Assembly: GCA_938034415.1 (NCBI GenBank) | Contig: CALHLE010000046.1 | Location: forward strand, 62,001 to 126,000 | Direction of reading: 5' to 3' | Source of the DNA: an uncultured Anaerolineae bacterium | GTDB taxonomy: Bacteria; Chloroflexota; Anaerolineae; J036; Brachytrichaceae | DNA length: 64,000 nucleotides | Shown here: positions 1 through 64,000 of the stretch, in pieces | Layout: every line of letters begins with the position of its first letter | How positions within the stretch are numbered: the stretch's first letter is position 1 | Position numbers and translations under genes: made by a program | The notes under the pieces: model-generated | The model's input: only the letters and a program-made list of their open reading frames with translations | Database searches by the model: none | Told to the model about the DNA's origin: nothing

Positions 1-47
1 TCAACTTCCAACCCACAGTTAGGGCAAGCATACACGTAGATCGGCAT
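1..47 (-). CDS. FmdB-family zinc-ribbon protein, N-terminal fragment
   Basis: The gene runs off the left edge; only 15 codons are visible on the minus strand from the ATG at 47. They read MPIYVYACPNCGLEVE, which matches the typical start of FmdB-type putative regulatory proteins: a short beta strand followed by a CPxCG zinc knuckle. Proteins of this family are usually 60-110 residues and bind zinc through two CxxC pairs; their role is poorly defined. No clear Shine-Dalgarno sequence is visible. It lies downstream of the zinc operon on the same strand, with about 220 bases between. The identification rests on a short stretch, so it is moderate. Confidence 0.6.
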   Translation of the reverse strand, partial: MPIYVYACPNCGLEV

Positions 48-266
48 CGGCGACGAAAGTCTTACTCAAATTTCATAGCTCGGCTAGCCACACGCACACG
101 CCGCACTTGGGGGCGCGCGAGCCTAACTTGACTTGATGCAAATGCCTCGCGCTGCGCAGCGCAACCGGCGTTTAGGTCAATCCGGACAAACCCGTTGCGG
201 CGCGCCGATACGCCACAACATGACACCAGCGCCCGCCGCCGACGACAGCAACGGGTTGTTGCTGCG
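48..266. other. Intergenic stretch, no gene recognised
   Basis: This spacer separates the dsrE-like gene from the FmdB-type fragment. Open frames here are short and lack family resemblance. No clear hairpin with a U-tract was seen, so I cannot say where the upstream operon ends. Confidence 0.4.
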
Positions 267-644
267 TCATAGGGTGATGACTTGGTCCGGCGGGTTGCCA
301 GCCAGCGCCGCGTAGAGCTGCGGGAAGCAGCCGGCCACCACACCATCCACCAACCCTTTGGCTTTCACTTGGCCCAGGCCGCACTGCGAAAAGTCACCTT
401 CGGCCAGCCCGCGCTCCACCGCGCAGCGATCGCACACCATCAACAGGATATTGTGCTCGCGCGCCACTTTGGCCAAGCGCTCGCCGATCGGTTCTCCCCG
501 GCGCAACACGTAGAGGTTATCGTCGAAGAACATCATACCAACCACCTGCGCGCCATGAATGCCCTGCTCTAATTGCGGCAGGATCATCTTACCGAGCTTG
601 TAAGTCGCAGACATATCGGTCGCAAAGACATAGGCTACTTTCAT
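267..644 (-). CDS. DsrE/DsrF-like small sulfur-relay family protein
   Basis: The product is 125 residues from the ATG at 644, chosen because AGGAG lies 9 bases upstream; a longer frame to 701 has no such signal. The N-terminus MKVAYVFATDMS is a Rossmann-like first strand typical of DsrE/DsrF-like proteins, which carry cysteines for sulfur or thiol chemistry in the cytoplasm. Cysteines occur as a CDRC pair near residue 73-76, a QCG further on, and a single GC near the C-terminus. It is the last gene of the minus-strand zinc operon, 66 bases after the cobW-like GTPase. A role in metal or persulfide handling is inferred from the neighbours; the substrate is unknown. Confidence 0.75.
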   Translation of the reverse strand: MKVAYVFATDMSATYKLGKMILPQLEQGIHGAQVVGMMFFDDNLYVLRRGEPIGERLAKVAREHNILLMVCDRCAVERGLAEGDFSQCGLGQVKAKGLVDGVVAGCFPQLYAALAGNPPDQVITL

Positions 645-710
645 CGTGTTTCTCTCCTGTAACAGTGAGAAGAGCGACGTCGCGCGCGCCATGCAGCACA
701 ACGAGGCTCA

Positions 711-1928
<1,218 letters not shown>

Positions 1929-1931
1929 TTG

Positions 1932-3086
1932 TTACACCCCAGCGAAGAGCTTGTTGATCAACAGGCCGATAGCCATCGTGTATGCCGCATACCAGGCCAC
2001 CACCTTCAACGTATTCCGCCGCGAGATCAACCGATTGAGCATTGTCACTTCGGGGATGGAGGCGACTGTGGTGGCCATCATGACGCTCACCAGCGTGCCC
2101 AGCGGCACAAAACTGCTCGCGGCCGCCAGGATCGGCGCCGTCGCCGCTGCATTGACATCGAGCGGCAGGCCGACCAACGTGGCGACAATCGGCCCCCACC
2201 ACTGAAACTGCGCCCGCTGCAAAACCTGGACGACCGTAAGGTTAAAGTTCACCAGCAGGCCGGCCAACGCACCGCTGATCAACACCGGCGCTAACAAGCG
2301 CTTGCAAAGGGCCAATGCCTCCTCAAAGGCGCGCTCCATGATGCTGTCGTTGAATGAGGCTTGATGCGAACAGGCGCTCTGCTTGATCGCGATGAGATGT
2401 TGAGGATTCAACCCTAGTAGCGGCGAGAGATAAGCCGTTGCGACCGATGCCAACACGCCGGCGGCCACGTAAACCACCCCACCCCACAAACCGCCGAAGA
2501 TGAACATGAAGACGATGGCAAACTCGTTCAGCGCTGGGCTGGCGAACAGGAACGCTGCGGACGCTCGCCGGCTTGCGCCTCCGGCGACTAGACCCGCATA
2601 CAAGTTGGTGACCGTGCAAGAACACACCGGCGTCAACATGCCGAGCGCAGTGCCGCCCAACACGCCGAACAAGTCATCGCGCCCCAGCGTCTTCTCGATG
2701 CGCCGGACGCCCGCCTTCAGCCGCAGCAACGTCATTCCAAACGTCGTCAAGAAGAGCAGGAGCGGCAGCTTGACCCACTCGTAAATCGTGTAGGCAACGG
2801 TATATCGAACGGAGAGCGGCCCCAATGGGGTGGACAGTGACAAATCTGGCAGCCAACCAGTCAACGCAGCGCCGACCGCTTTGCCAAAATCGGCGACCGG
2901 CTTTTCTATGACCGGCACTGCTTGGTTCCACAGCTTACCAACGAGCAGCGCCACAGCAAACTGGCCCGCAGCATGCGCCAGCATGAAGCCCAGCACAGCA
3001 AGGGCGGCGTAGGCTAGATAACGACGCCACGCGACATGCCTGGACAGAGTGTTCCCATTGACCATCCAGTTATCTTCCCCTCTCAA
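1932..3086 (-). CDS. Permease of the PF03773 (DUF318/ArsP-like) family
   Basis: A 384-residue integral membrane protein with about eight hydrophobic segments. The family hallmark is the conserved stretch around PVCSCTVTN, followed by an Ala/Ser-rich re-entrant region and a second similar half, so the two-half architecture of PF03773 permeases is present. Family members include methylarsenite exporters and the B. subtilis YcgR type, whose substrate is uncertain. It lies 9 bases after znuB and 3 bases before the CobW-like GTPase, so it is co-transcribed with zinc-uptake genes. I infer a metal or metal-conjugate transport role; arsenic resistance is unlikely because no ArsR or other ars gene is nearby. 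Confidence 0.8.
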   Translation of the reverse strand: MRGEDNWMVNGNTLSRHVAWRRYLAYAALAVLGFMLAHAAGQFAVALLVGKLWNQAVPVIEKPVADFGKAVGAALTGWLPDLSLSTPLGPLSVRYTVAYTIYEWVKLPLLLFLTTFGMTLLRLKAGVRRIEKTLGRDDLFGVLGGTALGMLTPVCSCTVTNLYAGLVAGGASRRASAAFLFASPALNEFAIVFMFIFGGLWGGVVYVAAGVLASVATAYLSPLLGLNPQHLIAIKQSACSHQASFNDSIMERAFEEALALCKRLLAPVLISGALAGLLVNFNLTVVQVLQRAQFQWWGPIVATLVGLPLDVNAAATAPILAAASSFVPLGTLVSVMMATTVASIPEVTMLNRLISRRNTLKVVAWYAAYTMAIGLLINKLFAGV

Positions 3087-3095
3087 CAGCGCTGA

Positions 3096-3943
<848 letters not shown>

Positions 3944-3947
<4 letters not shown>

Positions 3948-4726
3948 GCCGCAACTGCTACGCGATGGTTGCCGAGCAACTCGTGATGGACGCGCTCGCC
4001 AACGGCGCTGACGCCGCGCGCCACAACTCGGCCATCCATGAGAAACAGCGCATCGTCGAAGTCAGCTTGCAGACGGTCAAGATCGTGAGTGGCGACGATC
4101 ACCGTCCTGCCTTGGCGCTGCAGGTCGCGCAGCACAGCCGACACCACCTCGCGCGTCGCGGCGTCCACCGCGTTGAGCGGCTCGTCCAGCAACAACAAGT
4201 CCGCCTCCTGCGCCAGCGCGCGGGCCAACAAGGCGCGCTGTTGCTGGCCACCGGATAGCTCGCCGATTTGGCGCTCGGCCAAGTCGAGCAACTGCAGTCG
4301 CTCCAGCGCCTCGTCGGCGCGTCGCCAGTCGGCGCGCGTGGGCCAGCGCAGCCAACCCAGATGGGGATAGCGGCCGGTGAGCACCAGCCGGCGCACGCTG
4401 ATCGGGAAGTGCCAGTCCAACTCGCCGCGCTGCGCCAGGTATGCCACGCGGTGGCGGAACGCGCCGACCGGCGCGCCAAAGACAAGCAAGCTGCCTGCGG
4501 CGACGGGCAATAAGCCGGCGATGGCTTTTAGCAAAGTAGACTTGCCGGCGCCGTTTGGGCCAACCAGCGCCACCCGCGCGCCGCAAGGCGCTACCCAGTC
4601 CAGGCCCTCTAAGGCTGCCCGCGCCGCTCCTGGATAGCGCACCGTCACACCGTGCGCCGCCAAAGCCGGCGCGTTGGTTGGAGGTTGCTCACTGCGACTT
4701 CCGCCGTAGGGCAAACAAAAGCGCAT
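3944..4726 (-). CDS. znuC: Zinc ABC transporter ATP-binding protein, ZnuC-type
   Basis: The 260-residue ATPase shows Walker A GPNGAGKST, a Q-loop at YLAQRGELDW, signature LSGGQQQRALLARAL, Walker B LLLLDEP and the switch His in ATHD. This is the ABC-3 metal-uptake subtype. It lies 12 bases after znuA and overlaps znuB by 4 bases. A weak GGA ribosome-binding signal precedes the ATG at 4726. The first 20 or so residues are not conserved in the family, so a later start is possible but no better signal is seen. Confidence 0.92.
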
Positions 4727-4738
4727 TACTCGCTTCCG

Positions 4739-5857
4739 TCACTGCGTCAATGCGTCGCGGATGGCGCGCGCGTTGTAGCGCATCATGTCAATGTAGGTTG
4801 CGCCCGGCTCGCCCGGCGCGCTCAGCGCATCGGTGAAGAGCGACGGGCCTACGCGGATGCCGGCTTCGCGGGCCAGGCGCTCCACCGCCTGGGGATTGGT
4901 GACGTTCTCCAGAAAGATCACATCCACGCCCTCCGCTTTGACGGCCTCGGCGAGGTTGGCGAAGTCTTGCGCGGAAGGCTCGCTCGCCATTGCCGACATG
5001 GTGCCCAACACAGCGCCGATCATCTCAAACCCGTAACGGTCGGCGAAGTAGCCCAGCGCCTCATGCGAGGTCACCAGCTTGCGCCGCGCTTCGGGGATTT
5101 GCTCGACCAGGCTGACGATCTCTTCATCCAGCGCTTCAAGCTGAGCGATGTAGGCTTCAGCGTTGGCGGCGTAGAAGTCGGCATTCGCAGGGTCCGCCTC
5201 GCTCAGCGCGCGAGCAATGTTGCGCACCATCTGGATGGCGTTGCGCACGTCCTGCCACACGTGCGGGTCGAATTCGCCGTGCTCGTGGGCGTGACCGCCG
5301 GCCTTCTCCTTGTCGTGGCTATGCTCCGCTTCCTTGCTGCCTTCTTTGCCATCAGCATCGTGCTCGTGGCCATGCTCATCCTCGCCGTGCACCTCTCCGA
5401 ATGGGCGCGGGTCTATCCCCTCGCTCAACACCACGCGCTTGGCGCGCGAGCCGGAAGCCTCGTAGAGGCGATCGAGCCAAGACTCGAACATCAAGCCATT
5501 CTCGAAGATCAGTTGAGCATCGGCGACCTTGGCGACGTCGGACGGCGTCGGCTCATAGTCATGAGAGTCGGTGCCCGGGCCGACCAGGGTAACCAATTCC
5601 ACTTTGTCGCCGGCCACATTCTGCACAAAGTCGGCGATGATGCTAAAAGTCGCCAGCACCTTCAGCTTCGGCGCTGCAGCAGCATCGCTGGGCGTCGGCT
5701 TCACAGCGGGGGCCGCGGACGCCGGCGATTGCGCCGGCGCAGCGGGCGCGGTAGGAGTTGGCGGGGATTGCGGCGTAGTCGGCGCAGCGCATCCTGCCAT
5801 CGTGAGCGCTGTCGCCGCGAGCAGCAAACTTGCTTTGAACATGGAGCAGTTCTTCAT
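4739..5857 (-). CDS. znuA: Zinc ABC transporter substrate-binding lipoprotein, ZnuA-type
   Basis: A 372-residue lipoprotein: charged start, hydrophobic segment, then lipobox TMAGC near residue 22, and a Pro/Ala/Thr-rich linker to about residue 60 that would tether it to the membrane. The cluster A-I fold follows (KVLATFSIIADFVQNVAGD). A His/Asp/Glu-rich loop at about residues 155-195 holds more than ten histidines, typical of zinc-specific ZnuA rather than manganese binders. A strong AGGAGG lies upstream of the ATG at 5857. The start faces the regulator gene, and a 7-1-7 operator sits about 40 bases upstream. It is the first gene of the zinc operon. Confidence 0.94.
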   Translation of the reverse strand: MKNCSMFKASLLLAATALTMAGCAAPTTPQSPPTPTAPAAPAQSPASAAPAVKPTPSDAAAAPKLKVLATFSIIADFVQNVAGDKVELVTLVGPGTDSHDYEPTPSDVAKVADAQLIFENGLMFESWLDRLYEASGSRAKRVVLSEGIDPRPFGEVHGEDEHGHEHDADGKEGSKEAEHSHDKEKAGGHAHEHGEFDPHVWQDVRNAIQMVRNIARALSEADPANADFYAANAEAYIAQLEALDEEIVSLVEQIPEARRKLVTSHEALGYFADRYGFEMIGAVLGTMSAMASEPSAQDFANLAEAVKAEGVDVIFLENVTNPQAVERLAREAGIRVGPSLFTDALSAPGEPGATYIDMMRYNARAIRDALTQ

Positions 5858-5897
5858 ATCTGCCTGACCTCCTCTCAGTCAATGGCTTCCTTCTTAT

Positions 5898-5912
5898 TGA
5901 GAATGATTCTCA
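5898..5912. promoter_or_regulatory. Fur/Zur-type operator, 7-1-7 palindrome
   Basis: TGAGAAT-G-ATTCTCA is a perfect inverted repeat with one central base, the same geometry as the consensus 7-1-7 Fur-family box. It lies between znuA and the divergent Fur-family gene, just downstream of the predicted znuA start site, a position suited to blocking znuA transcription when zinc is plentiful. Confidence 0.8.
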
Positions 5913-5924
5913 TTAAGCGTGCAG

Positions 5925-5930
5925 AGTATA
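5925..5930 (-). promoter_or_regulatory. Probable znuA -10 element
   Basis: On the minus strand this reads TATACT. Transcription would start near 5918, immediately before the operator palindrome. No good -35 hexamer is visible. Confidence 0.45.
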
Positions 5931-5946
5931 CCAGATGCGAGTCGGC

Positions 5947-5952
5947 TAGAAT
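5947..5952 (+). promoter_or_regulatory. -10 element for the Fur-family gene, leaderless geometry
   Basis: TAGAAT ends six bases before the ATG at 5959 and there is no Shine-Dalgarno sequence, so transcription probably starts at or next to the start codon. Confidence 0.55.
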
Positions 5953-5958
5953 CGTGGC

Positions 5959-6390
5959 ATGCGCAAGCGCACACGCGACATCCAAAAAGCCCTCAGCGAA
6001 TCGGGCTATCGCATCACACAGTCCCGCCTGGCAGTGATCGAGGTCATCATGCGCGCTCGACATTCGCTCAGCCCTGAGGAAATCCTGGCGCGCGCGCGCA
6101 AGATAGAACCGAGCGTCGGCCTAGCCACAGTGTATCGAACGCTGGATGTGTTGCACGCCGAAGGTTACCTCGAGCGTGTGCGCATCGGCAACAAGGGCTA
6201 CACACTGGCGTGTGAGGAGAAGTCGTTGCACTTCCATCTCATCTGTGAGCGCTGTCGGACGGTGATCGAGTTGCAATCCAACCACTCCTCTGATGCGCTA
6301 TTGGCGCAACTGCGCGCTGCCGGTTTTAAGTCGCGAAAGAATGCCGTTGAGATCGTCGGCCTGTGCGCCAAATGTCAATCGCCGGAATGA
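5959..6390 (+). CDS. zur: Fur-family metal regulator, probably Zur
   Basis: A 143-residue Fur-family repressor. The winged-helix region contains YRITQSRLAVIEVI and the recognition helix VGLATVYRTLDVL; the dimerisation domain has the metal-site region HFHLIC and two structural zinc pairs, CERC and CAKC. Length is normal for Fur, Zur and PerR. Sequence alone does not separate these subtypes. Zur is inferred because the gene is divergent from a complete znuACB operon and shares an intergenic region with a 7-1-7 operator. Its own -10 overlaps the predicted start, so it is likely made from a leaderless mRNA, and the operator lies about 45 bases upstream of its start site. Confidence 0.85.
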   Translation: MRKRTRDIQKALSESGYRITQSRLAVIEVIMRARHSLSPEEILARARKIEPSVGLATVYRTLDVLHAEGYLERVRIGNKGYTLACEEKSLHFHLICERCRTVIELQSNHSSDALLAQLRAAGFKSRKNAVEIVGLCAKCQSPE

Positions 6391-6408
6391 AGTACGATTG
6401 CCGATGCT

Positions 6409-7353
6409 ATGGCTGAACTCCATGCCGTCTTCGGCGCATCTGGCGCATTAGGCGCGGCAGTCGTCCACCACCTGACGGAAGCGGAGGGACTGCCGGTCCG
6501 CGCCATCGCGCGCGATCCGGCCAAAGCTGCCGAGATGCTGCCGGATGGCGTCGAAATCCTCGCCTGCGATGCAATAGACCCTGAGAGCGTCATCGCAGCC
6601 TGCAAAGGCGCAAGCGTGATCTACAACTGCATCTACGCAGGCGATAAGTTAGAGTTGGTCACGCGCAACCTGCTCGCCGGCGCACGGGCCGCCGGTGCCC
6701 GGCTGGTGTATCCGAGCAACGGCCTTGTATATGGCCCGCTGCAACACATACCGGCCACGGAAGATCACCCGCTGGCTGCAAACAGCCGCCGTGGATTGAT
6801 GCGCAGGGTCGCCGAATCATTGGTGATGGAAGCGCACGCCCGAGGCGAAGTGCCCGCCGTGATCGCGCGCCTGGCCACGTTTTATGGGGCGCACGTGCGC
6901 GGCACGTTCATGAGCATGATCTTCGAGGCGGCCTATCAGGGGCACAAAGCAGTATGGTTCGGCCGGCTCGATGTGCCGCACGATTTGCTCTACTTGCCCG
7001 ACGCCGCGGCCGCATGCGTTCTGTTGGCGCTTAACGACGAAGCTTACGGCCAGACCTGGCACGTGCCCGGCGCCGGCCCGCTCACCGGCGAGGAGTTCAT
7101 CCGGCGCGTCTTCAAGGCTTACGGCAAAACGCCGAAGATCGGCGCAAGAGGGCGCACCTTCTTTCGATTGGCCGGCCTAGTCGCGCCGCGCATCAGCGAC
7201 GTCGCCGAAGTGCTCTACCAGTTTGAGCAGCCGTTCGTCCTGGACGGCACGAAGTTCGCCGCAGCATATCCCGACTTTGAGTACACGCCGCACGATGTAG
7301 CCATCCAGGACACGGTGAACTGGTATCGGGCGTATTTCAACGCCGGCGAGTGA
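6409..7353 (+). CDS. NAD(P)-dependent epimerase/dehydratase-like extended SDR
   Basis: 314 residues with an N-terminal Rossmann motif GASGALG (residues 9-15) and the extended-SDR VYGP segment near residue 105. At the place where extended SDRs carry the catalytic YxxxK, the sequence reads SRRGLMRRVAE, so both the Tyr and the Lys are missing. It may therefore be an atypical reductase or a nucleotide-binding protein that does not catalyse epimerisation. It follows the Fur-family gene by 18 bases, but a TACGAT hexamer at 6393-6398 could give its own near-leaderless start. The substrate is unknown. Confidence 0.75.
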   Translation: MAELHAVFGASGALGAAVVHHLTEAEGLPVRAIARDPAKAAEMLPDGVEILACDAIDPESVIAACKGASVIYNCIYAGDKLELVTRNLLAGARAAGARLVYPSNGLVYGPLQHIPATEDHPLAANSRRGLMRRVAESLVMEAHARGEVPAVIARLATFYGAHVRGTFMSMIFEAAYQGHKAVWFGRLDVPHDLLYLPDAAAACVLLALNDEAYGQTWHVPGAGPLTGEEFIRRVFKAYGKTPKIGARGRTFFRLAGLVAPRISDVAEVLYQFEQPFVLDGTKFAAAYPDFEYTPHDVAIQDTVNWYRAYFNAGE

Positions 7354-7356
7354 GCG

Positions 7357-7749
7357 TCAGCTCAACATGGGTTGGGCGCGCATGACGAGCTGCAACGTCA
7401 TGCCCCACGGATCGCGCAGGAAGCACAACTTGTCCCCGGCCGGCGTCGTCGTCACCTCGCCTTCGGCTGTTGCACCGGCAGCGATCAGCCGTGCCCGCGT
7501 CGCCTCGATGTCATCTACGGCGAAGGCGATGTGAAAGGCCACGGGATGCAGGCGCGCGAAGCCGGCCTCGCCCGCCGGTTGCTGGTAGAACTCGAACATC
7601 ATGTTGCGCCCCTGGTCGGCCAGAAAGGTCATGTAGGGCGGCTCATTCATCGCGCGCATCACCACCAGGTCGAGGTTGCGGACATACCAAGCGACAACTC
7701 GCTGCGCGTCGCTCACGTTGATCGCGATGTGCTCGAATCGAATGCTCAT
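7357..7749 (-). CDS. VOC (glyoxalase/bleomycin-resistance fold) family protein
   Basis: 130 residues from the ATG at 7749, matching the usual single-domain VOC start MSIRFEHIAINVSD; the open frame continues upstream to 8124 but overlaps the divergent gene. The two beta-alpha-beta-beta-beta repeats are visible, with His at residue 7 and a C-terminal FLRDPWGMTLQLV strand typical of the metal site of VOC dioxygenases and isomerases. It could be a lactoylglutathione lyase-like or methylmalonyl-CoA epimerase-like enzyme; the substrate cannot be told. The 3-base gap to the convergent SDR-like gene suggests overlapping 3' ends. Confidence 0.8.
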   Translation of the reverse strand: MSIRFEHIAINVSDAQRVVAWYVRNLDLVVMRAMNEPPYMTFLADQGRNMMFEFYQQPAGEAGFARLHPVAFHIAFAVDDIEATRARLIAAGATAEGEVTTTPAGDKLCFLRDPWGMTLQLVMRAQPMLS

Positions 7750-7780
7750 GGGCTTGCCTTTGAGGCGTTTCGCACAAGTC

Positions 7781-7788
7781 AGTATACT
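7781..7788. promoter_or_regulatory. Palindromic bidirectional -10 element
   Basis: AGTATACT reads TATACT on both strands, positioned between the divergent VOC gene and the Gfo/Idh/MocA gene. One symmetric element could drive both, with leaders of about 25 and 50 bases. Confidence 0.45.
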
Positions 7789-7845
7789 CACGGCGCGCGC
7801 GTCACGCATTCCATATCCCATGGCAAGCGACGCCCGACGCATCTC

Positions 7846-8835
7846 ATGACCAACCGCATCCTGCGCTGGGGACTGCTCAGCACGGCCCGCATCAACCGCT
7901 CGCTGATTCCGCCGCTGCGCGCGTCGCCGCGCAATCGGCTGATCGGCGTTGCCAGCCGCGATCCGGCCAAAGCCGAAGCCTACGCGCGAGAATGGAACAT
8001 CGAGCGCGCCTTCGGCAGTTACGAGGCCATGCTGGCAAGCCCGGATATTGACGTCGTTTACATCTCCCTGCCCAACCGACTGCACGCCGAATGGACGATC
8101 AAGGCGCTGCGCGCCGGCAAGCATGTGCTATGCGAGAAGCCCCTCGCTACGCGCGTCGAGGATGTGGACGCCATCGCGGCGGCAGCGGCAGAAGCCGGCC
8201 GGGTCGTCGCCGAGGCATTCATGTATCGCCACCATCCACAAACGCTCCGGGTGAAATCGCTGATCGAGCGCGGCGCGATCGGCGAGGTGCGCCTGGCGCG
8301 CGGCGCGTTCACTTTCACCCTGACCGACCGCGCCAACGTCCGCATGAACGCCGACCTGGACGGCGGCAGCGTCTGGGACGTGGGCTGCTACCCGATCAGC
8401 TATGCACGCACGATGATCGGCGCCGAGCCGGTGGAGGCGTTCGGCATGCAATTCGTCGGCCCCAGCGGTGTAGATGAAGCGTTTATCGGGACATTGCGCT
8501 TCGGCGAAGACGCCTACGCGCAGTTCGACTGCGGCTTTCGCGCCCCCTTTCGCATGCACATGGAGATCGTCGGCAGCGAAGGATTGATAGTGATCCCGCG
8601 CCCGTTCAAGCCCACAGCGCTTGAGGCGATCTACATCGGCAAGGCCAGCGACCAGCTCGAATCACTCACTATCGAAGGCCCAGATCTGCTCTATCTCGGC
8701 GAAGTGGAGGACATGGCAAATGCCATCTTGGACGGCGCAGCGCCACGCATCAGCCTGCGAGACAGCCGGGCTAACGTTGCGGCGATCCTTGCCCTGCTGC
8801 GCTCGGCGCGCGAGGGCAGGCCGGTCCCAGTCTAG
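7846..8835 (+). CDS. Gfo/Idh/MocA family NAD(P)-dependent oxidoreductase
   Basis: 329 residues from the ATG at 7846; the longer open frame upstream lies over the divergent VOC gene. The N-terminal Rossmann domain begins LRWGLLSTARI and holds the family hallmark EKPLA (in GKHVLCEKPLATR, about residue 95), whose Lys is catalytic. The C-terminal alpha/beta domain has the expected GGSVWDVGCYPI signature near residue 173. These enzymes act on sugars, inositols or trans-dihydrodiols. It sits among small oxidoreductases and no sugar transporter is adjacent, so the substrate is unknown. Confidence 0.88.
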   Translation: MTNRILRWGLLSTARINRSLIPPLRASPRNRLIGVASRDPAKAEAYAREWNIERAFGSYEAMLASPDIDVVYISLPNRLHAEWTIKALRAGKHVLCEKPLATRVEDVDAIAAAAAEAGRVVAEAFMYRHHPQTLRVKSLIERGAIGEVRLARGAFTFTLTDRANVRMNADLDGGSVWDVGCYPISYARTMIGAEPVEAFGMQFVGPSGVDEAFIGTLRFGEDAYAQFDCGFRAPFRMHMEIVGSEGLIVIPRPFKPTALEAIYIGKASDQLESLTIEGPDLLYLGEVEDMANAILDGAAPRISLRDSRANVAAILALLRSAREGRPVPV

Positions 8836-8855
8836 CTTCAGGCTGGCAATTGCCT

Positions 8856-8861
8856 TAGGAT
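8856..8861 (+). promoter_or_regulatory. -10 element, leaderless geometry
   Basis: TAGGAT ends six bases before the ATG at 8868, with no Shine-Dalgarno sequence between. Confidence 0.5.
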
Positions 8862-8867
8862 TAGGCT

Positions 8868-9260
8868 ATGAGCAAAATGATCGAATACGAAGATGCCAGC
8901 GAAGAAGTGCGCGCGATATACGACGACATCCGCGCCACGCGCAAGACCGAATACATCAACAACTTCTGGAAGGCGCTCGCGCAACATCCCCCCACCCTGC
9001 GACGCACCTGGCAGATGGTGAAAGAGGCCATGACCGGCCCAGGCGAGCTTGATCCGCTGACCCGCGAGCTGATCTACGTCGCCGTGAGCGTGACGAACGG
9101 CTGCGAGTACTGCATCGCCTCGCACACCGCCGCTGCGCGCGCAAAGGGCATGACCGATGCAATGTTCGGAGAGCTGATGGCCATCGTCGGCGCGGCCAAC
9201 ATGACCAATCGGCTGGCCAAAGGCTTTCAGGTCGAGGTGGACGAGATCTTCAAGCGCTGA
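8868..9260 (+). CDS. Carboxymuconolactone decarboxylase / AhpD-like protein
   Basis: 130 residues, the usual size for a single CMD domain. The AhpD-type redox motif CEYCIASH appears near residue 81-88, with the CxxC and nearby His that in AhpD relay protons during peroxide reduction. The preceding helix LTRELIYVAVSVTN is also family-typical. A peroxidase-related or general redox role is more likely than true carboxymuconolactone decarboxylation, since no protocatechuate pathway gene is near. The start is supported by a TANNAT element six bases upstream. Confidence 0.85.
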   Translation: MSKMIEYEDASEEVRAIYDDIRATRKTEYINNFWKALAQHPPTLRRTWQMVKEAMTGPGELDPLTRELIYVAVSVTNGCEYCIASHTAAARAKGMTDAMFGELMAIVGAANMTNRLAKGFQVEVDEIFKR

Positions 9261-9263
9261 CGA

Positions 9264-9992
9264 CTAGCGGGACAGCCATCCACCGTCCACCACCAACGTG
9301 TGGCCGTGCACATAGCTGGAAGCGGCGCTGGCCAGGAAGATCACCGCGCCGACCAGCTCATCCGGCTCGCCCAGCCGTCCGGCGGGGATGCGGCTCAGGA
9401 TGGCCGGCCCGCGCTCCGGGTCGTTCATCAGCGGGGCAACCATCTCGGTGTTCATGTAGCCCGGCGCGATGGCGTTGACGTTCACCCCGCGGCTCGCCCA
9501 TTCGTTGGCCAGCGCGCGGACCAGCCCAACCATCGCATGCTTGGCGGCGCTATAGGCCGGCACGGTGATGCCGCCCTGAAAGCCGAGCACGCTGCTAACG
9601 AAGATAATCTTGCCGGAGCCGCGCGGCAGCATGTAGCGCGCGGCCTGCTGGCACAAGTCCATGCCCGCGACGACGTGCAATTGATAGATTGCCTCGAAGG
9701 CGTCCAGCGGATAGTCGGCGGCCGGTTGGCGATGCTGCTGGCCGGCGCAATGCACGAGCACGTCAATCGTCCCCAGCGCAGCCACAGCGCGATCTACCAG
9801 GCCAGCGCGTGCGTCCGCAGCTATCAGGTCACAAGGGAGGAAGCACAGCGTTTCAACCGGCGGCGCCGTGCGCGCCGCAACGGCCACTTTCGCCCCAGCG
9901 GATGACAGCCCCTGGGCAATGGCCAGCCCCAACCCGCGCGAGCCGCCTGTGACCAAAATTGCTCGACCTTCGACGCTGAACAAATCGGTCAT
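9264..9992 (-). CDS. Short-chain dehydrogenase/reductase, FabG-like
   Basis: 242 residues with a classical SDR layout: cofactor motif GGSRGLG (TGxxxGxG type) near residue 17, NAG-like HCAGQ near residue 87, catalytic Ser in VSSVLG, and YSAAKHA giving the active YxxxK pair. The C-terminus ends GHTLVVDGGWL, as in FabG and gluconate-type reductases. The ATG overlaps the stop of the upstream ABC exporter by 4 bases, so the two are co-translated. The substrate is not evident. Confidence 0.87.
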   Translation of the reverse strand: MTDLFSVEGRAILVTGGSRGLGLAIAQGLSSAGAKVAVAARTAPPVETLCFLPCDLIAADARAGLVDRAVAALGTIDVLVHCAGQQHRQPAADYPLDAFEAIYQLHVVAGMDLCQQAARYMLPRGSGKIIFVSSVLGFQGGITVPAYSAAKHAMVGLVRALANEWASRGVNVNAIAPGYMNTEMVAPLMNDPERGPAILSRIPAGRLGEPDELVGAVIFLASAASSYVHGHTLVVDGGWLSR

Positions 9993-11842
9993 GGCGTTCC
10001 GGCATCCAACATGGCAAACGGATCGAAGCGTCGTCGGCGTGATCGCCGCGGGCTGTCCTCGCCGGTGGGCTGAGCCGTCACAACCCGCTGCGTCGAATCA
10101 TCCACCTCCTCAGCCTCGAACTGCAGGCTATACAGCTTGTAGTACAAGCCGCGCGCGGCCATTAGCTCGTCGTGCGTGCCCAGCTCCACCAGCCGCCCCT
10201 TATCCAGCACGGCGATGCGGTGGGCCACCTGCACGGTGCTCAGACGGTGCGCGATGATGATCGTGGTGCGGCCTTGCATCAGCCGCCCTAGCGCTTCTTG
10301 CACCAGACCTTCGCTTTCGCTGTCCAGCGATGAAGTGGCCTCGTCGAGCAACAAGATGCGCGGGTTCTTCAAAATGGCGCGGGCGATGGCGATGCGTTGG
10401 CGCTGGCCGCCGCTCAGCTTTATCCCGCGCTCGCCGACAAGCGTATCGTATCCTTTGGGCAGTGCAAGGATGAAATCGTGCGCGTTGGCCGCCTTAGCTG
10501 CCGCGATCATCGCCTCCTCGTCGGCGTTCAAGTCGCCGTATAGGATGTTCTCGCGCACGGTGCCGCTGAACAGCATTGTGTCCTGCGGCACAATGGCGAT
10601 GGTCGAACGAAGGCTCGCCACCTTTAAGCGGCGCAGGTCAACGCCATCGAGCAGCACTGCCCCTTTGGTCGGGTCGTAGAAGCGCGGGATCAGGTTGAAC
10701 AAGGTGGATTTGCCCGCGCCGCTTGGGCCGACGAGCGCCAGGATCTCACCGGGCGCAATATCGAGCGAGACATCGCGCACTACTTCACGATTGTCCTCAT
10801 AGGCAAAGGAGACGCAGTCAAAGGTGATCTGCCCCCGCACGACGCCGACCTCGCGCGCATCCGGCGCGTCGCGCACTTCGGGTTGCGTGTCGAGAATCTC
10901 GAAGAGCCGGCGCGTCGCCCCGATCGCCTCCTGGAACTGCGCGAAGATGTTCGCCAGCCCAGAGATGCCGCCGGCGATCACCGCGCCGTAGAGCAGAAAA
11001 GCCACCAAGTCGCCGGCGCGCAGCCGCCCGGCGCTCACCTCTTGCGAGCCAAACCACAACACGCCGACCAGCGCAAAGAAGAACATCAACCCGATCAGCG
11101 GGCCGAATGTCGCGCGAATGCGCGAGAGCCTAAGCGAGGCCCGAAAGACTTCCTGTGACGCCCGGTTGAAACGCTGCACCTCATACGGCTCGCGACCGAA
11201 GGCCTTGACCACGCGCACGCCGCTGATGGCTTCCTCGGCAATCGCGTTGGCTTCGGCCAGACGATCCTGCGCCTTCGTGGCCAGCGGGCGCAACGAGCGG
11301 CTGTAGAGCCGCGCAATGAGCGTCGCCAGCGGGAAGATCAACAGCACGATGCCCGTCAGCCGCCAGTTGATGGTGACGACGAGCGCTGCCGAGCCCACCA
11401 CCGTCAAGATGCTGCTGAGCAAAGTTGCCACGTTGTTCACCAGCGCAACGCGCACGACGGTGACATCCGACGACAAGCGCGAGGTCAACTCGCCCGTGCG
11501 CCGGTTGGCAAAGAACCCCAGGCCCAGATGCTGTAGATGGGCATAGACGCTCTGGCGCAAATCGCGCGTCACCGATTCACCGGCTTGGGCGATCAAAAAC
11601 TGGCTGCCGATGTCCACGGCCGCGCGGGCGACGAAGACGGCGACGAGGATGCCGATGATCTGCCCAACGCTTAGCCCGACGGGGACGCCGGTCACCGCGT
11701 TGACCAACTGGCCGCTCACCAGGGGGAAGACCAGGTTCAGCGCCGTGCTAATGACGAAAAGGATGGCAGCGACGACGATCACGGCCCGATAGGGCCTGAC
11801 GTAGCGCATCAGCCGCCATGTGATGTTGCTTGACTTGAACAA
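9989..11842 (-). CDS. ABC exporter, fused membrane and ATPase domains (MsbA/BmrA-like)
   Basis: 617 residues. Six transmembrane helices fill residues 1-310; the ATPase domain follows with Walker A GPSGAGKST, signature LSGGQRQRIAIARA, Walker B ILLLDEATSSLD and switch His in IAHRLST. As a half-transporter it would act as a homodimer exporting lipids or drugs. The start is TTG at 11842, supported by GAGGAG about six bases upstream. A basic Arg-rich segment (RRSRRRRF) lies near the C-terminus. The TPR gene is 80 bases upstream on the same strand and the SDR overlaps its end. The substrate is unknown. Confidence 0.9.
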   Translation of the reverse strand: MFKSSNITWRLMRYVRPYRAVIVVAAILFVISTALNLVFPLVSGQLVNAVTGVPVGLSVGQIIGILVAVFVARAAVDIGSQFLIAQAGESVTRDLRQSVYAHLQHLGLGFFANRRTGELTSRLSSDVTVVRVALVNNVATLLSSILTVVGSAALVVTINWRLTGIVLLIFPLATLIARLYSRSLRPLATKAQDRLAEANAIAEEAISGVRVVKAFGREPYEVQRFNRASQEVFRASLRLSRIRATFGPLIGLMFFFALVGVLWFGSQEVSAGRLRAGDLVAFLLYGAVIAGGISGLANIFAQFQEAIGATRRLFEILDTQPEVRDAPDAREVGVVRGQITFDCVSFAYEDNREVVRDVSLDIAPGEILALVGPSGAGKSTLFNLIPRFYDPTKGAVLLDGVDLRRLKVASLRSTIAIVPQDTMLFSGTVRENILYGDLNADEEAMIAAAKAANAHDFILALPKGYDTLVGERGIKLSGGQRQRIAIARAILKNPRILLLDEATSSLDSESEGLVQEALGRLMQGRTTIIIAHRLSTVQVAHRIAVLDKGRLVELGTHDELMAARGLYYKLYSLQFEAEEVDDSTQRVVTAQPTGEDSPRRSRRRRFDPFAMLDAGTP

Positions 11843-11922
11843 TGCGGCTCCTCACTTCTTCCCAGACGCGCAACCGCGCTTCATTGCAACAATCCGCGCA
11901 ACAATCCGCCGGCGCAGTGCGC

Positions 11923-13110
11923 TCAGCGACCGCCGCACGCGGCTAGGCCGGCTTCCACGTTGGCGCGGATCTCCTGATCTCCTGGAGCAAGTTCGAGCGA
12001 CTTAGCCCACATCGTGCGGGCGTTATCGCACTCCTGAATCCAACGATAGGCGAAGCCGTAGTACAGGTAGTCTATCGCGCTCAGCGATGCGCCGGACTGC
12101 TGCGCGATGGTAAGCGCGCGCGTGTAATCTTCGACCGCACCGAAGTAGTTGCGCACCTGGAAGTTGAGCAAGGCGCGTTCGGTCAACGCGCGCAGCCGCG
12201 TCGGCTCCAACTCAATCGCCTTGTCCAGCGCCTCGCGCGCTTTCTGTCGCTCGCCGATGAATCGATACACCATCCCCAACTGCTGATACGCCTCCGCATG
12301 CTGAGGGTCCATCTCGATGATGCGCTGAAACGTTTTGATCGCATCGGCCGTCCGGCCTGTGACATAGAAGATCCGCCCGATGGCGCTTAACACATGGGGC
12401 ATGTTTGGATCGCGCTCTAGCGCCCGCTCGTAGTGATAGCGCGCCTTATCGTATCGGCCAAATACATCGTACACATAGCCAAGGTTGCGCAGCGCGTCAG
12501 GGTTATTCGGCTCCAAGTCCACGGCCTTCTGCGCGGCCGAGAGCGCCGCTTTGAAGTCGCCGCTGTCGGCCAACGCTTCGGCCAGATAAGCGTAACCGGT
12601 GGCGTAGTTCGGATCGGCGTCAACGACGGCCTGGCACTCCACAACTGCCTCGGCGATGCGCTTCTGCCAGTCCAGCGCCATGCACAGCACCGCGCGCGAA
12701 GGCAGGTGGCCGGGAGCGATTTCCAGCGCTTTGCGAACCCGTTGCTCGGCCCGCTCCGGCTGGCCGATGAACACCATCAGGCGAGCAACGCGGCGATGCA
12801 GGTCAGGATCGTTAGGGCGGCGGCGACTGGCGCGGTCATAGGCGTCAATCGCCGCACGATAATCACCTCGCGCAGCCGCCTCCTCGGCAGCGCGAATCAA
12901 TGAGTCCACGCTGCGCGTAGGCGTTGGGGTTAGCGCAGGCGTTGGCGTTCGCACGTTCCGGCCGAGCTGAATCCCGTTATTGAGCCGGATCTGCACCAGC
13001 AAGTAGCCGCCGGCGACGAGGATAACGACAGACCACAAAACCAGCCAGGCGCAACCACGACCACCGCGCCGGCGGGTGGGCTGCACATATCTTCGATTGC
13101 ATAACCGCAC
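11923..13110 (-). CDS. Membrane-anchored TPR-repeat protein
   Basis: 395 residues. A basic N-terminus is followed by one transmembrane helix at about residues 21-42, a Thr/Pro linker (TPTPALTPTPT), and then about eight tetratricopeptide repeats with the usual W-LG-Y-A-F-A-P pattern, for example AEAYQQLGMVYRFIGE. TPR arrays bind other proteins; here they probably face outside the membrane. The start is GTG at 13110: on this strand TAATAT ends six bases before it, so the mRNA is likely leaderless. No enzymatic domain is seen. Confidence 0.83.
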   Translation of the reverse strand: MRLCNRRYVQPTRRRGGRGCAWLVLWSVVILVAGGYLLVQIRLNNGIQLGRNVRTPTPALTPTPTRSVDSLIRAAEEAAARGDYRAAIDAYDRASRRRPNDPDLHRRVARLMVFIGQPERAEQRVRKALEIAPGHLPSRAVLCMALDWQKRIAEAVVECQAVVDADPNYATGYAYLAEALADSGDFKAALSAAQKAVDLEPNNPDALRNLGYVYDVFGRYDKARYHYERALERDPNMPHVLSAIGRIFYVTGRTADAIKTFQRIIEMDPQHAEAYQQLGMVYRFIGERQKAREALDKAIELEPTRLRALTERALLNFQVRNYFGAVEDYTRALTIAQQSGASLSAIDYLYYGFAYRWIQECDNARTMWAKSLELAPGDQEIRANVEAGLAACGGR

Positions 13111-13116
13111 AGCGTG

Positions 13117-13122
13117 ATATTA
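13117..13122 (-). promoter_or_regulatory. -10 element, leaderless geometry before a GTG start
   Basis: The minus strand reads TAATAT, six bases, then GTG, the start of the TPR protein. Confidence 0.55.
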
Positions 13123-13147
13123 GCACGCGCGCGATCGGCATGAAGCA

Positions 13148-13175
13148 TCGAGGGGCGTCGCTGGACGCCCCTCGA
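13148..13175 (-). terminator. Hairpin after the 81-aa gene
   Basis: A perfect 12-bp stem (TCGAGGGGCGTC with GACGCCCCTCGA) and a 4-base loop begin 23 bases after the small gene's stop. No U-tract follows, so termination may be weak or factor-assisted. Confidence 0.6.
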
Positions 13176-13197
13176 CTCGATCAGCGCTTTCGGCTGA

Positions 13198-13443
13198 TTA
13201 AACCTTCTCCGGCTCGTAGAGCATGCCTTCCAGCAAACGCTCCACGGCCATTGTGTGGCTATCTACGCCGTGTTTCTTGAAGTACTCAGAGTTGCAGCTC
13301 CACTGCCCGTGATCGTAGGTGACGAGATACTCTCCGTTATCCCCGCGCACCATCACCTGGAAAGTCAAGAATTGGAATCGGTCGCGTTCCTGAGCGTAGC
13401 GATGCGCCTTTTCGACCTTACCGATCAGGCTTGAATCTGTCAT
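13198..13443 (-). CDS. Small conserved-looking protein, 81 residues, function unknown
   Basis: I do not recognise the family. The gene is convincingly real: AGGAGG lies upstream of the ATG at 13443, a near-consensus promoter sits at 13585-13612, and a strong hairpin follows the stop. The product is mixed-charge, soluble and lacks a signal peptide. Its C-terminal half, WSCNSEYFKKHGVDSHTMAV, has the spacing of a SWIM zinc finger (CxCx-n-CxH) in which only the first Cys-like position and the final His remain, so it could be a SWIM-derived domain that no longer binds zinc. That resemblance is weak. The 135-base leader contains a stable stem. Confidence 0.72.
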   Translation of the reverse strand: MTDSSLIGKVEKAHRYAQERDRFQFLTFQVMVRGDNGEYLVTYDHGQWSCNSEYFKKHGVDSHTMAVERLLEGMLYEPEKV

Positions 13444-13475
13444 TTGCTTTACCTCCTGTGAATGAAGACAAACAG

Positions 13476-13510
13476 TAAGGCACGCGACGCAGTCGCGTGC
13501 ACGTGCCTTA
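13476..13510 (-). other. Hairpin in the leader of the 81-aa gene, attenuator-like
   Basis: The transcript can fold a 13-bp stem, TAAGGCA plus CGCGAC paired with their complements around a TGC loop, with a 6-base bulge. An alternative pairing, TAAGGCACG with CGTGCCTTA, uses the same bases. A U-rich stretch (CTGTTTGT) follows, so the element could terminate or attenuate before the Shine-Dalgarno site. Confidence 0.55.
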
Positions 13511-13584
13511 TTCTCGCCTTGTTGGATTTACCGATGACGACAGCGAAGGCGCTTCCCTAGTCACTTTCGCTTGCATCGCTTTGG

Positions 13585-13612
13585 ATTCTATTAAAACGCC
13601 GCGCGATGTCAA
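13585..13612 (-). promoter_or_regulatory. Near-consensus sigma-70-type promoter for the 81-aa gene
   Basis: On the minus strand TTGACA (13607-13612), a 16-base spacer and TAGAAT (13585-13590). This is the best -35/-10 pair I found in the window. Transcription would begin near 13578, giving a leader of about 135 bases. Confidence 0.7.
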
Positions 13613-13640
13613 CTCCGCACAGGACTTTAGTGTCTGAGGA

Positions 13641-13735
13641 GCGGACCGCAAGATCAAAGACCTGTCGGGAGAGCGCCCGCTGGTGCTGGATGGGCAATTC
13701 AGCTACCTGGGCTGCTTTTGCATTTTTCCTGGCTA
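13641..13735 (+). pseudogene. Possible transposase remnant (DDE type)
   Basis: One frame here reads DLSGERPLVLDGQFSYLG, which resembles a conserved block of IS4-like transposases (pattern RPLVLDREFSYL). The flanking frame has no other transposase-like sequence and no terminal repeats were found, so at most a decayed fragment is present. The basis is one short motif. Confidence 0.3.
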
Positions 13736-13771
13736 TCGCGCGTTAACCCCGTCCCAGCGCGCGCCGACGCA

Positions 13772-13777
13772 TACAAT
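13772..13777 (+). promoter_or_regulatory. miaA -10 element, leaderless geometry
   Basis: TACAAT ends six bases before the ATG at 13784. No Shine-Dalgarno sequence is present. Confidence 0.55.
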
Positions 13778-13783
13778 GCGCTC

Positions 13784-14707
13784 ATGAGTTGCGAAGCGCC
13801 CGAGCTGATCGCCATCATCGGGCCGACGGCGGCCGGCAAGTCGGCCTATGCAATGGCGCTCGCTCCACAGGTGAATGGCGAAATCGTCTCTGCCGATTCG
13901 CGCCACATCTACCGGCACATGGACATCGGCACGAACAAACCGACGCCGGACGAGCAGCGACGCGTTCGCCATCACTTGCTCGACCTGCGCGACCCGCATG
14001 AGCGTTTCTCGCTCGGCGAATATGTCGAGCTGGCGCAAACTGCAATTGCGGACATCCACGCGCGCGGCAAGACGCCGTTGCTGGTCGGCGGCACCGGCCA
14101 GTACGTCCGCGCAATCCTGCGCGGTTGGCGCGTGCCTCCCGTACCTCCCTGCGACGATCTGCGGGAGAAGTGGCTACGCTACGTCCAGGCGCACGGCGCA
14201 GCGGCGCTGTTTGCCGAGTTGATTGCGCGCGATCCTGATGCCGCCCGAACGATTGACCCGCGCAACATCCGACGCGTCGTGCGCGCGCTCGAAGTCATCG
14301 AGGTCTCCGGCCGGCGCTGGAGCGAACTGCAGAAGCGTGAACCGCCCCGCTGGCGCACCCAGGTGATCTACATCAACCTGCCGCGCGATGCGCTTTACGC
14401 GCGGGCCGACGCGCGCCTCATGCGCATGATCGAGCAAGGATGGCCGGCCGAGGCCGAGGCGCTGCTCGACTTTCTCAGCCGGCATGGGTTCGATGCCGAC
14501 GCTGCATTGCAGCTACCGTCCATGTCCGCACTCGGCTATCGAGAAATGGCGCTTGTCGCCATGGGACGCATGACGCTCGACGAGGCCATTATCGCGATCA
14601 AGCGCGCCACACGCCGCTTCATCCGCGCGCAGGACGTCTGGTTTCGCCAGGAAGCAGCGCAGGCTGCATCCACCGGTGACGTCGTGCGAATCGCACCTCC
14701 GCCGTAG
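13784..14707 (+). CDS. miaA: tRNA dimethylallyltransferase
   Basis: 307 residues from the ATG at 13784. The enzyme transfers a dimethylallyl group to N6 of A37 in tRNAs reading UNN codons. Seen: P-loop GPTAAGKS (residues 11-18), the DSRHIYRHMDIGTNKP block that binds tRNA and positions the catalytic Asp (family DSxQxYxxxDIGTAKP), GGTGQYVRA for the prenyl donor, and RRVVRALEVIEVSG. The C-terminus ends in the expected TRRFIRAQDVWFR region. Length is typical. An open frame extends upstream, but the family start and the -10 element support 13784. A phosphatase-like gene follows 54 bases later with its own -10 element. Confidence 0.95.
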   Translation: MSCEAPELIAIIGPTAAGKSAYAMALAPQVNGEIVSADSRHIYRHMDIGTNKPTPDEQRRVRHHLLDLRDPHERFSLGEYVELAQTAIADIHARGKTPLLVGGTGQYVRAILRGWRVPPVPPCDDLREKWLRYVQAHGAAALFAELIARDPDAARTIDPRNIRRVVRALEVIEVSGRRWSELQKREPPRWRTQVIYINLPRDALYARADARLMRMIEQGWPAEAEALLDFLSRHGFDADAALQLPSMSALGYREMALVAMGRMTLDEAIIAIKRATRRFIRAQDVWFRQEAAQAASTGDVVRIAPPP

Positions 14708-14748
14708 CGCATGAAGTTCAAATGATGCCGTCTTAACACGCCGCCACG

Positions 14749-14754
14749 TAGAAT
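14749..14754 (+). promoter_or_regulatory. -10 element, leaderless geometry
   Basis: TAGAAT ends seven bases before the ATG at 14762, with no Shine-Dalgarno sequence. Confidence 0.55.
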
Positions 14755-14761
14755 CGCTCGC

Positions 14762-15508
14762 ATGACAGACATCCTGACGCGGCGGCTACACTGGGAAGGC
14801 TGCTTGAATGTGCGTGACCTGGGCGGGCTTCGCACCCGTGACGGCCGGTCCACGCGCTGGGGGGCGCTCGTGCGCATGGACAATCCCGGCCACCTCACCG
14901 ACGCCGGCGTCTGCGCGCTGCTGGATTACGGCGTGAATACGGTCATTGACCTGCGCTATCCTACGGAGACTACCCGTTACCCTCATCTGGCCCAAGCGCT
15001 CAATTCCGCGCGCGACCAGGTAACCATCCAGCACATCCCGCTGCTCGATGAGGCAAACCGCACCGAAGAAGACATCCTGTTCGCCCGCTCGCGCGACGAA
15101 TGGCATACCTACGTGCTCGACCGGCGCGGCGAGGCAATCGCCGAGGTCATGCGCACCATCGCCTATGCCGCCCCCGGCGCTGTCGTTCTCCACTGCACGG
15201 CCGGCAAGGATCGCACCGGCATCGTCTCTGCGCTGTTGCTCGACTTCTTGTGCGTAGCGCGCGAGGACATCGCGCAGGACTACGCGGTGAGCGAGGAGTG
15301 GCTGCGCCCGCGCACCGAACAATGGCTGGAACCGCTCGACGAGGCCCAGCGCGCTTTTGCGCTCAGCCTAATGCGCACGGCGCCAGAGTATGTGCAGTTC
15401 GCGCTGCGCTATGTGGACGAACGCTACGGCGGCACACGCGCCTACCTCCAAAGCATCGGTTTGTCGCCAGACGACCTGGCTGCCTTGCGCGAGCGTTTGA
15501 CCGAGTGA
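14762..15508 (+). CDS. Tyrosine-protein-phosphatase-like protein
   Basis: 248 residues of the bacterial Tyr_phosphatase_2 type. The N-terminal NVRDLGGLRTRDGR block is characteristic, and the P-loop HCTAGKDRTG holds the nucleophile Cys145 and phosphate-binding Arg151. An Asp in the VIDLRYPTET region may act as general acid. Members act on phosphotyrosine, phosphoserine or phosphoinositides; the target is unknown. It lies between miaA and a convergent membrane protein gene, so it is probably a single-gene unit. Confidence 0.88.
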   Translation: MTDILTRRLHWEGCLNVRDLGGLRTRDGRSTRWGALVRMDNPGHLTDAGVCALLDYGVNTVIDLRYPTETTRYPHLAQALNSARDQVTIQHIPLLDEANRTEEDILFARSRDEWHTYVLDRRGEAIAEVMRTIAYAAPGAVVLHCTAGKDRTGIVSALLLDFLCVAREDIAQDYAVSEEWLRPRTEQWLEPLDEAQRAFALSLMRTAPEYVQFALRYVDERYGGTRAYLQSIGLSPDDLAALRERLTE

Positions 15509-15538
15509 CGATCGGCGAGCCTTCAGCAAGCCGAACGC

Positions 15539-15922
15539 TCAAAACCCCAGCGCTTCGTAGCCGGTCATCTGAGCGCGCAACCCAAACGCCGAGGTGAGCA
15601 ACAGCACGGCCGCATAGAGCAGGACTGCGCCCCGGTCGTCGCGTCCGCGCGTAAACGCAAACACCGCCGGTGCGCTGATGATGACAAGTGCGCCATACAG
15701 ATAGTGGACGAAGCGCACGTTCACGCCCAGCCCCAGACTGACCAACACTAATCCAACGGCCATTTGTGCCAAGCCGAGGACGGGGCTGAGCGCAACGGCG
15801 CCGAGATAGCTGCCATCCAAGCCATCGCCGCGAAAGAATTTGACCATGCCCCACAAGCCGAGGATGGCGTTGAAGAGAATCACCGCCGTCGCCAGACTGG
15901 CGTGAATTTGTATAAGCCCCAT
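15539..15922 (-). CDS. Small four-helix membrane protein, function unknown
   Basis: 127 residues from the ATG at 15922, with four hydrophobic segments and a short soluble loop FFRGDGLDGSY between the first two. I do not recognise a characterised family. The start is set by TATAAT ending nine bases upstream on this strand; the longer frame to 16114 runs across the rpsO promoter. It converges on the phosphatase-like gene, 30 bases away. Nothing in the sequence indicates a cofactor or catalytic residue. Confidence 0.68.
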   Translation of the reverse strand: MGLIQIHASLATAVILFNAILGLWGMVKFFRGDGLDGSYLGAVALSPVLGLAQMAVGLVLVSLGLGVNVRFVHYLYGALVIISAPAVFAFTRGRDDRGAVLLYAAVLLLTSAFGLRAQMTGYEALGF

Positions 15923-15931
15923 AGGCGGGGG

Positions 15932-15937
15932 ATTATA
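15932..15937 (-). promoter_or_regulatory. -10 element close to the start
   Basis: TATAAT on the minus strand ends nine bases before the ATG at 15922, giving a leader of two or three bases at most. Confidence 0.5.
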
Positions 15938-16044
15938 GGTAGGACACCTTACCCGGCGATGAAACGTCACATACGCGCAAGTGACGCCTGCGTCCCACCC
16001 AGCAGGCCGTGCACCTCGGCGACTCGAAAGAAGCACCCCGGCAA

Positions 16045-16053
16045 TGGTAAAAT
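16045..16053 (+). promoter_or_regulatory. Extended -10 promoter for rpsO
   Basis: TGG followed by TAAAAT is an extended -10 arrangement. No good -35 is seen. The leader to the rpsO GTG would be about 75 bases. Confidence 0.5.
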
Positions 16054-16133
16054 AACGTCGTCGATTCAGCTTGCGCGGTTTATCTGCGCCTTTGAGCGGA
16101 TCCGCGCGTTTCACGAAAGGAGTTCAAACACAA

Positions 16134-16403
16134 GTGGCTCTCAGCAAAGGTGAGAAGGCCGCCATCATTGAACAGTTTGCGGTCAACCCCAACGACACCG
16201 GCTCGTCGGAGGTTCAAATCGCGCTGCTCACGCGGCGGATCAACCAATTGAACGAGCATCTGAAGGTGCACAAGCACGATGAAAGTTCGCGTCACGGCCT
16301 GCTGGTCCTTGTCGGCAAGCGGCGCGCGCACCTGAAGTACCTGGCAGCCAAGGATCCAGCCAGATACCGCGACCTTTTGGGTAAGCTCGGATTGAGGAAG
16401 TAA
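16134..16403 (+). CDS. rpsO: 30S ribosomal protein S15
   Basis: 89 residues, the normal length for S15, starting at GTG 16134 with AAAGGAG at 16116-16122. The body [20 protein letters not shown] and the 16S-rRNA-binding part [19 protein letters not shown] are near-invariant. S15 binds the central domain of 16S rRNA early in 30S assembly. The open frame extends upstream from 16071 but those residues are not part of S15. As in many bacteria it precedes pnp, here with a 268-base structured spacer. Confidence 0.97.
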
Positions 16404-16422
16404 GTCAAAGTCAGTCGTAGTC

Positions 16423-16449
16423 GTAGAGGCACAACCCATGTGCCTCTAC
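16423..16449 (+). terminator. Hairpin between rpsO and pnp, terminator- or processing-like
   Basis: A perfect 11-bp stem (GTAGAGGCACA with TGTGCCTCTAC) and a 5-base loop start 19 bases after the rpsO stop. The following bases are A-rich, not U-rich, so partial termination or RNase III processing is as likely as true termination. Confidence 0.55.
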
Positions 16450-16471
16450 ATCAAGAAGAAAGTCAGGGTGA

Positions 16472-16579
16472 GAGGGTAGCGGTCGTAGATGTTAGAGGCC
16501 AGCTTCGGAAGGCGCTAAAGGTCAGGGCAGTCTGGATTTAGCTTCTGCGGTTGACCTCTAACCTCTAACCGCTCCCCTC
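16472..16579 (+). other. Long imperfect hairpin in the pnp leader
   Basis: GAGGGTAGCGGT (16472-16483) pairs with ACCGCTCCCCTC (16568-16579) at 11 of 12 positions, and GTTAGAGG (16491-16498) with CCTCTAAC (16555-16562). A tandem copy of CCTCTAACC at 16562-16570 offers an alternative register. In several bacteria pnp mRNA leaders fold similarly and are cut by RNase III for autoregulation. Confidence 0.55.
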
Positions 16580-16671
16580 CCTCCCGCACACGTTCAACGA
16601 TAAGCGTTGGCGCGCGATGCGTTCACAGCGTCCGGCCCACGCAGATCGTCTATCTTAGGAGAAAATTCAAG

Positions 16672-18960
16672 ATGTCTACAGATGTAACCCGCATCGTTGA
16701 AGCGCCGATGCCGGTCAATTACGTCTACACCGCGCGAATCGGCGAGAGGGAGATCCGAATCGAGACAGGCCGTCTGGCCCGTCAGGCAGGCGGAGCAGTG
16801 ACAGCGCGCATGGGCGACACCATGGTGCTTGCCACTGCCACCATGTCCAAATCCGTGCGGCAGGGAATTGATTTCTTCCCGCTCAGCGTGGAGTACGAGG
16901 AGCGGCTCTACGCTGCCGGACGCATCCCCGGCAGCTATTTCCGCCGCGAAGGCCGGCCGCCGGAGGCGGCAATCCTGATAGCGCGGCTGGTGGATCGGCC
17001 GCTGCGCCCACTGTTCCCCGACGACCTGCGCAACGATGTGCAAATCATCGTGACTGCGCTGTCGCATGACCAGGTCAACGACATTGATGTGCTCGCTGTG
17101 AACGCCGCCAGCGCCGCGCTGATGGTGAGCGACGTGCCGTTCGACAATCCGGTCGGCGCCGTGCGCATCGGCCTGATTAACGGCGAGCTGATCATCAACC
17201 CGACCATCCCAGAGATGCAATACAGCGACCTGGACCTGCGCGTGGCCGGCACGAAGGACGCGATTGTCATGGTGGAGTGCGGCGCAAACGAAGTAGACGA
17301 AGCGACCATGGTGCGCGCGCTCAAACTGGCGCACGACGCGATCCAGGAGTTCATTGCGGTGCAGCACGTCATGCGCCAGGAAGTCGGCAAGCCCAAGGCC
17401 GACTACCCCAAGTTCGGACGCGACGAAGCCTTCAAACAGCGCGTGCGCGAGGCGCTGGGCAACCGCGTCCAAGAGGCGATTGACCAGGAGCTGGAGAAAG
17501 CCGAGCGCCAAGCCATCCTGGATGCGATCGAGGGCGAGGTGCTGGCCCAGATGCAGTCCATCGGCGATGTGAACGCCGATGAGCTGCACCAAGTGGTGAA
17601 AGACGTAACCAGCGAAGCCGTGCGCATGCGCATCCTGCGCGACGGCATTCGGCCCGACGGGCGAACGCCGAAGGAGATTCGGCCGGTCTGGGTAGAAGTG
17701 GGCGACCACCTTAGCCCCCGCGCGCATGGCGCCGGCTTGTTCACCCGTGGCGAAACGCAGATCCTCTCGATCGTCACGCTGGGCAGCAAAGCCGACGCCC
17801 AACCGCTGGACGGCCTCTACCCCCAGGAAGAGAAGCGCTATATGCACCATTACAACTTCCCGCCCTTCTCGACGGGCGAGGCAAAGGTGCTGCGCGGCAG
17901 CAGCCGACGTGAGATCGGTCACAGCGCGCTGGCCGAGCGCGCGCTTCTGCCAGTCATTCCCGACGAAAACGAGTTCCCGTACACGCTGCGCGTCGTGAGC
18001 GAGGTGTTGTCATCGAACGGCTCGACCTCGATGGGCAGCGTGTGCGGCAGCACCCTAGCGCTGATGGATGCCGGCGTGCCAATCCGGGCACCGGTGGCCG
18101 GCATCGCCATGGGCCTGATCACTGCGCCGGGGGGCATCTCCGAAGGATATGCCATCCTCAGCGACATCCAAGGGCTGGAAGACCACATTGGCGACATGGA
18201 TTTCAAAGTCGCCGGGACCCGGAAGGGCATCACCGCATTGCAGATGGACATCAAGATCGCCGGCCTGACGACCGAAGTGCTTGAGCAAGCGCTGGCGCAG
18301 GCGCGCGAAGGACGCCTGGCCATCCTGGAACGCATGTTGGCGGTCATCTCCGAGCCGCGCCCAACGCTGAAGCCGCACGCGCCGCGCATGCTGGTCGTCA
18401 CCATCGACCCGGAGAAGCTGGGGACGGTCATCGGACCAGGCGGCAAGACCGTGCGTTCGATCCAGGATCAGACCGGCGCCAAGATTGACATCGAGGACGA
18501 CGGGCGGGTCTTCATCTCCTCCCCCGACGGCGCCGGCGCCGAGAAGGCGCGCGAGATGATCGAGAGTATGACAGGCTCGGTCACCCTGGGCGGCATCTAC
18601 ACCGGCAAAGTGGTGCGCATCACCGAATTCGGCGCGTTCGTCGAGATCATGCCGAAGACAGATGGCATGGTGCATGTGTCGCAACTCAGCGATCACCCGG
18701 TGCGCAACGTGGCCGATGAAGTAAAAGTCGGCCAGGAAGTGACGGTGATGGTGATCGGCAACGACAACGGCAAAATTCGCCTTAGCCGCAGGGCAGTGCT
18801 GGAAGGCATGACGCTGGAAGAGGCGCAGGAAGCCGACCGCGCCGGCGGACGCGGCGGCCCACGTCGCAACGGCGGAGAACGGAACAACCAGGGCAGCGGG
18901 CGCGAACGCGAACGGCGTCCTCCCTTGCGTCGCAGCGGGCCAGATCGCCAACGCAGATAG
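16672..18960 (+). CDS. pnp: Polyribonucleotide nucleotidyltransferase
   Basis: 762 residues. PNPase degrades RNA 3'-to-5' using phosphate and forms a trimer in the cytoplasm. Domains in order: first RNase PH domain (about 10-150), all-alpha linker, second RNase PH domain (about 325-550, with the RREIGHSALAERAL and NGSTSMGSVCGSTLALMDAG core), KH domain (VIGPGGKTVRSIQDQTGA near 582) and S1 domain (GGIYTGKVVRITEFGAFVEI near 641). The C-terminal 55 residues are Gly/Arg/Asn-rich, which may add RNA or partner contacts. AGGAG upstream of the ATG supports the start. Hairpins in the spacer after rpsO suggest leader-mediated control. Confidence 0.97.
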   Translation: MSTDVTRIVEAPMPVNYVYTARIGEREIRIETGRLARQAGGAVTARMGDTMVLATATMSKSVRQGIDFFPLSVEYEERLYAAGRIPGSYFRREGRPPEAAILIARLVDRPLRPLFPDDLRNDVQIIVTALSHDQVNDIDVLAVNAASAALMVSDVPFDNPVGAVRIGLINGELIINPTIPEMQYSDLDLRVAGTKDAIVMVECGANEVDEATMVRALKLAHDAIQEFIAVQHVMRQEVGKPKADYPKFGRDEAFKQRVREALGNRVQEAIDQELEKAERQAILDAIEGEVLAQMQSIGDVNADELHQVVKDVTSEAVRMRILRDGIRPDGRTPKEIRPVWVEVGDHLSPRAHGAGLFTRGETQILSIVTLGSKADAQPLDGLYPQEEKRYMHHYNFPPFSTGEAKVLRGSSRREIGHSALAERALLPVIPDENEFPYTLRVVSEVLSSNGSTSMGSVCGSTLALMDAGVPIRAPVAGIAMGLITAPGGISEGYAILSDIQGLEDHIGDMDFKVAGTRKGITALQMDIKIAGLTTEVLEQALAQAREGRLAILERMLAVISEPRPTLKPHAPRMLVVTIDPEKLGTVIGPGGKTVRSIQDQTGAKIDIEDDGRVFISSPDGAGAEKAREMIESMTGSVTLGGIYTGKVVRITEFGAFVEIMPKTDGMVHVSQLSDHPVRNVADEVKVGQEVTVMVIGNDNGKIRLSRRAVLEGMTLEEAQEADRAGGRGGPRRNGGERNNQGSGRERERRPPLRRSGPDRQRR

Positions 18961-18987
18961 CGCAAACGCCAATCCCGATGATTCCTA

Positions 18988-19022
18988 GCGGGTGGGCGCA
19001 GGCAGTGCCTACGCCCACCCGC
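18988..19022 (+). terminator. Terminator-like hairpin after pnp
   Basis: An 11-bp GC-rich stem (GCGGGTGGGCG with CGCCCACCCGC) with an inner AGGC/GCCT pair follows the pnp stop by 27 bases. The downstream stretch is AT-rich but not a pure U-tract. Confidence 0.7.
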
Positions 19023-19036
19023 ATTCATTGATTGGG

Positions 19037-19042
19037 TATCAT
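19037..19042 (+). promoter_or_regulatory. -10 element for the penicillin-binding protein gene
   Basis: TATCAT ends 11 bases before the ATG at 19054, preceded by TGGG. The leader would be about five bases and no Shine-Dalgarno sequence is present. Confidence 0.45.
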
Positions 19043-19053
19043 TTGCGCCTTGA

Positions 19054-22000
19054 ATGGACGCGAACCACCTGATCCGCATGCGCGAGCGACGGCGGCGGGC
19101 GCGCCGCGCCGGACCGATGCAACGCGCGCTGCAGATCGCCGTGCCGGCGCTGATCGGACTCCTGGCGATTGCGATCGCCATCCCCGCGATAGGCGTGCTG
19201 GCCGCTGGCGCGGTCTATGCCTCATTCACCCGCGACTTGCCTGACCCCTCACAGATTAAGAGGGTCGAGGAAGATTTCCAGACCACGAAGATCTACGACC
19301 GCAAAGGGGCGCTGCTCTACGAGATCATTGACCCAACCGGCGGCGACCGACAGTGGACCGAGCTGAACGCTATCTCGCCTTACCTGCTGTGCGCCACGGT
19401 AGCCATCGAGGACAAGACGTTCTACGACAACCAAGGATTCGACTTGCGCGGCATCGCGCGCGCGTTCGTCGCCAACCTGCAAGGCGGCGCAACACAGGGC
19501 GGATCGGGCATCACCCAGCAGCTCGTCAAGTCGGTGATTTTGCCTCCGGAGGAACGCGCAGGCCCAGGACGCACCACCGCCGTCAAGATCAAAGAAGTGC
19601 TCCTGGCCGCCGAAATTACCCGGCGCTATTCCAAGAACGACATCCTGGAGTGGTACCTGAACACCAACTTCTACGGCAACCTAGCCTACGGCATTGAAGC
19701 CGCCTCGCGCGTGTACTTCAACAAGAGCGCAAAGGACTTGACGCTGGCCGAGGCTGCGATGCTGGCGCCCATTCCCCAGTTCCCCAAGCAAAACCCTTTC
19801 GATAACCCGAATGAAGCCAAGTTCCGACAAGCACTGGTGCTGGACTTGATGGTGGAACGTAGCCAGATGGGCGTGCCGGGGTGCAACGTCACACAGAAAG
19901 AGGCTGCGGAAGCCAAGCTACAACCGCTGCGATACGCGAACCGGACGCAGCGCTTCAACATCCAGGCGCCGCACTTCTCGGTTTACGCCAAAGACAAGGC
20001 GATTGAGCTGCTCGGCGATCATCTGGGCATCGGCGCAGAAGCGGCGCGCCAGCTTGTCGAACGCGGCGGGTTGAAGATTTACACCACGCTCGATCTCGAC
20101 GTAGACAACCAAGTGCGGGCGTTGGCTAACCGGCACGTGGCGACGCTGCAAGCGCAAGGCCGGAACGTGAACAACGCCGCCGTCGTCGTGATCCAGCAGG
20201 ACACCGGCGAAATCCTGTCCATGGTCGGCAGTCTGGATTACTTCAACGACGCGATAGACGGCAAGTTCAACGTCGCCACCGGCCTGCGCCAGCCCGGCTC
20301 GGCTTTCAAGCCGATCACCTATCTGGAACTGCTGCGGCAAGGCGCTTCGCCGGCTACGTTGTTCTGGGATGTGCGCACGGCGTTCGACGTTGGCGGCATC
20401 GAACCTTACATCCCGGAGAACTATGACCGCAAGTTCCATGGGCCGGTGCTGATGCGCCAAGCCTTGGCACGCTCCTACAACATCCCCGCAGTGGACGCGC
20501 TCAACCGCGCCGGCATTGGCAATGTAATTCGGCTCGCGCACCGCCTCGGCATCACCGACCTCGACCGTGGCTTAAGTTTCTATGGCCTGGCGCTTACGCT
20601 GGGCGGCGGCGAAGTCAAACTACTAGACATGACCTACGCCTACGCCACCATCGCCAACGGCGGCTCGATGATCGGCGCGCCGCGTCCGGCCTCTCAGAAG
20701 AAGTTCGGACACCGCGACCTCGACCCGGTCGCCATCTTGCGCGTCGAGGATAGCAAGGGTAGAACGCTCTACGAATACCGCCCGGCGATTAACCCGAACC
20801 TGCTGGGCCCGGACAGCGAGCGACTGACCTATCTGCTCAAGAGCATCATGTCGGATCCACAAGCGCGCGCCGCAGCGTTCGGCTATCCTTCGGTGCTGGA
20901 TCTGTCCGGGCCGCGCCCGGCCGCCGTGAAGACCGGCACCACCAACGACTACCGCGACAACTGGACGGTGGGCTTCACCACAGATTTCACCGTCGGCGTA
21001 TGGGTGGGCAACACCGACAACAGCCCGATGAACCGGGGCGTGACCGGCCTCACCGGCGCTGCGCCCATCTGGCACGACGTGATGGAATATCTGCATGTGG
21101 GCCGGGAGATCCGCAATTTCCCGCGCCCGGATGGGCTGATCGCGCAGCCGGTCTGCCAGATAGACGGCTTAGCGCCCAACGGCGTTTGCCCAACCATCAC
21201 GGAACTATTCATCCCGGGCACCGAGCCAAAAGAGCAAAGCACGATGGTGCAGCTATTTCCGATCAACATCGAGACCGGCAAACTCGCTTTGCCGGGCACG
21301 CCGCCGGAGCTGGTGGAGGCGCGCCCGATGTATGTCTTCCCTCCGCAGGCGCAGGATTGGTATGCCTCGCTGAGCGACGAGGAGAAAGCTAAAATGCCAC
21401 AAGCGCCCACCGATTTCGACACGCGCTTCGGCGGCCTGGTCACTTCCGGCGACGTTGCGATTAGCTACCCGGCCAACAACAGCTACATCAGCGCTGTGCC
21501 TTCGCCGGCTTCTGATCCCAATGCGGCGGCAGATCCCAATAACCCGCTGCCGCCTCCTTTGCCCTCGGGCATTGTGCAGATTCGCGGCAACGCGCGGGGC
21601 GGCAACTGGATGTCGTATCGCGTCTCATTCGCGCCGGGCTGGTCGCCTGCGCCGGAGCAGTGGATCCAGATCGGGCCCGATCACGCAGAGCAGGTGAGCG
21701 ACGGCGTGCTGGAGAACTGGGACATCACGGCGCTGCCGGCCGGGCCGTATTCCCTCAAAGTCACACGCTTCGAGAGCGATGGCAACGTCGTAGAAGCCGT
21801 GACACAGGTGACGATTGATAACACGCCGCCCACGATCACGCTTGTGCAGCCACGCCCCAACGAGTCCTTCAACAGCGAAGATGACGAGTGGGTCCCCGTC
21901 ATCGCTGACGTGCAGGACGATTACTCAATTAGGAAAGTGGAGTTCTTCGTCAACGGCGAGCCATTCGCAACGCGAACCGTCGCGCCGTTTACCGCTAAAT

Positions 22001-22119
22001 GGACCATTCGCGATGATGGGCTTTTCGAGTTCTACGCAGTCGCCTACGACGCTGCCGGCAACCGGGCTGAGAGCGCGCGCGTGAACGTCAATGTGAGCGT
22101 CAAGCGCCGACCGGCATAA
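19054..22119 (+). CDS. Class A penicillin-binding protein (PBP1A-type) with Ig-like C-terminal extension
   Basis: 1021 residues, longer than typical 650-850-residue PBP1A. A very basic N-terminus and one transmembrane helix (about 25-50) precede the GT51 glycosyltransferase domain, whose catalytic Glu119 lies in IEDKTFY, with QGGSGITQQLVK following. The transpeptidase domain has SAFK (nucleophile Ser416), SYN (474) and KTGTT (626). From about residue 690 the chain continues with a Pro-rich segment and two beta-sandwich, Ig-like units (for example DNTPPTITLVQP), likely extracellular. It polymerises and crosslinks peptidoglycan at the outer face of the membrane. It follows pnp after a terminator and precedes a UbiA gene by 15 bases. 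Confidence 0.95.
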   Translation: MDANHLIRMRERRRRARRAGPMQRALQIAVPALIGLLAIAIAIPAIGVLAAGAVYASFTRDLPDPSQIKRVEEDFQTTKIYDRKGALLYEIIDPTGGDRQWTELNAISPYLLCATVAIEDKTFYDNQGFDLRGIARAFVANLQGGATQGGSGITQQLVKSVILPPEERAGPGRTTAVKIKEVLLAAEITRRYSKNDILEWYLNTNFYGNLAYGIEAASRVYFNKSAKDLTLAEAAMLAPIPQFPKQNPFDNPNEAKFRQALVLDLMVERSQMGVPGCNVTQKEAAEAKLQPLRYANRTQRFNIQAPHFSVYAKDKAIELLGDHLGIGAEAARQLVERGGLKIYTTLDLDVDNQVRALANRHVATLQAQGRNVNNAAVVVIQQDTGEILSMVGSLDYFNDAIDGKFNVATGLRQPGSAFKPITYLELLRQGASPATLFWDVRTAFDVGGIEPYIPENYDRKFHGPVLMRQALARSYNIPAVDALNRAGIGNVIRLAHRLGITDLDRGLSFYGLALTLGGGEVKLLDMTYAYATIANGGSMIGAPRPASQKKFGHRDLDPVAILRVEDSKGRTLYEYRPAINPNLLGPDSERLTYLLKSIMSDPQARAAAFGYPSVLDLSGPRPAAVKTGTTNDYRDNWTVGFTTDFTVGVWVGNTDNSPMNRGVTGLTGAAPIWHDVMEYLHVGREIRNFPRPDGLIAQPVCQIDGLAPNGVCPTITELFIPGTEPKEQSTMVQLFPINIETGKLALPGTPPELVEARPMYVFPPQAQDWYASLSDEEKAKMPQAPTDFDTRFGGLVTSGDVAISYPANNSYISAVPSPASDPNAAADPNNPLPPPLPSGIVQIRGNARGGNWMSYRVSFAPGWSPAPEQWIQIGPDHAEQVSDGVLENWDITALPAGPYSLKVTRFESDGNVVEAVTQVTIDNTPPTITLVQPRPNESFNSEDDEWVPVIADVQDDYSIRKVEFFVNGEPFATRTVAPFTAKWTIRDDGLFEFYAVAYDAAGNRAESARVNVNVSVKRRPA

Positions 22120-22134
22120 CCTGAACTTCTCCTA

Positions 22135-23070
22135 ATGTATTCGAAAATCCTGAATGCCCCGCGCGTGTGGTACCGTTGGGCGCGCCGACCGGTCAAGGGT
22201 CTGCTTCAGCTCACGCGCTACAAAGAATACGTTTTGTTCGTCACCGTCACCACGCTGCTGGGCGCCAAGCTAGGCGGCGGCACGTTCGACCTTCGTTTAC
22301 TCATCGTCCTCGCCGCGAATATCTTGGTGGTGGGCTTCGCCTTCATGTATAACGACGTGGAGGATGCGCCAGACGACGCGCTAGACGCGAAGAAGGCGCG
22401 ACGCAATCCGATCAGCGCCGGGATCATCTCGCCGCGCATCGGCAGGGTTGCTTGCCTAATCGTCAGCGCGCTCGTGCTCGGCCTATATGCCACGTTAGGC
22501 GGGATGACTTTCCTGCTGGGCGCATTGTGTCTGGGATTGGCGTTCCTGTATTCTTGGCGCGTGGCGCGCCTGAAGGCCGTGCCGGTGGCCGACCTGCTCT
22601 CTCACGGCCTCTCGCTGGCCGGGCTACAGTTCCTGTGCGCCTACTTTGCTTTCGACCAAGGCAAGCCCTATAGCTGGCTCTTCTTCCTCTTCGTAACGCT
22701 GATCTCGGTCTACGGCGAGTTGAACAACGAGCTGCGCGACATCGAGGTGGATCGTAAGGCCGGCATCCGCCACACAGCCGACCTGCTTGGCGTGCGTTGG
22801 ACGAAGGCGCTGATGGTTGCTTCGCTGATGTGCGCCGTGGCGCTGCTGGCAATCTTCCTGGCGATGGAGATGATTCCGCGCTGGTTGCCGATCGTGCCGC
22901 TCGTCGTGGCGCCGATGTTGTTCGCCGAGCAACTGTGGAATCTCATCCGTCGCGAAGCCGACGTCATGGACAACCGCGAGGACATGCACGATCCGGCTAT
23001 CCTCGTTGGATTGGTCACCTGCGTCGTTTGGTTCGTAGCGGACAAGATGCCGTACGTGCGATTTTTCTAA
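22135..23070 (+). CDS. UbiA-family membrane prenyltransferase
   Basis: 311 residues with about eight transmembrane helices. The first Asp-rich motif is NDVEDAPDD (near residue 75) and the second NELRDIEVDRKAG (near 200), matching the NDxxD and DxxxD sites that bind prenyl diphosphate through magnesium. The acceptor could be a quinone ring, a lipid such as glycerol phosphate, or a chlorophyll precursor; the sequence does not decide. It follows the penicillin-binding protein by 15 bases, so it may be co-transcribed, and is convergent with the aldehyde dehydrogenase. Confidence 0.85.
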   Translation: MYSKILNAPRVWYRWARRPVKGLLQLTRYKEYVLFVTVTTLLGAKLGGGTFDLRLLIVLAANILVVGFAFMYNDVEDAPDDALDAKKARRNPISAGIISPRIGRVACLIVSALVLGLYATLGGMTFLLGALCLGLAFLYSWRVARLKAVPVADLLSHGLSLAGLQFLCAYFAFDQGKPYSWLFFLFVTLISVYGELNNELRDIEVDRKAGIRHTADLLGVRWTKALMVASLMCAVALLAIFLAMEMIPRWLPIVPLVVAPMLFAEQLWNLIRREADVMDNREDMHDPAILVGLVTCVVWFVADKMPYVRFF

Positions 23071-23086
23071 GCGTCGTCGGGAAAGG

Positions 23087-24592
23087 CTACAGACCAATCC
23101 AAACCGACTTGACGTTGGTGTATAGCTCCAGGGCTTCGTGCCCCATTTCTCGACCAAATCCGCTTTGCTTGTAGCCGCCGAACGGCGAGGCCGGATCGAA
23201 CTGGCTGTAGCAATTCACCCACACTGTGCCCGCGCGCAGCAACCCCGCCAGCTTGTGCGCTTTGCTCACGTCGCGCGTCCACACGCCGGCGGCCAGGCCG
23301 TAGGGCGTATTGTTCGCCCGCGCGGCCACCTCCTCGATCGAGTCAAAGGGGGTTGCTGCCAGCACCGGCCCGAAGATTTCCTCGCGCATGATAGCCATGT
23401 CATCGCGCACATCTTCAAAGAGGGTCGGGGCGAGAAAGTAGCCGCCTTCGGGCACATTCGGCGGACGCGCGCCTCCTGCCCGCAAGCGCGCGCCCTGTTC
23501 CAAGCCGGCAGCCACGTAACCCTGCACACGGGCGAACTGCTCGCGCGACACGAGCGGTCCCATCTCGATGCCAGGCGTCATCCCCGGCCCAACTTTGATC
23601 GCCGCGGCGCGCTCGGCCAGCCTGGCCATCACCTCGTCGTAGACCCGGCGCTGCACAAACAGGCGTGAGCCAGCGTTGCAACTTTGGCCGGCGTTGCTGA
23701 AAATGCCGTAAGCTGCACCCATTGCCGCTTTGGACAAATCGGCATCGTCGAAGATGATGTGCGGGCTTTTGCCGCCCAGCTCCAACGACACACGCTTCAG
23801 GTTGCCGGCCGCGGCGCGCATGATGATTTTGCCCACCTCAGTGCTGCCGGTGAAGGCGATCTTGTCTACGCCGGGATGCGCAGTCAGCGCCGCGCCGGCT
23901 GTCTCGCCGAAGCCGTTGATGAGCTGCACGACGCCATCGGGGAAGCCCGCTTCTTGCACCAGCTCGCACACACGCACTGCCGTCAACGGCGTCTGCTCGG
24001 CCGGCTTGAGGATGACGCAGTTGCCGGTTGCCAGCGCCGGCGCCAGCTTCCAGGCGATCATGCTCAGCGGGAAGTTCCACGGGATGATCGCGCCGACTAC
24101 ACCGACCGGCTCGCGCAGCGTGTAATTGAGTCGGTCGGGAATAGAGACCGGTTTGACATCGCCCTCGATCTTGGTCGGCCAGCCGGCGTAGTAGCGGAAC
24201 ATGCGCACGCTTGAGGCGACTTCGCCCTCGCTGGCCGCGAGCGGCTTGCCGTTCTCCAGCGTGATAAGCTGGGCGAGCATCTCATGGTTGGCCTCGACCA
24301 GATCAGCCAACCGGTGCATCAGGCGCTCGCGGTCATGCGGCGTCATGCGCCGCCAGGGATGATGCGCATCGTCGAAGACTGCCCGCGCAGCAGCCACAGC
24401 GCGGTTCACGTCCTCGGCATCGCCTTCGCATACACTGGCGAAGACGATGCCTGTGGCCGGATCATCTTTGTCGAATGTCCGGCCTGCCACTGCAGTAACC
24501 CACCGGCCAGCGATCAGTAAGCGCTTGGGCTGATCGTGCAAGAAAGCGCGCGTATCAGGATGAAGCCGGTCATCGTGGGGCAAGGCGCACAT
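23087..24592 (-). CDS. Aldehyde dehydrogenase family protein
   Basis: 501 residues from the ATG at 24592, chosen over a TTG at 24610 because GGAGAGG lies nine bases upstream. NAD-dependent oxidation of an aldehyde is predicted: catalytic Cys in FSNAGQSCNAGSRL, general-base Glu in LELGGKSPH, and the NAD-binding FTGSTEVGK turn are all present, with the fold-typical PWNFPLSM. It resembles betaine-aldehyde and general class 1/2 enzymes. It lies 40 bases after the serine-palmitoyltransferase-type gene on the same strand, so the pair could be an operon. A fatty or sphingoid aldehyde substrate is possible but speculative. Confidence 0.92.
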   Translation of the reverse strand: MCALPHDDRLHPDTRAFLHDQPKRLLIAGRWVTAVAGRTFDKDDPATGIVFASVCEGDAEDVNRAVAAARAVFDDAHHPWRRMTPHDRERLMHRLADLVEANHEMLAQLITLENGKPLAASEGEVASSVRMFRYYAGWPTKIEGDVKPVSIPDRLNYTLREPVGVVGAIIPWNFPLSMIAWKLAPALATGNCVILKPAEQTPLTAVRVCELVQEAGFPDGVVQLINGFGETAGAALTAHPGVDKIAFTGSTEVGKIIMRAAAGNLKRVSLELGGKSPHIIFDDADLSKAAMGAAYGIFSNAGQSCNAGSRLFVQRRVYDEVMARLAERAAAIKVGPGMTPGIEMGPLVSREQFARVQGYVAAGLEQGARLRAGGARPPNVPEGGYFLAPTLFEDVRDDMAIMREEIFGPVLAATPFDSIEEVAARANNTPYGLAAGVWTRDVSKAHKLAGLLRAGTVWVNCYSQFDPASPFGGYKQSGFGREMGHEALELYTNVKSVWIGL

Positions 24593-24632
24593 CGCTAGCA
24601 CCCTCTCCAACCCTCATCATCACCGGCGGTCC

Positions 24633-25838
24633 TCACACACCAGCCGGCTGCAAAAAGCCGGTCTCCTGGCCAACGCGCTCGAAGATTTCGAGCACGGTTT
24701 CGATCTGCTCGTCGGTATGCGTGGCCATGTAACTGGTGCGGAGCAGACTCTTAGAGGGCGGCACGGCCGGCGGTAGCACCGGGTTGGTATATACGCCGTG
24801 ATCGTAGAGCGCTTTCCACATGAAGACGGTGTGCATTTCATTCTTGATGAACACCGGCACGATTGGCGTCACGCTTTGGCCGCAGTCGTAACCTAGGCTG
24901 CGCAGCCCATCGCGCACCTTGGCCGATTGCACATGCACCCGCTGCACGTAGCTCGGATCTTCCTCGATAACATCCAGACAAGCCAGCACGGTGGCGACGT
25001 TAGCCGGCGGCATGGAGGCGCTGAAGATGAGCGAGCGGGCATGATGTTGGATGTAGTCAATCACGTCGCGGTCGCCGGCGACAACGCCGCCCAGCGAGGC
25101 GAACGATTTGCTGAACGTGCCCATGATCACATCCACCTCGTCCACACAATCAAAGTGGAAGTGGGTGCCGCGTCCGCCCTCGCCCATCACACCCAACCCA
25201 TGGGCATCATCCACGAACAGGCGCGCGCCGTAGCGCTTCGCCAGGGGGACGATCTCAGGCAATGGCGCGAGGTCGCCGCCCATCGAGTACACACCATCCA
25301 CCACGATCAGCTTAGGCGCGTCCCCGCATTCCTTCAGCACGCGCTCCAGGTCTTCGAGGTCGTTGTGCTTGAATCGCTTGAACTGGCAGCCAGCCATCTT
25401 GATCGCATCCACCAAAGAGGCGTGGATTTCGCGGTCGCCTATAACGATATCGTTCTTGTCCATGAGCGCCGTGATCGCGCCCAGGTTCGCCTGGTAACCC
25501 GTGCCGAAGATCAGCGCCGCCTCTTTGCCCAGGAAATTTGCCAACCGGCGCTCCAGCTCCTTATGCAGCTCGAGGGTCCCGTTTAGGAAGCGGCTGCCGG
25601 TACATGATGTGCCGTAACGCTCAATCGCCTCGATCGCCGCCTGCCGCACCCTCGGGTGAGTGGTCAGGCCGAGATAATTATTCGAGCCGATCATGATCAG
25701 CCGATGGTCGCCGATGCGCACCTCGGTGCCCTCGGTTTCTGACAGCGGCTTAAAGTAAGGATAGATGCCTTGTTCACGCCCCATGCGGGCAGCGGCCAAT
25801 ACGGGGTCTTTTGGAATCTTATCAAACAGGTCAGCCAT
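24633..25838 (-). CDS. PLP-dependent alpha-oxoamine synthase, serine-palmitoyltransferase-type
   Basis: 401 residues, fold type I. The PLP Lys lies in TFSKSFASLGG, with DDAHGLGVMGEGGRG before it and the substrate-region motif GTSCTGSRFLNGTLELH. That last motif and the C-terminal LLRTSYMATHT resemble bacterial serine palmitoyltransferases more than glycine C-acetyltransferase or 8-amino-7-oxononanoate synthase. The reaction would condense serine (or another amino acid) with an acyl-CoA at the start of sphingoid-base synthesis. AAGGA lies upstream of the ATG at 25838 and TATAAT at 25891-25896. No bio or threonine-catabolism genes flank it. Substrate assignment is inference from motifs. Confidence 0.85.
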   Translation of the reverse strand: MADLFDKIPKDPVLAAARMGREQGIYPYFKPLSETEGTEVRIGDHRLIMIGSNNYLGLTTHPRVRQAAIEAIERYGTSCTGSRFLNGTLELHKELERRLANFLGKEAALIFGTGYQANLGAITALMDKNDIVIGDREIHASLVDAIKMAGCQFKRFKHNDLEDLERVLKECGDAPKLIVVDGVYSMGGDLAPLPEIVPLAKRYGARLFVDDAHGLGVMGEGGRGTHFHFDCVDEVDVIMGTFSKSFASLGGVVAGDRDVIDYIQHHARSLIFSASMPPANVATVLACLDVIEEDPSYVQRVHVQSAKVRDGLRSLGYDCGQSVTPIVPVFIKNEMHTVFMWKALYDHGVYTNPVLPPAVPPSKSLLRTSYMATHTDEQIETVLEIFERVGQETGFLQPAGV

Positions 25839-25890
25839 CGAAATTCAATCCTTGTGATAAGTCATGTGGCATGCGCGCCAAACCTGCGCG

Positions 25891-25896
25891 ATTATA
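25891..25896 (-). promoter_or_regulatory. -10 element for the oxoamine synthase gene
   Basis: TATAAT on the minus strand, about 50 bases before the ATG at 25838. The -35 region is poor. Confidence 0.45.
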
Positions 25897-25981
25897 CGTT
25901 TGCGCACGAAAGGCCGCACAAGCTTAAGCGCATCTCTCATCGCCGAGGAACAAATCAGCGCGCCCGCAAGCGCACTGCTGC

Positions 25982-26012
25982 AAAAAGCCCCTTCCTCTAG
26001 GAGAAGGGGCTT
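25982..26012 (-). terminator. Rho-independent terminator of the EF-G-like gene
   Basis: On the minus strand a 9-bp stem (AGCCCCTTC with GAAGGGGCT) and 8-base loop are followed directly by a run of T. It begins 37 bases after the EF-G-like stop and is the most canonical terminator in the window. Confidence 0.85.
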
Positions 26013-26048
26013 CTGCGCGCGCATTCGAGAAGGCGTTTTCTGTGAAGG

Positions 26049-28091
26049 TCATTCCTCTTCAGCTCGCACCTCGGCCTTGTGATTGGCGATGATGGCCTGA
26101 GCGATGTGGGCGGGAACAGGCGCATAGTGATCGAACTTCATCTCGTAGTAGCCGCGACCTTGAGTGAGGCTGCGCAGATCGGTGGAGTAGCGCTGCATCT
26201 CGGCGAGCGGCGCGTCGGCGGTAATTACGGTCTTGTTGCCGCGCTGGTCCATGCCGATGATTTGGGCGCGCTTGGTCTTCAGGCTGCTCATGACATCGCC
26301 GGCGTTGGCCTCCGGCACAACGATGGTGAAACGGTAGATCGGCTCCAGCAGGACCGGGCCGGCCTGCTCGAACGCCTCGCGGAACACGTTGCGCGCGGCA
26401 ATCTCGAACGCAATGGGCTTCGAGTCCACCGGGTGCTCTTTGCCATCCAGCACGATGCACTTGACATCGCTCACCGGATAGCCGGCGATGACGCCGGATT
26501 CCATCACCTGCTTGATGCCCTTCTCGATGCTGGCTTGGAACGAGCTGCTGATCGCCCCACCGAACACGCGCCACTCGAACTCGTAGCCGGCACCCGGCGC
26601 GCTTGGCTCGACGGCCATCTCGATCTCAGCAAACTGGCCGGCGCCGCCGGTTTGCTTCTTGTGGCGATAGCGCGCCTGACCATGCTTCGTGATCGTCTCG
26701 CGATAGCTCACTTTGGGGACCGACGTCTCGACATCTACGCCAAACTTGTTGTGCAAGTGATGAATCGCTACGTCAATGTGCGCCTGCCCCATGCCGAGCA
26801 GCAAGGTCTCCTTGGTGCTCGGGTCGCTCACGTGACGCAGGCTGGGGTCTTCCTCACACAGGCGCGCAAGCGCGGTGCTGATCTTTGCAGCATCGTTCTT
26901 GGTCTTGGGGTGCAAGGCGACGGCAAACAGGGGATTGGGGAACTCGATGGGCGGGAGCTGGACGCAGTGCGCGCGATCACACAGTGTGTCGCCGGTCTGC
27001 GCGCTGTTCAGCTTGGTCACCGTGCCGATGTCGCCCACGTGCAACAGCGGGACGGGAATCTGCTCCTTGCCGCGCTGGACGAACAATGTGGCAATGCGTT
27101 CCTCCTCGTTCGTCCGCGTGTTGACCAGGCGCATCTCTCCGCCCCGGATCGGCCCTTCGACCACGCGGAAGTAGCTCACCTTACCTACGAACGGATCGGC
27201 GGTGGTCTTGAAGATATAGAGCACCTGGCCGTGTTGGCCGTCATCAGGATCGGCGCCCATATCGAACGGCATCGGCGCGTAACTCACCAGCGAATAGAGC
27301 ATGGCATGGACGCCGATGCCCAAGGCAGGCGCCGCGCAAAACACCGGTACGAACGTGCGCTTGCGAATGGCGCTGCGCAAGCCGCGAATGAACTCCTCGT
27401 CGGTAAGCGCGCCGACCTCGAACCACTTTTCGATCAAGTCGTCTTCGCCCTCGGCTGCCGCTTCCATCAAGCGTTCGCGCGCCTTCTCTACGGCTGCGAC
27501 CATGTCAGCGGGAATGTCGGCCACTTCACCCTTGGCACCCTTCAGATACCTGCGTGTCACCAAGTCAATTACGCCGGCGAATTGCTGCTGGCTACCAACC
27601 GGCAACATCAGCGGCACGATGTCTTGGTGAAAGGCTTCATGCAGCTGCGCCAACACGGCGTCGAAATTGGCATTCTCGCGATCCATGCGGCTGACGAGCA
27701 CCGCGCGCGGGATCTTCGCTTCATCCACCGCCTGCATGGCCAGCTCGGTGCCCACCTCCACGCCGGACACCGAATCTACGAAGATCAAGCCGAGATCGGC
27801 CACGCGCACAGCGCTCTTCACCTCGCCGTAGAAATCGGCGTAGCCCGGCGCATCCAGCAAATTGATCTTATGGTCCTTCCACTCGATCGGGATGACGCTC
27901 AGGCTGATAGACTGTTTGCGGCGCTTCTCTTCTTCGTCGTAGTCCGAGACGGTCGTGCCATCCTCGACTTTGCCCATGCGTGTCGTGCCGCCGCTGGCAA
28001 ACAACATCGCTTCTGCGAACGTCGTCTTGCCGCTCGAACCGTGTCCTAACAATGCGACGTTGCGCAGCTTCTCAGTTCCGTATTCCTTCAT
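26049..28091 (-). CDS. EF-G-like translational GTPase (EF-G2 type)
   Basis: 680 residues from the ATG at 28091, set by GGGAGG ten bases upstream. Domains follow elongation factor G: GTPase, beta-barrel, and domains III-V ending with a conserved C-terminus (MSSLKTKRAQIIGMD, GRGYYEMKFDHYAPVP). The P-loop is GHGSSGKT instead of the canonical AHIDAGKT; the G3 motif is DAPGY with Tyr84 where canonical EF-G has the catalytic His of DTPGH; and NKxD is replaced by SRMD. These are features of the EF-G2 paralogue group, whose role in translocation is doubtful. It stands alone with its own promoter and terminator, away from the str operon. Confidence 0.9.
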   Translation of the reverse strand: MKEYGTEKLRNVALLGHGSSGKTTFAEAMLFASGGTTRMGKVEDGTTVSDYDEEEKRRKQSISLSVIPIEWKDHKINLLDAPGYADFYGEVKSAVRVADLGLIFVDSVSGVEVGTELAMQAVDEAKIPRAVLVSRMDRENANFDAVLAQLHEAFHQDIVPLMLPVGSQQQFAGVIDLVTRRYLKGAKGEVADIPADMVAAVEKARERLMEAAAEGEDDLIEKWFEVGALTDEEFIRGLRSAIRKRTFVPVFCAAPALGIGVHAMLYSLVSYAPMPFDMGADPDDGQHGQVLYIFKTTADPFVGKVSYFRVVEGPIRGGEMRLVNTRTNEEERIATLFVQRGKEQIPVPLLHVGDIGTVTKLNSAQTGDTLCDRAHCVQLPPIEFPNPLFAVALHPKTKNDAAKISTALARLCEEDPSLRHVSDPSTKETLLLGMGQAHIDVAIHHLHNKFGVDVETSVPKVSYRETITKHGQARYRHKKQTGGAGQFAEIEMAVEPSAPGAGYEFEWRVFGGAISSSFQASIEKGIKQVMESGVIAGYPVSDVKCIVLDGKEHPVDSKPIAFEIAARNVFREAFEQAGPVLLEPIYRFTIVVPEANAGDVMSSLKTKRAQIIGMDQRGNKTVITADAPLAEMQRYSTDLRSLTQGRGYYEMKFDHYAPVPAHIAQAIIANHKAEVRAEEE

Positions 28092-28136
28092 GACAAACGA
28101 GCCTCCCGACTGCATCGGTGTGTTTCGAGAATCTCA

Positions 28137-28164
28137 ATGATAGCGCTCTGCCTCCTGTAAGCAA
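28137..28164 (-). promoter_or_regulatory. Promoter of the EF-G-like gene
   Basis: On the minus strand TTGCTT (28159-28164), 16 bases, TATCAT (28137-28142). The leader would be about 40 bases and contains the Shine-Dalgarno site. Confidence 0.5.
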
Positions 28165-28296
28165 ACGCGCGCAGCCGTTGCGCGCAAGACGCATGCGGGC
28201 CAGCTCATCCACACGCAGATGAGGCCTGGGCACAATGGTGCGCCGCCGAGCTTCGGCAAAGCGCTCACCTTACGTCCTCATAGGCACGATTTCGTG

Positions 28297-29289
28297 TTAC
28301 CGCGTCGCCTTCAAAAGAAAACGGCCTATGCCCCCGGCGAACTTGACTTCTTCGGGCCGGCTCTGATCGTGCCCGACATGCGTGCCGGAGTAGTACACCC
28401 ACCATGCGTTTGGGTCGTCGGTGGGGATCAGTCCCGGCGCAACATAGATGCCCCGACTGTCAAACCCGGCGCATAGCGGCAGAAATGGCGCGCAGCTATA
28501 CCGTGTGAAAGTCCGACCATCTGCGCTGACGGCAAGATGGGGAATCACCAAGTCCTCGCCAGTGTAAAACGCCGATGGAAACATCAAGTACAACCCCTCA
28601 CGCGCTTTGGCCGCCGCCGAGTTATAGAAGTGCAGATTAGGCGGATCGGCTTCATCCGGCGCTAGAATCGGGCAAGGGGGCGGGAAGTCGTCGAAGCTGG
28701 GCGACTCGGTGTAACCCACCAAACGCTTGCCTTGAAACGCCTCGGCGCTCCACATGCGGACATACAGCCGATAGCGGTCGCCGTCGCGAAAGCATACGGT
28801 TTGCGTATCGCTGTTGTGGCGGAGCAGCGGTTCTTCACGGTGCTGCCAGTGAATGCCATCCGCAGAGGTCGCACCGAACACCCACCAGCCCCCCTCGCGC
28901 CGGCTCACGAAGACGACTTTATATCGCTCGTCCGCCGGCGCACAGGGGTCAACGAACACGCTGCTGCCGTGAACCCCGCCTCTCCGCCGGCCATCGAGCA
29001 GGATGTTGTTGGCGCGGCTGCCGGCGTGTTCGATCAGACCCAGCGCAGGCTTGCGCCAATGCTCGCCATCGTCCGATTCCGCGTAACACAAAAAGCCGTC
29101 GGCATCATCGCGATACGTGTGATCGTATGCGTCGTACCACATGCGCCACTGTGCGCCATCGCGCAGGACGGTGCACCAGCCAATGGCGAAGTCCTCATGC
29201 GGCTGATCTGCTCTCAAGAGAGGCTCAACGGTGCGATGCGAGATTGCAAATTTCATTGCGCCCCGGTTATCAAATCCTTGCTCTTTCAT
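28297..29289 (-). CDS. Beta-propeller glycosidase-like protein (GH43/GH32-type fold)
   Basis: 330 residues without a signal peptide. Repeated blade-like segments such as WRMWYDAYDHTY, WVFGATSADGIHW and RYRLYVRMWSAE show the five-bladed propeller pattern of GH32, GH43 and GH68 enzymes and related hypothetical proteins. Catalytic acids cannot be placed with confidence, so activity on arabino- or fructo-oligosaccharides is only possible. TAGGCT ends six bases before the ATG at 29289 on this strand, supporting that start; an internal ATG at 29256 is the alternative. It has no sugar transporter beside it. Confidence 0.7.
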   Translation of the reverse strand: MKEQGFDNRGAMKFAISHRTVEPLLRADQPHEDFAIGWCTVLRDGAQWRMWYDAYDHTYRDDADGFLCYAESDDGEHWRKPALGLIEHAGSRANNILLDGRRRGGVHGSSVFVDPCAPADERYKVVFVSRREGGWWVFGATSADGIHWQHREEPLLRHNSDTQTVCFRDGDRYRLYVRMWSAEAFQGKRLVGYTESPSFDDFPPPCPILAPDEADPPNLHFYNSAAAKAREGLYLMFPSAFYTGEDLVIPHLAVSADGRTFTRYSCAPFLPLCAGFDSRGIYVAPGLIPTDDPNAWWVYYSGTHVGHDQSRPEEVKFAGGIGRFLLKATR

Positions 29290-29295
29290 GCGCCT

Positions 29296-29301
29296 AGCCT
29301 A
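29296..29301 (-). promoter_or_regulatory. -10-like element, leaderless geometry
   Basis: TAGGCT on the minus strand ends six bases before the ATG at 29289. It matches TANNNT but not the stricter TANNAT seen at the other sites. Confidence 0.35.
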
Positions 29302-29495
29302 CTCCAGCTCGTCATTTCCGCCACCCGGTTGGCTCGCAGCAGTTTGGATCTCATCCGAAGATCGGCCAACCGGCCAGGCGCAGCTTAACCAGGCGCATAG
29401 TGTCTCGTGCAGCATCCTTCGCTAACCTCATCTTAAATGGCGATTCACCCAACGCATATCGGGCAAAGGCGCCACGAGGCCAAGGATGGACAAGG

Positions 29496-30566
29496 ATGGA
29501 TCTGACGACGACTTACCTGGGATTGAAACTGGCGCATCCGGTCGTGCCGTCAGCCTCGCCGCTCTCGCGCAACCTGGATAGCATCCGCCGGCTGGAGGAT
29601 GCCGGCGCGCCGGCGATCGTCATGCATTCGCTCTTTGAGGAGCAAATCGAGAACGAGAGCCAGGTGATGCACCACTTTCTGGAGTACGGCGGGGAGAGCT
29701 TCGCCGAGGCGTCGCGCTATTTCCCCGACTGGCGCTACTACAACGTCGGCCCGGAGGAGTATCTCAAGCTGCTCCAATCGGCCAAAGCCGCAACCAACAT
29801 TCCGATCATCGGCAGCCTGAACGGCATGTCCACCGGCGGCTGGATCGAGTATGCGCGCAAGATCGAACAGGCCGGCGCGGATGCGCTTGAGCTGAACATT
29901 TATTACATCCCCACCGATCCACACGTCACCGGCTGGCACGTCGAGGAACGCTACCTAGACATCCTGCATGCCGTGCGCCAAACGGTGAAGATTCCGATTG
30001 CGCTGAAAATCGGCCCGTTCTTCAGCGCGCCGGCCAACATAGCGCTGCATTTCGCCAACGCCGGCGCCAACGCGCTGGTGCTGTTCAATCGCTTCTATCA
30101 GCCTGACTTTGATCTAGACCGACTGGAGGTGACGCCGCACCTGGTGTTGAGCGACAGCGACGAGCTGCGCCTGCCGCTGCGTTGGGTGGCCATCCTTTAC
30201 GACCGCGTGCCGATCGAGCTGGCGATCAGCACCGGAGTGCATACGCACCTGGACGTGCTGAAGGGGCTGATGGCCGGCGCGCGCGTCACGATGATGACCT
30301 CGGAGCTGCTGCAGCACGGCATCAGGCGCATCGGCGAGATCGTCCGCGACTTGCGCCAGTGGATGGAGATGCACGAGTATGAATCGGTGGCGCAGATGCA
30401 GGGCAGCATGAGCCAGAAGTCGGTCGCCAACCCAACGGCATTCGAGCGCGCTAACTACATGAAAGTGCTCGACGCATGGCGGCCCGATCCTTCTGCCGTG
30501 CTGCCAAGGTCGAAGCCGCCTGCCTCATTGCCGCTGCGCTTTAGCGGCGAACGCCCAAACGAATGA
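29496..30566 (+). CDS. Dihydroorotate-dehydrogenase-like flavoprotein
   Basis: 356 residues from the ATG at 29496; [17 protein letters not shown] is the usual start of this family. It is a TIM barrel of the DHODase/PreA type with ELNIYY and the phosphate-binding FMN segments ([20 protein letters not shown]) near residues 245-265. True dihydroorotate dehydrogenase activity is doubtful: these long-tailed relatives often sit beside redox complexes. It ends 18 bases before hoxE, so it may be the first gene of the hydrogenase operon. The Arg/Pro-rich C-terminus is variable. A role in electron transfer to or from NAD(P)H is inference. Confidence 0.8.
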
Positions 30567-30584
30567 TTCGACGACAGGGAGACT

Positions 30585-31145
30585 ATGAGTATCAGCACAA
30601 CGACCACACCGCGACAATCCGCCGGCCATGGCGCTGCAACCGCGATGTCCGCTGACCCGACGGCCAGTGACAAGCGCTACAAGATCATCGAAGCGACGAT
30701 GCGCCGCTACGGCTACCAGAGCCATGGGCTGATCGAGGCGCTGCACAGCGCACAGGAAGCCTTCGGCTATCTGGACGATGTCACGCTCTGGCACATCGCC
30801 CGCACGTTGCATTTGCCGCCCAGCAAGGTGTTCGGCGTGGCGACGTTCTACAACCTTTTTACGCTCAAGCCGCAAGGCGCGCACACCTGCGTGGTGTGCC
30901 TGGGAACGGCGTGCTACATCAAGGGGGCGCGCGAGGTGCTGGCAGCGCTCGAAGCCGAATACGACGTTAAGGCCGGTGGCACAACGCGCGACAACCAGCT
31001 CTCGGTGCTTACTGCGCGATGCTTCGGCTCGTGCGCGCTGGCGCCGGTGATCACGTTCGACGGCGAGACGATCGGCAAAGTGGCCCCTGCTACCGTAACC
31101 CAGCAGATTGCCCAACGCTTGGCAGCGGTTCAGCAAACGGCATGA
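30585..31145 (+). CDS. hoxE: Bidirectional [NiFe] hydrogenase diaphorase subunit HoxE
   Basis: 186 residues, homologous to complex I NuoE. A thioredoxin-like [2Fe-2S] domain holds CLGTAC and CFGSC, the four-Cys cluster pattern. HoxE passes electrons within the soluble NAD(P)-coupled hydrogenase (group 3d). AGGGAGA lies four bases before the ATG. The first 30 residues are Thr/Ala-rich and not conserved. The gene opens the hoxE-F-U-Y-H run. Confidence 0.92.
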   Translation: MSISTTTTPRQSAGHGAATAMSADPTASDKRYKIIEATMRRYGYQSHGLIEALHSAQEAFGYLDDVTLWHIARTLHLPPSKVFGVATFYNLFTLKPQGAHTCVVCLGTACYIKGAREVLAALEAEYDVKAGGTTRDNQLSVLTARCFGSCALAPVITFDGETIGKVAPATVTQQIAQRLAAVQQTA

Positions 31146-31177
31146 ATATGTTTGGATAAATAGAGGGATCGGCGTAA

Positions 31178-32914
31178 ATGAATCTGGAAGAACTCAACGC
31201 AACTGCAGCAAGCGAGCGGCTGGCGCAAGCGAAGAAGCGGCATCACATCCGCGTGTGCGTAGGCACGGCTTGCCAAGCGCTCAACAGTGAGCAGCTCGCC
31301 AAGGAATTACAAGCGGAGTTGAGGCGGCGCGGTCAGAATGGCGATGTCGAGGTGAAGTGCGTCGGCTGCCCTGGCCTATGTTCGCTTGGCCCGCTGGTCG
31401 AGATCGAATCGCAAGTCAACGGACAAGCGGCCATTGCCGGAACAGAGGGAGGCCAACGCAAGTCCATCTTGTACCAGTTTGTCAAACCCGAAGACGCCGG
31501 CGAGATCGTCGCTCACCTAGGCGGCGAGCCGATCAAACGACTAGAGACGCCGCTCGACCAGCCCTTCTTCACCCGACAGACTAAGATCGTGCTGGAGCAC
31601 TGCGGCAAGATAGATCCGGAGCGCATCGAGGACTACATCGCCGTCGGCGGCTATCAAGCGTTGATGAAGGTGTTGACCGAGATGACGCCGCAGCAGGTGA
31701 TTGACGCGATCACCCGCAGCGGGCTGCGCGGGCGCGGCGGAGCCGGCTTCCCCACCGGCCTGAAATGGGGCACCGTCGCCAAGGCCGACCCGAACGCCTA
31801 TCCGACCAGCGTGCCGGTCGGCATTCAGTCGCGCAAGTTCGTGATCTGCAACGGCGACGAGGGTGACCCCGGCGCATTCATGGATCGCAGCGTGATGGAG
31901 GGCGACCCGCATCGCATCTTGGAAGGCATGGCGATTGCGGCCTACGCAGTGGGTGCCAATCACGGCTTCATCTACGTGCGCGCCGAGTATCCGCTGGCCG
32001 TGAAGCGGCTGCGCACGGCCATCCGCCAAGCGCAGCGCGCCGGCCTGCTGGGCAACAACATCGGCGGCACGGCATTTAGCTTCAACGTGGACATTCGCCT
32101 GGGCGCCGGCGCGTTCGTGTGCGGCGAGGAGACAGCGCTAATGGCCTCGATCGAAGGCGGACGCGGGGTGCCGCGCCCACGGCCGCCCTTCCCCGCAGAG
32201 TGCGGCCTATGGGGCTGCCCCACGCTAATCAACAACGTCGAGACGCTGGCCAACGTGCCGCCCATCATCATGAAAGGCGCCGACTGGTTCGCTAGCATCG
32301 GCACCGAGAAAAGCAAGGGCACGAAGGTATTCGCGCTCACCGGTCAGGTGGCACACACCGGATTGATCGAGGTGCCGATGGGCATTACGCTGCGCGAGAT
32401 CGTATTCGACATCGGCGGCGGCATTCCCGGTGGGCGACAGTTCAAAGCGGTGCAAACCGGCGGGCCATCCGGCGGGTGCATTCCGGCGCAGTTCCTGGAT
32501 ATGCCGGTGGATTACGAGTCGCTGGCCAAAGTCGGCTCAATCATGGGCAGCGGCGGCATGATCGTGATGGACGATTCGACCGACATGGTGGAAGTAGCGC
32601 GCTTCTTCATGGAGTTCTGCATGGATGAGTCGTGCGGCAAGTGCATCCCATGCCGCGCCGGCACCGTCCAGATGCACCGCATCCTGACCAAAATCCAAGA
32701 GGGCAAAGCCACCCGACGCGACATCCAGATCCTGGAAGAGCTGTGCGACCTGGTGAAGCACACCAGCCTGTGCGGCCTGGGCCAGAGCGCGCCCAATCCG
32801 GTCATCAGCACGCTGCGCTACTTCCGCGACGAATATGAGAAGAAGCTGGCAGCCGACGAGACGAACGGCAAAACGCCGCAGCCATCGGCGCAAGTTGCCA
32901 ATCCAAGCGCGTAG
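31178..32914 (+). CDS. hoxF: Bidirectional [NiFe] hydrogenase diaphorase subunit HoxF
   Basis: 578 residues, NuoF-like with an N-terminal thioredoxin-like [2Fe-2S] domain (CVGTAC and CVGCPGLC in residues 25-70). The NADH/FMN core follows, with the NADH-binding [13 protein letters not shown] and [15 protein letters not shown], then a SLBB region and the [4Fe-4S] motif [12 protein letters not shown] with a distal Cys in TSLCGLG. This is the NAD(P)H site of the hydrogenase. It starts 32 bases after hoxE, with GAGGG upstream. Confidence 0.95.
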
Positions 32915-32929
32915 ATCGACAAGTCAAAT

Positions 32930-33643
32930 ATGCCAAGGACACTCACGATTAACGGTCAAGAAATCAGCGCCCGGAGCGACCAGACCATCCTAGAGGCAGC
33001 GCAAGACGCCAACATCCGCATCCCAACGCTGTGCCACCTGGACGGGCTGACGGATGTGGGCGCATGTCGAATGTGTCTCGTAGAGGTAGCCGGCGCGAGC
33101 AAGCTGCTACCGGCCTGCACCACGCGCGTGCAGGAGGGCATGCAGGTGCAAACCGACACCGAGCGCTTGCGCGCCTATCGCCGACAGATCATCGAGCTGC
33201 TGTTTGCCGAGCGCAATCACATCTGCGCTGTGTGCGTGGCCAACGGCCACTGCGAACTGCAAAACGCCGGCATCGCCGTCGGCATGGATCACGTGCGCTA
33301 CGACTACCTCTTCCCCAAACTAGGCGTGGATCTATCGCACGAGCGCTTCGGCATGGATCACAACCGTTGCATTCTGTGCACGCGCTGCGTGCGCGCATGC
33401 GACCAACTGGAGGGCGCCCATACCATTGACGTGATGGGTCGGGGCGCCCACTCGCTCATTGTTCACGACATGAATGTGCCGTGGGGCGAGGCGACCACGT
33501 GCACGAGCTGCGGTAAGTGCGTGATGGCCTGCCCCACCGGCGCGCTGTTCAAGCAAGGCTCAACCGTCGCCGAGATGGTACACGACGCCGAGAAGCTGGC
33601 CTTCTTGAAGGCGGCGCGGGAGCGAAAGGTGTGGAACGTGTAA
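32930..33643 (+). CDS. hoxU: Bidirectional [NiFe] hydrogenase diaphorase subunit HoxU
   Basis: 237 residues, like the N-terminal part of NuoG. An N-terminal [2Fe-2S] ferredoxin fold ([15 protein letters not shown] with a distal Cys) is followed by the His-Cys motif [12 protein letters not shown] and two [4Fe-4S] groups, [11 protein letters not shown] and [11 protein letters not shown]. It carries electrons between HoxF and the HoxYH module. It starts 15 bases after hoxF; the ribosome-binding site is weak. Confidence 0.94.
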
Positions 33644-33714
33644 CTTCCGCAGCGCCGGCCAATCCATCGTTCGATAATTCGATAAATGGTTGAATTCGGA
33701 TAATCAACAGCAAG

Positions 33715-34260
33715 ATGGGTAAACTCAGATTTGCTTCGGTGTGGATGGGCGGCTGTTCCGGCTGCCACATGTCGTTCCTCGATCTGGATGAGTGGCTGTT
33801 CGACTTGGCCGAGGCGGTGGACGTGGTGTATAGCCCGGTAGCCGACGTCAAGACCTTCCCGGAGAAGGTAGATGTGACGCTGGTCGAAGGCGCAATTGCC
33901 AACCAGGACCACCTCGAACTCATCCACGTCATTCGTAAGAACAGCCGCCTTGTAGTGTCGTTCGGCGATTGCGCCGTCACCGGCAACGTGACGGCCATGC
34001 GCAACCTGATCGGCGAGGCTGAGATCGTGCTCGACCGCGCTTACAAGGACGCGCAACTGCTGCGTCCGCAAGTGCCGCATGACGATGGGATTGTGCCGCC
34101 GTTGATAGAGCGCGTCGTGCCGGTGCATGCGGTCATCCCGGTGGACTTGTACATCCCCGGCTGCCCGCCGCCGGCCAAGCGCATTCGCGCCGTGCTGCAG
34201 GCGGTGATCGAAGGCAAGTCGCCGGAGATGATCGGCCGCGAGATGTTGAAATTCGGATGA
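33715..34260 (+). CDS. hoxY: [NiFe] hydrogenase small subunit HoxY
   Basis: 181 residues, the short small subunit of group 3d enzymes. It binds the single proximal [4Fe-4S] cluster through cysteines in GGCSGCHMS, GDCAVTGN and IPGCPPPAKR. There is no Tat signal, so the enzyme is cytoplasmic. A 71-base gap follows hoxU. The C-terminal Glu/Lys tail is normal for HoxY. Confidence 0.93.
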   Translation: MGKLRFASVWMGGCSGCHMSFLDLDEWLFDLAEAVDVVYSPVADVKTFPEKVDVTLVEGAIANQDHLELIHVIRKNSRLVVSFGDCAVTGNVTAMRNLIGEAEIVLDRAYKDAQLLRPQVPHDDGIVPPLIERVVPVHAVIPVDLYIPGCPPPAKRIRAVLQAVIEGKSPEMIGREMLKFG

Positions 34261-34319
34261 ACGATTCGCCGGGTGCGGGGAGCAGGCGCCGGCTTCTCCT
34301 CAGCCCCGCTCTTTGAGCT

Positions 34320-35751
<1,432 letters not shown>

Positions 35752-35759
<8 letters not shown>

Positions 35760-36225
35760 AGAGGTTGCCACCGACTTTCTGATCATCGGCTACGGCAACA
35801 CGCTGCGCCGCGACGACGGCGTCGGCCCGCGCGTAGCCGACATCGTGGCATCCTGGCGTCTGCCCAACGTGCGCGCCATTGCGTCGCACCAACTCACGCC
35901 GGAGCTGGCCGACGCGCTGGCTACTGCCGAAGTGGTGATCTTCGTGGACGCGCAACGCGCCGACTCAAACGCCCAACCGCCCGCCGGCGTGACCTTCACC
36001 GCGATCGGCGCAGCGGAAGATAGCACGCGGGCTGCGGACACACACATGAGCGACCCACGACGGCTTTTGGCGCTGACGAAGCAAGTCTACGGACGCTGTC
36101 CGCAGGCCTGGTTGGTCTCGGTGCCGGGGGTGGACTTCGACTTCGGCGAGTCGCTCTCCGAACAAGCGCGTCAGGGCGTCGAAGTCGCGCTGCGCCGAAT
36201 CCGGCTGCTCTTCACCAGCCAGTGA
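35752..36225 (+). CDS. hoxW: Hydrogenase maturation protease, HoxW-type
   Basis: 157 residues starting at GTG 35752, overlapping the hoxH stop by 8 bases. The family signature [13 protein letters not shown] is at residues 12-24, with the nickel-sensing Asp in VDAQRAD further on and [11 protein letters not shown] in the position typical of group 3d-specific proteases. It should cleave the HoxH C-terminal peptide, consistent with its place directly after hoxH. The HypABCDEF proteins needed for metal-centre assembly are not in this window. Confidence 0.9.
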
Positions 36226-36257
36226 AGCAGAATCATCCCTCGCTCAGCATGACGGTC

Positions 36258-36263
36258 TAGACT
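36258..36263 (+). promoter_or_regulatory. -10 element, leaderless geometry
   Basis: TAGACT ends seven bases before the ATG of the cytochrome P450 at 36271. No Shine-Dalgarno sequence is seen. Confidence 0.45.
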
Positions 36264-36270
36264 TAGAGCT

Positions 36271-37650
36271 ATGACCACCATTACTTCATCGGCCCAACTC
36301 GCAACGCTGCCTGGGCGCCAAAGCCCGCTCATCGTCGACGCGGCGTGGGACATCCGGCGCAAAGGCTTTCTGCAATTTCTACATGACGAATGGCGCCGAC
36401 ATGGCGACTTGTTTCAAATCCAGATCGGCCCACGCAAGATGACGTTGGCTATCCATCCTGATCACGTGCATCACATTAGCATCGTCAGACGCGACGTCTA
36501 CGATAAGCGCGAGAGCTACGACATCGTGCGCGAGCTGCTGCTGGGGAACGGGGTGTTGACGGCCACCGGCGCCGCCTGGCGCAAACAGCGCCAATTGATG
36601 TCGCCTTTCTTTACGCCGCGCGGCGTAGAACAGTTCCTGCCGGTCATCATTCGCGACGCGCAGCAATTCATCGCGCGCTGGCAAGGCAGGGTCGGCTCCG
36701 TCGTCGAAATGCTCGACGAGATGATGTTCGTGACCGCTTCGATCATCCTGCGCAGCTTGTTCACCACCGAATCGGACGAGACCTTGCTGGCGCTGAAGAG
36801 CGACGTTGAAACGATGATCCAGTTCACAGCGACCCGCCAGACCAAGCCGCTGAGGCTGCCGATGTGGCTAAAAATCGGCGAGAACGGACGCTACCGCCAC
36901 GCGCGCCGGCGCGTGCATGCCTACATCCAAGATGTGATTGGACAACGGCGCGCCATGCCGATTGAGCGCTGGCCGAACGACTTGCTAAGTAAGCTGATGC
37001 TGGCGCGCGACGAGGAGACCGGCGAAGCCATATCCGATGCGCTGCTGCGCGACGAGACGATCACCCTTTTCTTCGCCGGCCACGAAACAACCGCGCGCAC
37101 GCTGACCTTCGCCTGGTATGCGTTAGCGAAACAGCCAGAGGTCGCCCGCCGACTGCGCAACGAAGTTGACGAAGTGCTGGGTGATCGCGAGCCAACGGTC
37201 GAAGACCTGAAGCGCATGCCCTATACCTTGCAAGTCATCAAAGAGACGATGCGGTTGTATCCGGCGGCGCCGCTCTATGCGCGCGACGCGACCCAGGACG
37301 ACGTGATTGATGGCAAGCGCATCACCGCCGGCTCCACCGTCATCCTCTCCCCCTTCCTCACGCATCGCCATCCGCAGTTCTGGGATGAGCCGGAACGATT
37401 CGACCCGGAGCGCTGGACACCGGAGCGTGAAGCGTCGCAACATCCCTATGCCTATCATCCTTTCGCAGCCGGGCAACGCATCTGCCTAGGCAACAACTTC
37501 TCGCTATTCGAGTCACATGTCCTGCTGGCGATGCTGGCGCGGCAATTTATGCCCGAGCTGGCCGACCCGCGACATGAGCCGCAGCTCGACATGGCCGGCA
37601 CGCTGATCGCTCGAAATGGCATGCCAATGCGCATCGTTCAACGACGGTGA
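36271..37650 (+). CDS. Cytochrome P450
   Basis: 459 residues, soluble. The I-helix oxygen motif AGHETTA is near 270, the K-helix ExxR pair is Glu325-Arg328, the PERF-like segment is FDPERW, and the heme-ligand signature FAAGQRICLG places the heme Cys at 405. It resembles bacterial P450s that look like the CYP102 heme domain, but there is no fused reductase. The substrate is unknown; no ferredoxin or reductase gene is adjacent. It has its own -10 element next to the start, so it is likely separate from the hox operon. Confidence 0.93.
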   Translation: MTTITSSAQLATLPGRQSPLIVDAAWDIRRKGFLQFLHDEWRRHGDLFQIQIGPRKMTLAIHPDHVHHISIVRRDVYDKRESYDIVRELLLGNGVLTATGAAWRKQRQLMSPFFTPRGVEQFLPVIIRDAQQFIARWQGRVGSVVEMLDEMMFVTASIILRSLFTTESDETLLALKSDVETMIQFTATRQTKPLRLPMWLKIGENGRYRHARRRVHAYIQDVIGQRRAMPIERWPNDLLSKLMLARDEETGEAISDALLRDETITLFFAGHETTARTLTFAWYALAKQPEVARRLRNEVDEVLGDREPTVEDLKRMPYTLQVIKETMRLYPAAPLYARDATQDDVIDGKRITAGSTVILSPFLTHRHPQFWDEPERFDPERWTPEREASQHPYAYHPFAAGQRICLGNNFSLFESHVLLAMLARQFMPELADPRHEPQLDMAGTLIARNGMPMRIVQRR

Positions 37651-37706
37651 GCCTGCCACAGAGCCAAAACCGGAATCGCGACAGCTTACCCCGTTGCAAG
37701 GCTGCG

Positions 37707-38510
37707 TTACTGAGCCACCGGCAGGGCAGCCACCTCTAAGGTGGCACACAAGCCCACGTGGTCCGACGGATACAGGGTTGGATCGGAGGGCGACGGCGCA
37801 TTCAACACCACATCGCAGGATCGCACGTTGAAGTTGTCGTCCACGAAGATGTAATCAAGCGTGCCGCGCCAAGGCTCCGGCTGGCGATGGGCGATCAGAT
37901 TGCCGACCATGCTCAACCCTTTGCGCGCGGCATGGAACCGATACACCAGCGGCGTCGGACAGGTGTAATCTGGCTCGCGTCCGTGCACGACCTCGTACGC
38001 CGACGAAAACGATTCCTTCATCATGCGGATCGTGCGCATCTCGGGAGTCGCGTTGAAATCGCCGCAGACGATCATCGGATAGCTCGCCGCAGCCAATCGC
38101 AACCAATTCAGCACCCGATGCACTTGCTGCGTGCGCTTGATGTGGTCGTAGACGTGAAACATGAAATGGCCGTTGACGATCACAACCGGCCGCCCTCCGA
38201 CGCGCAAGCGCACGGCCTGCGCGACGCGCGACTGCGCAACCAGGCTGAGCGTATGACACGCCTCGACCGGCAGGCGGCTGAGCGTGGCAACGGCTTCGCG
38301 CTCAGCCAACGCGCCGGTCCTGGGTGAGGTGTGCACGGTGTACCCGCCGAGCTGATCCGCGAGCCACTGCGCGTTGTTGTGCGGCAGGCTCACCTCCTGC
38401 AGCGCGATCACATCGGGCTGTAGTTCGGCCAACTCGCGGATGATCAACTCGCGTCGATGGTGCCAGCGCGATGGTTTGTTGAGCAAGTTGAACGTGACCA
38501 ACTTAAACAT
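37707..38510 (-). CDS. Endonuclease/exonuclease/phosphatase family protein
   Basis: 267 residues of the EEP fold. Metal and catalytic residues are visible in order: the FNLLN start, ALQEVSLP with the metal-binding Glu, the GDFNATPE block, and a final SDHVGLC with the catalytic Asp-His. Relatives cleave nucleic acids, phosphoinositides or sphingomyelin. It starts 9 bases after the glycoside hydrolase gene on the same strand. There is no signal peptide, so it acts in the cytoplasm unless exported another way. Confidence 0.87.
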   Translation of the reverse strand: MFKLVTFNLLNKPSRWHHRRELIIRELAELQPDVIALQEVSLPHNNAQWLADQLGGYTVHTSPRTGALAEREAVATLSRLPVEACHTLSLVAQSRVAQAVRLRVGGRPVVIVNGHFMFHVYDHIKRTQQVHRVLNWLRLAAASYPMIVCGDFNATPEMRTIRMMKESFSSAYEVVHGREPDYTCPTPLVYRFHAARKGLSMVGNLIAHRQPEPWRGTLDYIFVDDNFNVRSCDVVLNAPSPSDPTLYPSDHVGLCATLEVAALPVAQ

Positions 38511-38519
38511 TGCTATCGC

Positions 38520-40352
38520 CTAATTGAATCCTTGCACGCCACTGACCCATGTCACTTTTGCTGCCAGATCGCGATTGAACGGCGGGGCGCGCACAATCAG
38601 CTTGCCATCCGACGCGACGACATCCGACGCCGACAACAGCGCACCGGAGACCGTGTCGAACCACTGCACGCGATGCCGGCCGGCGCCCAGCGCTTCCAGT
38701 TCTAACGCCACGTCATCGAGTCGGCGCGGCTCGAACCGAAAGGTGTGTTCTTCAGCTTGGCCAGTCGCGATCTGAACGCCGTATTGATACGCGCCCTCGT
38801 CCATGTTGTAAGCGCGGTTGCGCAGCCAGACCAGGACGCGATCCGGCGCGCGCAACCCCAGCGCGATGGCGTCTTGCTCCGATGCGACGACCGGCGTCGG
38901 CGCGTAACGCGCCAGGTCCTCGCCGCGCAGGAAGGTCGAGAGGCCACTGTAATGCGACCATAGGCCGGCCGGCTCCACCAGCGTATCCCACCACCAATAC
39001 ATGGCCGCGCCGGCAAAGCCGTTGAAGGTCGCCGCCCACAGGCCATTGTGGAATTGGATGCCCTCGCGCGTCAGCGCGTTCGGCTGCTCAAGGGTGAAGG
39101 TAGCGGCAAATTCGCCGATCATGACCGGTTTGCTTGCAACATCCTTCATGTGCTGGAAGAAGGCGCGCCCGCCGTCAACAGGTTTGAACCATCGCGCATC
39201 CTCGCCGATATATTCGTGGCGCTGCACCACGTCAATCTCCGGCATGTTCCAGATGTGCGGATCGCCTGGGACGGAGTAACTTGTGGTGACCAGGTGGCGA
39301 TAGGGGTCATGCGCGCGCAGCGTTGCTGTCATTTCCTCAATCCACCGTCGGAGCAATTCGGTCTCCGCCATCTCGGTGAAATCGACCTCGTTCCACCATT
39401 CCCACGCCAGCAGATGCGTGGAATAGGCCCAGCGGGCCGCGATATAACGCAGCCGCTGCTTGAACAATGCACGCGCCGCCGGATCGGTCGCAAAGTCGCG
39501 CGGCCGAGCGCATGGCCCGCCGTTCGCTGCGTTGTAAGGGTTCTCATGCCACAGCGGATATACGTTCAGGCTAAACTGACTGTAGTCCAGTAAGGTGAGC
39601 TGGATGTAGATGCCGCGCGCCTCGGCCATCTCGAAGACTTGGTCCAGATAATGCGCGCGATCCATGCGCGCGGTGTAATCGCCCAGCGGCGTGTCGCGCC
39701 ACTCCAGGCTGAACGATTGCGGCGCCATCCAGATGCGCGCCGTGTTTGCGCCGTTTGCCTGCAGCGCACCAAACCAACGCCGGTAGTCGCCAACTGGATC
39801 AGCGCTCCACCACGCCAGGTTGAGGCCGATGGCGAAGAAGGGCGTGCCGTCATCGAAGGCCAGGTAGCGCGGATTGCGCCGGTCCACGCGCAGGAAGCCA
39901 TGTGAATCAGGCAACGGCGGTGAGACCTGAAAGGTCACCGGCTCACCCGCGAAGGCGAACGGCTTGCGGAGCCACGGCTGTGCACGCCACTCGCCTTCTA
40001 CAGTCGGCGAGAAGCGCGCCCGCCATCCTTGCCGACCGTCGTGGCTGTAAAAGAAGGCCGGCACTTCCATCACGTCACCCTGCGGCGAAGTGAAGCGCAC
40101 ATTGATCTCGATTTGATTCGGATCGAAGGGATTATGGGCCCGAACCGAGGTGATGAGGTCGAATTCGAGTTTGCGCCATTTTGGGATGCGACGACTGGAT
40201 ACGCGCCGGATACACAGCGTAGCGCAGTCGGCGTCTGTCTCGAATGGCTCGGGGGTGAAAGCCGGCGCCCGCACTGGCGGCGCTGGAGGCAGCGCAGTTG
40301 CACAACCCACCAACCACACAGCGCAAGCCAGCGCCACAGCACGATGACTCAT
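38520..40352 (-). CDS. DUF5060-type glycoside hydrolase lipoprotein
   Basis: 610 residues. The N-terminus is a lipoprotein signal with lipobox WLVGC near residue 17, so the protein is probably anchored outside the membrane. An N-terminal beta domain (SPQGDVMEVPAFFYSHDG) like DUF5060 precedes a TIM barrel; LLAWEWWNEVDF carries the likely acid/base Glu, and MIGEFAATF the likely nucleophile Glu, as in GH5-like clan A enzymes. A C-terminal beta domain ends the chain. The polysaccharide substrate is not evident. TACAAT lies nine bases before the ATG. The phosphatase-like gene follows in the same operon. Confidence 0.83.
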   Translation of the reverse strand: MSHRAVALACAVWLVGCATALPPAPPVRAPAFTPEPFETDADCATLCIRRVSSRRIPKWRKLEFDLITSVRAHNPFDPNQIEINVRFTSPQGDVMEVPAFFYSHDGRQGWRARFSPTVEGEWRAQPWLRKPFAFAGEPVTFQVSPPLPDSHGFLRVDRRNPRYLAFDDGTPFFAIGLNLAWWSADPVGDYRRWFGALQANGANTARIWMAPQSFSLEWRDTPLGDYTARMDRAHYLDQVFEMAEARGIYIQLTLLDYSQFSLNVYPLWHENPYNAANGGPCARPRDFATDPAARALFKQRLRYIAARWAYSTHLLAWEWWNEVDFTEMAETELLRRWIEEMTATLRAHDPYRHLVTTSYSVPGDPHIWNMPEIDVVQRHEYIGEDARWFKPVDGGRAFFQHMKDVASKPVMIGEFAATFTLEQPNALTREGIQFHNGLWAATFNGFAGAAMYWWWDTLVEPAGLWSHYSGLSTFLRGEDLARYAPTPVVASEQDAIALGLRAPDRVLVWLRNRAYNMDEGAYQYGVQIATGQAEEHTFRFEPRRLDDVALELEALGAGRHRVQWFDTVSGALLSASDVVASDGKLIVRAPPFNRDLAAKVTWVSGVQGFN

Positions 40353-40361
40353 GCAACTGTC

Positions 40362-40367
40362 ATTGTA
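40362..40367 (-). promoter_or_regulatory. -10 element close to the glycoside hydrolase start
   Basis: TACAAT on the minus strand ends nine bases before the ATG at 40352, giving a leader of two or three bases. Confidence 0.5.
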
Positions 40368-40460
40368 GCCGTCCAGTCAGGGATCGCTCGCCGCAAGCAA
40401 AGCGCATTACGCAAAGATCGCAGCAGCCCACTGCATGCCGCCGCTACTGCAGGCGCGCGT

Positions 40461-41291
40461 TCACCCCATCCGCCGATAGATGAACTCTTCGGGCGGATAA
40501 CCTGGCCCGGCAGCGACCTGCGACGCAGCCGCTGCGTCTGCCATCCAAAATAGCTTGCCGCGAGTCGGTGCGATGAGTTGCGCAGGCAAGGCCTCCGGTT
40601 GGTATTCGCCAAGCAGCACGCGCCGCAGCGTCCCCGCCTTGCCTGCCCCGCTCGCCAGGAAGCACACCACATCCGCAGCGTTGATCAACGGCGGGGTGAA
40701 CGTGATGCGCGCTGGGACATTCGCCTGAGGCACGACCTGCGACACGACTAGCCGTGCCTGTTCTGCCAGCGCCGGCGTGTGAGGGAAGAGCGAGGCGGTA
40801 TGACCGTCATCACCCATACCCAACAGGACCAGGTCAAAGGTTGGCAACGAAGGATCAAAAGCAGCAGCGACTGCCGACCGGATCTCAGCCTCGTATCGCT
40901 CGGCCGCGTCCGTCGGGCCGAGTTCGGTCTGCGCGCGATGAACGTTCCCCGGCGGGATGGGCACATGAGCGATCAGCGCGTCGTATGCCAGCTTGTAGTT
41001 GCTATCCGGGTGATCAGGCGGCACGGCGCGTTCGTCGCTCCACCACAGATGCACGCGCTGCCAATCGAGCTGGCCAACGTAGGGCGGGCCGGCAAGGCGC
41101 CGATACAGCGCCCTCGGCGTGCTGCCGCCGCTCAGGGCGAGATGGAAGGCGCCGCGCCGCTCAATCGCTTTGCGCCCCCAAAAGACCACTGCCTTAGCCG
41201 CCAGCTCGGTCATCGCCTCCGGCGTCGGCTCGACCTGCAGATGGTAGGTGCCATCGTCGTTCATGACGATGACGAAGGGCGCGCCGGACAT
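40461..41291 (-). CDS. pgl: 6-phosphogluconolactonase
   Basis: 276 residues from the ATG at 41291, which shares its A with the zwf stop (TGATG), so the two are coupled; five extra upstream codons are open but unlikely. It hydrolyses 6-phosphogluconolactone in the oxidative pentose phosphate pathway. Family motifs are LALSGGSTPRALYRRLA near residue 55, WSDERAVPPDHPDSNY near 90, and GMGDDGHTASLFP near 155. It is the last gene of the rpiB-to-pgl run. Confidence 0.92.
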   Translation of the reverse strand: MSGAPFVIVMNDDGTYHLQVEPTPEAMTELAAKAVVFWGRKAIERRGAFHLALSGGSTPRALYRRLAGPPYVGQLDWQRVHLWWSDERAVPPDHPDSNYKLAYDALIAHVPIPPGNVHRAQTELGPTDAAERYEAEIRSAVAAAFDPSLPTFDLVLLGMGDDGHTASLFPHTPALAEQARLVVSQVVPQANVPARITFTPPLINAADVVCFLASGAGKAGTLRRVLLGEYQPEALPAQLIAPTRGKLFWMADAAAASQVAAGPGYPPEEFIYRRMG

Positions 41292-42793
41292 CACACCACG
41301 TGCCACTTGCGCCCGTCGGCGGCGAGGAAGTCATCAGCCTCTTTCGGCCCCCATGATCCCGAACGATACAGCTCAATGAACGAACCGCCGCCTGCTTCCC
41401 AGCGCTCGATCACCGGCGTGAGGAGCGCCCACGACGCCTCAACCTCGTCGCTGCGGGTGAACAAGGTCGAATCGCCCAGCATCGCATCGAGGATCAAACG
41501 TTCGTAGGCTTCCGGCGTCGCATTTTTGAAGGTGCTGCCGTAGTTGAAATCCATCACCACCGTTTGGATGTTGTCGCCGCTGCCGGGCACCTTCGCGCCA
41601 AAGCGGAGCGAGATGCCCTCATGCGGCTGAATGTTGATGACCAGCAGGTTAGGCTCAATTGCGCGGGCAATGGTCTCTTTGAACAGCAGCAGAGGCGGCA
41701 TCTTGAACTGGATGACGATCTCGGTCAGGCGTTTGGCCATGCGCTTGCCGCTGCGGATGTAGAAGGGGACGCCGGCCCAGCGCCAATTGTCCACAAACAG
41801 CTTCATCGCCAGATAGGTCTCGGTAGTGGAATCGGGCGCCACACCCTCTTCCTGTGTGTAGCCAGGCACGATCTGGCCGTCTATCTTGCCGGGGCCGTAT
41901 TGGCCGCGCACCGTGCCATCGCCGCGCGATGTATCCACGCGCAGCGCCTTGAGCACTTTCACCTTTTCGTTGCGCACGGCATCTGCGCTGAACTCCGCCG
42001 GCGGCTCCATCGCCGTCAGCGCCAGAAGCTGCAGCAGATGGTTCTGCACAATGTCGCGGATGACGCCGGCCTTTTCGTAATATGAGCCGCGATTGCCAAT
42101 GCCGATGCTTTCGGCTACCGTGATCTGCACGTTATCCACGTAGCGCCGATCCCAGATCGGCTCGAAGATGCCGTTGGCGAAGCGGAAGACGAAGATGTTC
42201 TGAACCGTCTCCTTGCCCAGGTAGTGGTCAATGCGATAGACCTGCTCCTCGCGAAAGAAGCGATGCACGTGCTCGTTTAACTCGCGCGCCGATTTCAGGT
42301 CGTGGCCGAACGGCTTCTCGATGATGATGCGCGACCAATGACGATCGCCGCCAGCGGCGCCGGTGCATAGCATGCTGCCGACGTTCTCGATGATGGTGGG
42401 ATACACCTCCGGCGGCGTCGCGACGTAGAACAAACGGTTCGCGCCGCTGCCATGCGCTTGCTCAATCGCCGCCAGACGCTTACACAGCACCTCGTAATCG
42501 GTCGCTGAGCCGTAATCGCCCTGCTGATAGTGCAGGCTGCGGGCGAATTTCTCCCAGATCGCCTCGTCGATCGGCTTCAAGCGGGCGAACTCCTCGCACG
42601 CCGCGCGCATCTCTTCGCGGAACGATTCGTTGGTCTTCGCCTTGCGCGCAAAGCCGATCATGGCGAATTCATCGGGCAGCAACCCATCGCACATCAGGCT
42701 ATAGAGCGCCGGGATGAGCTTGCGCTGCGTCAAGTCGCCCGATGCACCAAAGATAACCATGATGCACGGTTCAGGTCTCTTGGAAGGATTCAT
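41291..42793 (-). CDS. zwf: Glucose-6-phosphate 1-dehydrogenase
   Basis: 500 residues from the ATG at 42793; the open frame extends to a TTG at 42859, but the family start fits 42793. It oxidises glucose-6-phosphate with NAD(P). The Rossmann motif FGASGDLTQRK is near residue 14, and the substrate and catalytic block RIDHYLGKETVQN near residue 184 holds the active His. The length matches other bacterial enzymes. No clear Shine-Dalgarno sequence precedes it. It lies 110 bases after gnd. Confidence 0.94.
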   Translation of the reverse strand: MNPSKRPEPCIMVIFGASGDLTQRKLIPALYSLMCDGLLPDEFAMIGFARKAKTNESFREEMRAACEEFARLKPIDEAIWEKFARSLHYQQGDYGSATDYEVLCKRLAAIEQAHGSGANRLFYVATPPEVYPTIIENVGSMLCTGAAGGDRHWSRIIIEKPFGHDLKSARELNEHVHRFFREEQVYRIDHYLGKETVQNIFVFRFANGIFEPIWDRRYVDNVQITVAESIGIGNRGSYYEKAGVIRDIVQNHLLQLLALTAMEPPAEFSADAVRNEKVKVLKALRVDTSRGDGTVRGQYGPGKIDGQIVPGYTQEEGVAPDSTTETYLAMKLFVDNWRWAGVPFYIRSGKRMAKRLTEIVIQFKMPPLLLFKETIARAIEPNLLVINIQPHEGISLRFGAKVPGSGDNIQTVVMDFNYGSTFKNATPEAYERLILDAMLGDSTLFTRSDEVEASWALLTPVIERWEAGGGSFIELYRSGSWGPKEADDFLAADGRKWHVV

Positions 42794-42903
42794 AGCGAGC
42801 AGTTGGAGGTCAGGGGCCTGGGAGATTCCGGCAGCCGGCGCAGGAGCGACGAGGCGCAAGCGCGCAACCGGCCGCCGGAATCAGCACCCATGAGGACTCC
42901 AGT

Positions 42904-43803
42904 TCATGTCGTTTTAATCGCATGGCCGCCGAAGCCTTTGCGCATCATAGCGGTGACCTTTGCGGCGAAAGATTCTTCCTGGCGAGAGGCGAAACGCTGG
43001 AATAGCGAGAGCGCGATCACCGGGGCCGGCACGTCCTCATCGATGGCCGCTTGAACCGTCCAGCGTCCTTCGCCGGAATCTTCCACATATCCCCGCACCC
43101 GCTCCAGCTTGGGATCGTCTTTAAGCGCTTCGGCGAGCAAATCGAGCAACCAGGATCGCACAACGCTGCCTTTGCGCCAGACTTCGGCGATCTGGTCCAA
43201 CTTCAGGTTGAACTCGCTCTTCTCCATGATCTCGAAGCCTTCGGCGAAGGCTTGCATCATGCCGTATTCAATACCATTGTGAACCATCTTGACAAAGTGA
43301 CCGGCGCCGGCCGCGCCGCAGTGCAGGTAGTGCGTGCCATCGGGCGCGAGCGATTTGAAGGCCGGTTCCAGTTGCTTGAACACCGCTTCATCGCCGCCGA
43401 TCATCAAGCAGTAGCCGTTCTGCAATCCCCAGATACCGCCACTGGTACCCTGATCCATGAAGTGCACGCCTTTGGCTTTGCACTCGACGTAATGTCGCTT
43501 GGAGTCCCGCCAGTTGGAGTTGCCGCCGTCCACGATCGTGTCGCCGGGTTGCAGCAGGCCGAGCAGCCGTTGAATCATTGCGTCGGTCGTCGGGCCGGCC
43601 GGTATCATGATCCAGATCGCGCGCGGCGGCGTGAGCGCCGCCACCAATTCCTCAACTGTGTAGACCCCGCGCAGGCCCTCCGCTTTCAACTCGTCCACTG
43701 GCTTGGGGCTGCGATTGCACACGATGACGTCGTGCCCATCACGGTGCCATCGCCGCGCCATATTCGCGCCCATCCGCCCCAATCCGAACAATCCGATTTG
43801 CAT
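42904..43803 (-). CDS. gnd: 6-phosphogluconate dehydrogenase, decarboxylating (short form)
   Basis: 299 residues, the short GntZ/YqeC-like type, much shorter than the 470-residue E. coli form. The N-terminal GLGRMGANMARRW dinucleotide motif, GTSGGIWG and the MVHNGIEYGMMQA catalytic block (Lys in HFVKMVHN) are present. It converts 6-phosphogluconate to ribulose-5-phosphate and CO2; short forms often prefer NAD. AAAGGGAGA lies upstream of the ATG. It is third in the pentose phosphate run. Confidence 0.93.
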   Translation of the reverse strand: MQIGLFGLGRMGANMARRWHRDGHDVIVCNRSPKPVDELKAEGLRGVYTVEELVAALTPPRAIWIMIPAGPTTDAMIQRLLGLLQPGDTIVDGGNSNWRDSKRHYVECKAKGVHFMDQGTSGGIWGLQNGYCLMIGGDEAVFKQLEPAFKSLAPDGTHYLHCGAAGAGHFVKMVHNGIEYGMMQAFAEGFEIMEKSEFNLKLDQIAEVWRKGSVVRSWLLDLLAEALKDDPKLERVRGYVEDSGEGRWTVQAAIDEDVPAPVIALSLFQRFASRQEESFAAKVTAMMRKGFGGHAIKTT

Positions 43804-43848
43804 GATATCTCTGTCTCCCTTTGATAAAGCGTCTATGTGAAATTGATG

Positions 43849-46821
43849 TTATGCGATGCGCTTCGCTGATTCGACTTTGCGCTGCTTCGCCGAGGATCGC
43901 TCGGCGGACACGCGCGACTCGTCGGACTTCGCCTTCGTGGCCCGCCTCGATCGGGCGCGTGACGTCGCCGACTTAGACGGCTGAGTTGACGCGCCCAACC
44001 GACGCGCGCCACCGCTCACCACCTTGATCACTTTCCCCAACGCCGCTTCCAAATCTGCGCCCAAATGCAGCCGCAGAATGCGCCGCTGGTGCGCCTTGAG
44101 CGATTCAAAGTCGCCGAGCGCCTGCGCGCGAAGCAGTGTGCCGAACGAGAACGGCTCCCCCGCAATCAGCACGTCCTCCTGTGGATCGTAGGTCAGTTGC
44201 AGCGCCACGACGTTGTTCGCGCCGCCCTTGTGCAACTGTCCGGTGCTGTGCAAGAAGCGCGGCCCATAGCCCACAGTGACCGGCACGCCGATCTTTTCGC
44301 GGATCAGGTGGCGCAGCTGCGTGAGCTGTTGGGCCACCGAGTCGGAATACGGCAAGTAGGCCTGAATGGCTATATAGTCGCCAGGCTTGGCTTGACGCAG
44401 GAACTTATTAAGCTGACCGTTGGCCGAGCGGCTGGTCAACTCGTTGCTGAACGTGCCGCTTTGCTCGAACTCGTCAAGCAGCCGCCTCGTGTTGACTTTG
44501 CTCTCGGTGACGTTCGGCTCATCGAAGGGGTTGACGCCGATCACCACGCCGGCGATCGCCGTGGCAAATTCCCAACGGAAGAACTCCGCGCCCAGGTCAT
44601 AGGCGTCGCGCAGCGTTAAGGTGAGCACCGGCAGGCCGGCCTTAATGAGGTTGGCGACGAAGCGTTCGTAGGTCTCATCGCCAACCAGCCGCATATACAC
44701 AAAGAAGCGATCAGGGCTGAGCGCAGCGACGCCTAATTTGTCATGCGCCGCATCGCGCAGCGTCACCAGCGCGCCATCCGCGCTCAGGTCGCCTTCCACC
44801 GGCACGATGCCGCGCTCCTGCTTGCCCAGGCTTTCGGCTATCAGTTGCTCGACCCAGTAGCCAAACGCTTCGATCCCCGGCGAGAGGATGAAAGTGACCT
44901 TGTCGCGTCCGTTCAAGGCCAACCCGCCCATGAGGGCACCAAGGTACAGGCCGGGATTGGTCGCGCTATCCGGCTTGCACCAATGCGCCATCTGGGCCGC
45001 GCGCTCGAGCAATTTGGCGATATCCAGACCCTGCAAAGCCGCTGGCACCAATCCAAAGTAGGATAGCGCCGAGTAACGCCCGCCGATGTCCGCTGGGTTG
45101 ATGAACACCCTGCCGAATCCCTCTTCGACAGCCAGGCGCTGCAGCGACGTACCTTCGTCGGTAATGGCGACGAAATGCTGGCCGGCCGTTTCGCCCACTG
45201 CCTCGTCCACCTTCGCGCGGAAATACTTATAGAAAGCGTTCACCTCCAGCGTGCTGCCCGACTTGCTGGCCACGATGAACAGGGTCTTCTTGAAATCGAG
45301 CCGGCGCTCCAGGCTCAGCACCGTCGTGGGATCGGTGGTGTCCAACACGTGCATCCGCAGGCCGGTCACGCCTTCGGCGGGGGTAAAGGTCACGCGCATG
45401 ACATCGGGCGCCAGCGAGCTGCCGCCCATGCCCAACACCACCGCATCGGTCATGCCCATGCTCCGGGCGTGTTCGCGGAAGGCGTGTAGTTCATCCACGC
45501 GCGGCTTCATCGTCTCGATCACCGAGAGCCAACCCAGGCGATTGCTGATGACCTTGATGTGCTCCGGAGCCGTCATCCACAACGACGCGTCGCGCTGCCA
45601 CATGCGCGAGGCCGCCTTCATCTTCACCAGTTCCTCGACATAGCCCAGCGCCGACGACACGCCGGATGCTTCGCCGCGCGCCACGACGGCTGCGCGTTTA
45701 TCTTCGATGCCCTTCAGCAGCGACTCGAAGGCATCGGCGAACAGCTTGATGCCGTCGTCCTGTAGCTTTTGCAACACCTGCCGCATCGAAATGCCGGCTG
45801 CTTCGAGTTCCTCGAGCGTGCGTCGAGCTTCGTCCACCCCTTCGCGCAAAGTCGGCGCGACGACGCCATGGTCGCGGAAGGCCTTCAGCGTCGCGGGCGG
45901 CAGCGTGTTCACCGTATGCTCGCCGATGAGCGCCTCAACGTAGTAGGTGTCCTTGTAGGCCGGGTTCTTCGTGCTGGTGCTCGCCCACAACACGCGCTGC
46001 GGGCGCGCCCCCTGGTCAGCCAGCGCTCTGAACTCCGGCTCTGAGAAGATGCGCTGGAAGATCTCATAGGCCAGCTTAGCGTTGGCAATAGCCGCCTTGC
46101 CCTTCAAGGCTTGTAGCCGTTCGCGCTGCGCCATATCGTGCTCGGGTAACGCGGCGATCTTCTCATCGAGCAGCCTGTCCACTAGCGTATCCACCCGGCT
46201 GACGAAGAAGGAGGCGACCGAGGCCACGTTGAGCGACTGACCCTTCATCGCGCGCTCTTTCAAGCCGGCCAAGTAGGCGCGTGCAACGGCCTCGTAGCCG
46301 TCGAGCGAGAAGATCAGCGTCACGTTGATGTTAATGCCGTCGGCAATTAGCGTCTGGATGGCTGGGATGCCTGCCGGCGTGGCCGGCACCTTAACCATCA
46401 GGTTCTTGCGACCCACGAGCTTGAACAGCCGCCGCGCCTCGCTCACCGTGCCTTCGTAGTCGTGCGCCAGCAGAGGCGACACCTCTAGGCTGACGTAGCC
46501 ATCTAGGCCGTCGGTCTGTTCGTAGATCGGTTCGAGCAAGTCGGCCGCTGACTGAATGTCAGCGATGGCGAGCGATTCATAGATCGCGTTGGCGTCGGCG
46601 CCGCGCTGCGCCAGGGCAATGATGTCCGCGTCATAGTCGGCGCTGCCGGTGATGGCTTTCTCGAAGATGGCCGGGTTCGAGGTCAGACCAAGGACGCCAT
46701 AGTCATCAATCAGCGCCTGCATTTCGCCGGAGGTGATGATGCTGCGCTGAATGTTGTCGTACCAGAAGCTCTGGCCATACGTTCGCACTTCAAAGTTGGG
46801 ATTTCCATTCTGGCTGGTCAT
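43849..46821 (-). CDS. tal-pgi: Bifunctional transaldolase / glucose-6-phosphate isomerase
   Basis: 990 residues. Residues 1-370 are a transaldolase: SNPAIFEKAI at the start and NLMVKVPATPAGIPAI carrying the Schiff-base Lys. Residues about 400-930 are a glucose-6-phosphate isomerase, with MGGSSLAPDVMR, FIVASKSGSTLEVN and DIGGRYSALSYFGL. Such fusions are known in some bacteria and couple the pathway to glycolysis. The last 50 residues are rich in Lys, Arg, Ser and Ala, are predicted disordered and are unusual for the family. It lies between rpiB and gnd on the same strand. No clear ribosome-binding site is seen. Confidence 0.94.
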   Translation of the reverse strand: MTSQNGNPNFEVRTYGQSFWYDNIQRSIITSGEMQALIDDYGVLGLTSNPAIFEKAITGSADYDADIIALAQRGADANAIYESLAIADIQSAADLLEPIYEQTDGLDGYVSLEVSPLLAHDYEGTVSEARRLFKLVGRKNLMVKVPATPAGIPAIQTLIADGININVTLIFSLDGYEAVARAYLAGLKERAMKGQSLNVASVASFFVSRVDTLVDRLLDEKIAALPEHDMAQRERLQALKGKAAIANAKLAYEIFQRIFSEPEFRALADQGARPQRVLWASTSTKNPAYKDTYYVEALIGEHTVNTLPPATLKAFRDHGVVAPTLREGVDEARRTLEELEAAGISMRQVLQKLQDDGIKLFADAFESLLKGIEDKRAAVVARGEASGVSSALGYVEELVKMKAASRMWQRDASLWMTAPEHIKVISNRLGWLSVIETMKPRVDELHAFREHARSMGMTDAVVLGMGGSSLAPDVMRVTFTPAEGVTGLRMHVLDTTDPTTVLSLERRLDFKKTLFIVASKSGSTLEVNAFYKYFRAKVDEAVGETAGQHFVAITDEGTSLQRLAVEEGFGRVFINPADIGGRYSALSYFGLVPAALQGLDIAKLLERAAQMAHWCKPDSATNPGLYLGALMGGLALNGRDKVTFILSPGIEAFGYWVEQLIAESLGKQERGIVPVEGDLSADGALVTLRDAAHDKLGVAALSPDRFFVYMRLVGDETYERFVANLIKAGLPVLTLTLRDAYDLGAEFFRWEFATAIAGVVIGVNPFDEPNVTESKVNTRRLLDEFEQSGTFSNELTSRSANGQLNKFLRQAKPGDYIAIQAYLPYSDSVAQQLTQLRHLIREKIGVPVTVGYGPRFLHSTGQLHKGGANNVVALQLTYDPQEDVLIAGEPFSFGTLLRAQALGDFESLKAHQRRILRLHLGADLEAALGKVIKVVSGGARRLGASTQPSKSATSRARSRRATKAKSDESRVSAERSSAKQRKVESAKRIA

Positions 46822-46876
46822 AGCTTATGACAAAGATTCAGACGCGCCGTGCAGAGCGCGCGCCGTTGCTTGAATG

Positions 46877-47329
46877 TCAAGCGCAAGAATCGCGCTCCAT
46901 TTGCTCAACTTTCTTCAGGCGGGCAACATAGCGCTCGATGCCGTTGAAGCGCGCGCCCAAAAATGCGCGCAGCGCTTCCGCCGCCAACTCGACGCCGATG
47001 ATGCGCGCGCCGAACACAATCACGTTCATGTCATCGTGTTCCACGCCTTGGTGCGCGGAGTAGGTATCGTGGCACACACAGGCGCGAATCCCGCGCATCT
47101 TGTTCGCAGCGATGCACGCGCCGACGCCGCTGCCGCAGATGAGCACCCCGCGTTCGGCCAGGCCGCGCTGGAGCGCCTCGCCCACGGCGCGCGCAAAGTC
47201 AGGATAATCGGATCGCTCCGTGTTAAACGCCCCAAAGTCCAGCACCTCGTGGCCGTCTTGCTTGAGGATTTCGACAAGCGAGGCTTTGAGCGGAAAGCCG
47301 GCGTGGTCGGCTGCTATTGCAACTCGCAT
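46877..47329 (-). CDS. rpiB: Ribose-5-phosphate isomerase B
   Basis: 150 residues from the ATG at 47329 (MRVAIAADHAGF). It interconverts ribose-5-phosphate and ribulose-5-phosphate. The N-terminal phosphate-binding HAG, the CGSGVGACIAANKMRGIRA block with the active Cys, and HDDMNVIVFGARIIG are family hallmarks. An ATG nine bases further upstream (at 47338) cannot be used if TATAAT at 47337-47342 is the -10 element, because it overlaps it. It is the first gene of the pentose phosphate run. Confidence 0.93.
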   Translation of the reverse strand: MRVAIAADHAGFPLKASLVEILKQDGHEVLDFGAFNTERSDYPDFARAVGEALQRGLAERGVLICGSGVGACIAANKMRGIRACVCHDTYSAHQGVEHDDMNVIVFGARIIGVELAAEALRAFLGARFNGIERYVARLKKVEQMERDSCA

Positions 47330-47336
47330 CTGCTTC

Positions 47337-47342
47337 ATTATA
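47337..47342 (-). promoter_or_regulatory. rpiB -10 element, leaderless geometry
   Basis: A perfect TATAAT on the minus strand, then seven bases, then the rpiB ATG at 47329. It would start the whole pentose phosphate operon. Confidence 0.6.
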
Positions 47343-47397
47343 TGCGGCGAACCGATCTTTATCCAGTTTCGCCTCGTGCAGTCCGGCCATCATACGA

Positions 47398-47425
47398 CTG
47401 TCATTTCACGGCCGCATACTATAAT
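47398..47425 (+). promoter_or_regulatory. glgP promoter
   Basis: CTGTCA (47398-47403), a 16-base spacer and TATAAT (47420-47425). The leader to the GTG start would be about 155 bases. Confidence 0.5.
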
Positions 47426-47481
47426 CATCGAGAGTTTTACCAGTTTACTTTCCGCAAACCGCCGTGGGCTACAGCACGAGC

Positions 47482-47520
47482 GCCCAGGGCGTGACTCGTA
47501 TGGTGCGCGCATCACCCTGG
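47482..47520 (+). other. Hairpin in the glgP leader
   Basis: CCCAGGG-C-GTGA pairs with TCACCCTGGG, an 11-bp stem with one bulged C and a 17-base loop, ending 55 bases before the Shine-Dalgarno site. Confidence 0.45.
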
Positions 47521-47586
47521 GCTGGCGCGTGCAGGTCCCAGACCCGCGGATTGCGGTGCAATTTAAGGAATCATCAGGAGGTATCT

Positions 47587-49776
47587 GTGTCAGAGATCGT
47601 CGTTGAGTCTCTCTGCAGCCTGTTGCCGAAACGCATTCAGAAGCTGGGAGAGATTGCTTACAACCTTTGGTGGACTTGGCATCCCGAAGCGCAACGCATC
47701 TTCCAACGCATCGATCCGGTGTTGTGGGAGGAGGTGTATCACAATCCGGTCAAATTCCTGCGTCGCGTGCCGCGCAAGGCGCTCACAGACGCGATCAAGG
47801 ATCGGCGCCTGCTGGACGCTTACGACCGCGCCGCAGCCGAGTTCACCGCCTACATGAACGGCCGTGAAAGCGGCAACAGCAAACCCTGGTTTGAAAGCGA
47901 CGCTCACGCATGGCCAACGCAGCGGGGTGTCGTGGCTTACTTTTCGTTCGAGTTCGGCCTGACCGAGGCGCTGCCGATGTACGCCGGCGGACTCGGCGTC
48001 TTGGCCGCCGACCACCTCAAGGAGGCCAGCGACCTGGGCGTGCCGATGGTCGGGTTGGGCTTCCTCTATCTGCAGGGCTACTTCCGCCAGCGGATCACCG
48101 AGGACGGCTGGCAGGAAGCCGAGTATGAGCATCTCGATTTCGAGCAGTTGCCGATCATCCAGGTGCACGACGATGCCGGCGACCCGCTGGTGCTGTGCGT
48201 GGAATTGCCGGGGCGCTGCGTGTACTTCAACTTGTGGAAGGCCCAGGTGGGGCGGGTGCCGCTCTACCTGATAGACACCGACCTGCCGGAGAACGCGCCT
48301 CAGGACCGCGTGCTCACACAGCGCCTGTATAGCCCCGATCCCGACACACGCATCAACCAGGAGATGGTGCTGGGCATCGGCGGCGTGCGCGCGCTGCGCG
48401 CGTTGAAGATCAACCCGGCCGTCTGGCACATGAACGAGGGGCACTCCGCGTTCAGCACGCTCGAACGCGCCCGCGAGCTGGTCAAACAGGGCATGAGCTT
48501 CGAGCAGGCCAGGGAGATAGTGCGCCAGAGCACGGTGTTCACCACTCATACACCCGTGCCCGCCGGCAACGACCGCTTCCCGAAGTGGCAGATAGACCAA
48601 CACCTGAACGGCCTGTGGAACGAGCTGGGACTCACCCGCGAGGAGTTCATGGCGCTGGCGGAGGACGAAGGGGCTTTTGGGATGACGCCGCTGGCGCTGC
48701 GCATGTCGGCCAAGGCCAACGGTGTGAGCGAGCTGCACGGCGAGGTCTCGCGCGCGATGTGGCGGTGGGTATACCCTAATCAGCCCCCACCGATCTCGCA
48801 CATCACCAACGGCGTGCACACGGCCACCTGGCTGGCGCGACGGATGCGCCGGCTGTTCGACGAATATCTCGGCGCCGGCTGGTACGCCCGCTTGGACGAC
48901 CCGGCCACTTGGCAGCTCATCCACGAGATCCCCGACGACGAGCTGTGGGCGGTGCGCAAACACCTCAAGCGCAAGCTGGCCCAGTTCATGCGCGAGCGCG
49001 CCCGCGCCAAGTGGGTCACGCACAGCCAGCACCCGGTGCAGACCATTGCCAGCGGCGTGATGATTGACCCCAACGCGCTAACCATCGGCTTCGCGCGTCG
49101 GTTCGCCACTTATAAGCGCGCCTCGCTCATCCTGCGCGACATCCCGCGATTGCTGCGCATCCTCAACAATCCGGCGCGGCCTGTGCAGATCATCTACGCC
49201 GGCAAAGCGCATCCTAACGACGAGCCTGGCAAGCGCCTCATCCAGGAGCTGTATCGGGTGATCAAGAACGCCGATACCGCCGGGCGCATGGTGTTTATTG
49301 AGGACTACGACATCAACGTGGCACGCCATCTGGTTCAGGGCGTGGACGTGTGGATGAACACGCCGCGCAGGCCCTACGAGGCCAGCGGCACGAGCGGCAT
49401 GAAGGCCGCGCTCAACGGCGCGATCAACTTCAGCGTACTTGACGGCTGGTGGCGCGAGGCGTATGACGGGACAAACGGCTGGGCCATCGGCGAAGACCGC
49501 GCCTATGACAGCCCGGAAGAACAAGATCGAGTAGACTGCGAGTCGCTGTTCAATACCCTGGAGCACGAGATCGTCCCGCTCTACTACGACACGGACGACG
49601 ACGGCATCCCGCATCGCTGGCTACAGCGCGCGAAAGCATCCATCGCCTCGATTGCGCCGCGCTTCAGCACCCGCCGCATGCTGAAGCAGTATGTCGAGGA
49701 GATGTATGCGCCGCTGGTCAACCACTCGGCTGAGACTTCAAGCGGGCGCCTGGTCGGCGAACCGCTGCGGGTGTGA
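47587..49776 (+). CDS. glgP: Alpha-glucan (glycogen) phosphorylase
   Basis: 729 residues from GTG 47587, with AGGAGG at 47576-47581. This is the short phosphorylase type beginning near EIAYNLWWTWHPEAQRIFQ. The glucan- and phosphate-site segments are present: AYFSFEFGLTEALPMYAGGLGVLAADHLK, HMNEGHSAF, and the PLP-Lys region EASGTSGMKAALNGA near residue 600. It releases glucose-1-phosphate from glycogen or maltodextrin. It is divergent from the pentose phosphate operon, whose isomerase and dehydrogenase consume the glucose-6-phosphate it yields after mutase action. Confidence 0.94.
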   Translation: MSEIVVESLCSLLPKRIQKLGEIAYNLWWTWHPEAQRIFQRIDPVLWEEVYHNPVKFLRRVPRKALTDAIKDRRLLDAYDRAAAEFTAYMNGRESGNSKPWFESDAHAWPTQRGVVAYFSFEFGLTEALPMYAGGLGVLAADHLKEASDLGVPMVGLGFLYLQGYFRQRITEDGWQEAEYEHLDFEQLPIIQVHDDAGDPLVLCVELPGRCVYFNLWKAQVGRVPLYLIDTDLPENAPQDRVLTQRLYSPDPDTRINQEMVLGIGGVRALRALKINPAVWHMNEGHSAFSTLERARELVKQGMSFEQAREIVRQSTVFTTHTPVPAGNDRFPKWQIDQHLNGLWNELGLTREEFMALAEDEGAFGMTPLALRMSAKANGVSELHGEVSRAMWRWVYPNQPPPISHITNGVHTATWLARRMRRLFDEYLGAGWYARLDDPATWQLIHEIPDDELWAVRKHLKRKLAQFMRERARAKWVTHSQHPVQTIASGVMIDPNALTIGFARRFATYKRASLILRDIPRLLRILNNPARPVQIIYAGKAHPNDEPGKRLIQELYRVIKNADTAGRMVFIEDYDINVARHLVQGVDVWMNTPRRPYEASGTSGMKAALNGAINFSVLDGWWREAYDGTNGWAIGEDRAYDSPEEQDRVDCESLFNTLEHEIVPLYYDTDDDGIPHRWLQRAKASIASIAPRFSTRRMLKQYVEEMYAPLVNHSAETSSGRLVGEPLRV

Positions 49777-49814
49777 ACGTGTAGCCCATCCACAGCGCAG
49801 CGCGCTTGGGGCCG

Positions 49815-50837
49815 CTATCGAGCGGCAAAATGCGCATCCAGTAGCGCGATGACGGCGCGCGGCTCATCCCAATGAGCCAGCGCGCCGGCGTTCGGCAGCG
49901 ATTGAATGCGCCAGTTCGGCTTGTTGCAAAACTCACCCACCAGCTCATAGCCGGCAAAAGGGTCCTGGCCGAAGATCGCCAAACACGGCTGCGGCAACTC
50001 GCGATATACCTCTAGGATAGTCGGGGTAAAGAGCTGGAAGGCGAGGAAGTAATACGGCGCATTTTCGGCAAGCGGCTGGTGGCTGGTGGCGTAGGCGTAA
50101 TCCACCAGCGAGCGATTGAGCCGAGTGCGGCGGCTGGATTGTAGAAAGAAACGCAAGCCCAAGCGCGAGGTGAGCAAGTCATAGATCGGACGACGCCAGA
50201 CCGGCACGCGCAGCGCGCTGAGGAGCAGATTGCTGGCGCGCAGCGACCTGCTGCGATAGCTGAAGCCGGTTGGGGAGAGGAAAGCCAGCGAGCGAAACAG
50301 CGACGGGCGCGCCTGCGCCGCCAGGGCGAGAAACTCGCTCCCCAGCGACAACGCCACTGCATCTACGCTCGCGCCGTCCAACTCTTGCTCGATTAGGTCA
50401 AGGATAGCATCGCGAAACAGCTTCGGCTTATAGGCGCGGTCACTCCGATCCGAGAAGCCGTAGCCCGGAAAGTCCAGGGCAATCACCCGCCGCGACTGCG
50501 CATAATGCTCATAAAGTGGCTTCATCTCGAACGATGAAGCCGCCGCATTAATCGAGTGAAGCAAAACCAGCGGCGGCGCGCCCTTGCGAAGCGGTCCGGC
50601 GACGTAGTACGCCAACTGTCCTGCGCGTCGCCCACGGAAACGAACCAACTCGCCATCAAGTGCTGCCGTCAGCGGCACGTTGTGATTGACATAGTTGCGC
50701 GACCAGGCGATCAACGACAGGCCCAGCCCTAGAAAGGCGCCCATGGCAGCGGCTAACGCAACGGGCTGCAGAGCCGGTTGACCAGGCGATGTGCGATCTG
50801 GCGTAGATGTGATGTTCCGTGTAGGCGTCTGCGGCAT
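49815..50837 (-). CDS. Alpha/beta-hydrolase with N-terminal membrane segment
   Basis: 340 residues from the ATG at 50837, with AAAGGAAA upstream; a longer frame to 50978 has no support. A hydrophobic helix lies near residues 30-48, then the hydrolase fold: LVLLHSINAAASSFEM with the oxyanion His, DFPGYGFSD, and the nucleophile elbow LSLGSE (Ser about 180). The final GALAHWDEP carries the catalytic His. It resembles haloalkane-dehalogenase-like and esterase families. The substrate is unknown. Confidence 0.82.
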   Translation of the reverse strand: MPQTPTRNITSTPDRTSPGQPALQPVALAAAMGAFLGLGLSLIAWSRNYVNHNVPLTAALDGELVRFRGRRAGQLAYYVAGPLRKGAPPLVLLHSINAAASSFEMKPLYEHYAQSRRVIALDFPGYGFSDRSDRAYKPKLFRDAILDLIEQELDGASVDAVALSLGSEFLALAAQARPSLFRSLAFLSPTGFSYRSRSLRASNLLLSALRVPVWRRPIYDLLTSRLGLRFFLQSSRRTRLNRSLVDYAYATSHQPLAENAPYYFLAFQLFTPTILEVYRELPQPCLAIFGQDPFAGYELVGEFCNKPNWRIQSLPNAGALAHWDEPRAVIALLDAHFAAR

Positions 50838-51085
50838 AGAGCAATTTCCTTTCGTATTGGATGAGGTCGCAGTTGTTCTCCTCGCGGACAGGCCGCGTAT
50901 CCATATATCAGCCCAGCATTGCAGATAAGAATCGGCATAGGCCGCCGTTGCACCGTTGCGCATCCGATGATAGCGCAAGCGTAGCGGAGGATGTTAAGCT
51001 GCCGGTTCTGCCCTGAATGCGCAGCAAACCAAGCGCCCAAAACGTCAGCGATGAGCAGGTGCCCCTGCATCAGGCAAAGGTGCGC
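50838..51085. other. Intergenic spacer, nothing recognised
   Basis: Between the PfkB kinase gene and the alpha/beta-hydrolase gene. A minus-strand open frame of 105 codons crosses part of it but lacks a ribosome-binding site and any family resemblance. Confidence 0.4.
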
Positions 51086-52183
51086 CTAAACGGCGCTCAC
51101 CCTGTCGCGGAGGAACGCTGCGCGGCGATCTATTTCGTCTTTATCTTGCGCCGCGCGGAGGATGAAGAGAGGGCCGTAATCCTGTATGGCCAGCGAAGCC
51201 GCCACCGCGCCGGCGATCGCTGCGCGCACGGGATCGCCATGTGCGACGAAATCGGCCATGAAACCGCCGCAAAACGCATCTCCGGCGCCGGTCACATCCA
51301 CGACAAGCACCGGCAGCGCCGGCACATGCCAAAATCGCCTGCTGCGGCGCTCGTGCACCAGCGCGCCATCTGCGCCGAGTTTGAGCACCACCACGCGCGG
51401 CCCGCGCTCGGCGAACCACTCGGCGCATTGCCGGACATCTACCTTCGCCGGTTCGTCATACAGCAGGCTTTTAACTTCTTGGACGCTGGGCAGAAAGACG
51501 TCCACCTGGGCCAGCATCGCTTCCACGTATGGCATTAGCCTCGGTCGCATCGCGCGCTCGCCCGGGTCGGCGCTGACGATGCTGACGCCATGGCGTCGCG
51601 CCACCTCGGGCAGATACCGCTGCGCGCGAATGCTGCTTGGGGCGACGTGCAGCCCAACTGCCGGTTTGCCGCCTTCGCCGGACGGTGATCCGGGAGGATC
51701 AGGAGTGAGCGGCGAGGAAGCGGTGGCCGGATGAAGCGCCGATGCGTATAGCTCAAAGTCTTCGGGAGTAAAAGCGAGCGGCTCGTAGCAATGCGGATCG
51801 TCCTGTCCGGGCGTAGAATGCACGTAGTCGCGCAGCGCAGCCGGCAACGGCAAGCCCCAGCGGGCAAAGTGCTTGGCCGGTTCGGTATCTACGCGCGTGT
51901 TCTCATCGAGGTAGGCGTAGAACGTGCGATGATCCTGTGAGCCAGGCACCCGACGAATGCCGCGCACATCGAAGCCACAGTCGCGCAGGTCATCCAGCCA
52001 ACTTGCGGGGTAATTATCGCCAACGCGGGCGAGGATGGCGACGCGCTCCAGCCACACCCGCGCGCCGGCGGCAGCGTAGAGCGCATTGCCGCCCATCTCC
52101 ATCAGCCGCGCTTCGCCGCGGGCCGTGATGATGTAATCGGTGCGCAGCCCGCCGCAACACAACAACGCGGGCACCCGGTTCAC
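51086..52183 (-). CDS. PfkB-family carbohydrate/nucleoside kinase
   Basis: 365 residues with a GTG start at 52183, whose last two bases belong to the TGA of the BtpA-family gene (GTGA), so translation is coupled. Features: CGGLRTDYI at the N-terminus, GGNALYAAAGARVW binding the sugar, and the anion-hole signature DVTGAGDAFCGGFMADFV, whose Asp is the catalytic base. A Pro/Gly-rich insertion near residues 160-180 is unusual. Ribokinase- or adenosine-kinase-like activity is possible; the substrate is unknown. Confidence 0.85.
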   Translation of the reverse strand: MNRVPALLCCGGLRTDYIITARGEARLMEMGGNALYAAAGARVWLERVAILARVGDNYPASWLDDLRDCGFDVRGIRRVPGSQDHRTFYAYLDENTRVDTEPAKHFARWGLPLPAALRDYVHSTPGQDDPHCYEPLAFTPEDFELYASALHPATASSPLTPDPPGSPSGEGGKPAVGLHVAPSSIRAQRYLPEVARRHGVSIVSADPGERAMRPRLMPYVEAMLAQVDVFLPSVQEVKSLLYDEPAKVDVRQCAEWFAERGPRVVVLKLGADGALVHERRSRRFWHVPALPVLVVDVTGAGDAFCGGFMADFVAHGDPVRAAIAGAVAASLAIQDYGPLFILRAAQDKDEIDRRAAFLRDRVSAV

Positions 52184-52980
52184 TTCGCCAAAGCGACCAG
52201 TTCGCGCACCTTCTCGACGTCCCACTCAACCGGCACGCCATCGCGGGGTGGCAAGCCGCGACGAATGAACGCGGCATGCACGATGAAGTGGTCGGCCCGG
52301 TTGACGAAAAACTTCATCGCTTGCGGCGAAGCGCCCCCGCCCAGGATGAGCGGCACGGGCAGCTTGAGTGGTTTTACCTCGTCGAACATGCGAATAGACT
52401 GCTCGGGCGTCCGGCCGGTCAGGATGAGGCCGTCGGCGCGACCAAACTCGACGGCTTGACGGCACATGTCCGGCAGCGGAATGGGCGCCAGAGGCTCACC
52501 CAACCGGTCATACACATCGGCCAGGATCTTGATGTGCTGCGCGTTGAGATGATGGCGCGTCTTGATGGCTTCGTAGGCCACGCCCTGCACGATCCCCTCG
52601 GCCTTCAGCATCGCACCGACGTAGACTTTGATGCGCACGAACTGCGCGCCGATGGCATGCGCGATCTCGATGGATTCTTTGCCACTGTTCTGCATCAGAC
52701 ACACGCCCAACGCCACATCGGGGAAGGCACGACGGAGTTCCTGACCGACCGTTGTCATGTGCGACACGGTGTGTTCGGCCACATGCGGACCGACCGGCGT
52801 GTCGTTCACGTCCTGAAAATAGAACGCGCGCACCCCGCCTTCGTAGGCGATCTGCGCGTGGATCAGCGCATGGTCAATGATCTTCTGTAAGGGCTGAAAG
52901 TCGGGGCGAAAGGATTCCCGGGACGGCAACAGATGAATCGCAGCGATGATGCGAGGGAGCTTTGTGGAGTCGGTTGTCAT
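52180..52980 (-). CDS. BtpA/SgcQ family TIM-barrel protein
   Basis: 266 residues from the ATG at 52980. The barrel pattern AAIHLLPSRES, GVRAFYFQDVND, QFVRIKVYVGAM, ADGLILTGRTP and LILGGGASPQ matches BtpA/SgcQ proteins. BtpA was linked to photosystem I stability in cyanobacteria, and SgcQ to a sugar operon in E. coli; the reaction of neither is firmly known. It overlaps the PfkB kinase start, so the two probably act on one substrate. Photosynthesis cannot be inferred from this gene alone. Confidence 0.8.
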   Translation of the reverse strand: MTTDSTKLPRIIAAIHLLPSRESFRPDFQPLQKIIDHALIHAQIAYEGGVRAFYFQDVNDTPVGPHVAEHTVSHMTTVGQELRRAFPDVALGVCLMQNSGKESIEIAHAIGAQFVRIKVYVGAMLKAEGIVQGVAYEAIKTRHHLNAQHIKILADVYDRLGEPLAPIPLPDMCRQAVEFGRADGLILTGRTPEQSIRMFDEVKPLKLPVPLILGGGASPQAMKFFVNRADHFIVHAAFIRRGLPPRDGVPVEWDVEKVRELVALAK

Positions 52981-53086
52981 AGGCCTGTGCAACTACCGGT
53001 AGCAGCTTGGGTATGAGGCTAGATTGTAACGGAAGATGAGCGCCCAGCACACGTGACTGCCTCTGCACAATTCGGCGTCACCACCT

Positions 53087-54313
53087 CTACGGCAAATAGA
53101 GCAACGGATTCTGCGGCACGCCGCCGTAGCGAATCTCAAAGTGCAGGTGCGGGCCGGTTGAATTGCCAGTGCTGCCCATCGCGCCGATGATCTGCCCGCG
53201 CGAGACGGCCTGGCCGGGATCCACATACCACTGGCTCAAGTGCGCATAGAGCGTGGAGAAGCCGTTGCCGTGGTCTATCTGCACCATGTAACCATAGCCG
53301 ACGTTGCTCCAGCCGGCGTAGGTCACATAGCCGCCGTCGGACGCATAGATCGGTATGCCGATGGCGTTGGCGATGTCGATGGCGCGGTGATAGTAGCGGA
53401 AGCCCTGAGAGATGTAGCCGCGCGCCGGCCAAGCGAACGCTCCGCCGGCAGTGAAGCGCGGGGCGGGTCCGGCATAGCCGGCGCCGCTGGCCGGCGCGCG
53501 CCTGACGTCAACCTGGACGACGCGCGGGACAAACGGCTTAATTCCGCCGGGCACGACGATCCGCATGCCGGGCAACAGATTCGCACCGTTTGACAAATTG
53601 TTCAACGGCGAATTCAGGATATCCTCCACTTTGGCCTTGAATCGCTCGGCGATGCCCGAGAGGGTGTCGTTAGCCTCAACCGTGTATAAAATGCCATCCA
53701 CCGGCAGGATGTTAAGCACCTGGCCGACCCGCAATACGTCGGGGTTGTCCTCGATCTCTCGATTCGACCACACAATTGTGGTGGGCAGCAGACCGAAGCG
53801 CTGCGCGATGGTCTCGACGTTGTCACCCGGCTTGACGGTGTAGGTGATGATGCCGGCCCGCGATTCGGCCGGCTTGGCCGCCGCGAACACCAGGTCGCGC
53901 ACGATGAGCGACGAATCCTGATTCGCCGCGCCGAAAGACGAGAATGGGCTGAGCAATGCGCCGGGCGCAGCGAGAACGTCGCCTCCGGTGAGGATGGTGG
54001 GCGAACGGGCGCCGCCTCGAGTCGCGCCGGATGGCGTAGGCGCGGCGATCGCTGCTGCGCTGCCCCTGCCGGCCGCTCTGGCGCCCAAGCCGGCCAGGAT
54101 CACGGCTAAGATCAACACACAGACGATCGCGCTATGCGCCGTGAAACGCCCGACGACGACAAGAGCGCGCCAGCGCGCATCCTCCGAACGCAGCAGCGCC
54201 TGGGCGGCCAACATCGCCTCGGTCGCGCGCTCGCGCATTGGCCGCACTAAGCGCTGCGCGCGCGCGGCGAGCCATTGGCGCTCAGCCGATTCGTGATTTC
54301 GTTCCGAGTCCAT
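53087..54313 (-). CDS. LysM and M23 peptidase protein (envelope)
   Basis: 408 residues. A charged cytoplasmic start of about 55 residues precedes a transmembrane helix (about 60-82), two LysM domains (TYTVKPGDNVETIAQRFG and LYTVEANDTLSGIAERFK) and a C-terminal M23 domain. The zinc site is intact: HRAID near residue 300 and HLHFE near the end. It should cut peptide bridges in peptidoglycan or activate amidases. The gene downstream of its paralogue is 89 bases away on the same strand. Confidence 0.9.
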   Translation of the reverse strand: MDSERNHESAERQWLAARAQRLVRPMRERATEAMLAAQALLRSEDARWRALVVVGRFTAHSAIVCVLILAVILAGLGARAAGRGSAAAIAAPTPSGATRGGARSPTILTGGDVLAAPGALLSPFSSFGAANQDSSLIVRDLVFAAAKPAESRAGIITYTVKPGDNVETIAQRFGLLPTTIVWSNREIEDNPDVLRVGQVLNILPVDGILYTVEANDTLSGIAERFKAKVEDILNSPLNNLSNGANLLPGMRIVVPGGIKPFVPRVVQVDVRRAPASGAGYAGPAPRFTAGGAFAWPARGYISQGFRYYHRAIDIANAIGIPIYASDGGYVTYAGWSNVGYGYMVQIDHGNGFSTLYAHLSQWYVDPGQAVSRGQIIGAMGSTGNSTGPHLHFEIRYGGVPQNPLLYLP

Positions 54314-54402
54314 GATGCACGAACGACCTTCCGAAGCGCCGGCGTCGACGAACTCGGCACACGCGCTGCTCAGAAGGTGACGCCAAAGCCGCTATTCTAC
54401 CG

Positions 54403-55599
54403 TCACGGCAACAGAGACCACGGGTTGACCGCGCGGCCGTTGTAGCGAATCTCATAATGTAGATGCGGGCCGGTCGAGCGTCCAACCGATCCGATCGCCG
54501 CAATCACCGCGCCGCGTTGCACCTGCTGGCCGCATTGCACGTATAGCCGGCTGGCGTGGGCGTAGAGGGTTTGATACCCGTTGCCGTGATCGAGCACGAC
54601 ATACTGGCCATAGCCCACCGGCCGGCCGGCCGCGTTCAACGAGTATCCGGCGTAGATCACCGTGCCGGCATCCGAAGCATAGATCGGCTCACCCAGGCGG
54701 CCCGCGATGTCCAAGCCCGGATGCACGTTGCTGAAGTTGTAGCCTGACAGATAGCGCCGGTTGGCCGGCCACACGAATGACCCCGTCCCCAACGGCGGGA
54801 TGGCGACTTCGCCGCATACGCCCACGCGATAAACGCGCACGCCGGACACCATGCGCCTCACCTCAACCGGCTTCGGCACTTGCCAGATCACTGTCTCGCG
54901 CTCGCCGCCCGGCACATAGATAACCTGGCCGATGCGCAGCGGTTGGTTGATGTCGCGCAGGCCGTTGATCGGTTCGCTCACGATGCGCTCCGGCGGCACG
55001 CGAAAGCGACGCGCCAAGCCGTCAATCGTGTCGCCCTCCTCAACTTCCACGATCAAGCCATTCTCCGGCGGGATGATGAGCTGCTGACCGATGCTAAGCA
55101 AGTCGGGGTTGTCTTTCAGGGTCTTGTAGTTTGACCATAAAATGGTCTCCGGCGTCAGGCCGAACTTGAGCGCGATGCCGAAGAGAGTATCACCCGCCAC
55201 CACCGAATAGGTGTTGAGTTGGCGCGGCCGTTTGCTCGTAGAGCCGCCCAGCGCGCTCGAATCGCTGCCGAGCGGCACGAAGTCGCGCTGGATCAGGTCG
55301 GGATTGGCTTCCGGCAACCCGCCGATGACAACCGGTTCTATGGTCGCGCGGATGCTCCGATTGATCGCCTGCACGCCGGGCAAGGAGAAGGGGGAACGGG
55401 AACCCACCTGCTCCGAATCGGCGGGGGCGCTCAGCCGCGCGCCGGCCAACAGACCTGCGCCCACCAGGATGGTGAGGATGAAGAAATGAGTCAGATAACG
55501 CGACAAGCCAGAGGCAGAATGCCGGGACTCGTAAGGTTGCAACGTCGGCAGGGGGCGACCAGCCCGGGACGGCAGTTCATAACGACTGCGCCGCTTCAT
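54403..55599 (-). CDS. LysM and M23 peptidase protein (paralogue)
   Basis: 398 residues with the same layout as its neighbour: basic start, a transmembrane helix near 33-53, two LysM domains (TYSVVAGDTLFGIALKFG and LIVEVEEGDTIDGLARRFR) and M23 with HPGLD and HLHYE. The two probably arose by duplication; the linkers have diverged. TATAAT on this strand ends eight bases before the ATG, so the mRNA is likely leaderless. It probably acts on peptidoglycan outside the membrane. Confidence 0.9.
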   Translation of the reverse strand: MKRRSRYELPSRAGRPLPTLQPYESRHSASGLSRYLTHFFILTILVGAGLLAGARLSAPADSEQVGSRSPFSLPGVQAINRSIRATIEPVVIGGLPEANPDLIQRDFVPLGSDSSALGGSTSKRPRQLNTYSVVAGDTLFGIALKFGLTPETILWSNYKTLKDNPDLLSIGQQLIIPPENGLIVEVEEGDTIDGLARRFRVPPERIVSEPINGLRDINQPLRIGQVIYVPGGERETVIWQVPKPVEVRRMVSGVRVYRVGVCGEVAIPPLGTGSFVWPANRRYLSGYNFSNVHPGLDIAGRLGEPIYASDAGTVIYAGYSLNAAGRPVGYGQYVVLDHGNGYQTLYAHASRLYVQCGQQVQRGAVIAAIGSVGRSTGPHLHYEIRYNGRAVNPWSLLP

Positions 55600-55607
55600 T
55601 CGTCGGC

Positions 55608-55613
55608 ATTATA
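55608..55613 (-). promoter_or_regulatory. -10 element, leaderless geometry
   Basis: TATAAT on the minus strand ends eight bases before the ATG at 55599. Confidence 0.55.
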
Positions 55614-55701
55614 ACGATGCGCGCATAAAATAGCAGCCTGAGCAGCGCCGTTCGAGAGTGACGAGGCTTTGGTCGCCGATTACGCAAGCTAACCGACTCG
55701 A

Positions 55702-56487
55702 TCAGGGGTAAAGATAGGGTTGCGCAGGCTGTTGCGTGGGCTCCACGCGCTCGGCGACAATGACCGGAATGCGCTCGCCGGCAAATTCGCCCATCGCAAA
55801 CTTGCCGACCACGCGCACCCAGCTATCTATTTCCAGCGTCTCGGCGTCTTTGGTTCGCACCAACAATCCCAGCGCCGTCGCATCGGCCACACAACAACTG
55901 ACGGCGAAGCGCGAAACCCAGAATTCATCTTGCCTGGCGCGTGCATCCTTGTAGACGAAGCCGATCACATCCGCTTCTTTGCCCTCGAAGGCGCTTAGAT
56001 CGGCAGCGCGCGAGAATTCGCGCAACCAGTCGAGGATGTTCTTCGGGCCGGTTGCGACGCGCTGCGCCTGCGTAACGCTCCCGGCGCGGTCGGGCGCGGT
56101 CAAACCAATGCCTCGGCTTTGGATCGCGCTTGCGCCGAGCGGCCGCGCCGGCGTGAAGAAGCCGAGCAGGGCCGGCAAGGCGAGCAGGCCCAACGCCAGC
56201 CACGACGCGCGATGGGCGTTCGGCCGGCGCGGGTGGCGCGCCTGAAGCGGAATCACCTCGAATTCGGCCAGCTTGCCCAGCGGCCGATCGAAGCGACGAT
56301 GCTGGCCAGCCTTGTAGGCCATCGTCATCGCCAGCGCCATGTAGATGAGGACGGCCACCAGCGACAACCACGCGAAGCGTTGGTTGATGTAGAAGGCGAG
56401 TGTGCCATCGCTGATCTTGGCGTAGAACATCAGACCAGACGCCGCCAGCACAACCGCCTTGAGAAGATACTCGACCCTCGGATTCAT
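55702..56487 (-). CDS. TIGR03943-family (YcgQ-like) membrane protein
   Basis: 261 residues. Two transmembrane helices fill the N-terminal 60 residues (YLLKAVVLAASGLMFYAKIS), a third lies near 95-115, and the C-terminal domain holds the family blocks FVYKDARARQDEFWVSRFAVSCCVADAT and WVRVVGKFA. In other bacteria this family is usually encoded beside a PF03773 permease. The only such permease here is in the zinc operon about 53 kb away. The start overlaps the esterase stop by 4 bases. Function is unknown; metal or anion export partnership is an inference. Confidence 0.83.
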   Translation of the reverse strand: MNPRVEYLLKAVVLAASGLMFYAKISDGTLAFYINQRFAWLSLVAVLIYMALAMTMAYKAGQHRRFDRPLGKLAEFEVIPLQARHPRRPNAHRASWLALGLLALPALLGFFTPARPLGASAIQSRGIGLTAPDRAGSVTQAQRVATGPKNILDWLREFSRAADLSAFEGKEADVIGFVYKDARARQDEFWVSRFAVSCCVADATALGLLVRTKDAETLEIDSWVRVVGKFAMGEFAGERIPVIVAERVEPTQQPAQPYLYP

Positions 56488-57368
56488 CGTTGCTCCGCGC
56501 TATGTTCGGTGATGAACGCGGCGATCGTCTCGAACATCTCCGGCGCATCAGGTTCCAGCGGCAGCGCATGCCCGCTCTTTTCGCACCACACCACGCGCTT
56601 GTCCTTCGAGCCGACGCGCGACGCGATGACCTCGGCGCTGTCCGGCGCGATGACGTGGTCGCGGCGCCCTTGAAAGAAGAGCGCCGGCGTAGTCACGCGC
56701 GGCAATTCGCGCATCACCAGCCGGTTGAGTTCGAGCAACTCATGAATCGCGCTGACGGGGATGCGCACACTCTGAACGATCTGCTTTTGCACGCGCGGGT
56801 CATCGAGGTTCAGTTCGTCGCTGTTCAGCCCCAAACGCCGGTGGATACTGTCCCGGAAGTTCGGATCGTTGAAATTCGCGCCCTTCAGCGGATAGTAATA
56901 CGGCACGAAGTAGCGCGCGAAGCGGACGAGCCGGGCGCGCGAGTCGTTCACCGCTGTCGGCGCAGCCATAACGATGATGCCGCGCAGGGGCGAAGGCTTG
57001 CCGTTGCAGGCCGCGCGGTAGCACTCGCTGGCCGCAAGGTGCAATGTGATCAGCCCTCCCATCGAGAGGCCGGCGATGAAGACATGCGGGCAACGATCTG
57101 CGAGCGCGTTCAACGCATCGCGCGCGCAGGCTACCCAGCCACGCCAAGTCGCGCCTTTGAGTTCGTGCGGCATGCCGCCGTGCTTCGGCAACAGCGGCCC
57201 CTCAACTGTGAAGCCCCGCTCGGCTAGGCGCTCACCTAACGGGCGCATCTCCGCCGGCGAGCCGGTGAATCCATGCAGGCACAAGACGCCAATATCGCGA
57301 TGCTGACCGCCCGCGAATGAGAAGGCGCGTTGCGCCTGGCGTATTTCGTCGGGAATTTTCAGATCCAT
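56484..57368 (-). CDS. Alpha/beta-hydrolase, carboxylesterase-like
   Basis: 294 residues from the ATG at 57368, with an AAGGG signal nine bases upstream. Motifs: VLCLHGFTGSPAEMRPLGE (oxyanion hole), AGLSMGG (nucleophile Ser, elbow GLSMGG) and SGHALPLE at the end with the catalytic His; the Asp is probably in GRRDHV. It resembles the Est30 family of short-chain carboxylesterases and monoacylglycerol lipases. There is no signal peptide. The stop overlaps the TIGR03943 gene. Confidence 0.87.
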   Translation of the reverse strand: MDLKIPDEIRQAQRAFSFAGGQHRDIGVLCLHGFTGSPAEMRPLGERLAERGFTVEGPLLPKHGGMPHELKGATWRGWVACARDALNALADRCPHVFIAGLSMGGLITLHLAASECYRAACNGKPSPLRGIIVMAAPTAVNDSRARLVRFARYFVPYYYPLKGANFNDPNFRDSIHRRLGLNSDELNLDDPRVQKQIVQSVRIPVSAIHELLELNRLVMRELPRVTTPALFFQGRRDHVIAPDSAEVIASRVGSKDKRVVWCEKSGHALPLEPDAPEMFETIAAFITEHSAEQR

Positions 57369-57400
57369 ATCACACCCTTCCCTGCCCATCCAAAAATGGA

Positions 57401-57406
57401 AATATA
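57401..57406 (-). promoter_or_regulatory. -10 element for the esterase gene
   Basis: TATATT on the minus strand, about 32 bases before the ATG at 57368. Confidence 0.4.
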
Positions 57407-57450
57407 CATCCCACGACGGAGTGACCTACCAGGGATCAGAGGCCGTCGGC

Positions 57451-57456
57451 TACAAT
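57451..57456 (+). promoter_or_regulatory. -10 element for the glycosyltransferase-like gene
   Basis: TACAAT. Its start site would fall near 57463, next to an in-frame TTG at 57465; the first in-frame ATG is at 57480. Confidence 0.4.
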
Positions 57457-57479
57457 CGCGCTGCTTGTCCCTCCCGCCC

Positions 57480-59585
57480 ATGCGCCGCCGTTGGCTAGAC
57501 GGCCTGTTGCCGCTCATCTTAATCGTCGCCGTTGGGGCAGCGCTGCGCTTCTATCGCATCGGCGCGCTGCCGCCCGGCCTGTATCGCGACGAGGGCTACT
57601 ACGGCCTAGATGCGCTGCGCGTGCTGCAGGGCGACTTTTCGATCTACTTCGCCGCAAACAACGGCCGCGAAGGCCTTTTCATGTATGTGCTAGCGGCTAG
57701 CGTCGCCCTCTTCGGACGCACACCTGAAGCGCTGCGGGCTACCTCGGCGCTCATGGGGACGCTGACTATCGTTGCGATCTACTTCGCTGCGCGCAACATG
57801 TTCTCGCCGCGCATCGGCGCGCTGAGCGCGGCGATCCTCGCTGTCACTTTCTGGCATCTGGCCATCAGCCGAGTGGCCTTCCGCGCCATCACCCTGCCGC
57901 TCACATTGTGCGCGATGATGGCGTTCATCTTCGCCGGCCTGCGCGCGAACGCCTCGCGCCCGCGCATCCTATATGCGACGCTGGCCGGCGCGACCTTCGG
58001 GCTGACCTTCTACACTTACACCTCGGCGCGGCTCGTCCTGCTGCTGGTCGCGCTGTACGGCCTCAGCCTATGGAGGGACCTCAGGCGCGAGTGGGGCGCG
58101 CATCATGATCAAGCCGCCGGACAAGGCCAACCCGCAGCGGCAATCGCCTTCATCGTCGCCGGATTAGTCATAGCCGCGCCGCTGCTGTTCTGGCTCACCC
58201 GCCACACCGACCTGTACTTCGGCCGCGCCGGCCAGGTTTCCATATTTAACCCCGACATCAACGGCGGCGATCTCGTCGGCGCGCTGATGGCCAACATCGG
58301 CAAAACAGCCGGGATGTTCACCTCCCAAGGCGACCACATCTGGCGACACAACCTTGCGCTGCGGCCGGCGTTCGATGGCTGGCTGGCGCCGGCCTTCGTG
58401 CTTGGGCTGGCCGTGTGCGGCTGGCGCTGGCTGCGAAGCCGGCATTCGCACTCCGGCGCGGCTATTGCGGACTTGGCGACCAACGTCGCGCCGCAATTCG
58501 TCCTGCTGTGGCTGGCGGTGATGCTCATCCCGACAATCCTGGCCGAAGACGCGCCGCACTTCCTGCGCGCCATCGGCGCCCTGCCGGCGGCGTGCATCAT
58601 CGCCGCGATCGGCATGGAGGCCGCGCTGGCGTGGCTGTCGCGGCGCGGCGTGCTGGCCGGACTCACCGCATTCTTAAGGCGCTCGATCAGCCCGCCGGCG
58701 TTCATCGCAACTTTGCTGCTCGCCGCGAGCGCCATTGACACGGTGAACGACTACTTCAACGACTACGTCCACCGCGACCTCACGCGCTATTGGTTAGAGG
58801 ATCACAACGTGCAACTCGCGCGGCTCATCAACGCCCGTGCTATGGGCATGGGCGACCGCTCCGCCCTGCCGCCTGCGAACGTCTGGCTCGAAGATCGCCT
58901 GGCCAACGACAATCCATCGCTGGAATTCCTCGCCGGAGGCCGCTGGAGAACTGTGTCGAGCACCGGCGGCGGCGAATGGCTTGCCGAGCGCGACCCGCAG
59001 TTGCCGGTGGTGCTCATCGTGGATCCAAACCACGACTGGAGCGCCCTGCGGACGACTCTGCCGGCGCCGGCGACGCTCAGCGTGATCGAAGGGCCGCTGG
59101 CGCAGGGCGACCGGGATCCAGCACCGCGCCGCGCGTTCGTCGGCGTGCACGCCGCCCCCGCGCCGGCCGGCCAGGGTCAGGTGAGCAAGGCGACGGCGCA
59201 ATTTGAGGAAGGCATCACGTTGGAATCGGCGGCCATTCGAGGCGGGGCGCAGCCGGCCAACGTGTACACAGTCACGTTAATCTGGAGCGCATCACACCCC
59301 ATCGGCGAAGACTACGCGATCTTCGTGCACTGGCTGCGCGATGGCCGGCCGCAGCCGCTGGCGCAGGCCGATGGCAGCCCAGCGCAGGGCTATTTGCCCA
59401 TGCCGGTCTGGCGCATCGGCGATCGCATTGTAGACGAGCACGTGCTCAGTGTGCCCGGCGGCGCGCAGACGGGCGACGCAGTCAGCATCGGCATCTACCG
59501 CCGCGCGGACAATCGCCGGCTTGCTGTGCTCGACGCGCAAGGCAAACCGAAAGCGGATTCGGTTATCATTCCCGCCCCACGATAA
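57480..59585 (+). CDS. Multi-span membrane protein, GT39/ArnT-like glycosyltransferase
   Basis: 701 residues from the ATG at 57480; a TTG five codons earlier is possible, and the much longer open frame to 57330 crosses the esterase gene. Twelve or so hydrophobic segments lie in the first 430 residues. PPGLYRDEGYYGLDALRVLQGD near the N-terminus resembles the first extracytoplasmic loop of GT-C enzymes, whose DE pair is catalytic. The C-terminal 270 residues form a soluble outer domain with beta-rich segments. It may transfer a sugar from a lipid carrier to a protein or lipid. It starts an envelope gene run. Confidence 0.8.
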   Translation: MRRRWLDGLLPLILIVAVGAALRFYRIGALPPGLYRDEGYYGLDALRVLQGDFSIYFAANNGREGLFMYVLAASVALFGRTPEALRATSALMGTLTIVAIYFAARNMFSPRIGALSAAILAVTFWHLAISRVAFRAITLPLTLCAMMAFIFAGLRANASRPRILYATLAGATFGLTFYTYTSARLVLLLVALYGLSLWRDLRREWGAHHDQAAGQGQPAAAIAFIVAGLVIAAPLLFWLTRHTDLYFGRAGQVSIFNPDINGGDLVGALMANIGKTAGMFTSQGDHIWRHNLALRPAFDGWLAPAFVLGLAVCGWRWLRSRHSHSGAAIADLATNVAPQFVLLWLAVMLIPTILAEDAPHFLRAIGALPAACIIAAIGMEAALAWLSRRGVLAGLTAFLRRSISPPAFIATLLLAASAIDTVNDYFNDYVHRDLTRYWLEDHNVQLARLINARAMGMGDRSALPPANVWLEDRLANDNPSLEFLAGGRWRTVSSTGGGEWLAERDPQLPVVLIVDPNHDWSALRTTLPAPATLSVIEGPLAQGDRDPAPRRAFVGVHAAPAPAGQGQVSKATAQFEEGITLESAAIRGGAQPANVYTVTLIWSASHPIGEDYAIFVHWLRDGRPQPLAQADGSPAQGYLPMPVWRIGDRIVDEHVLSVPGGAQTGDAVSIGIYRRADNRRLAVLDAQGKPKADSVIIPAPR

Positions 59586-59591
59586 ACACAC

Positions 59592-61088
59592 ATGAGCATC
59601 CGAAACGCTGCAGCGCGCGCATCCGTCGCGCTGGCGACCTTCTTCCTTGGCGTCGCATCTGCCCATGGCCAAACCGGCCAGCTCATCCTTGCCGAGGGAT
59701 TCGAGGGAGCCTTTCAAAGTGATCCGGGTTGCAAGCAGGGCATATGCAACGTGCCGGTTGGCTGGGGCGTATGGTTCATCCCGCGCACCGAGAACGATCC
59801 GCCCGGCGCCAACTTCCAACCGCAGGCCGATCGCACAACGGCGCGCGTGCGGAGCGGCGCAGCCGCGCAACGCCTGTGGGCCGACAACGCCACCTTCACC
59901 GGCGGCATCTACCGCGTTGTGAACGACGTGCAGGTGGGCGCGCGGCTGCGCTTCACCATCTGGGGACAGGTCTGGTCCACCAACGATGAAAGCCCGATCT
60001 CGGCGCGCCCATCGCGCGAGATTCGCGTGAAGGTGGGCGTGGACCCGCTGGGCGGCGACAACGGCCGGCCTAGTCCGCTCAACGGCCAGGTGATCTGGTC
60101 GCCTGAGCAAGAAGCCAAGGACGAATTCACCCCGTTCACCGTCGAAGTCGAGGCGCGGTCGCCTACCGTCATCCTCTACACCTACACGACGATGCGCGAC
60201 AGCGTGCGGCACAACGAGGTGTTCTGGGACGATGCCGTGCTCGAATACATCGCCCCACCGCCAACGGCGACGCCTGATCTGCCCTCCGCAACGGCCACGC
60301 CTACTGCCGGGCCCGAAGTTGCAGCAACACCCGCGGCTATAGCGCAGCCTGCTGCGCCGGTCACCATCCCGCCTGTCACCTACACCGTCAAAGCCGGCGA
60401 CACGCTGCTTGGCATTGCGCTCGAACAAAACGTGCCGCTGGCCGAATTGCAGAAGAACAACCCCGGCGTTAGACCCGAGGCGCTGCAGATCGGCCAAGTG
60501 CTGATAATCAAGCCGGGGACGACGGCGGAAGTGGCAACCGACTCAGCAGCGTCGCCGCCTCAGGCGGCTGCCGGCCAAGCGTCCGGCGAGGCTAGCGCAT
60601 CATCGCCGGCGGTGCTGGCAACCCCAACGGTGGGTCAGGCATGCGTTCAGGCGTTCTTCGACGACGACGGCGACGGCAAGCGCGACGAACTCGAAGACCT
60701 GGTGCCCAACATTCAGTTCGTCCTTACTACCGGCGGCAACATCATCGGCACCTACACCACCAATGGCGCGGACGAGCCATACTGCTTCGAGAACCTGCCT
60801 AACCAGGCCTACACGGTTGCCGGCACGCCGCCAGACATCTACGTGCCGACCACGCCGCTGAACGACACGCTGCGAGTGAATGGCGCGCGCTCCTATTTCT
60901 CGCTCGGCTTGCGCCGCATTAGCGACGGCTTCGAGGATATTAGCCCTACCCCGACGCCGCGGCCGCCGCCGATTGCCATGAACAGCAATCTCACCATAGG
61001 CTTGCTTTCGCTGGGCGGCGGAGCACTTCTACTGATCGGCGCAGTAGGCTTCATCGCCTCAACCCTCCTGAGGCGACGCCGGTTGTGA
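59592..61088 (+). CDS. Surface-anchored LysM protein
   Basis: 498 residues. A signal peptide ends near ASAHGQT (residue 27), followed by a beta-sandwich domain to about 220 that resembles carbohydrate-binding folds. A Pro/Thr linker leads to one LysM domain (YTVKAGDTLLGIALEQN) and then an SdrD-B-like domain beginning with FFDDDGDGKRD, a calcium-site-like stretch. A C-terminal helix and RRRRL tail suggest membrane anchoring; no LPxTG is present. The gene lies 6 bases after the glycosyltransferase-like gene and 10 before the next membrane protein. Confidence 0.82.
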   Translation: MSIRNAAARASVALATFFLGVASAHGQTGQLILAEGFEGAFQSDPGCKQGICNVPVGWGVWFIPRTENDPPGANFQPQADRTTARVRSGAAAQRLWADNATFTGGIYRVVNDVQVGARLRFTIWGQVWSTNDESPISARPSREIRVKVGVDPLGGDNGRPSPLNGQVIWSPEQEAKDEFTPFTVEVEARSPTVILYTYTTMRDSVRHNEVFWDDAVLEYIAPPPTATPDLPSATATPTAGPEVAATPAAIAQPAAPVTIPPVTYTVKAGDTLLGIALEQNVPLAELQKNNPGVRPEALQIGQVLIIKPGTTAEVATDSAASPPQAAAGQASGEASASSPAVLATPTVGQACVQAFFDDDGDGKRDELEDLVPNIQFVLTTGGNIIGTYTTNGADEPYCFENLPNQAYTVAGTPPDIYVPTTPLNDTLRVNGARSYFSLGLRRISDGFEDISPTPTPRPPPIAMNSNLTIGLLSLGGGALLLIGAVGFIASTLLRRRRL

Positions 61089-61098
61089 ACAATCGCGG

Positions 61099-63921
61099 AT
61101 GCAACGCTTTCTTCCGCTTGCTGCGCTGGCGCTGATCTGTGCCCTGGCGTCGGCAAACCTATGGCTCGGCCCGGGCATCATCAACACCCGCGCAGGCGGC
61201 GATAGCCCCTTCCTGCTCATCCGCACCTATGAGTTGGCGGAGAACTTGCGCGCCGGAGTATTCCCGGCGCGCTGGATGAGCAACGCTGCCTTCGGCTTGG
61301 GCTATCCCTTCTTCAATTTCTATGCTGCCCTGCCTTACTACCTCGCCGCCGGATTGAACATACTCGGCGTGGACTTGCTCTCGGCGATCAAGCTAACGCA
61401 GACCCTCGGCATGTTTGCGGCTGCCGGCGCGCTCGCGCTGCTCGCCAATGACCTGCAACGTGAAAGCAAGCAGCAAAAGTCGGAGAGCATTCAGACGCGA
61501 GGCGCAATGCACAACGCGCGCGATGCGCAAAGCGCTCCCATTGCCCCCTGGGGCGCGGCACTGGCCGGCGCCGCCTACGCCTTGGCGCCCTTTCACCTGG
61601 TGAACATTTACGTGCGCGGCGATTCGCTCTCCGAGTTCTGGGCGTTCGTTTGGTATCCGCTGATCCTGTGGAGCGCCGGCCGGTTGATCCATCAAACCTT
61701 TCACGACGCTACCGGCAAGGCGGCGCTGACGGCGTTCATCGGCCTGTCATTGGCGTCGGCTGCGCTTGTCGTCACGCACAACGTATCGGCGCTGATCTTC
61801 GCGCCCTTCGCCGTACTCTATGCGCTGGCGATGGCGACGCGCTACGCGCGGAGGACGCCCGACGCCATCGGCGCATTCCTGCGCAGCGCAGCATGGTTGA
61901 CCGCCGCCACCGCGCTTGCGCTGGCGATGAGTGCATGGTTCTGGCTGCCGGCACTCGGAGAAGCAGCCGGCGCACAACTGGGCGACCAAACGACCGGCTA
62001 CTTCAACTTTGCCAATCACTTCCGCGCCGAGAACCTGGTTCAACTATCGCTCGCCTTCGACTACACCGTAGGGGAAGACCTGAACGCATTCGCCATGGGC
62101 GCGGCGCAGACCGTCCTGATCGTCGCCGGCGGCGTCACCTGGTGGTGGCACAACCGGCGTGCCGGCCATTCACACTTCACGCTTGTGCTCATCGGCATAC
62201 TCTTCGCGCTCGCCACGTTCATGATTACGCCGTTATCGGCCTTCGTCTGGGAGCGCGCCCCGCTGTTGCCGCTGGCGCAATTTCCCTGGCGATTTCTATC
62301 GGTGCAGGCTGCCTTCGGGGCATTGCTCATCGGCGGCTGCGGTTTGCCGGCGATCGGGCATCGGCCCGCTTTCGCTGCGTCGGTATTGGCAATCGCTGCC
62401 CTCGCCTGGGCAGCCCTTGCGCATTTGCCCGGCGCGCGCCTGAACGTGCGCGCCGAGGACGTGACGCCCGACACAATTCAGCTCTACGAGTGGTACACCG
62501 GCAACATCGGCACGACCATCCGTCATGAGTATCTACCGGCGACGGCGCGCCCCACCCCACGCACCGGCCCAGACATATTGGGCCTGCCGCGCGCAGCGCT
62601 GATCGCCCAGGACGACGCCGCGCCAGATGCCATGTCCTCGACGCTGCTGTTTGCTTCGCCAGCGCAGCAAGTCTGGCAGATCACCGCGCAACGCGCGCTG
62701 ACGATTGCCCTGCCAATGCTGCACCGGCCCGGTTGGCGTGCCTGGCTGGATGGCACGCCGACGAACGCCTGGCCATACACGGGTTCAGGCTGGCTAGCCA
62801 TGGCCGTGCCGGCTGGCACGCATCGCATCGAACTGCGCTGGGAAGGCACGACGCTGACGCAAGCCGGCGAATGGGTATCGCTGGGCGCTGCGATCGCCCT
62901 CGCCATCCTGCTCAGCGCGACCCTCGCGCGCGCTTCGCCCGCCGCCCGACGCACAGCGACGCTCGCAGGTCTGGCGCTCGTCGGCGGCCTGATCGCGACT
63001 GCGGCAATCGCGCGGTTGGCCTCCGCGCCGGCCGAGCCGCCCCCAATGCAGACGCTCGACTTTGACCACCGCCCGTTTCCTCACCGCGACCCGGTGCGAT
63101 TCGTCGGCGGGGGCGAAACCTACGAACTGGTTGCCGCCTCCATCGAGCCACAGACACTGCGCGCCGGCGCCCCCTTCACTCTAACACTGCGTTGGCGCGA
63201 CGACCGCGCGCCGGCGCAGATTACGGTCACGCAGGAGTTGCCGATGGGCGGCGAATTCGCCCGGCTCTTCCGGCACGCGCGTTCACAGACGCCCGGCGAC
63301 CCGCGCATCAGCCGGCATATCGTCCTGACCGACGCACTGCCCGGCCCGCTGTTGCTCAAGCTCTCGGCCGCCGACTCCGCCCACGCGCCACTGACACCGC
63401 TGGACGCCGAAGGGAAGCTGCTGCAGACGATGATCGCCGGCAAACCGGTGCCGGCCATCACGCTGCTCGGGCCGCGCATCGCGCACGCGGCGCGCCCCGG
63501 CTCTACGCCCTTACGGCTCAGCGTGACCTTCGACAACGGCATCGCGCTGCGCGAGATAGATTGGTTCTTCGCCTCGGCGCAAGAGGTGTGCTTCAGGCCT
63601 ATATGGCAGTGGGCGCGGTCGAACGTCAACCGCGCCGACGCGCTGCAGGTCTCACTGCGCGCCTTCGGCAGCGACGGCCGCTTGCTCGCCCAGGCCGACA
63701 ACCAGCCGCAAGGCGGACTTGCGCCGACGTGGTCATGGCTTGATGACGCGCTCATCCACGACAGCCAATGCGTGGCCGCCAACGACATATTGCAACCCAA
63801 CGAGCCATACACTCTGCAGATCGTGTGGTACCGCCTGGCTGATCTACAACCGACCGGCGAAGCCATATTGCGCGGCGTCGGCGGCCCTCGCCTGGAGGAT
63901 TTGAACGTCCCCTACCCCTGA
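61099..63921 (+). CDS. Large membrane protein with PTPS-related (PF10131-like) domain
   Basis: 940 residues. The first 590 residues have about eleven transmembrane helices; the segment GGDSPFLLIRTYELAENLRAGVFPARWMSN followed by LGYPFFNFYAALPYYLA is the hallmark of the family named for PTPS-related membrane proteins, which is a GT-C-like fold despite its name. A beta-rich outer domain covers 640-940. It is probably a glycosyltransferase or transporter of envelope sugars. It follows the LysM gene by 10 bases. The product of the upstream GT39-like gene shares the same N-terminal idea, so the two may be related. Confidence 0.8.
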   Translation: MQRFLPLAALALICALASANLWLGPGIINTRAGGDSPFLLIRTYELAENLRAGVFPARWMSNAAFGLGYPFFNFYAALPYYLAAGLNILGVDLLSAIKLTQTLGMFAAAGALALLANDLQRESKQQKSESIQTRGAMHNARDAQSAPIAPWGAALAGAAYALAPFHLVNIYVRGDSLSEFWAFVWYPLILWSAGRLIHQTFHDATGKAALTAFIGLSLASAALVVTHNVSALIFAPFAVLYALAMATRYARRTPDAIGAFLRSAAWLTAATALALAMSAWFWLPALGEAAGAQLGDQTTGYFNFANHFRAENLVQLSLAFDYTVGEDLNAFAMGAAQTVLIVAGGVTWWWHNRRAGHSHFTLVLIGILFALATFMITPLSAFVWERAPLLPLAQFPWRFLSVQAAFGALLIGGCGLPAIGHRPAFAASVLAIAALAWAALAHLPGARLNVRAEDVTPDTIQLYEWYTGNIGTTIRHEYLPATARPTPRTGPDILGLPRAALIAQDDAAPDAMSSTLLFASPAQQVWQITAQRALTIALPMLHRPGWRAWLDGTPTNAWPYTGSGWLAMAVPAGTHRIELRWEGTTLTQAGEWVSLGAAIALAILLSATLARASPAARRTATLAGLALVGGLIATAAIARLASAPAEPPPMQTLDFDHRPFPHRDPVRFVGGGETYELVAASIEPQTLRAGAPFTLTLRWRDDRAPAQITVTQELPMGGEFARLFRHARSQTPGDPRISRHIVLTDALPGPLLLKLSAADSAHAPLTPLDAEGKLLQTMIAGKPVPAITLLGPRIAHAARPGSTPLRLSVTFDNGIALREIDWFFASAQEVCFRPIWQWARSNVNRADALQVSLRAFGSDGRLLAQADNQPQGGLAPTWSWLDDALIHDSQCVAANDILQPNEPYTLQIVWYRLADLQPTGEAILRGVGGPRLEDLNVPYP

Positions 63922-63926
63922 CGGGA

Positions 63927-64000
63927 ATGATCCGGTTACTGATTGTCTGGTGTGTCCTGCTGGCCGCGTGCGCGCCGCCGCCGGTGGTGAAGATCGCGTT
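63927..64000 (+). CDS. Lipoprotein, N-terminal fragment
   Basis: Only 24 codons are visible before the right edge. MIRLLIVWCVLLAACAPPP is a lipoprotein signal with lipobox LAAC, so the mature protein begins at that Cys and is membrane-tethered. The first residues after it, VVKIA, resemble the start of periplasmic-binding proteins of ABC transporters, but this is too short to conclude. It follows the previous gene by 5 bases, so it belongs to the same run. Confidence 0.6.
   Translation, partial: MIRLLIVWCVLLAACAPPPVVKIA

Follow-up and report, generated by a model that had tools for sequence, protein, structure and literature searches.

What does the leader of a small gene do when it places about 135 nt between a strong promoter and the start codon? 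The question is raised by a gene encoding an 81-aa protein (positions 13198–13443, minus strand) in the window, that is, the whole stretch of 64,000 nucleotides analyzed here, which belongs to a draft genome of 2.8 Mb. The closest named relatives of the protein come from MAGs called Candidatus Roseilinea, Thermoflexales, or Anaerolineae, which places the genome in the class Anaerolineae of the Chloroflexota. On one side the gene is flanked by the divergent miaA gene (IPP transferase), and a gene for a TPR protein lies downstream. The −35 hexamer TTGACA (13607–13612, minus strand) and the −10 hexamer TAGAAT (13585–13590, minus strand), separated by a 16-nt spacer, are both conserved in relatives and together match the consensus at 11 of 12 positions. 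An earlier note, made from the sequence alone, had called this the best promoter in the window; it was indeed the only site with 11 matches in the 64 kb, and the next four sites scored 10. The −10 hexamer lies 141 nt from the ATG of the 81-aa ORF, giving a leader of approximately 134–135 nt if transcription starts 7 nt past the −10 hexamer. Translation of the main gene is served by a strong Shine-Dalgarno sequence, AGGAGG (13452–13457, minus strand), 8 nt before the ATG at 13443. A perfect 12-bp inverted repeat 3' of the gene (13148–13175, minus strand) is a probable transcription terminator. The Shine-Dalgarno site, the ORF, and this closing hairpin had each been named in the earlier note, and each is present in the sequence.

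The AlphaFold model of the 81-aa protein confidently shows a helix, three strands, and two further helices, with a mean pLDDT of 92.8. Its sequence marks it as a degenerate representative of a small SWIM-like family. Members were found in all 28 genomes of the window's family, in 247 of the 298 class genomes sampled, and in 235 of the 301 sampled across Chloroflexota. Most relatives share the CxC..CxH pattern of the SWIM zinc finger (PF04434) with all four ligands, whereas the window's family has CNS..DSH in its place and has lost two of the four; apart from this loss, both protein and leader have been retained. The window protein had no match to PF04434 at the curated cut-off; one relative reached the cut-off of 19.6 bits, and the others scored 15–18 bits or gave no match. 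Searches with the 81-aa protein against the PDB and by fold returned no significant match, and the NCBIfam search gave no useful name. At locus L027, the SWIM-like gene is apparently frameshifted or truncated past a GFDS motif. Tandem SWIM-like genes occur at L062, L063, L114, and L119, where the promoter-terminator leader precedes the first copy; ligands have also been lost in some of the later copies.

Folding and comparison with relatives placed a terminator-like hairpin in the leader at 13476–13510 (minus strand). Its minimum-energy form has 15 bp and one bulge, and an alternative unbulged pairing of 9 bp, GCACGCGAC-TGC-GTCGCGTGC, occupies the same bases. The 13-bp bulged stem with two pairings described in the earlier note is thus correct in substance, the computed lengths being 15 bp (bulged) or 9 bp (unbulged). 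The U-rich tail that it reported is likewise present 3' of the hairpin (13462–13475, minus strand), but the tract CTGTTTGTCTTC is interrupted by a C and is weaker than the TTTTTTGTTTG or similar uninterrupted T run of the sister species. The folding energy of the leader had a z score of −2.95 relative to shuffled sequences. In the family alignment the outer stem was almost invariant and the inner stem varied, and among relatives in general the stem sequence varies freely. Counting base-pair covariation on the outer stems was abandoned as circular, since the stems had been chosen beforehand as paired. The leader also contains a 5' hairpin that is conserved inside the window's genus. Short palindromic repeats (CGAGAACTCTTGG, TTTGGCCAGAAGGCG) are inserted between promoter and terminator in the leaders of L019 and L022. 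The earlier note had suggested high expression; were the terminator-like hairpin to act by default, it would lower the expression of the 81-aa gene.

A promoter and a leader were sought upstream of 118 orthologues, which represent more than 40 families. Promoters with 10–12 of 12 matches were present in 102 of these orthologues. Lack of stem conservation in orthologous leaders had been named beforehand as the outcome that would speak against a regulatory leader, and it was not what we found: a GC-rich, terminator-like hairpin with a T run lies between promoter and gene in 91 of the 96 orthologues that have a real leader, compared with 10% of dinucleotide shuffles. The leader therefore carries the sequence feature of a predicted intrinsic terminator between promoter and gene. 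The background was scanned in 323 kb, made up of the window plus the remaining sequence of the loci, with a terminator sought 30–140 nt past each promoter. Among 26 other strong promoters, a terminator followed only four, which, as identified from the sequences, precede two tRNA genes and two tandem SWIM-like genes, implying that the layout is specific to the SWIM-like gene. A pattern search of the host genome for the element found the focal locus and three other matches. The layout had no earlier description in the catalogues and literature searched, and the literature search on Chloroflexi leader peptides, SWIM proteins, and Dehalococcoides start-site maps gave nothing; these literature searches covered only a minority of subscription papers.

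The layout is not universal. Under the criteria used, in which terminators and uORFs were called mechanically and main-gene start codons were set by rule, 57 of 196 non-redundant upstream regions had no terminator. At three loci (L024–L026) from one genus of the window's family, the leader is absent and the promoter lies 6–10 nt from the main ATG, so that the main gene itself is probably leaderless. The Limnocylindrales-like loci L216–L243 have no T-run terminator; in these, the SWIM-like gene is preceded either by a GC-rich hairpin (CCGCC..GGCGG) that is conserved or by a different conserved leader.

What, then, would the leader sense? The earlier note had left the choice among an attenuator, a riboswitch, and a protein-binding element. 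Conservation of the promoter-leader-terminator layout across the class supports the first of these. The other two fared poorly: Rfam searches at gathering and relaxed thresholds returned nothing credible for the leader, and the region 5' of the hairpin had no sequence or fold common across genera and differed in length as well. With no aptamer conserved across genera and no Rfam match, a riboswitch is not supported. Nor did the leaders show the hallmarks of a trp/his-type attenuator: the 5' arm of the terminator paired with upstream RNA less than in shuffled sequences (0.36 versus 0.43; mean z −0.49 ± 0.12), giving no sign of an antiterminator, and inspection of the uORF peptides listed revealed no run of regulatory codons. 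The likely sensor is instead a ribosome on a short uORF.

Such a uORF, which was absent from the earlier note, is present in the window. It spans 22 codons (MQAKVTREAPSLSSSVNPTRRE; 13508–13576, minus strand), and its TAA stop codon coincides with the hairpin's first base. Because its ATG is located only 8 nt past the −10 hexamer, the uORF is probably leaderless. The corresponding distance is 6–12 nt in most members of the window's family, which suggests that uORF translation is leaderless in this family. The ATG occupies the same place in the sister species, where most uORFs continue through the hairpin; many of these terminate at the Shine-Dalgarno sequence of the main gene or immediately before it. 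The peptides themselves vary by family (MRLFHG.., M[NS]GxxAR..KH, MIVSALQxGKH..KH, and MDV..). In the MRLFHG group indels shift the frame, yet the stop remains at the hairpin. Third codon positions were the most variable in the two larger uORF families, a modest signal that was absent in a third group.

To evaluate the placement of the stop, the part of the leader upstream of the hairpin was shuffled in 134 non-redundant, terminator-bearing leaders. In 73 of these leaders, an ORF starting with ATG ended within 15 nt of the hairpin base, compared with 29.7 ± 4.8 expected. When a Shine-Dalgarno sequence before the ATG was also required, the count was 38 against an expected 3.7 ± 2.0. Stops were depleted relative to the shuffles at −60 to −11 and peaked between −10 and +19, with 41 versus 14.7 at −10 to −1, 17 versus 5.4 at 0 to 9, and 16 versus 5.0 at 10 to 19 (observed versus shuffled). 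The shuffles ignore phylogeny; with one leader per 70% protein cluster, which removes relatedness only partly, a uORF still ended at the hairpin in 39 of 75 leaders (14.9 ± 3.4 expected). In the remaining 61 of the 134 leaders, no ATG uORF stopped 15 nt or less from the hairpin; in some of these, including most of the window's own genus, the uORF runs through the hairpin, and others have no clear uORF. As a control, we measured the terminator that follows the SWIM-like gene at 77 loci. Its arm started 20–39 nt past the stop codon in 54 of them and within 10 nt in 4%, showing that the spacing in the leader is not that of a usual gene end in these genomes.

Given this layout, we favor, with some confidence, the reading that the leader is a ribosome-controlled transcription attenuator similar to that of pyrBI. 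RNA polymerase would start at the strong promoter and soon make the terminator hairpin, where by default most transcripts would end after some 100 nt. A ribosome that arrives at the stop codon of the uORF, located at the base of the 5' arm or inside it, would cover the arm while the polymerase passes; with the hairpin blocked, the polymerase would continue into the SWIM-like gene. The gene would thus be on when translation keeps pace. Since only the position of the stop would be needed, with no antiterminator or particular peptide, the element would measure the distance of the first ribosome behind the polymerase. In E. coli, the terminating ribosome represses a terminator located 5 nt beyond a stop codon to less than 10% efficiency, whereas more than about 30 nt away efficiency reaches approximately 90%; pyrBI shows similar behavior (PMC4824070). 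The leader stops fall inside this repressing zone, and it is on this basis that we propose that a ribosome at such a stop allows the polymerase to continue. Timing is the chief difficulty, as the terminator lies about 100 nt from the start and the ribosome may lag unless the polymerase pauses. In E. coli, terminators lying less than 100 bp into a coding region are reported to be efficient (PMC4824070); therefore, ribosome initiation would have to be rapid, or the polymerase would have to pause.

The same architecture could also be read as a constitutive partial terminator, which would yield a short RNA or mini-mRNA of about 100 nt and, through a fixed fraction of read-through, a low and unregulated amount of the small protein. 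Conservation of the strong promoter, the short transcript, and the terminator agrees with this, as does the 5' arm being kept free of upstream pairing, which is expected of a hairpin that always forms; however, a uORF that is led by a Shine-Dalgarno sequence or leaderless and that consistently stops at the base of the hairpin is not predicted, and we regard this explanation as unlikely, though worth serious attention. It is improbable that the ribosome acts with the opposite sign, with uORF translation favoring termination and stalled or missing ribosomes turning the gene on, as with vmlR or the Rho-type DUF1127 leader. Such uORF systems do sense translation stress (PMC12218461; see also PMC9226507), but the type with an intrinsic terminator requires an antiterminator, and pairing of the 5' arm with upstream RNA is below chance; moreover, with the stop inside the stem, a terminating ribosome would block the terminator (PMC4824070).

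A leader acting as a riboswitch or through a bound protein, possibly the SWIM-like protein itself in an autoregulatory role on the hairpin, would fit the class-wide presence of the hairpin and the conserved 5' hairpin in the window's genus. With nothing conserved upstream across genera, stem sequences free to vary, no Rfam match, and no competing structure, we consider it very improbable. That the arrangement arose by chance, or is an ordinary leader with no function, is scarcely credible: three members of a sister genus do manage without the leader, but the shuffle, flank, and cluster controls speak against chance, which conservation had already refuted. Beyond the ribosome-controlled attenuator itself, we put forward more tentatively, and with slightly more doubt than belief, a phylum-wide sensor of translation pace. 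It would depend on the position of the uORF stop on the terminator alone, ignore peptide sequence and metabolites, use leaderless uORFs in some lineages, and control a core SWIM-like protein that may act on transcription or translation.

Among known systems, pyrBI of E. coli is a pyrimidine operon preceded by a 44-codon leader peptide and UTP-sensitive pause sites. Like the present leaders, it has its uORF stop within or beyond the terminator and lacks an antiterminator; a close ribosome prevents the hairpin, as is proposed here (PMC4824070). In contrast to pyrBI, the uORFs described here usually have 8–40 codons, and the gene encodes a single small SWIM-like protein. The trp, his, and ilv attenuators also have a short leader peptide before an intrinsic terminator; however, amino-acid attenuators use antiterminators and regulatory codons and have their terminator more than 20 bp from the leader stop (PMC4824070), whereas no antiterminator or codon run was found here and the stop lies at the hairpin. 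In Sinorhizobium meliloti, uORF-dependent premature termination precedes a DUF1127 gene, whose small protein is of unknown function, and has been proposed to monitor translation efficiency (PMC12218461). That leader resembles the reading proposed here in its uORF-linked attenuation before a small-protein gene but differs in being probably Rho-dependent, in its C-rich codons, and in its opposite sign. By analogy, the leader described here would work as pyrBI-type leader-peptide attenuators do, having neither the antiterminator nor the runs of regulatory codons seen in the trp type, and is a candidate member of the leader-peptide class.

If this reading is correct, an attenuator family has persisted in several deep lineages of a phylum that has received little study, and its physical logic would be simple, the gene being switched by a ribosome close behind the polymerase. 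These leaders would then offer a natural test of transcription-translation coupling beyond the usual model bacteria, including at leaderless uORFs, and a core SWIM-like protein would be tied to the translational status of the cell.
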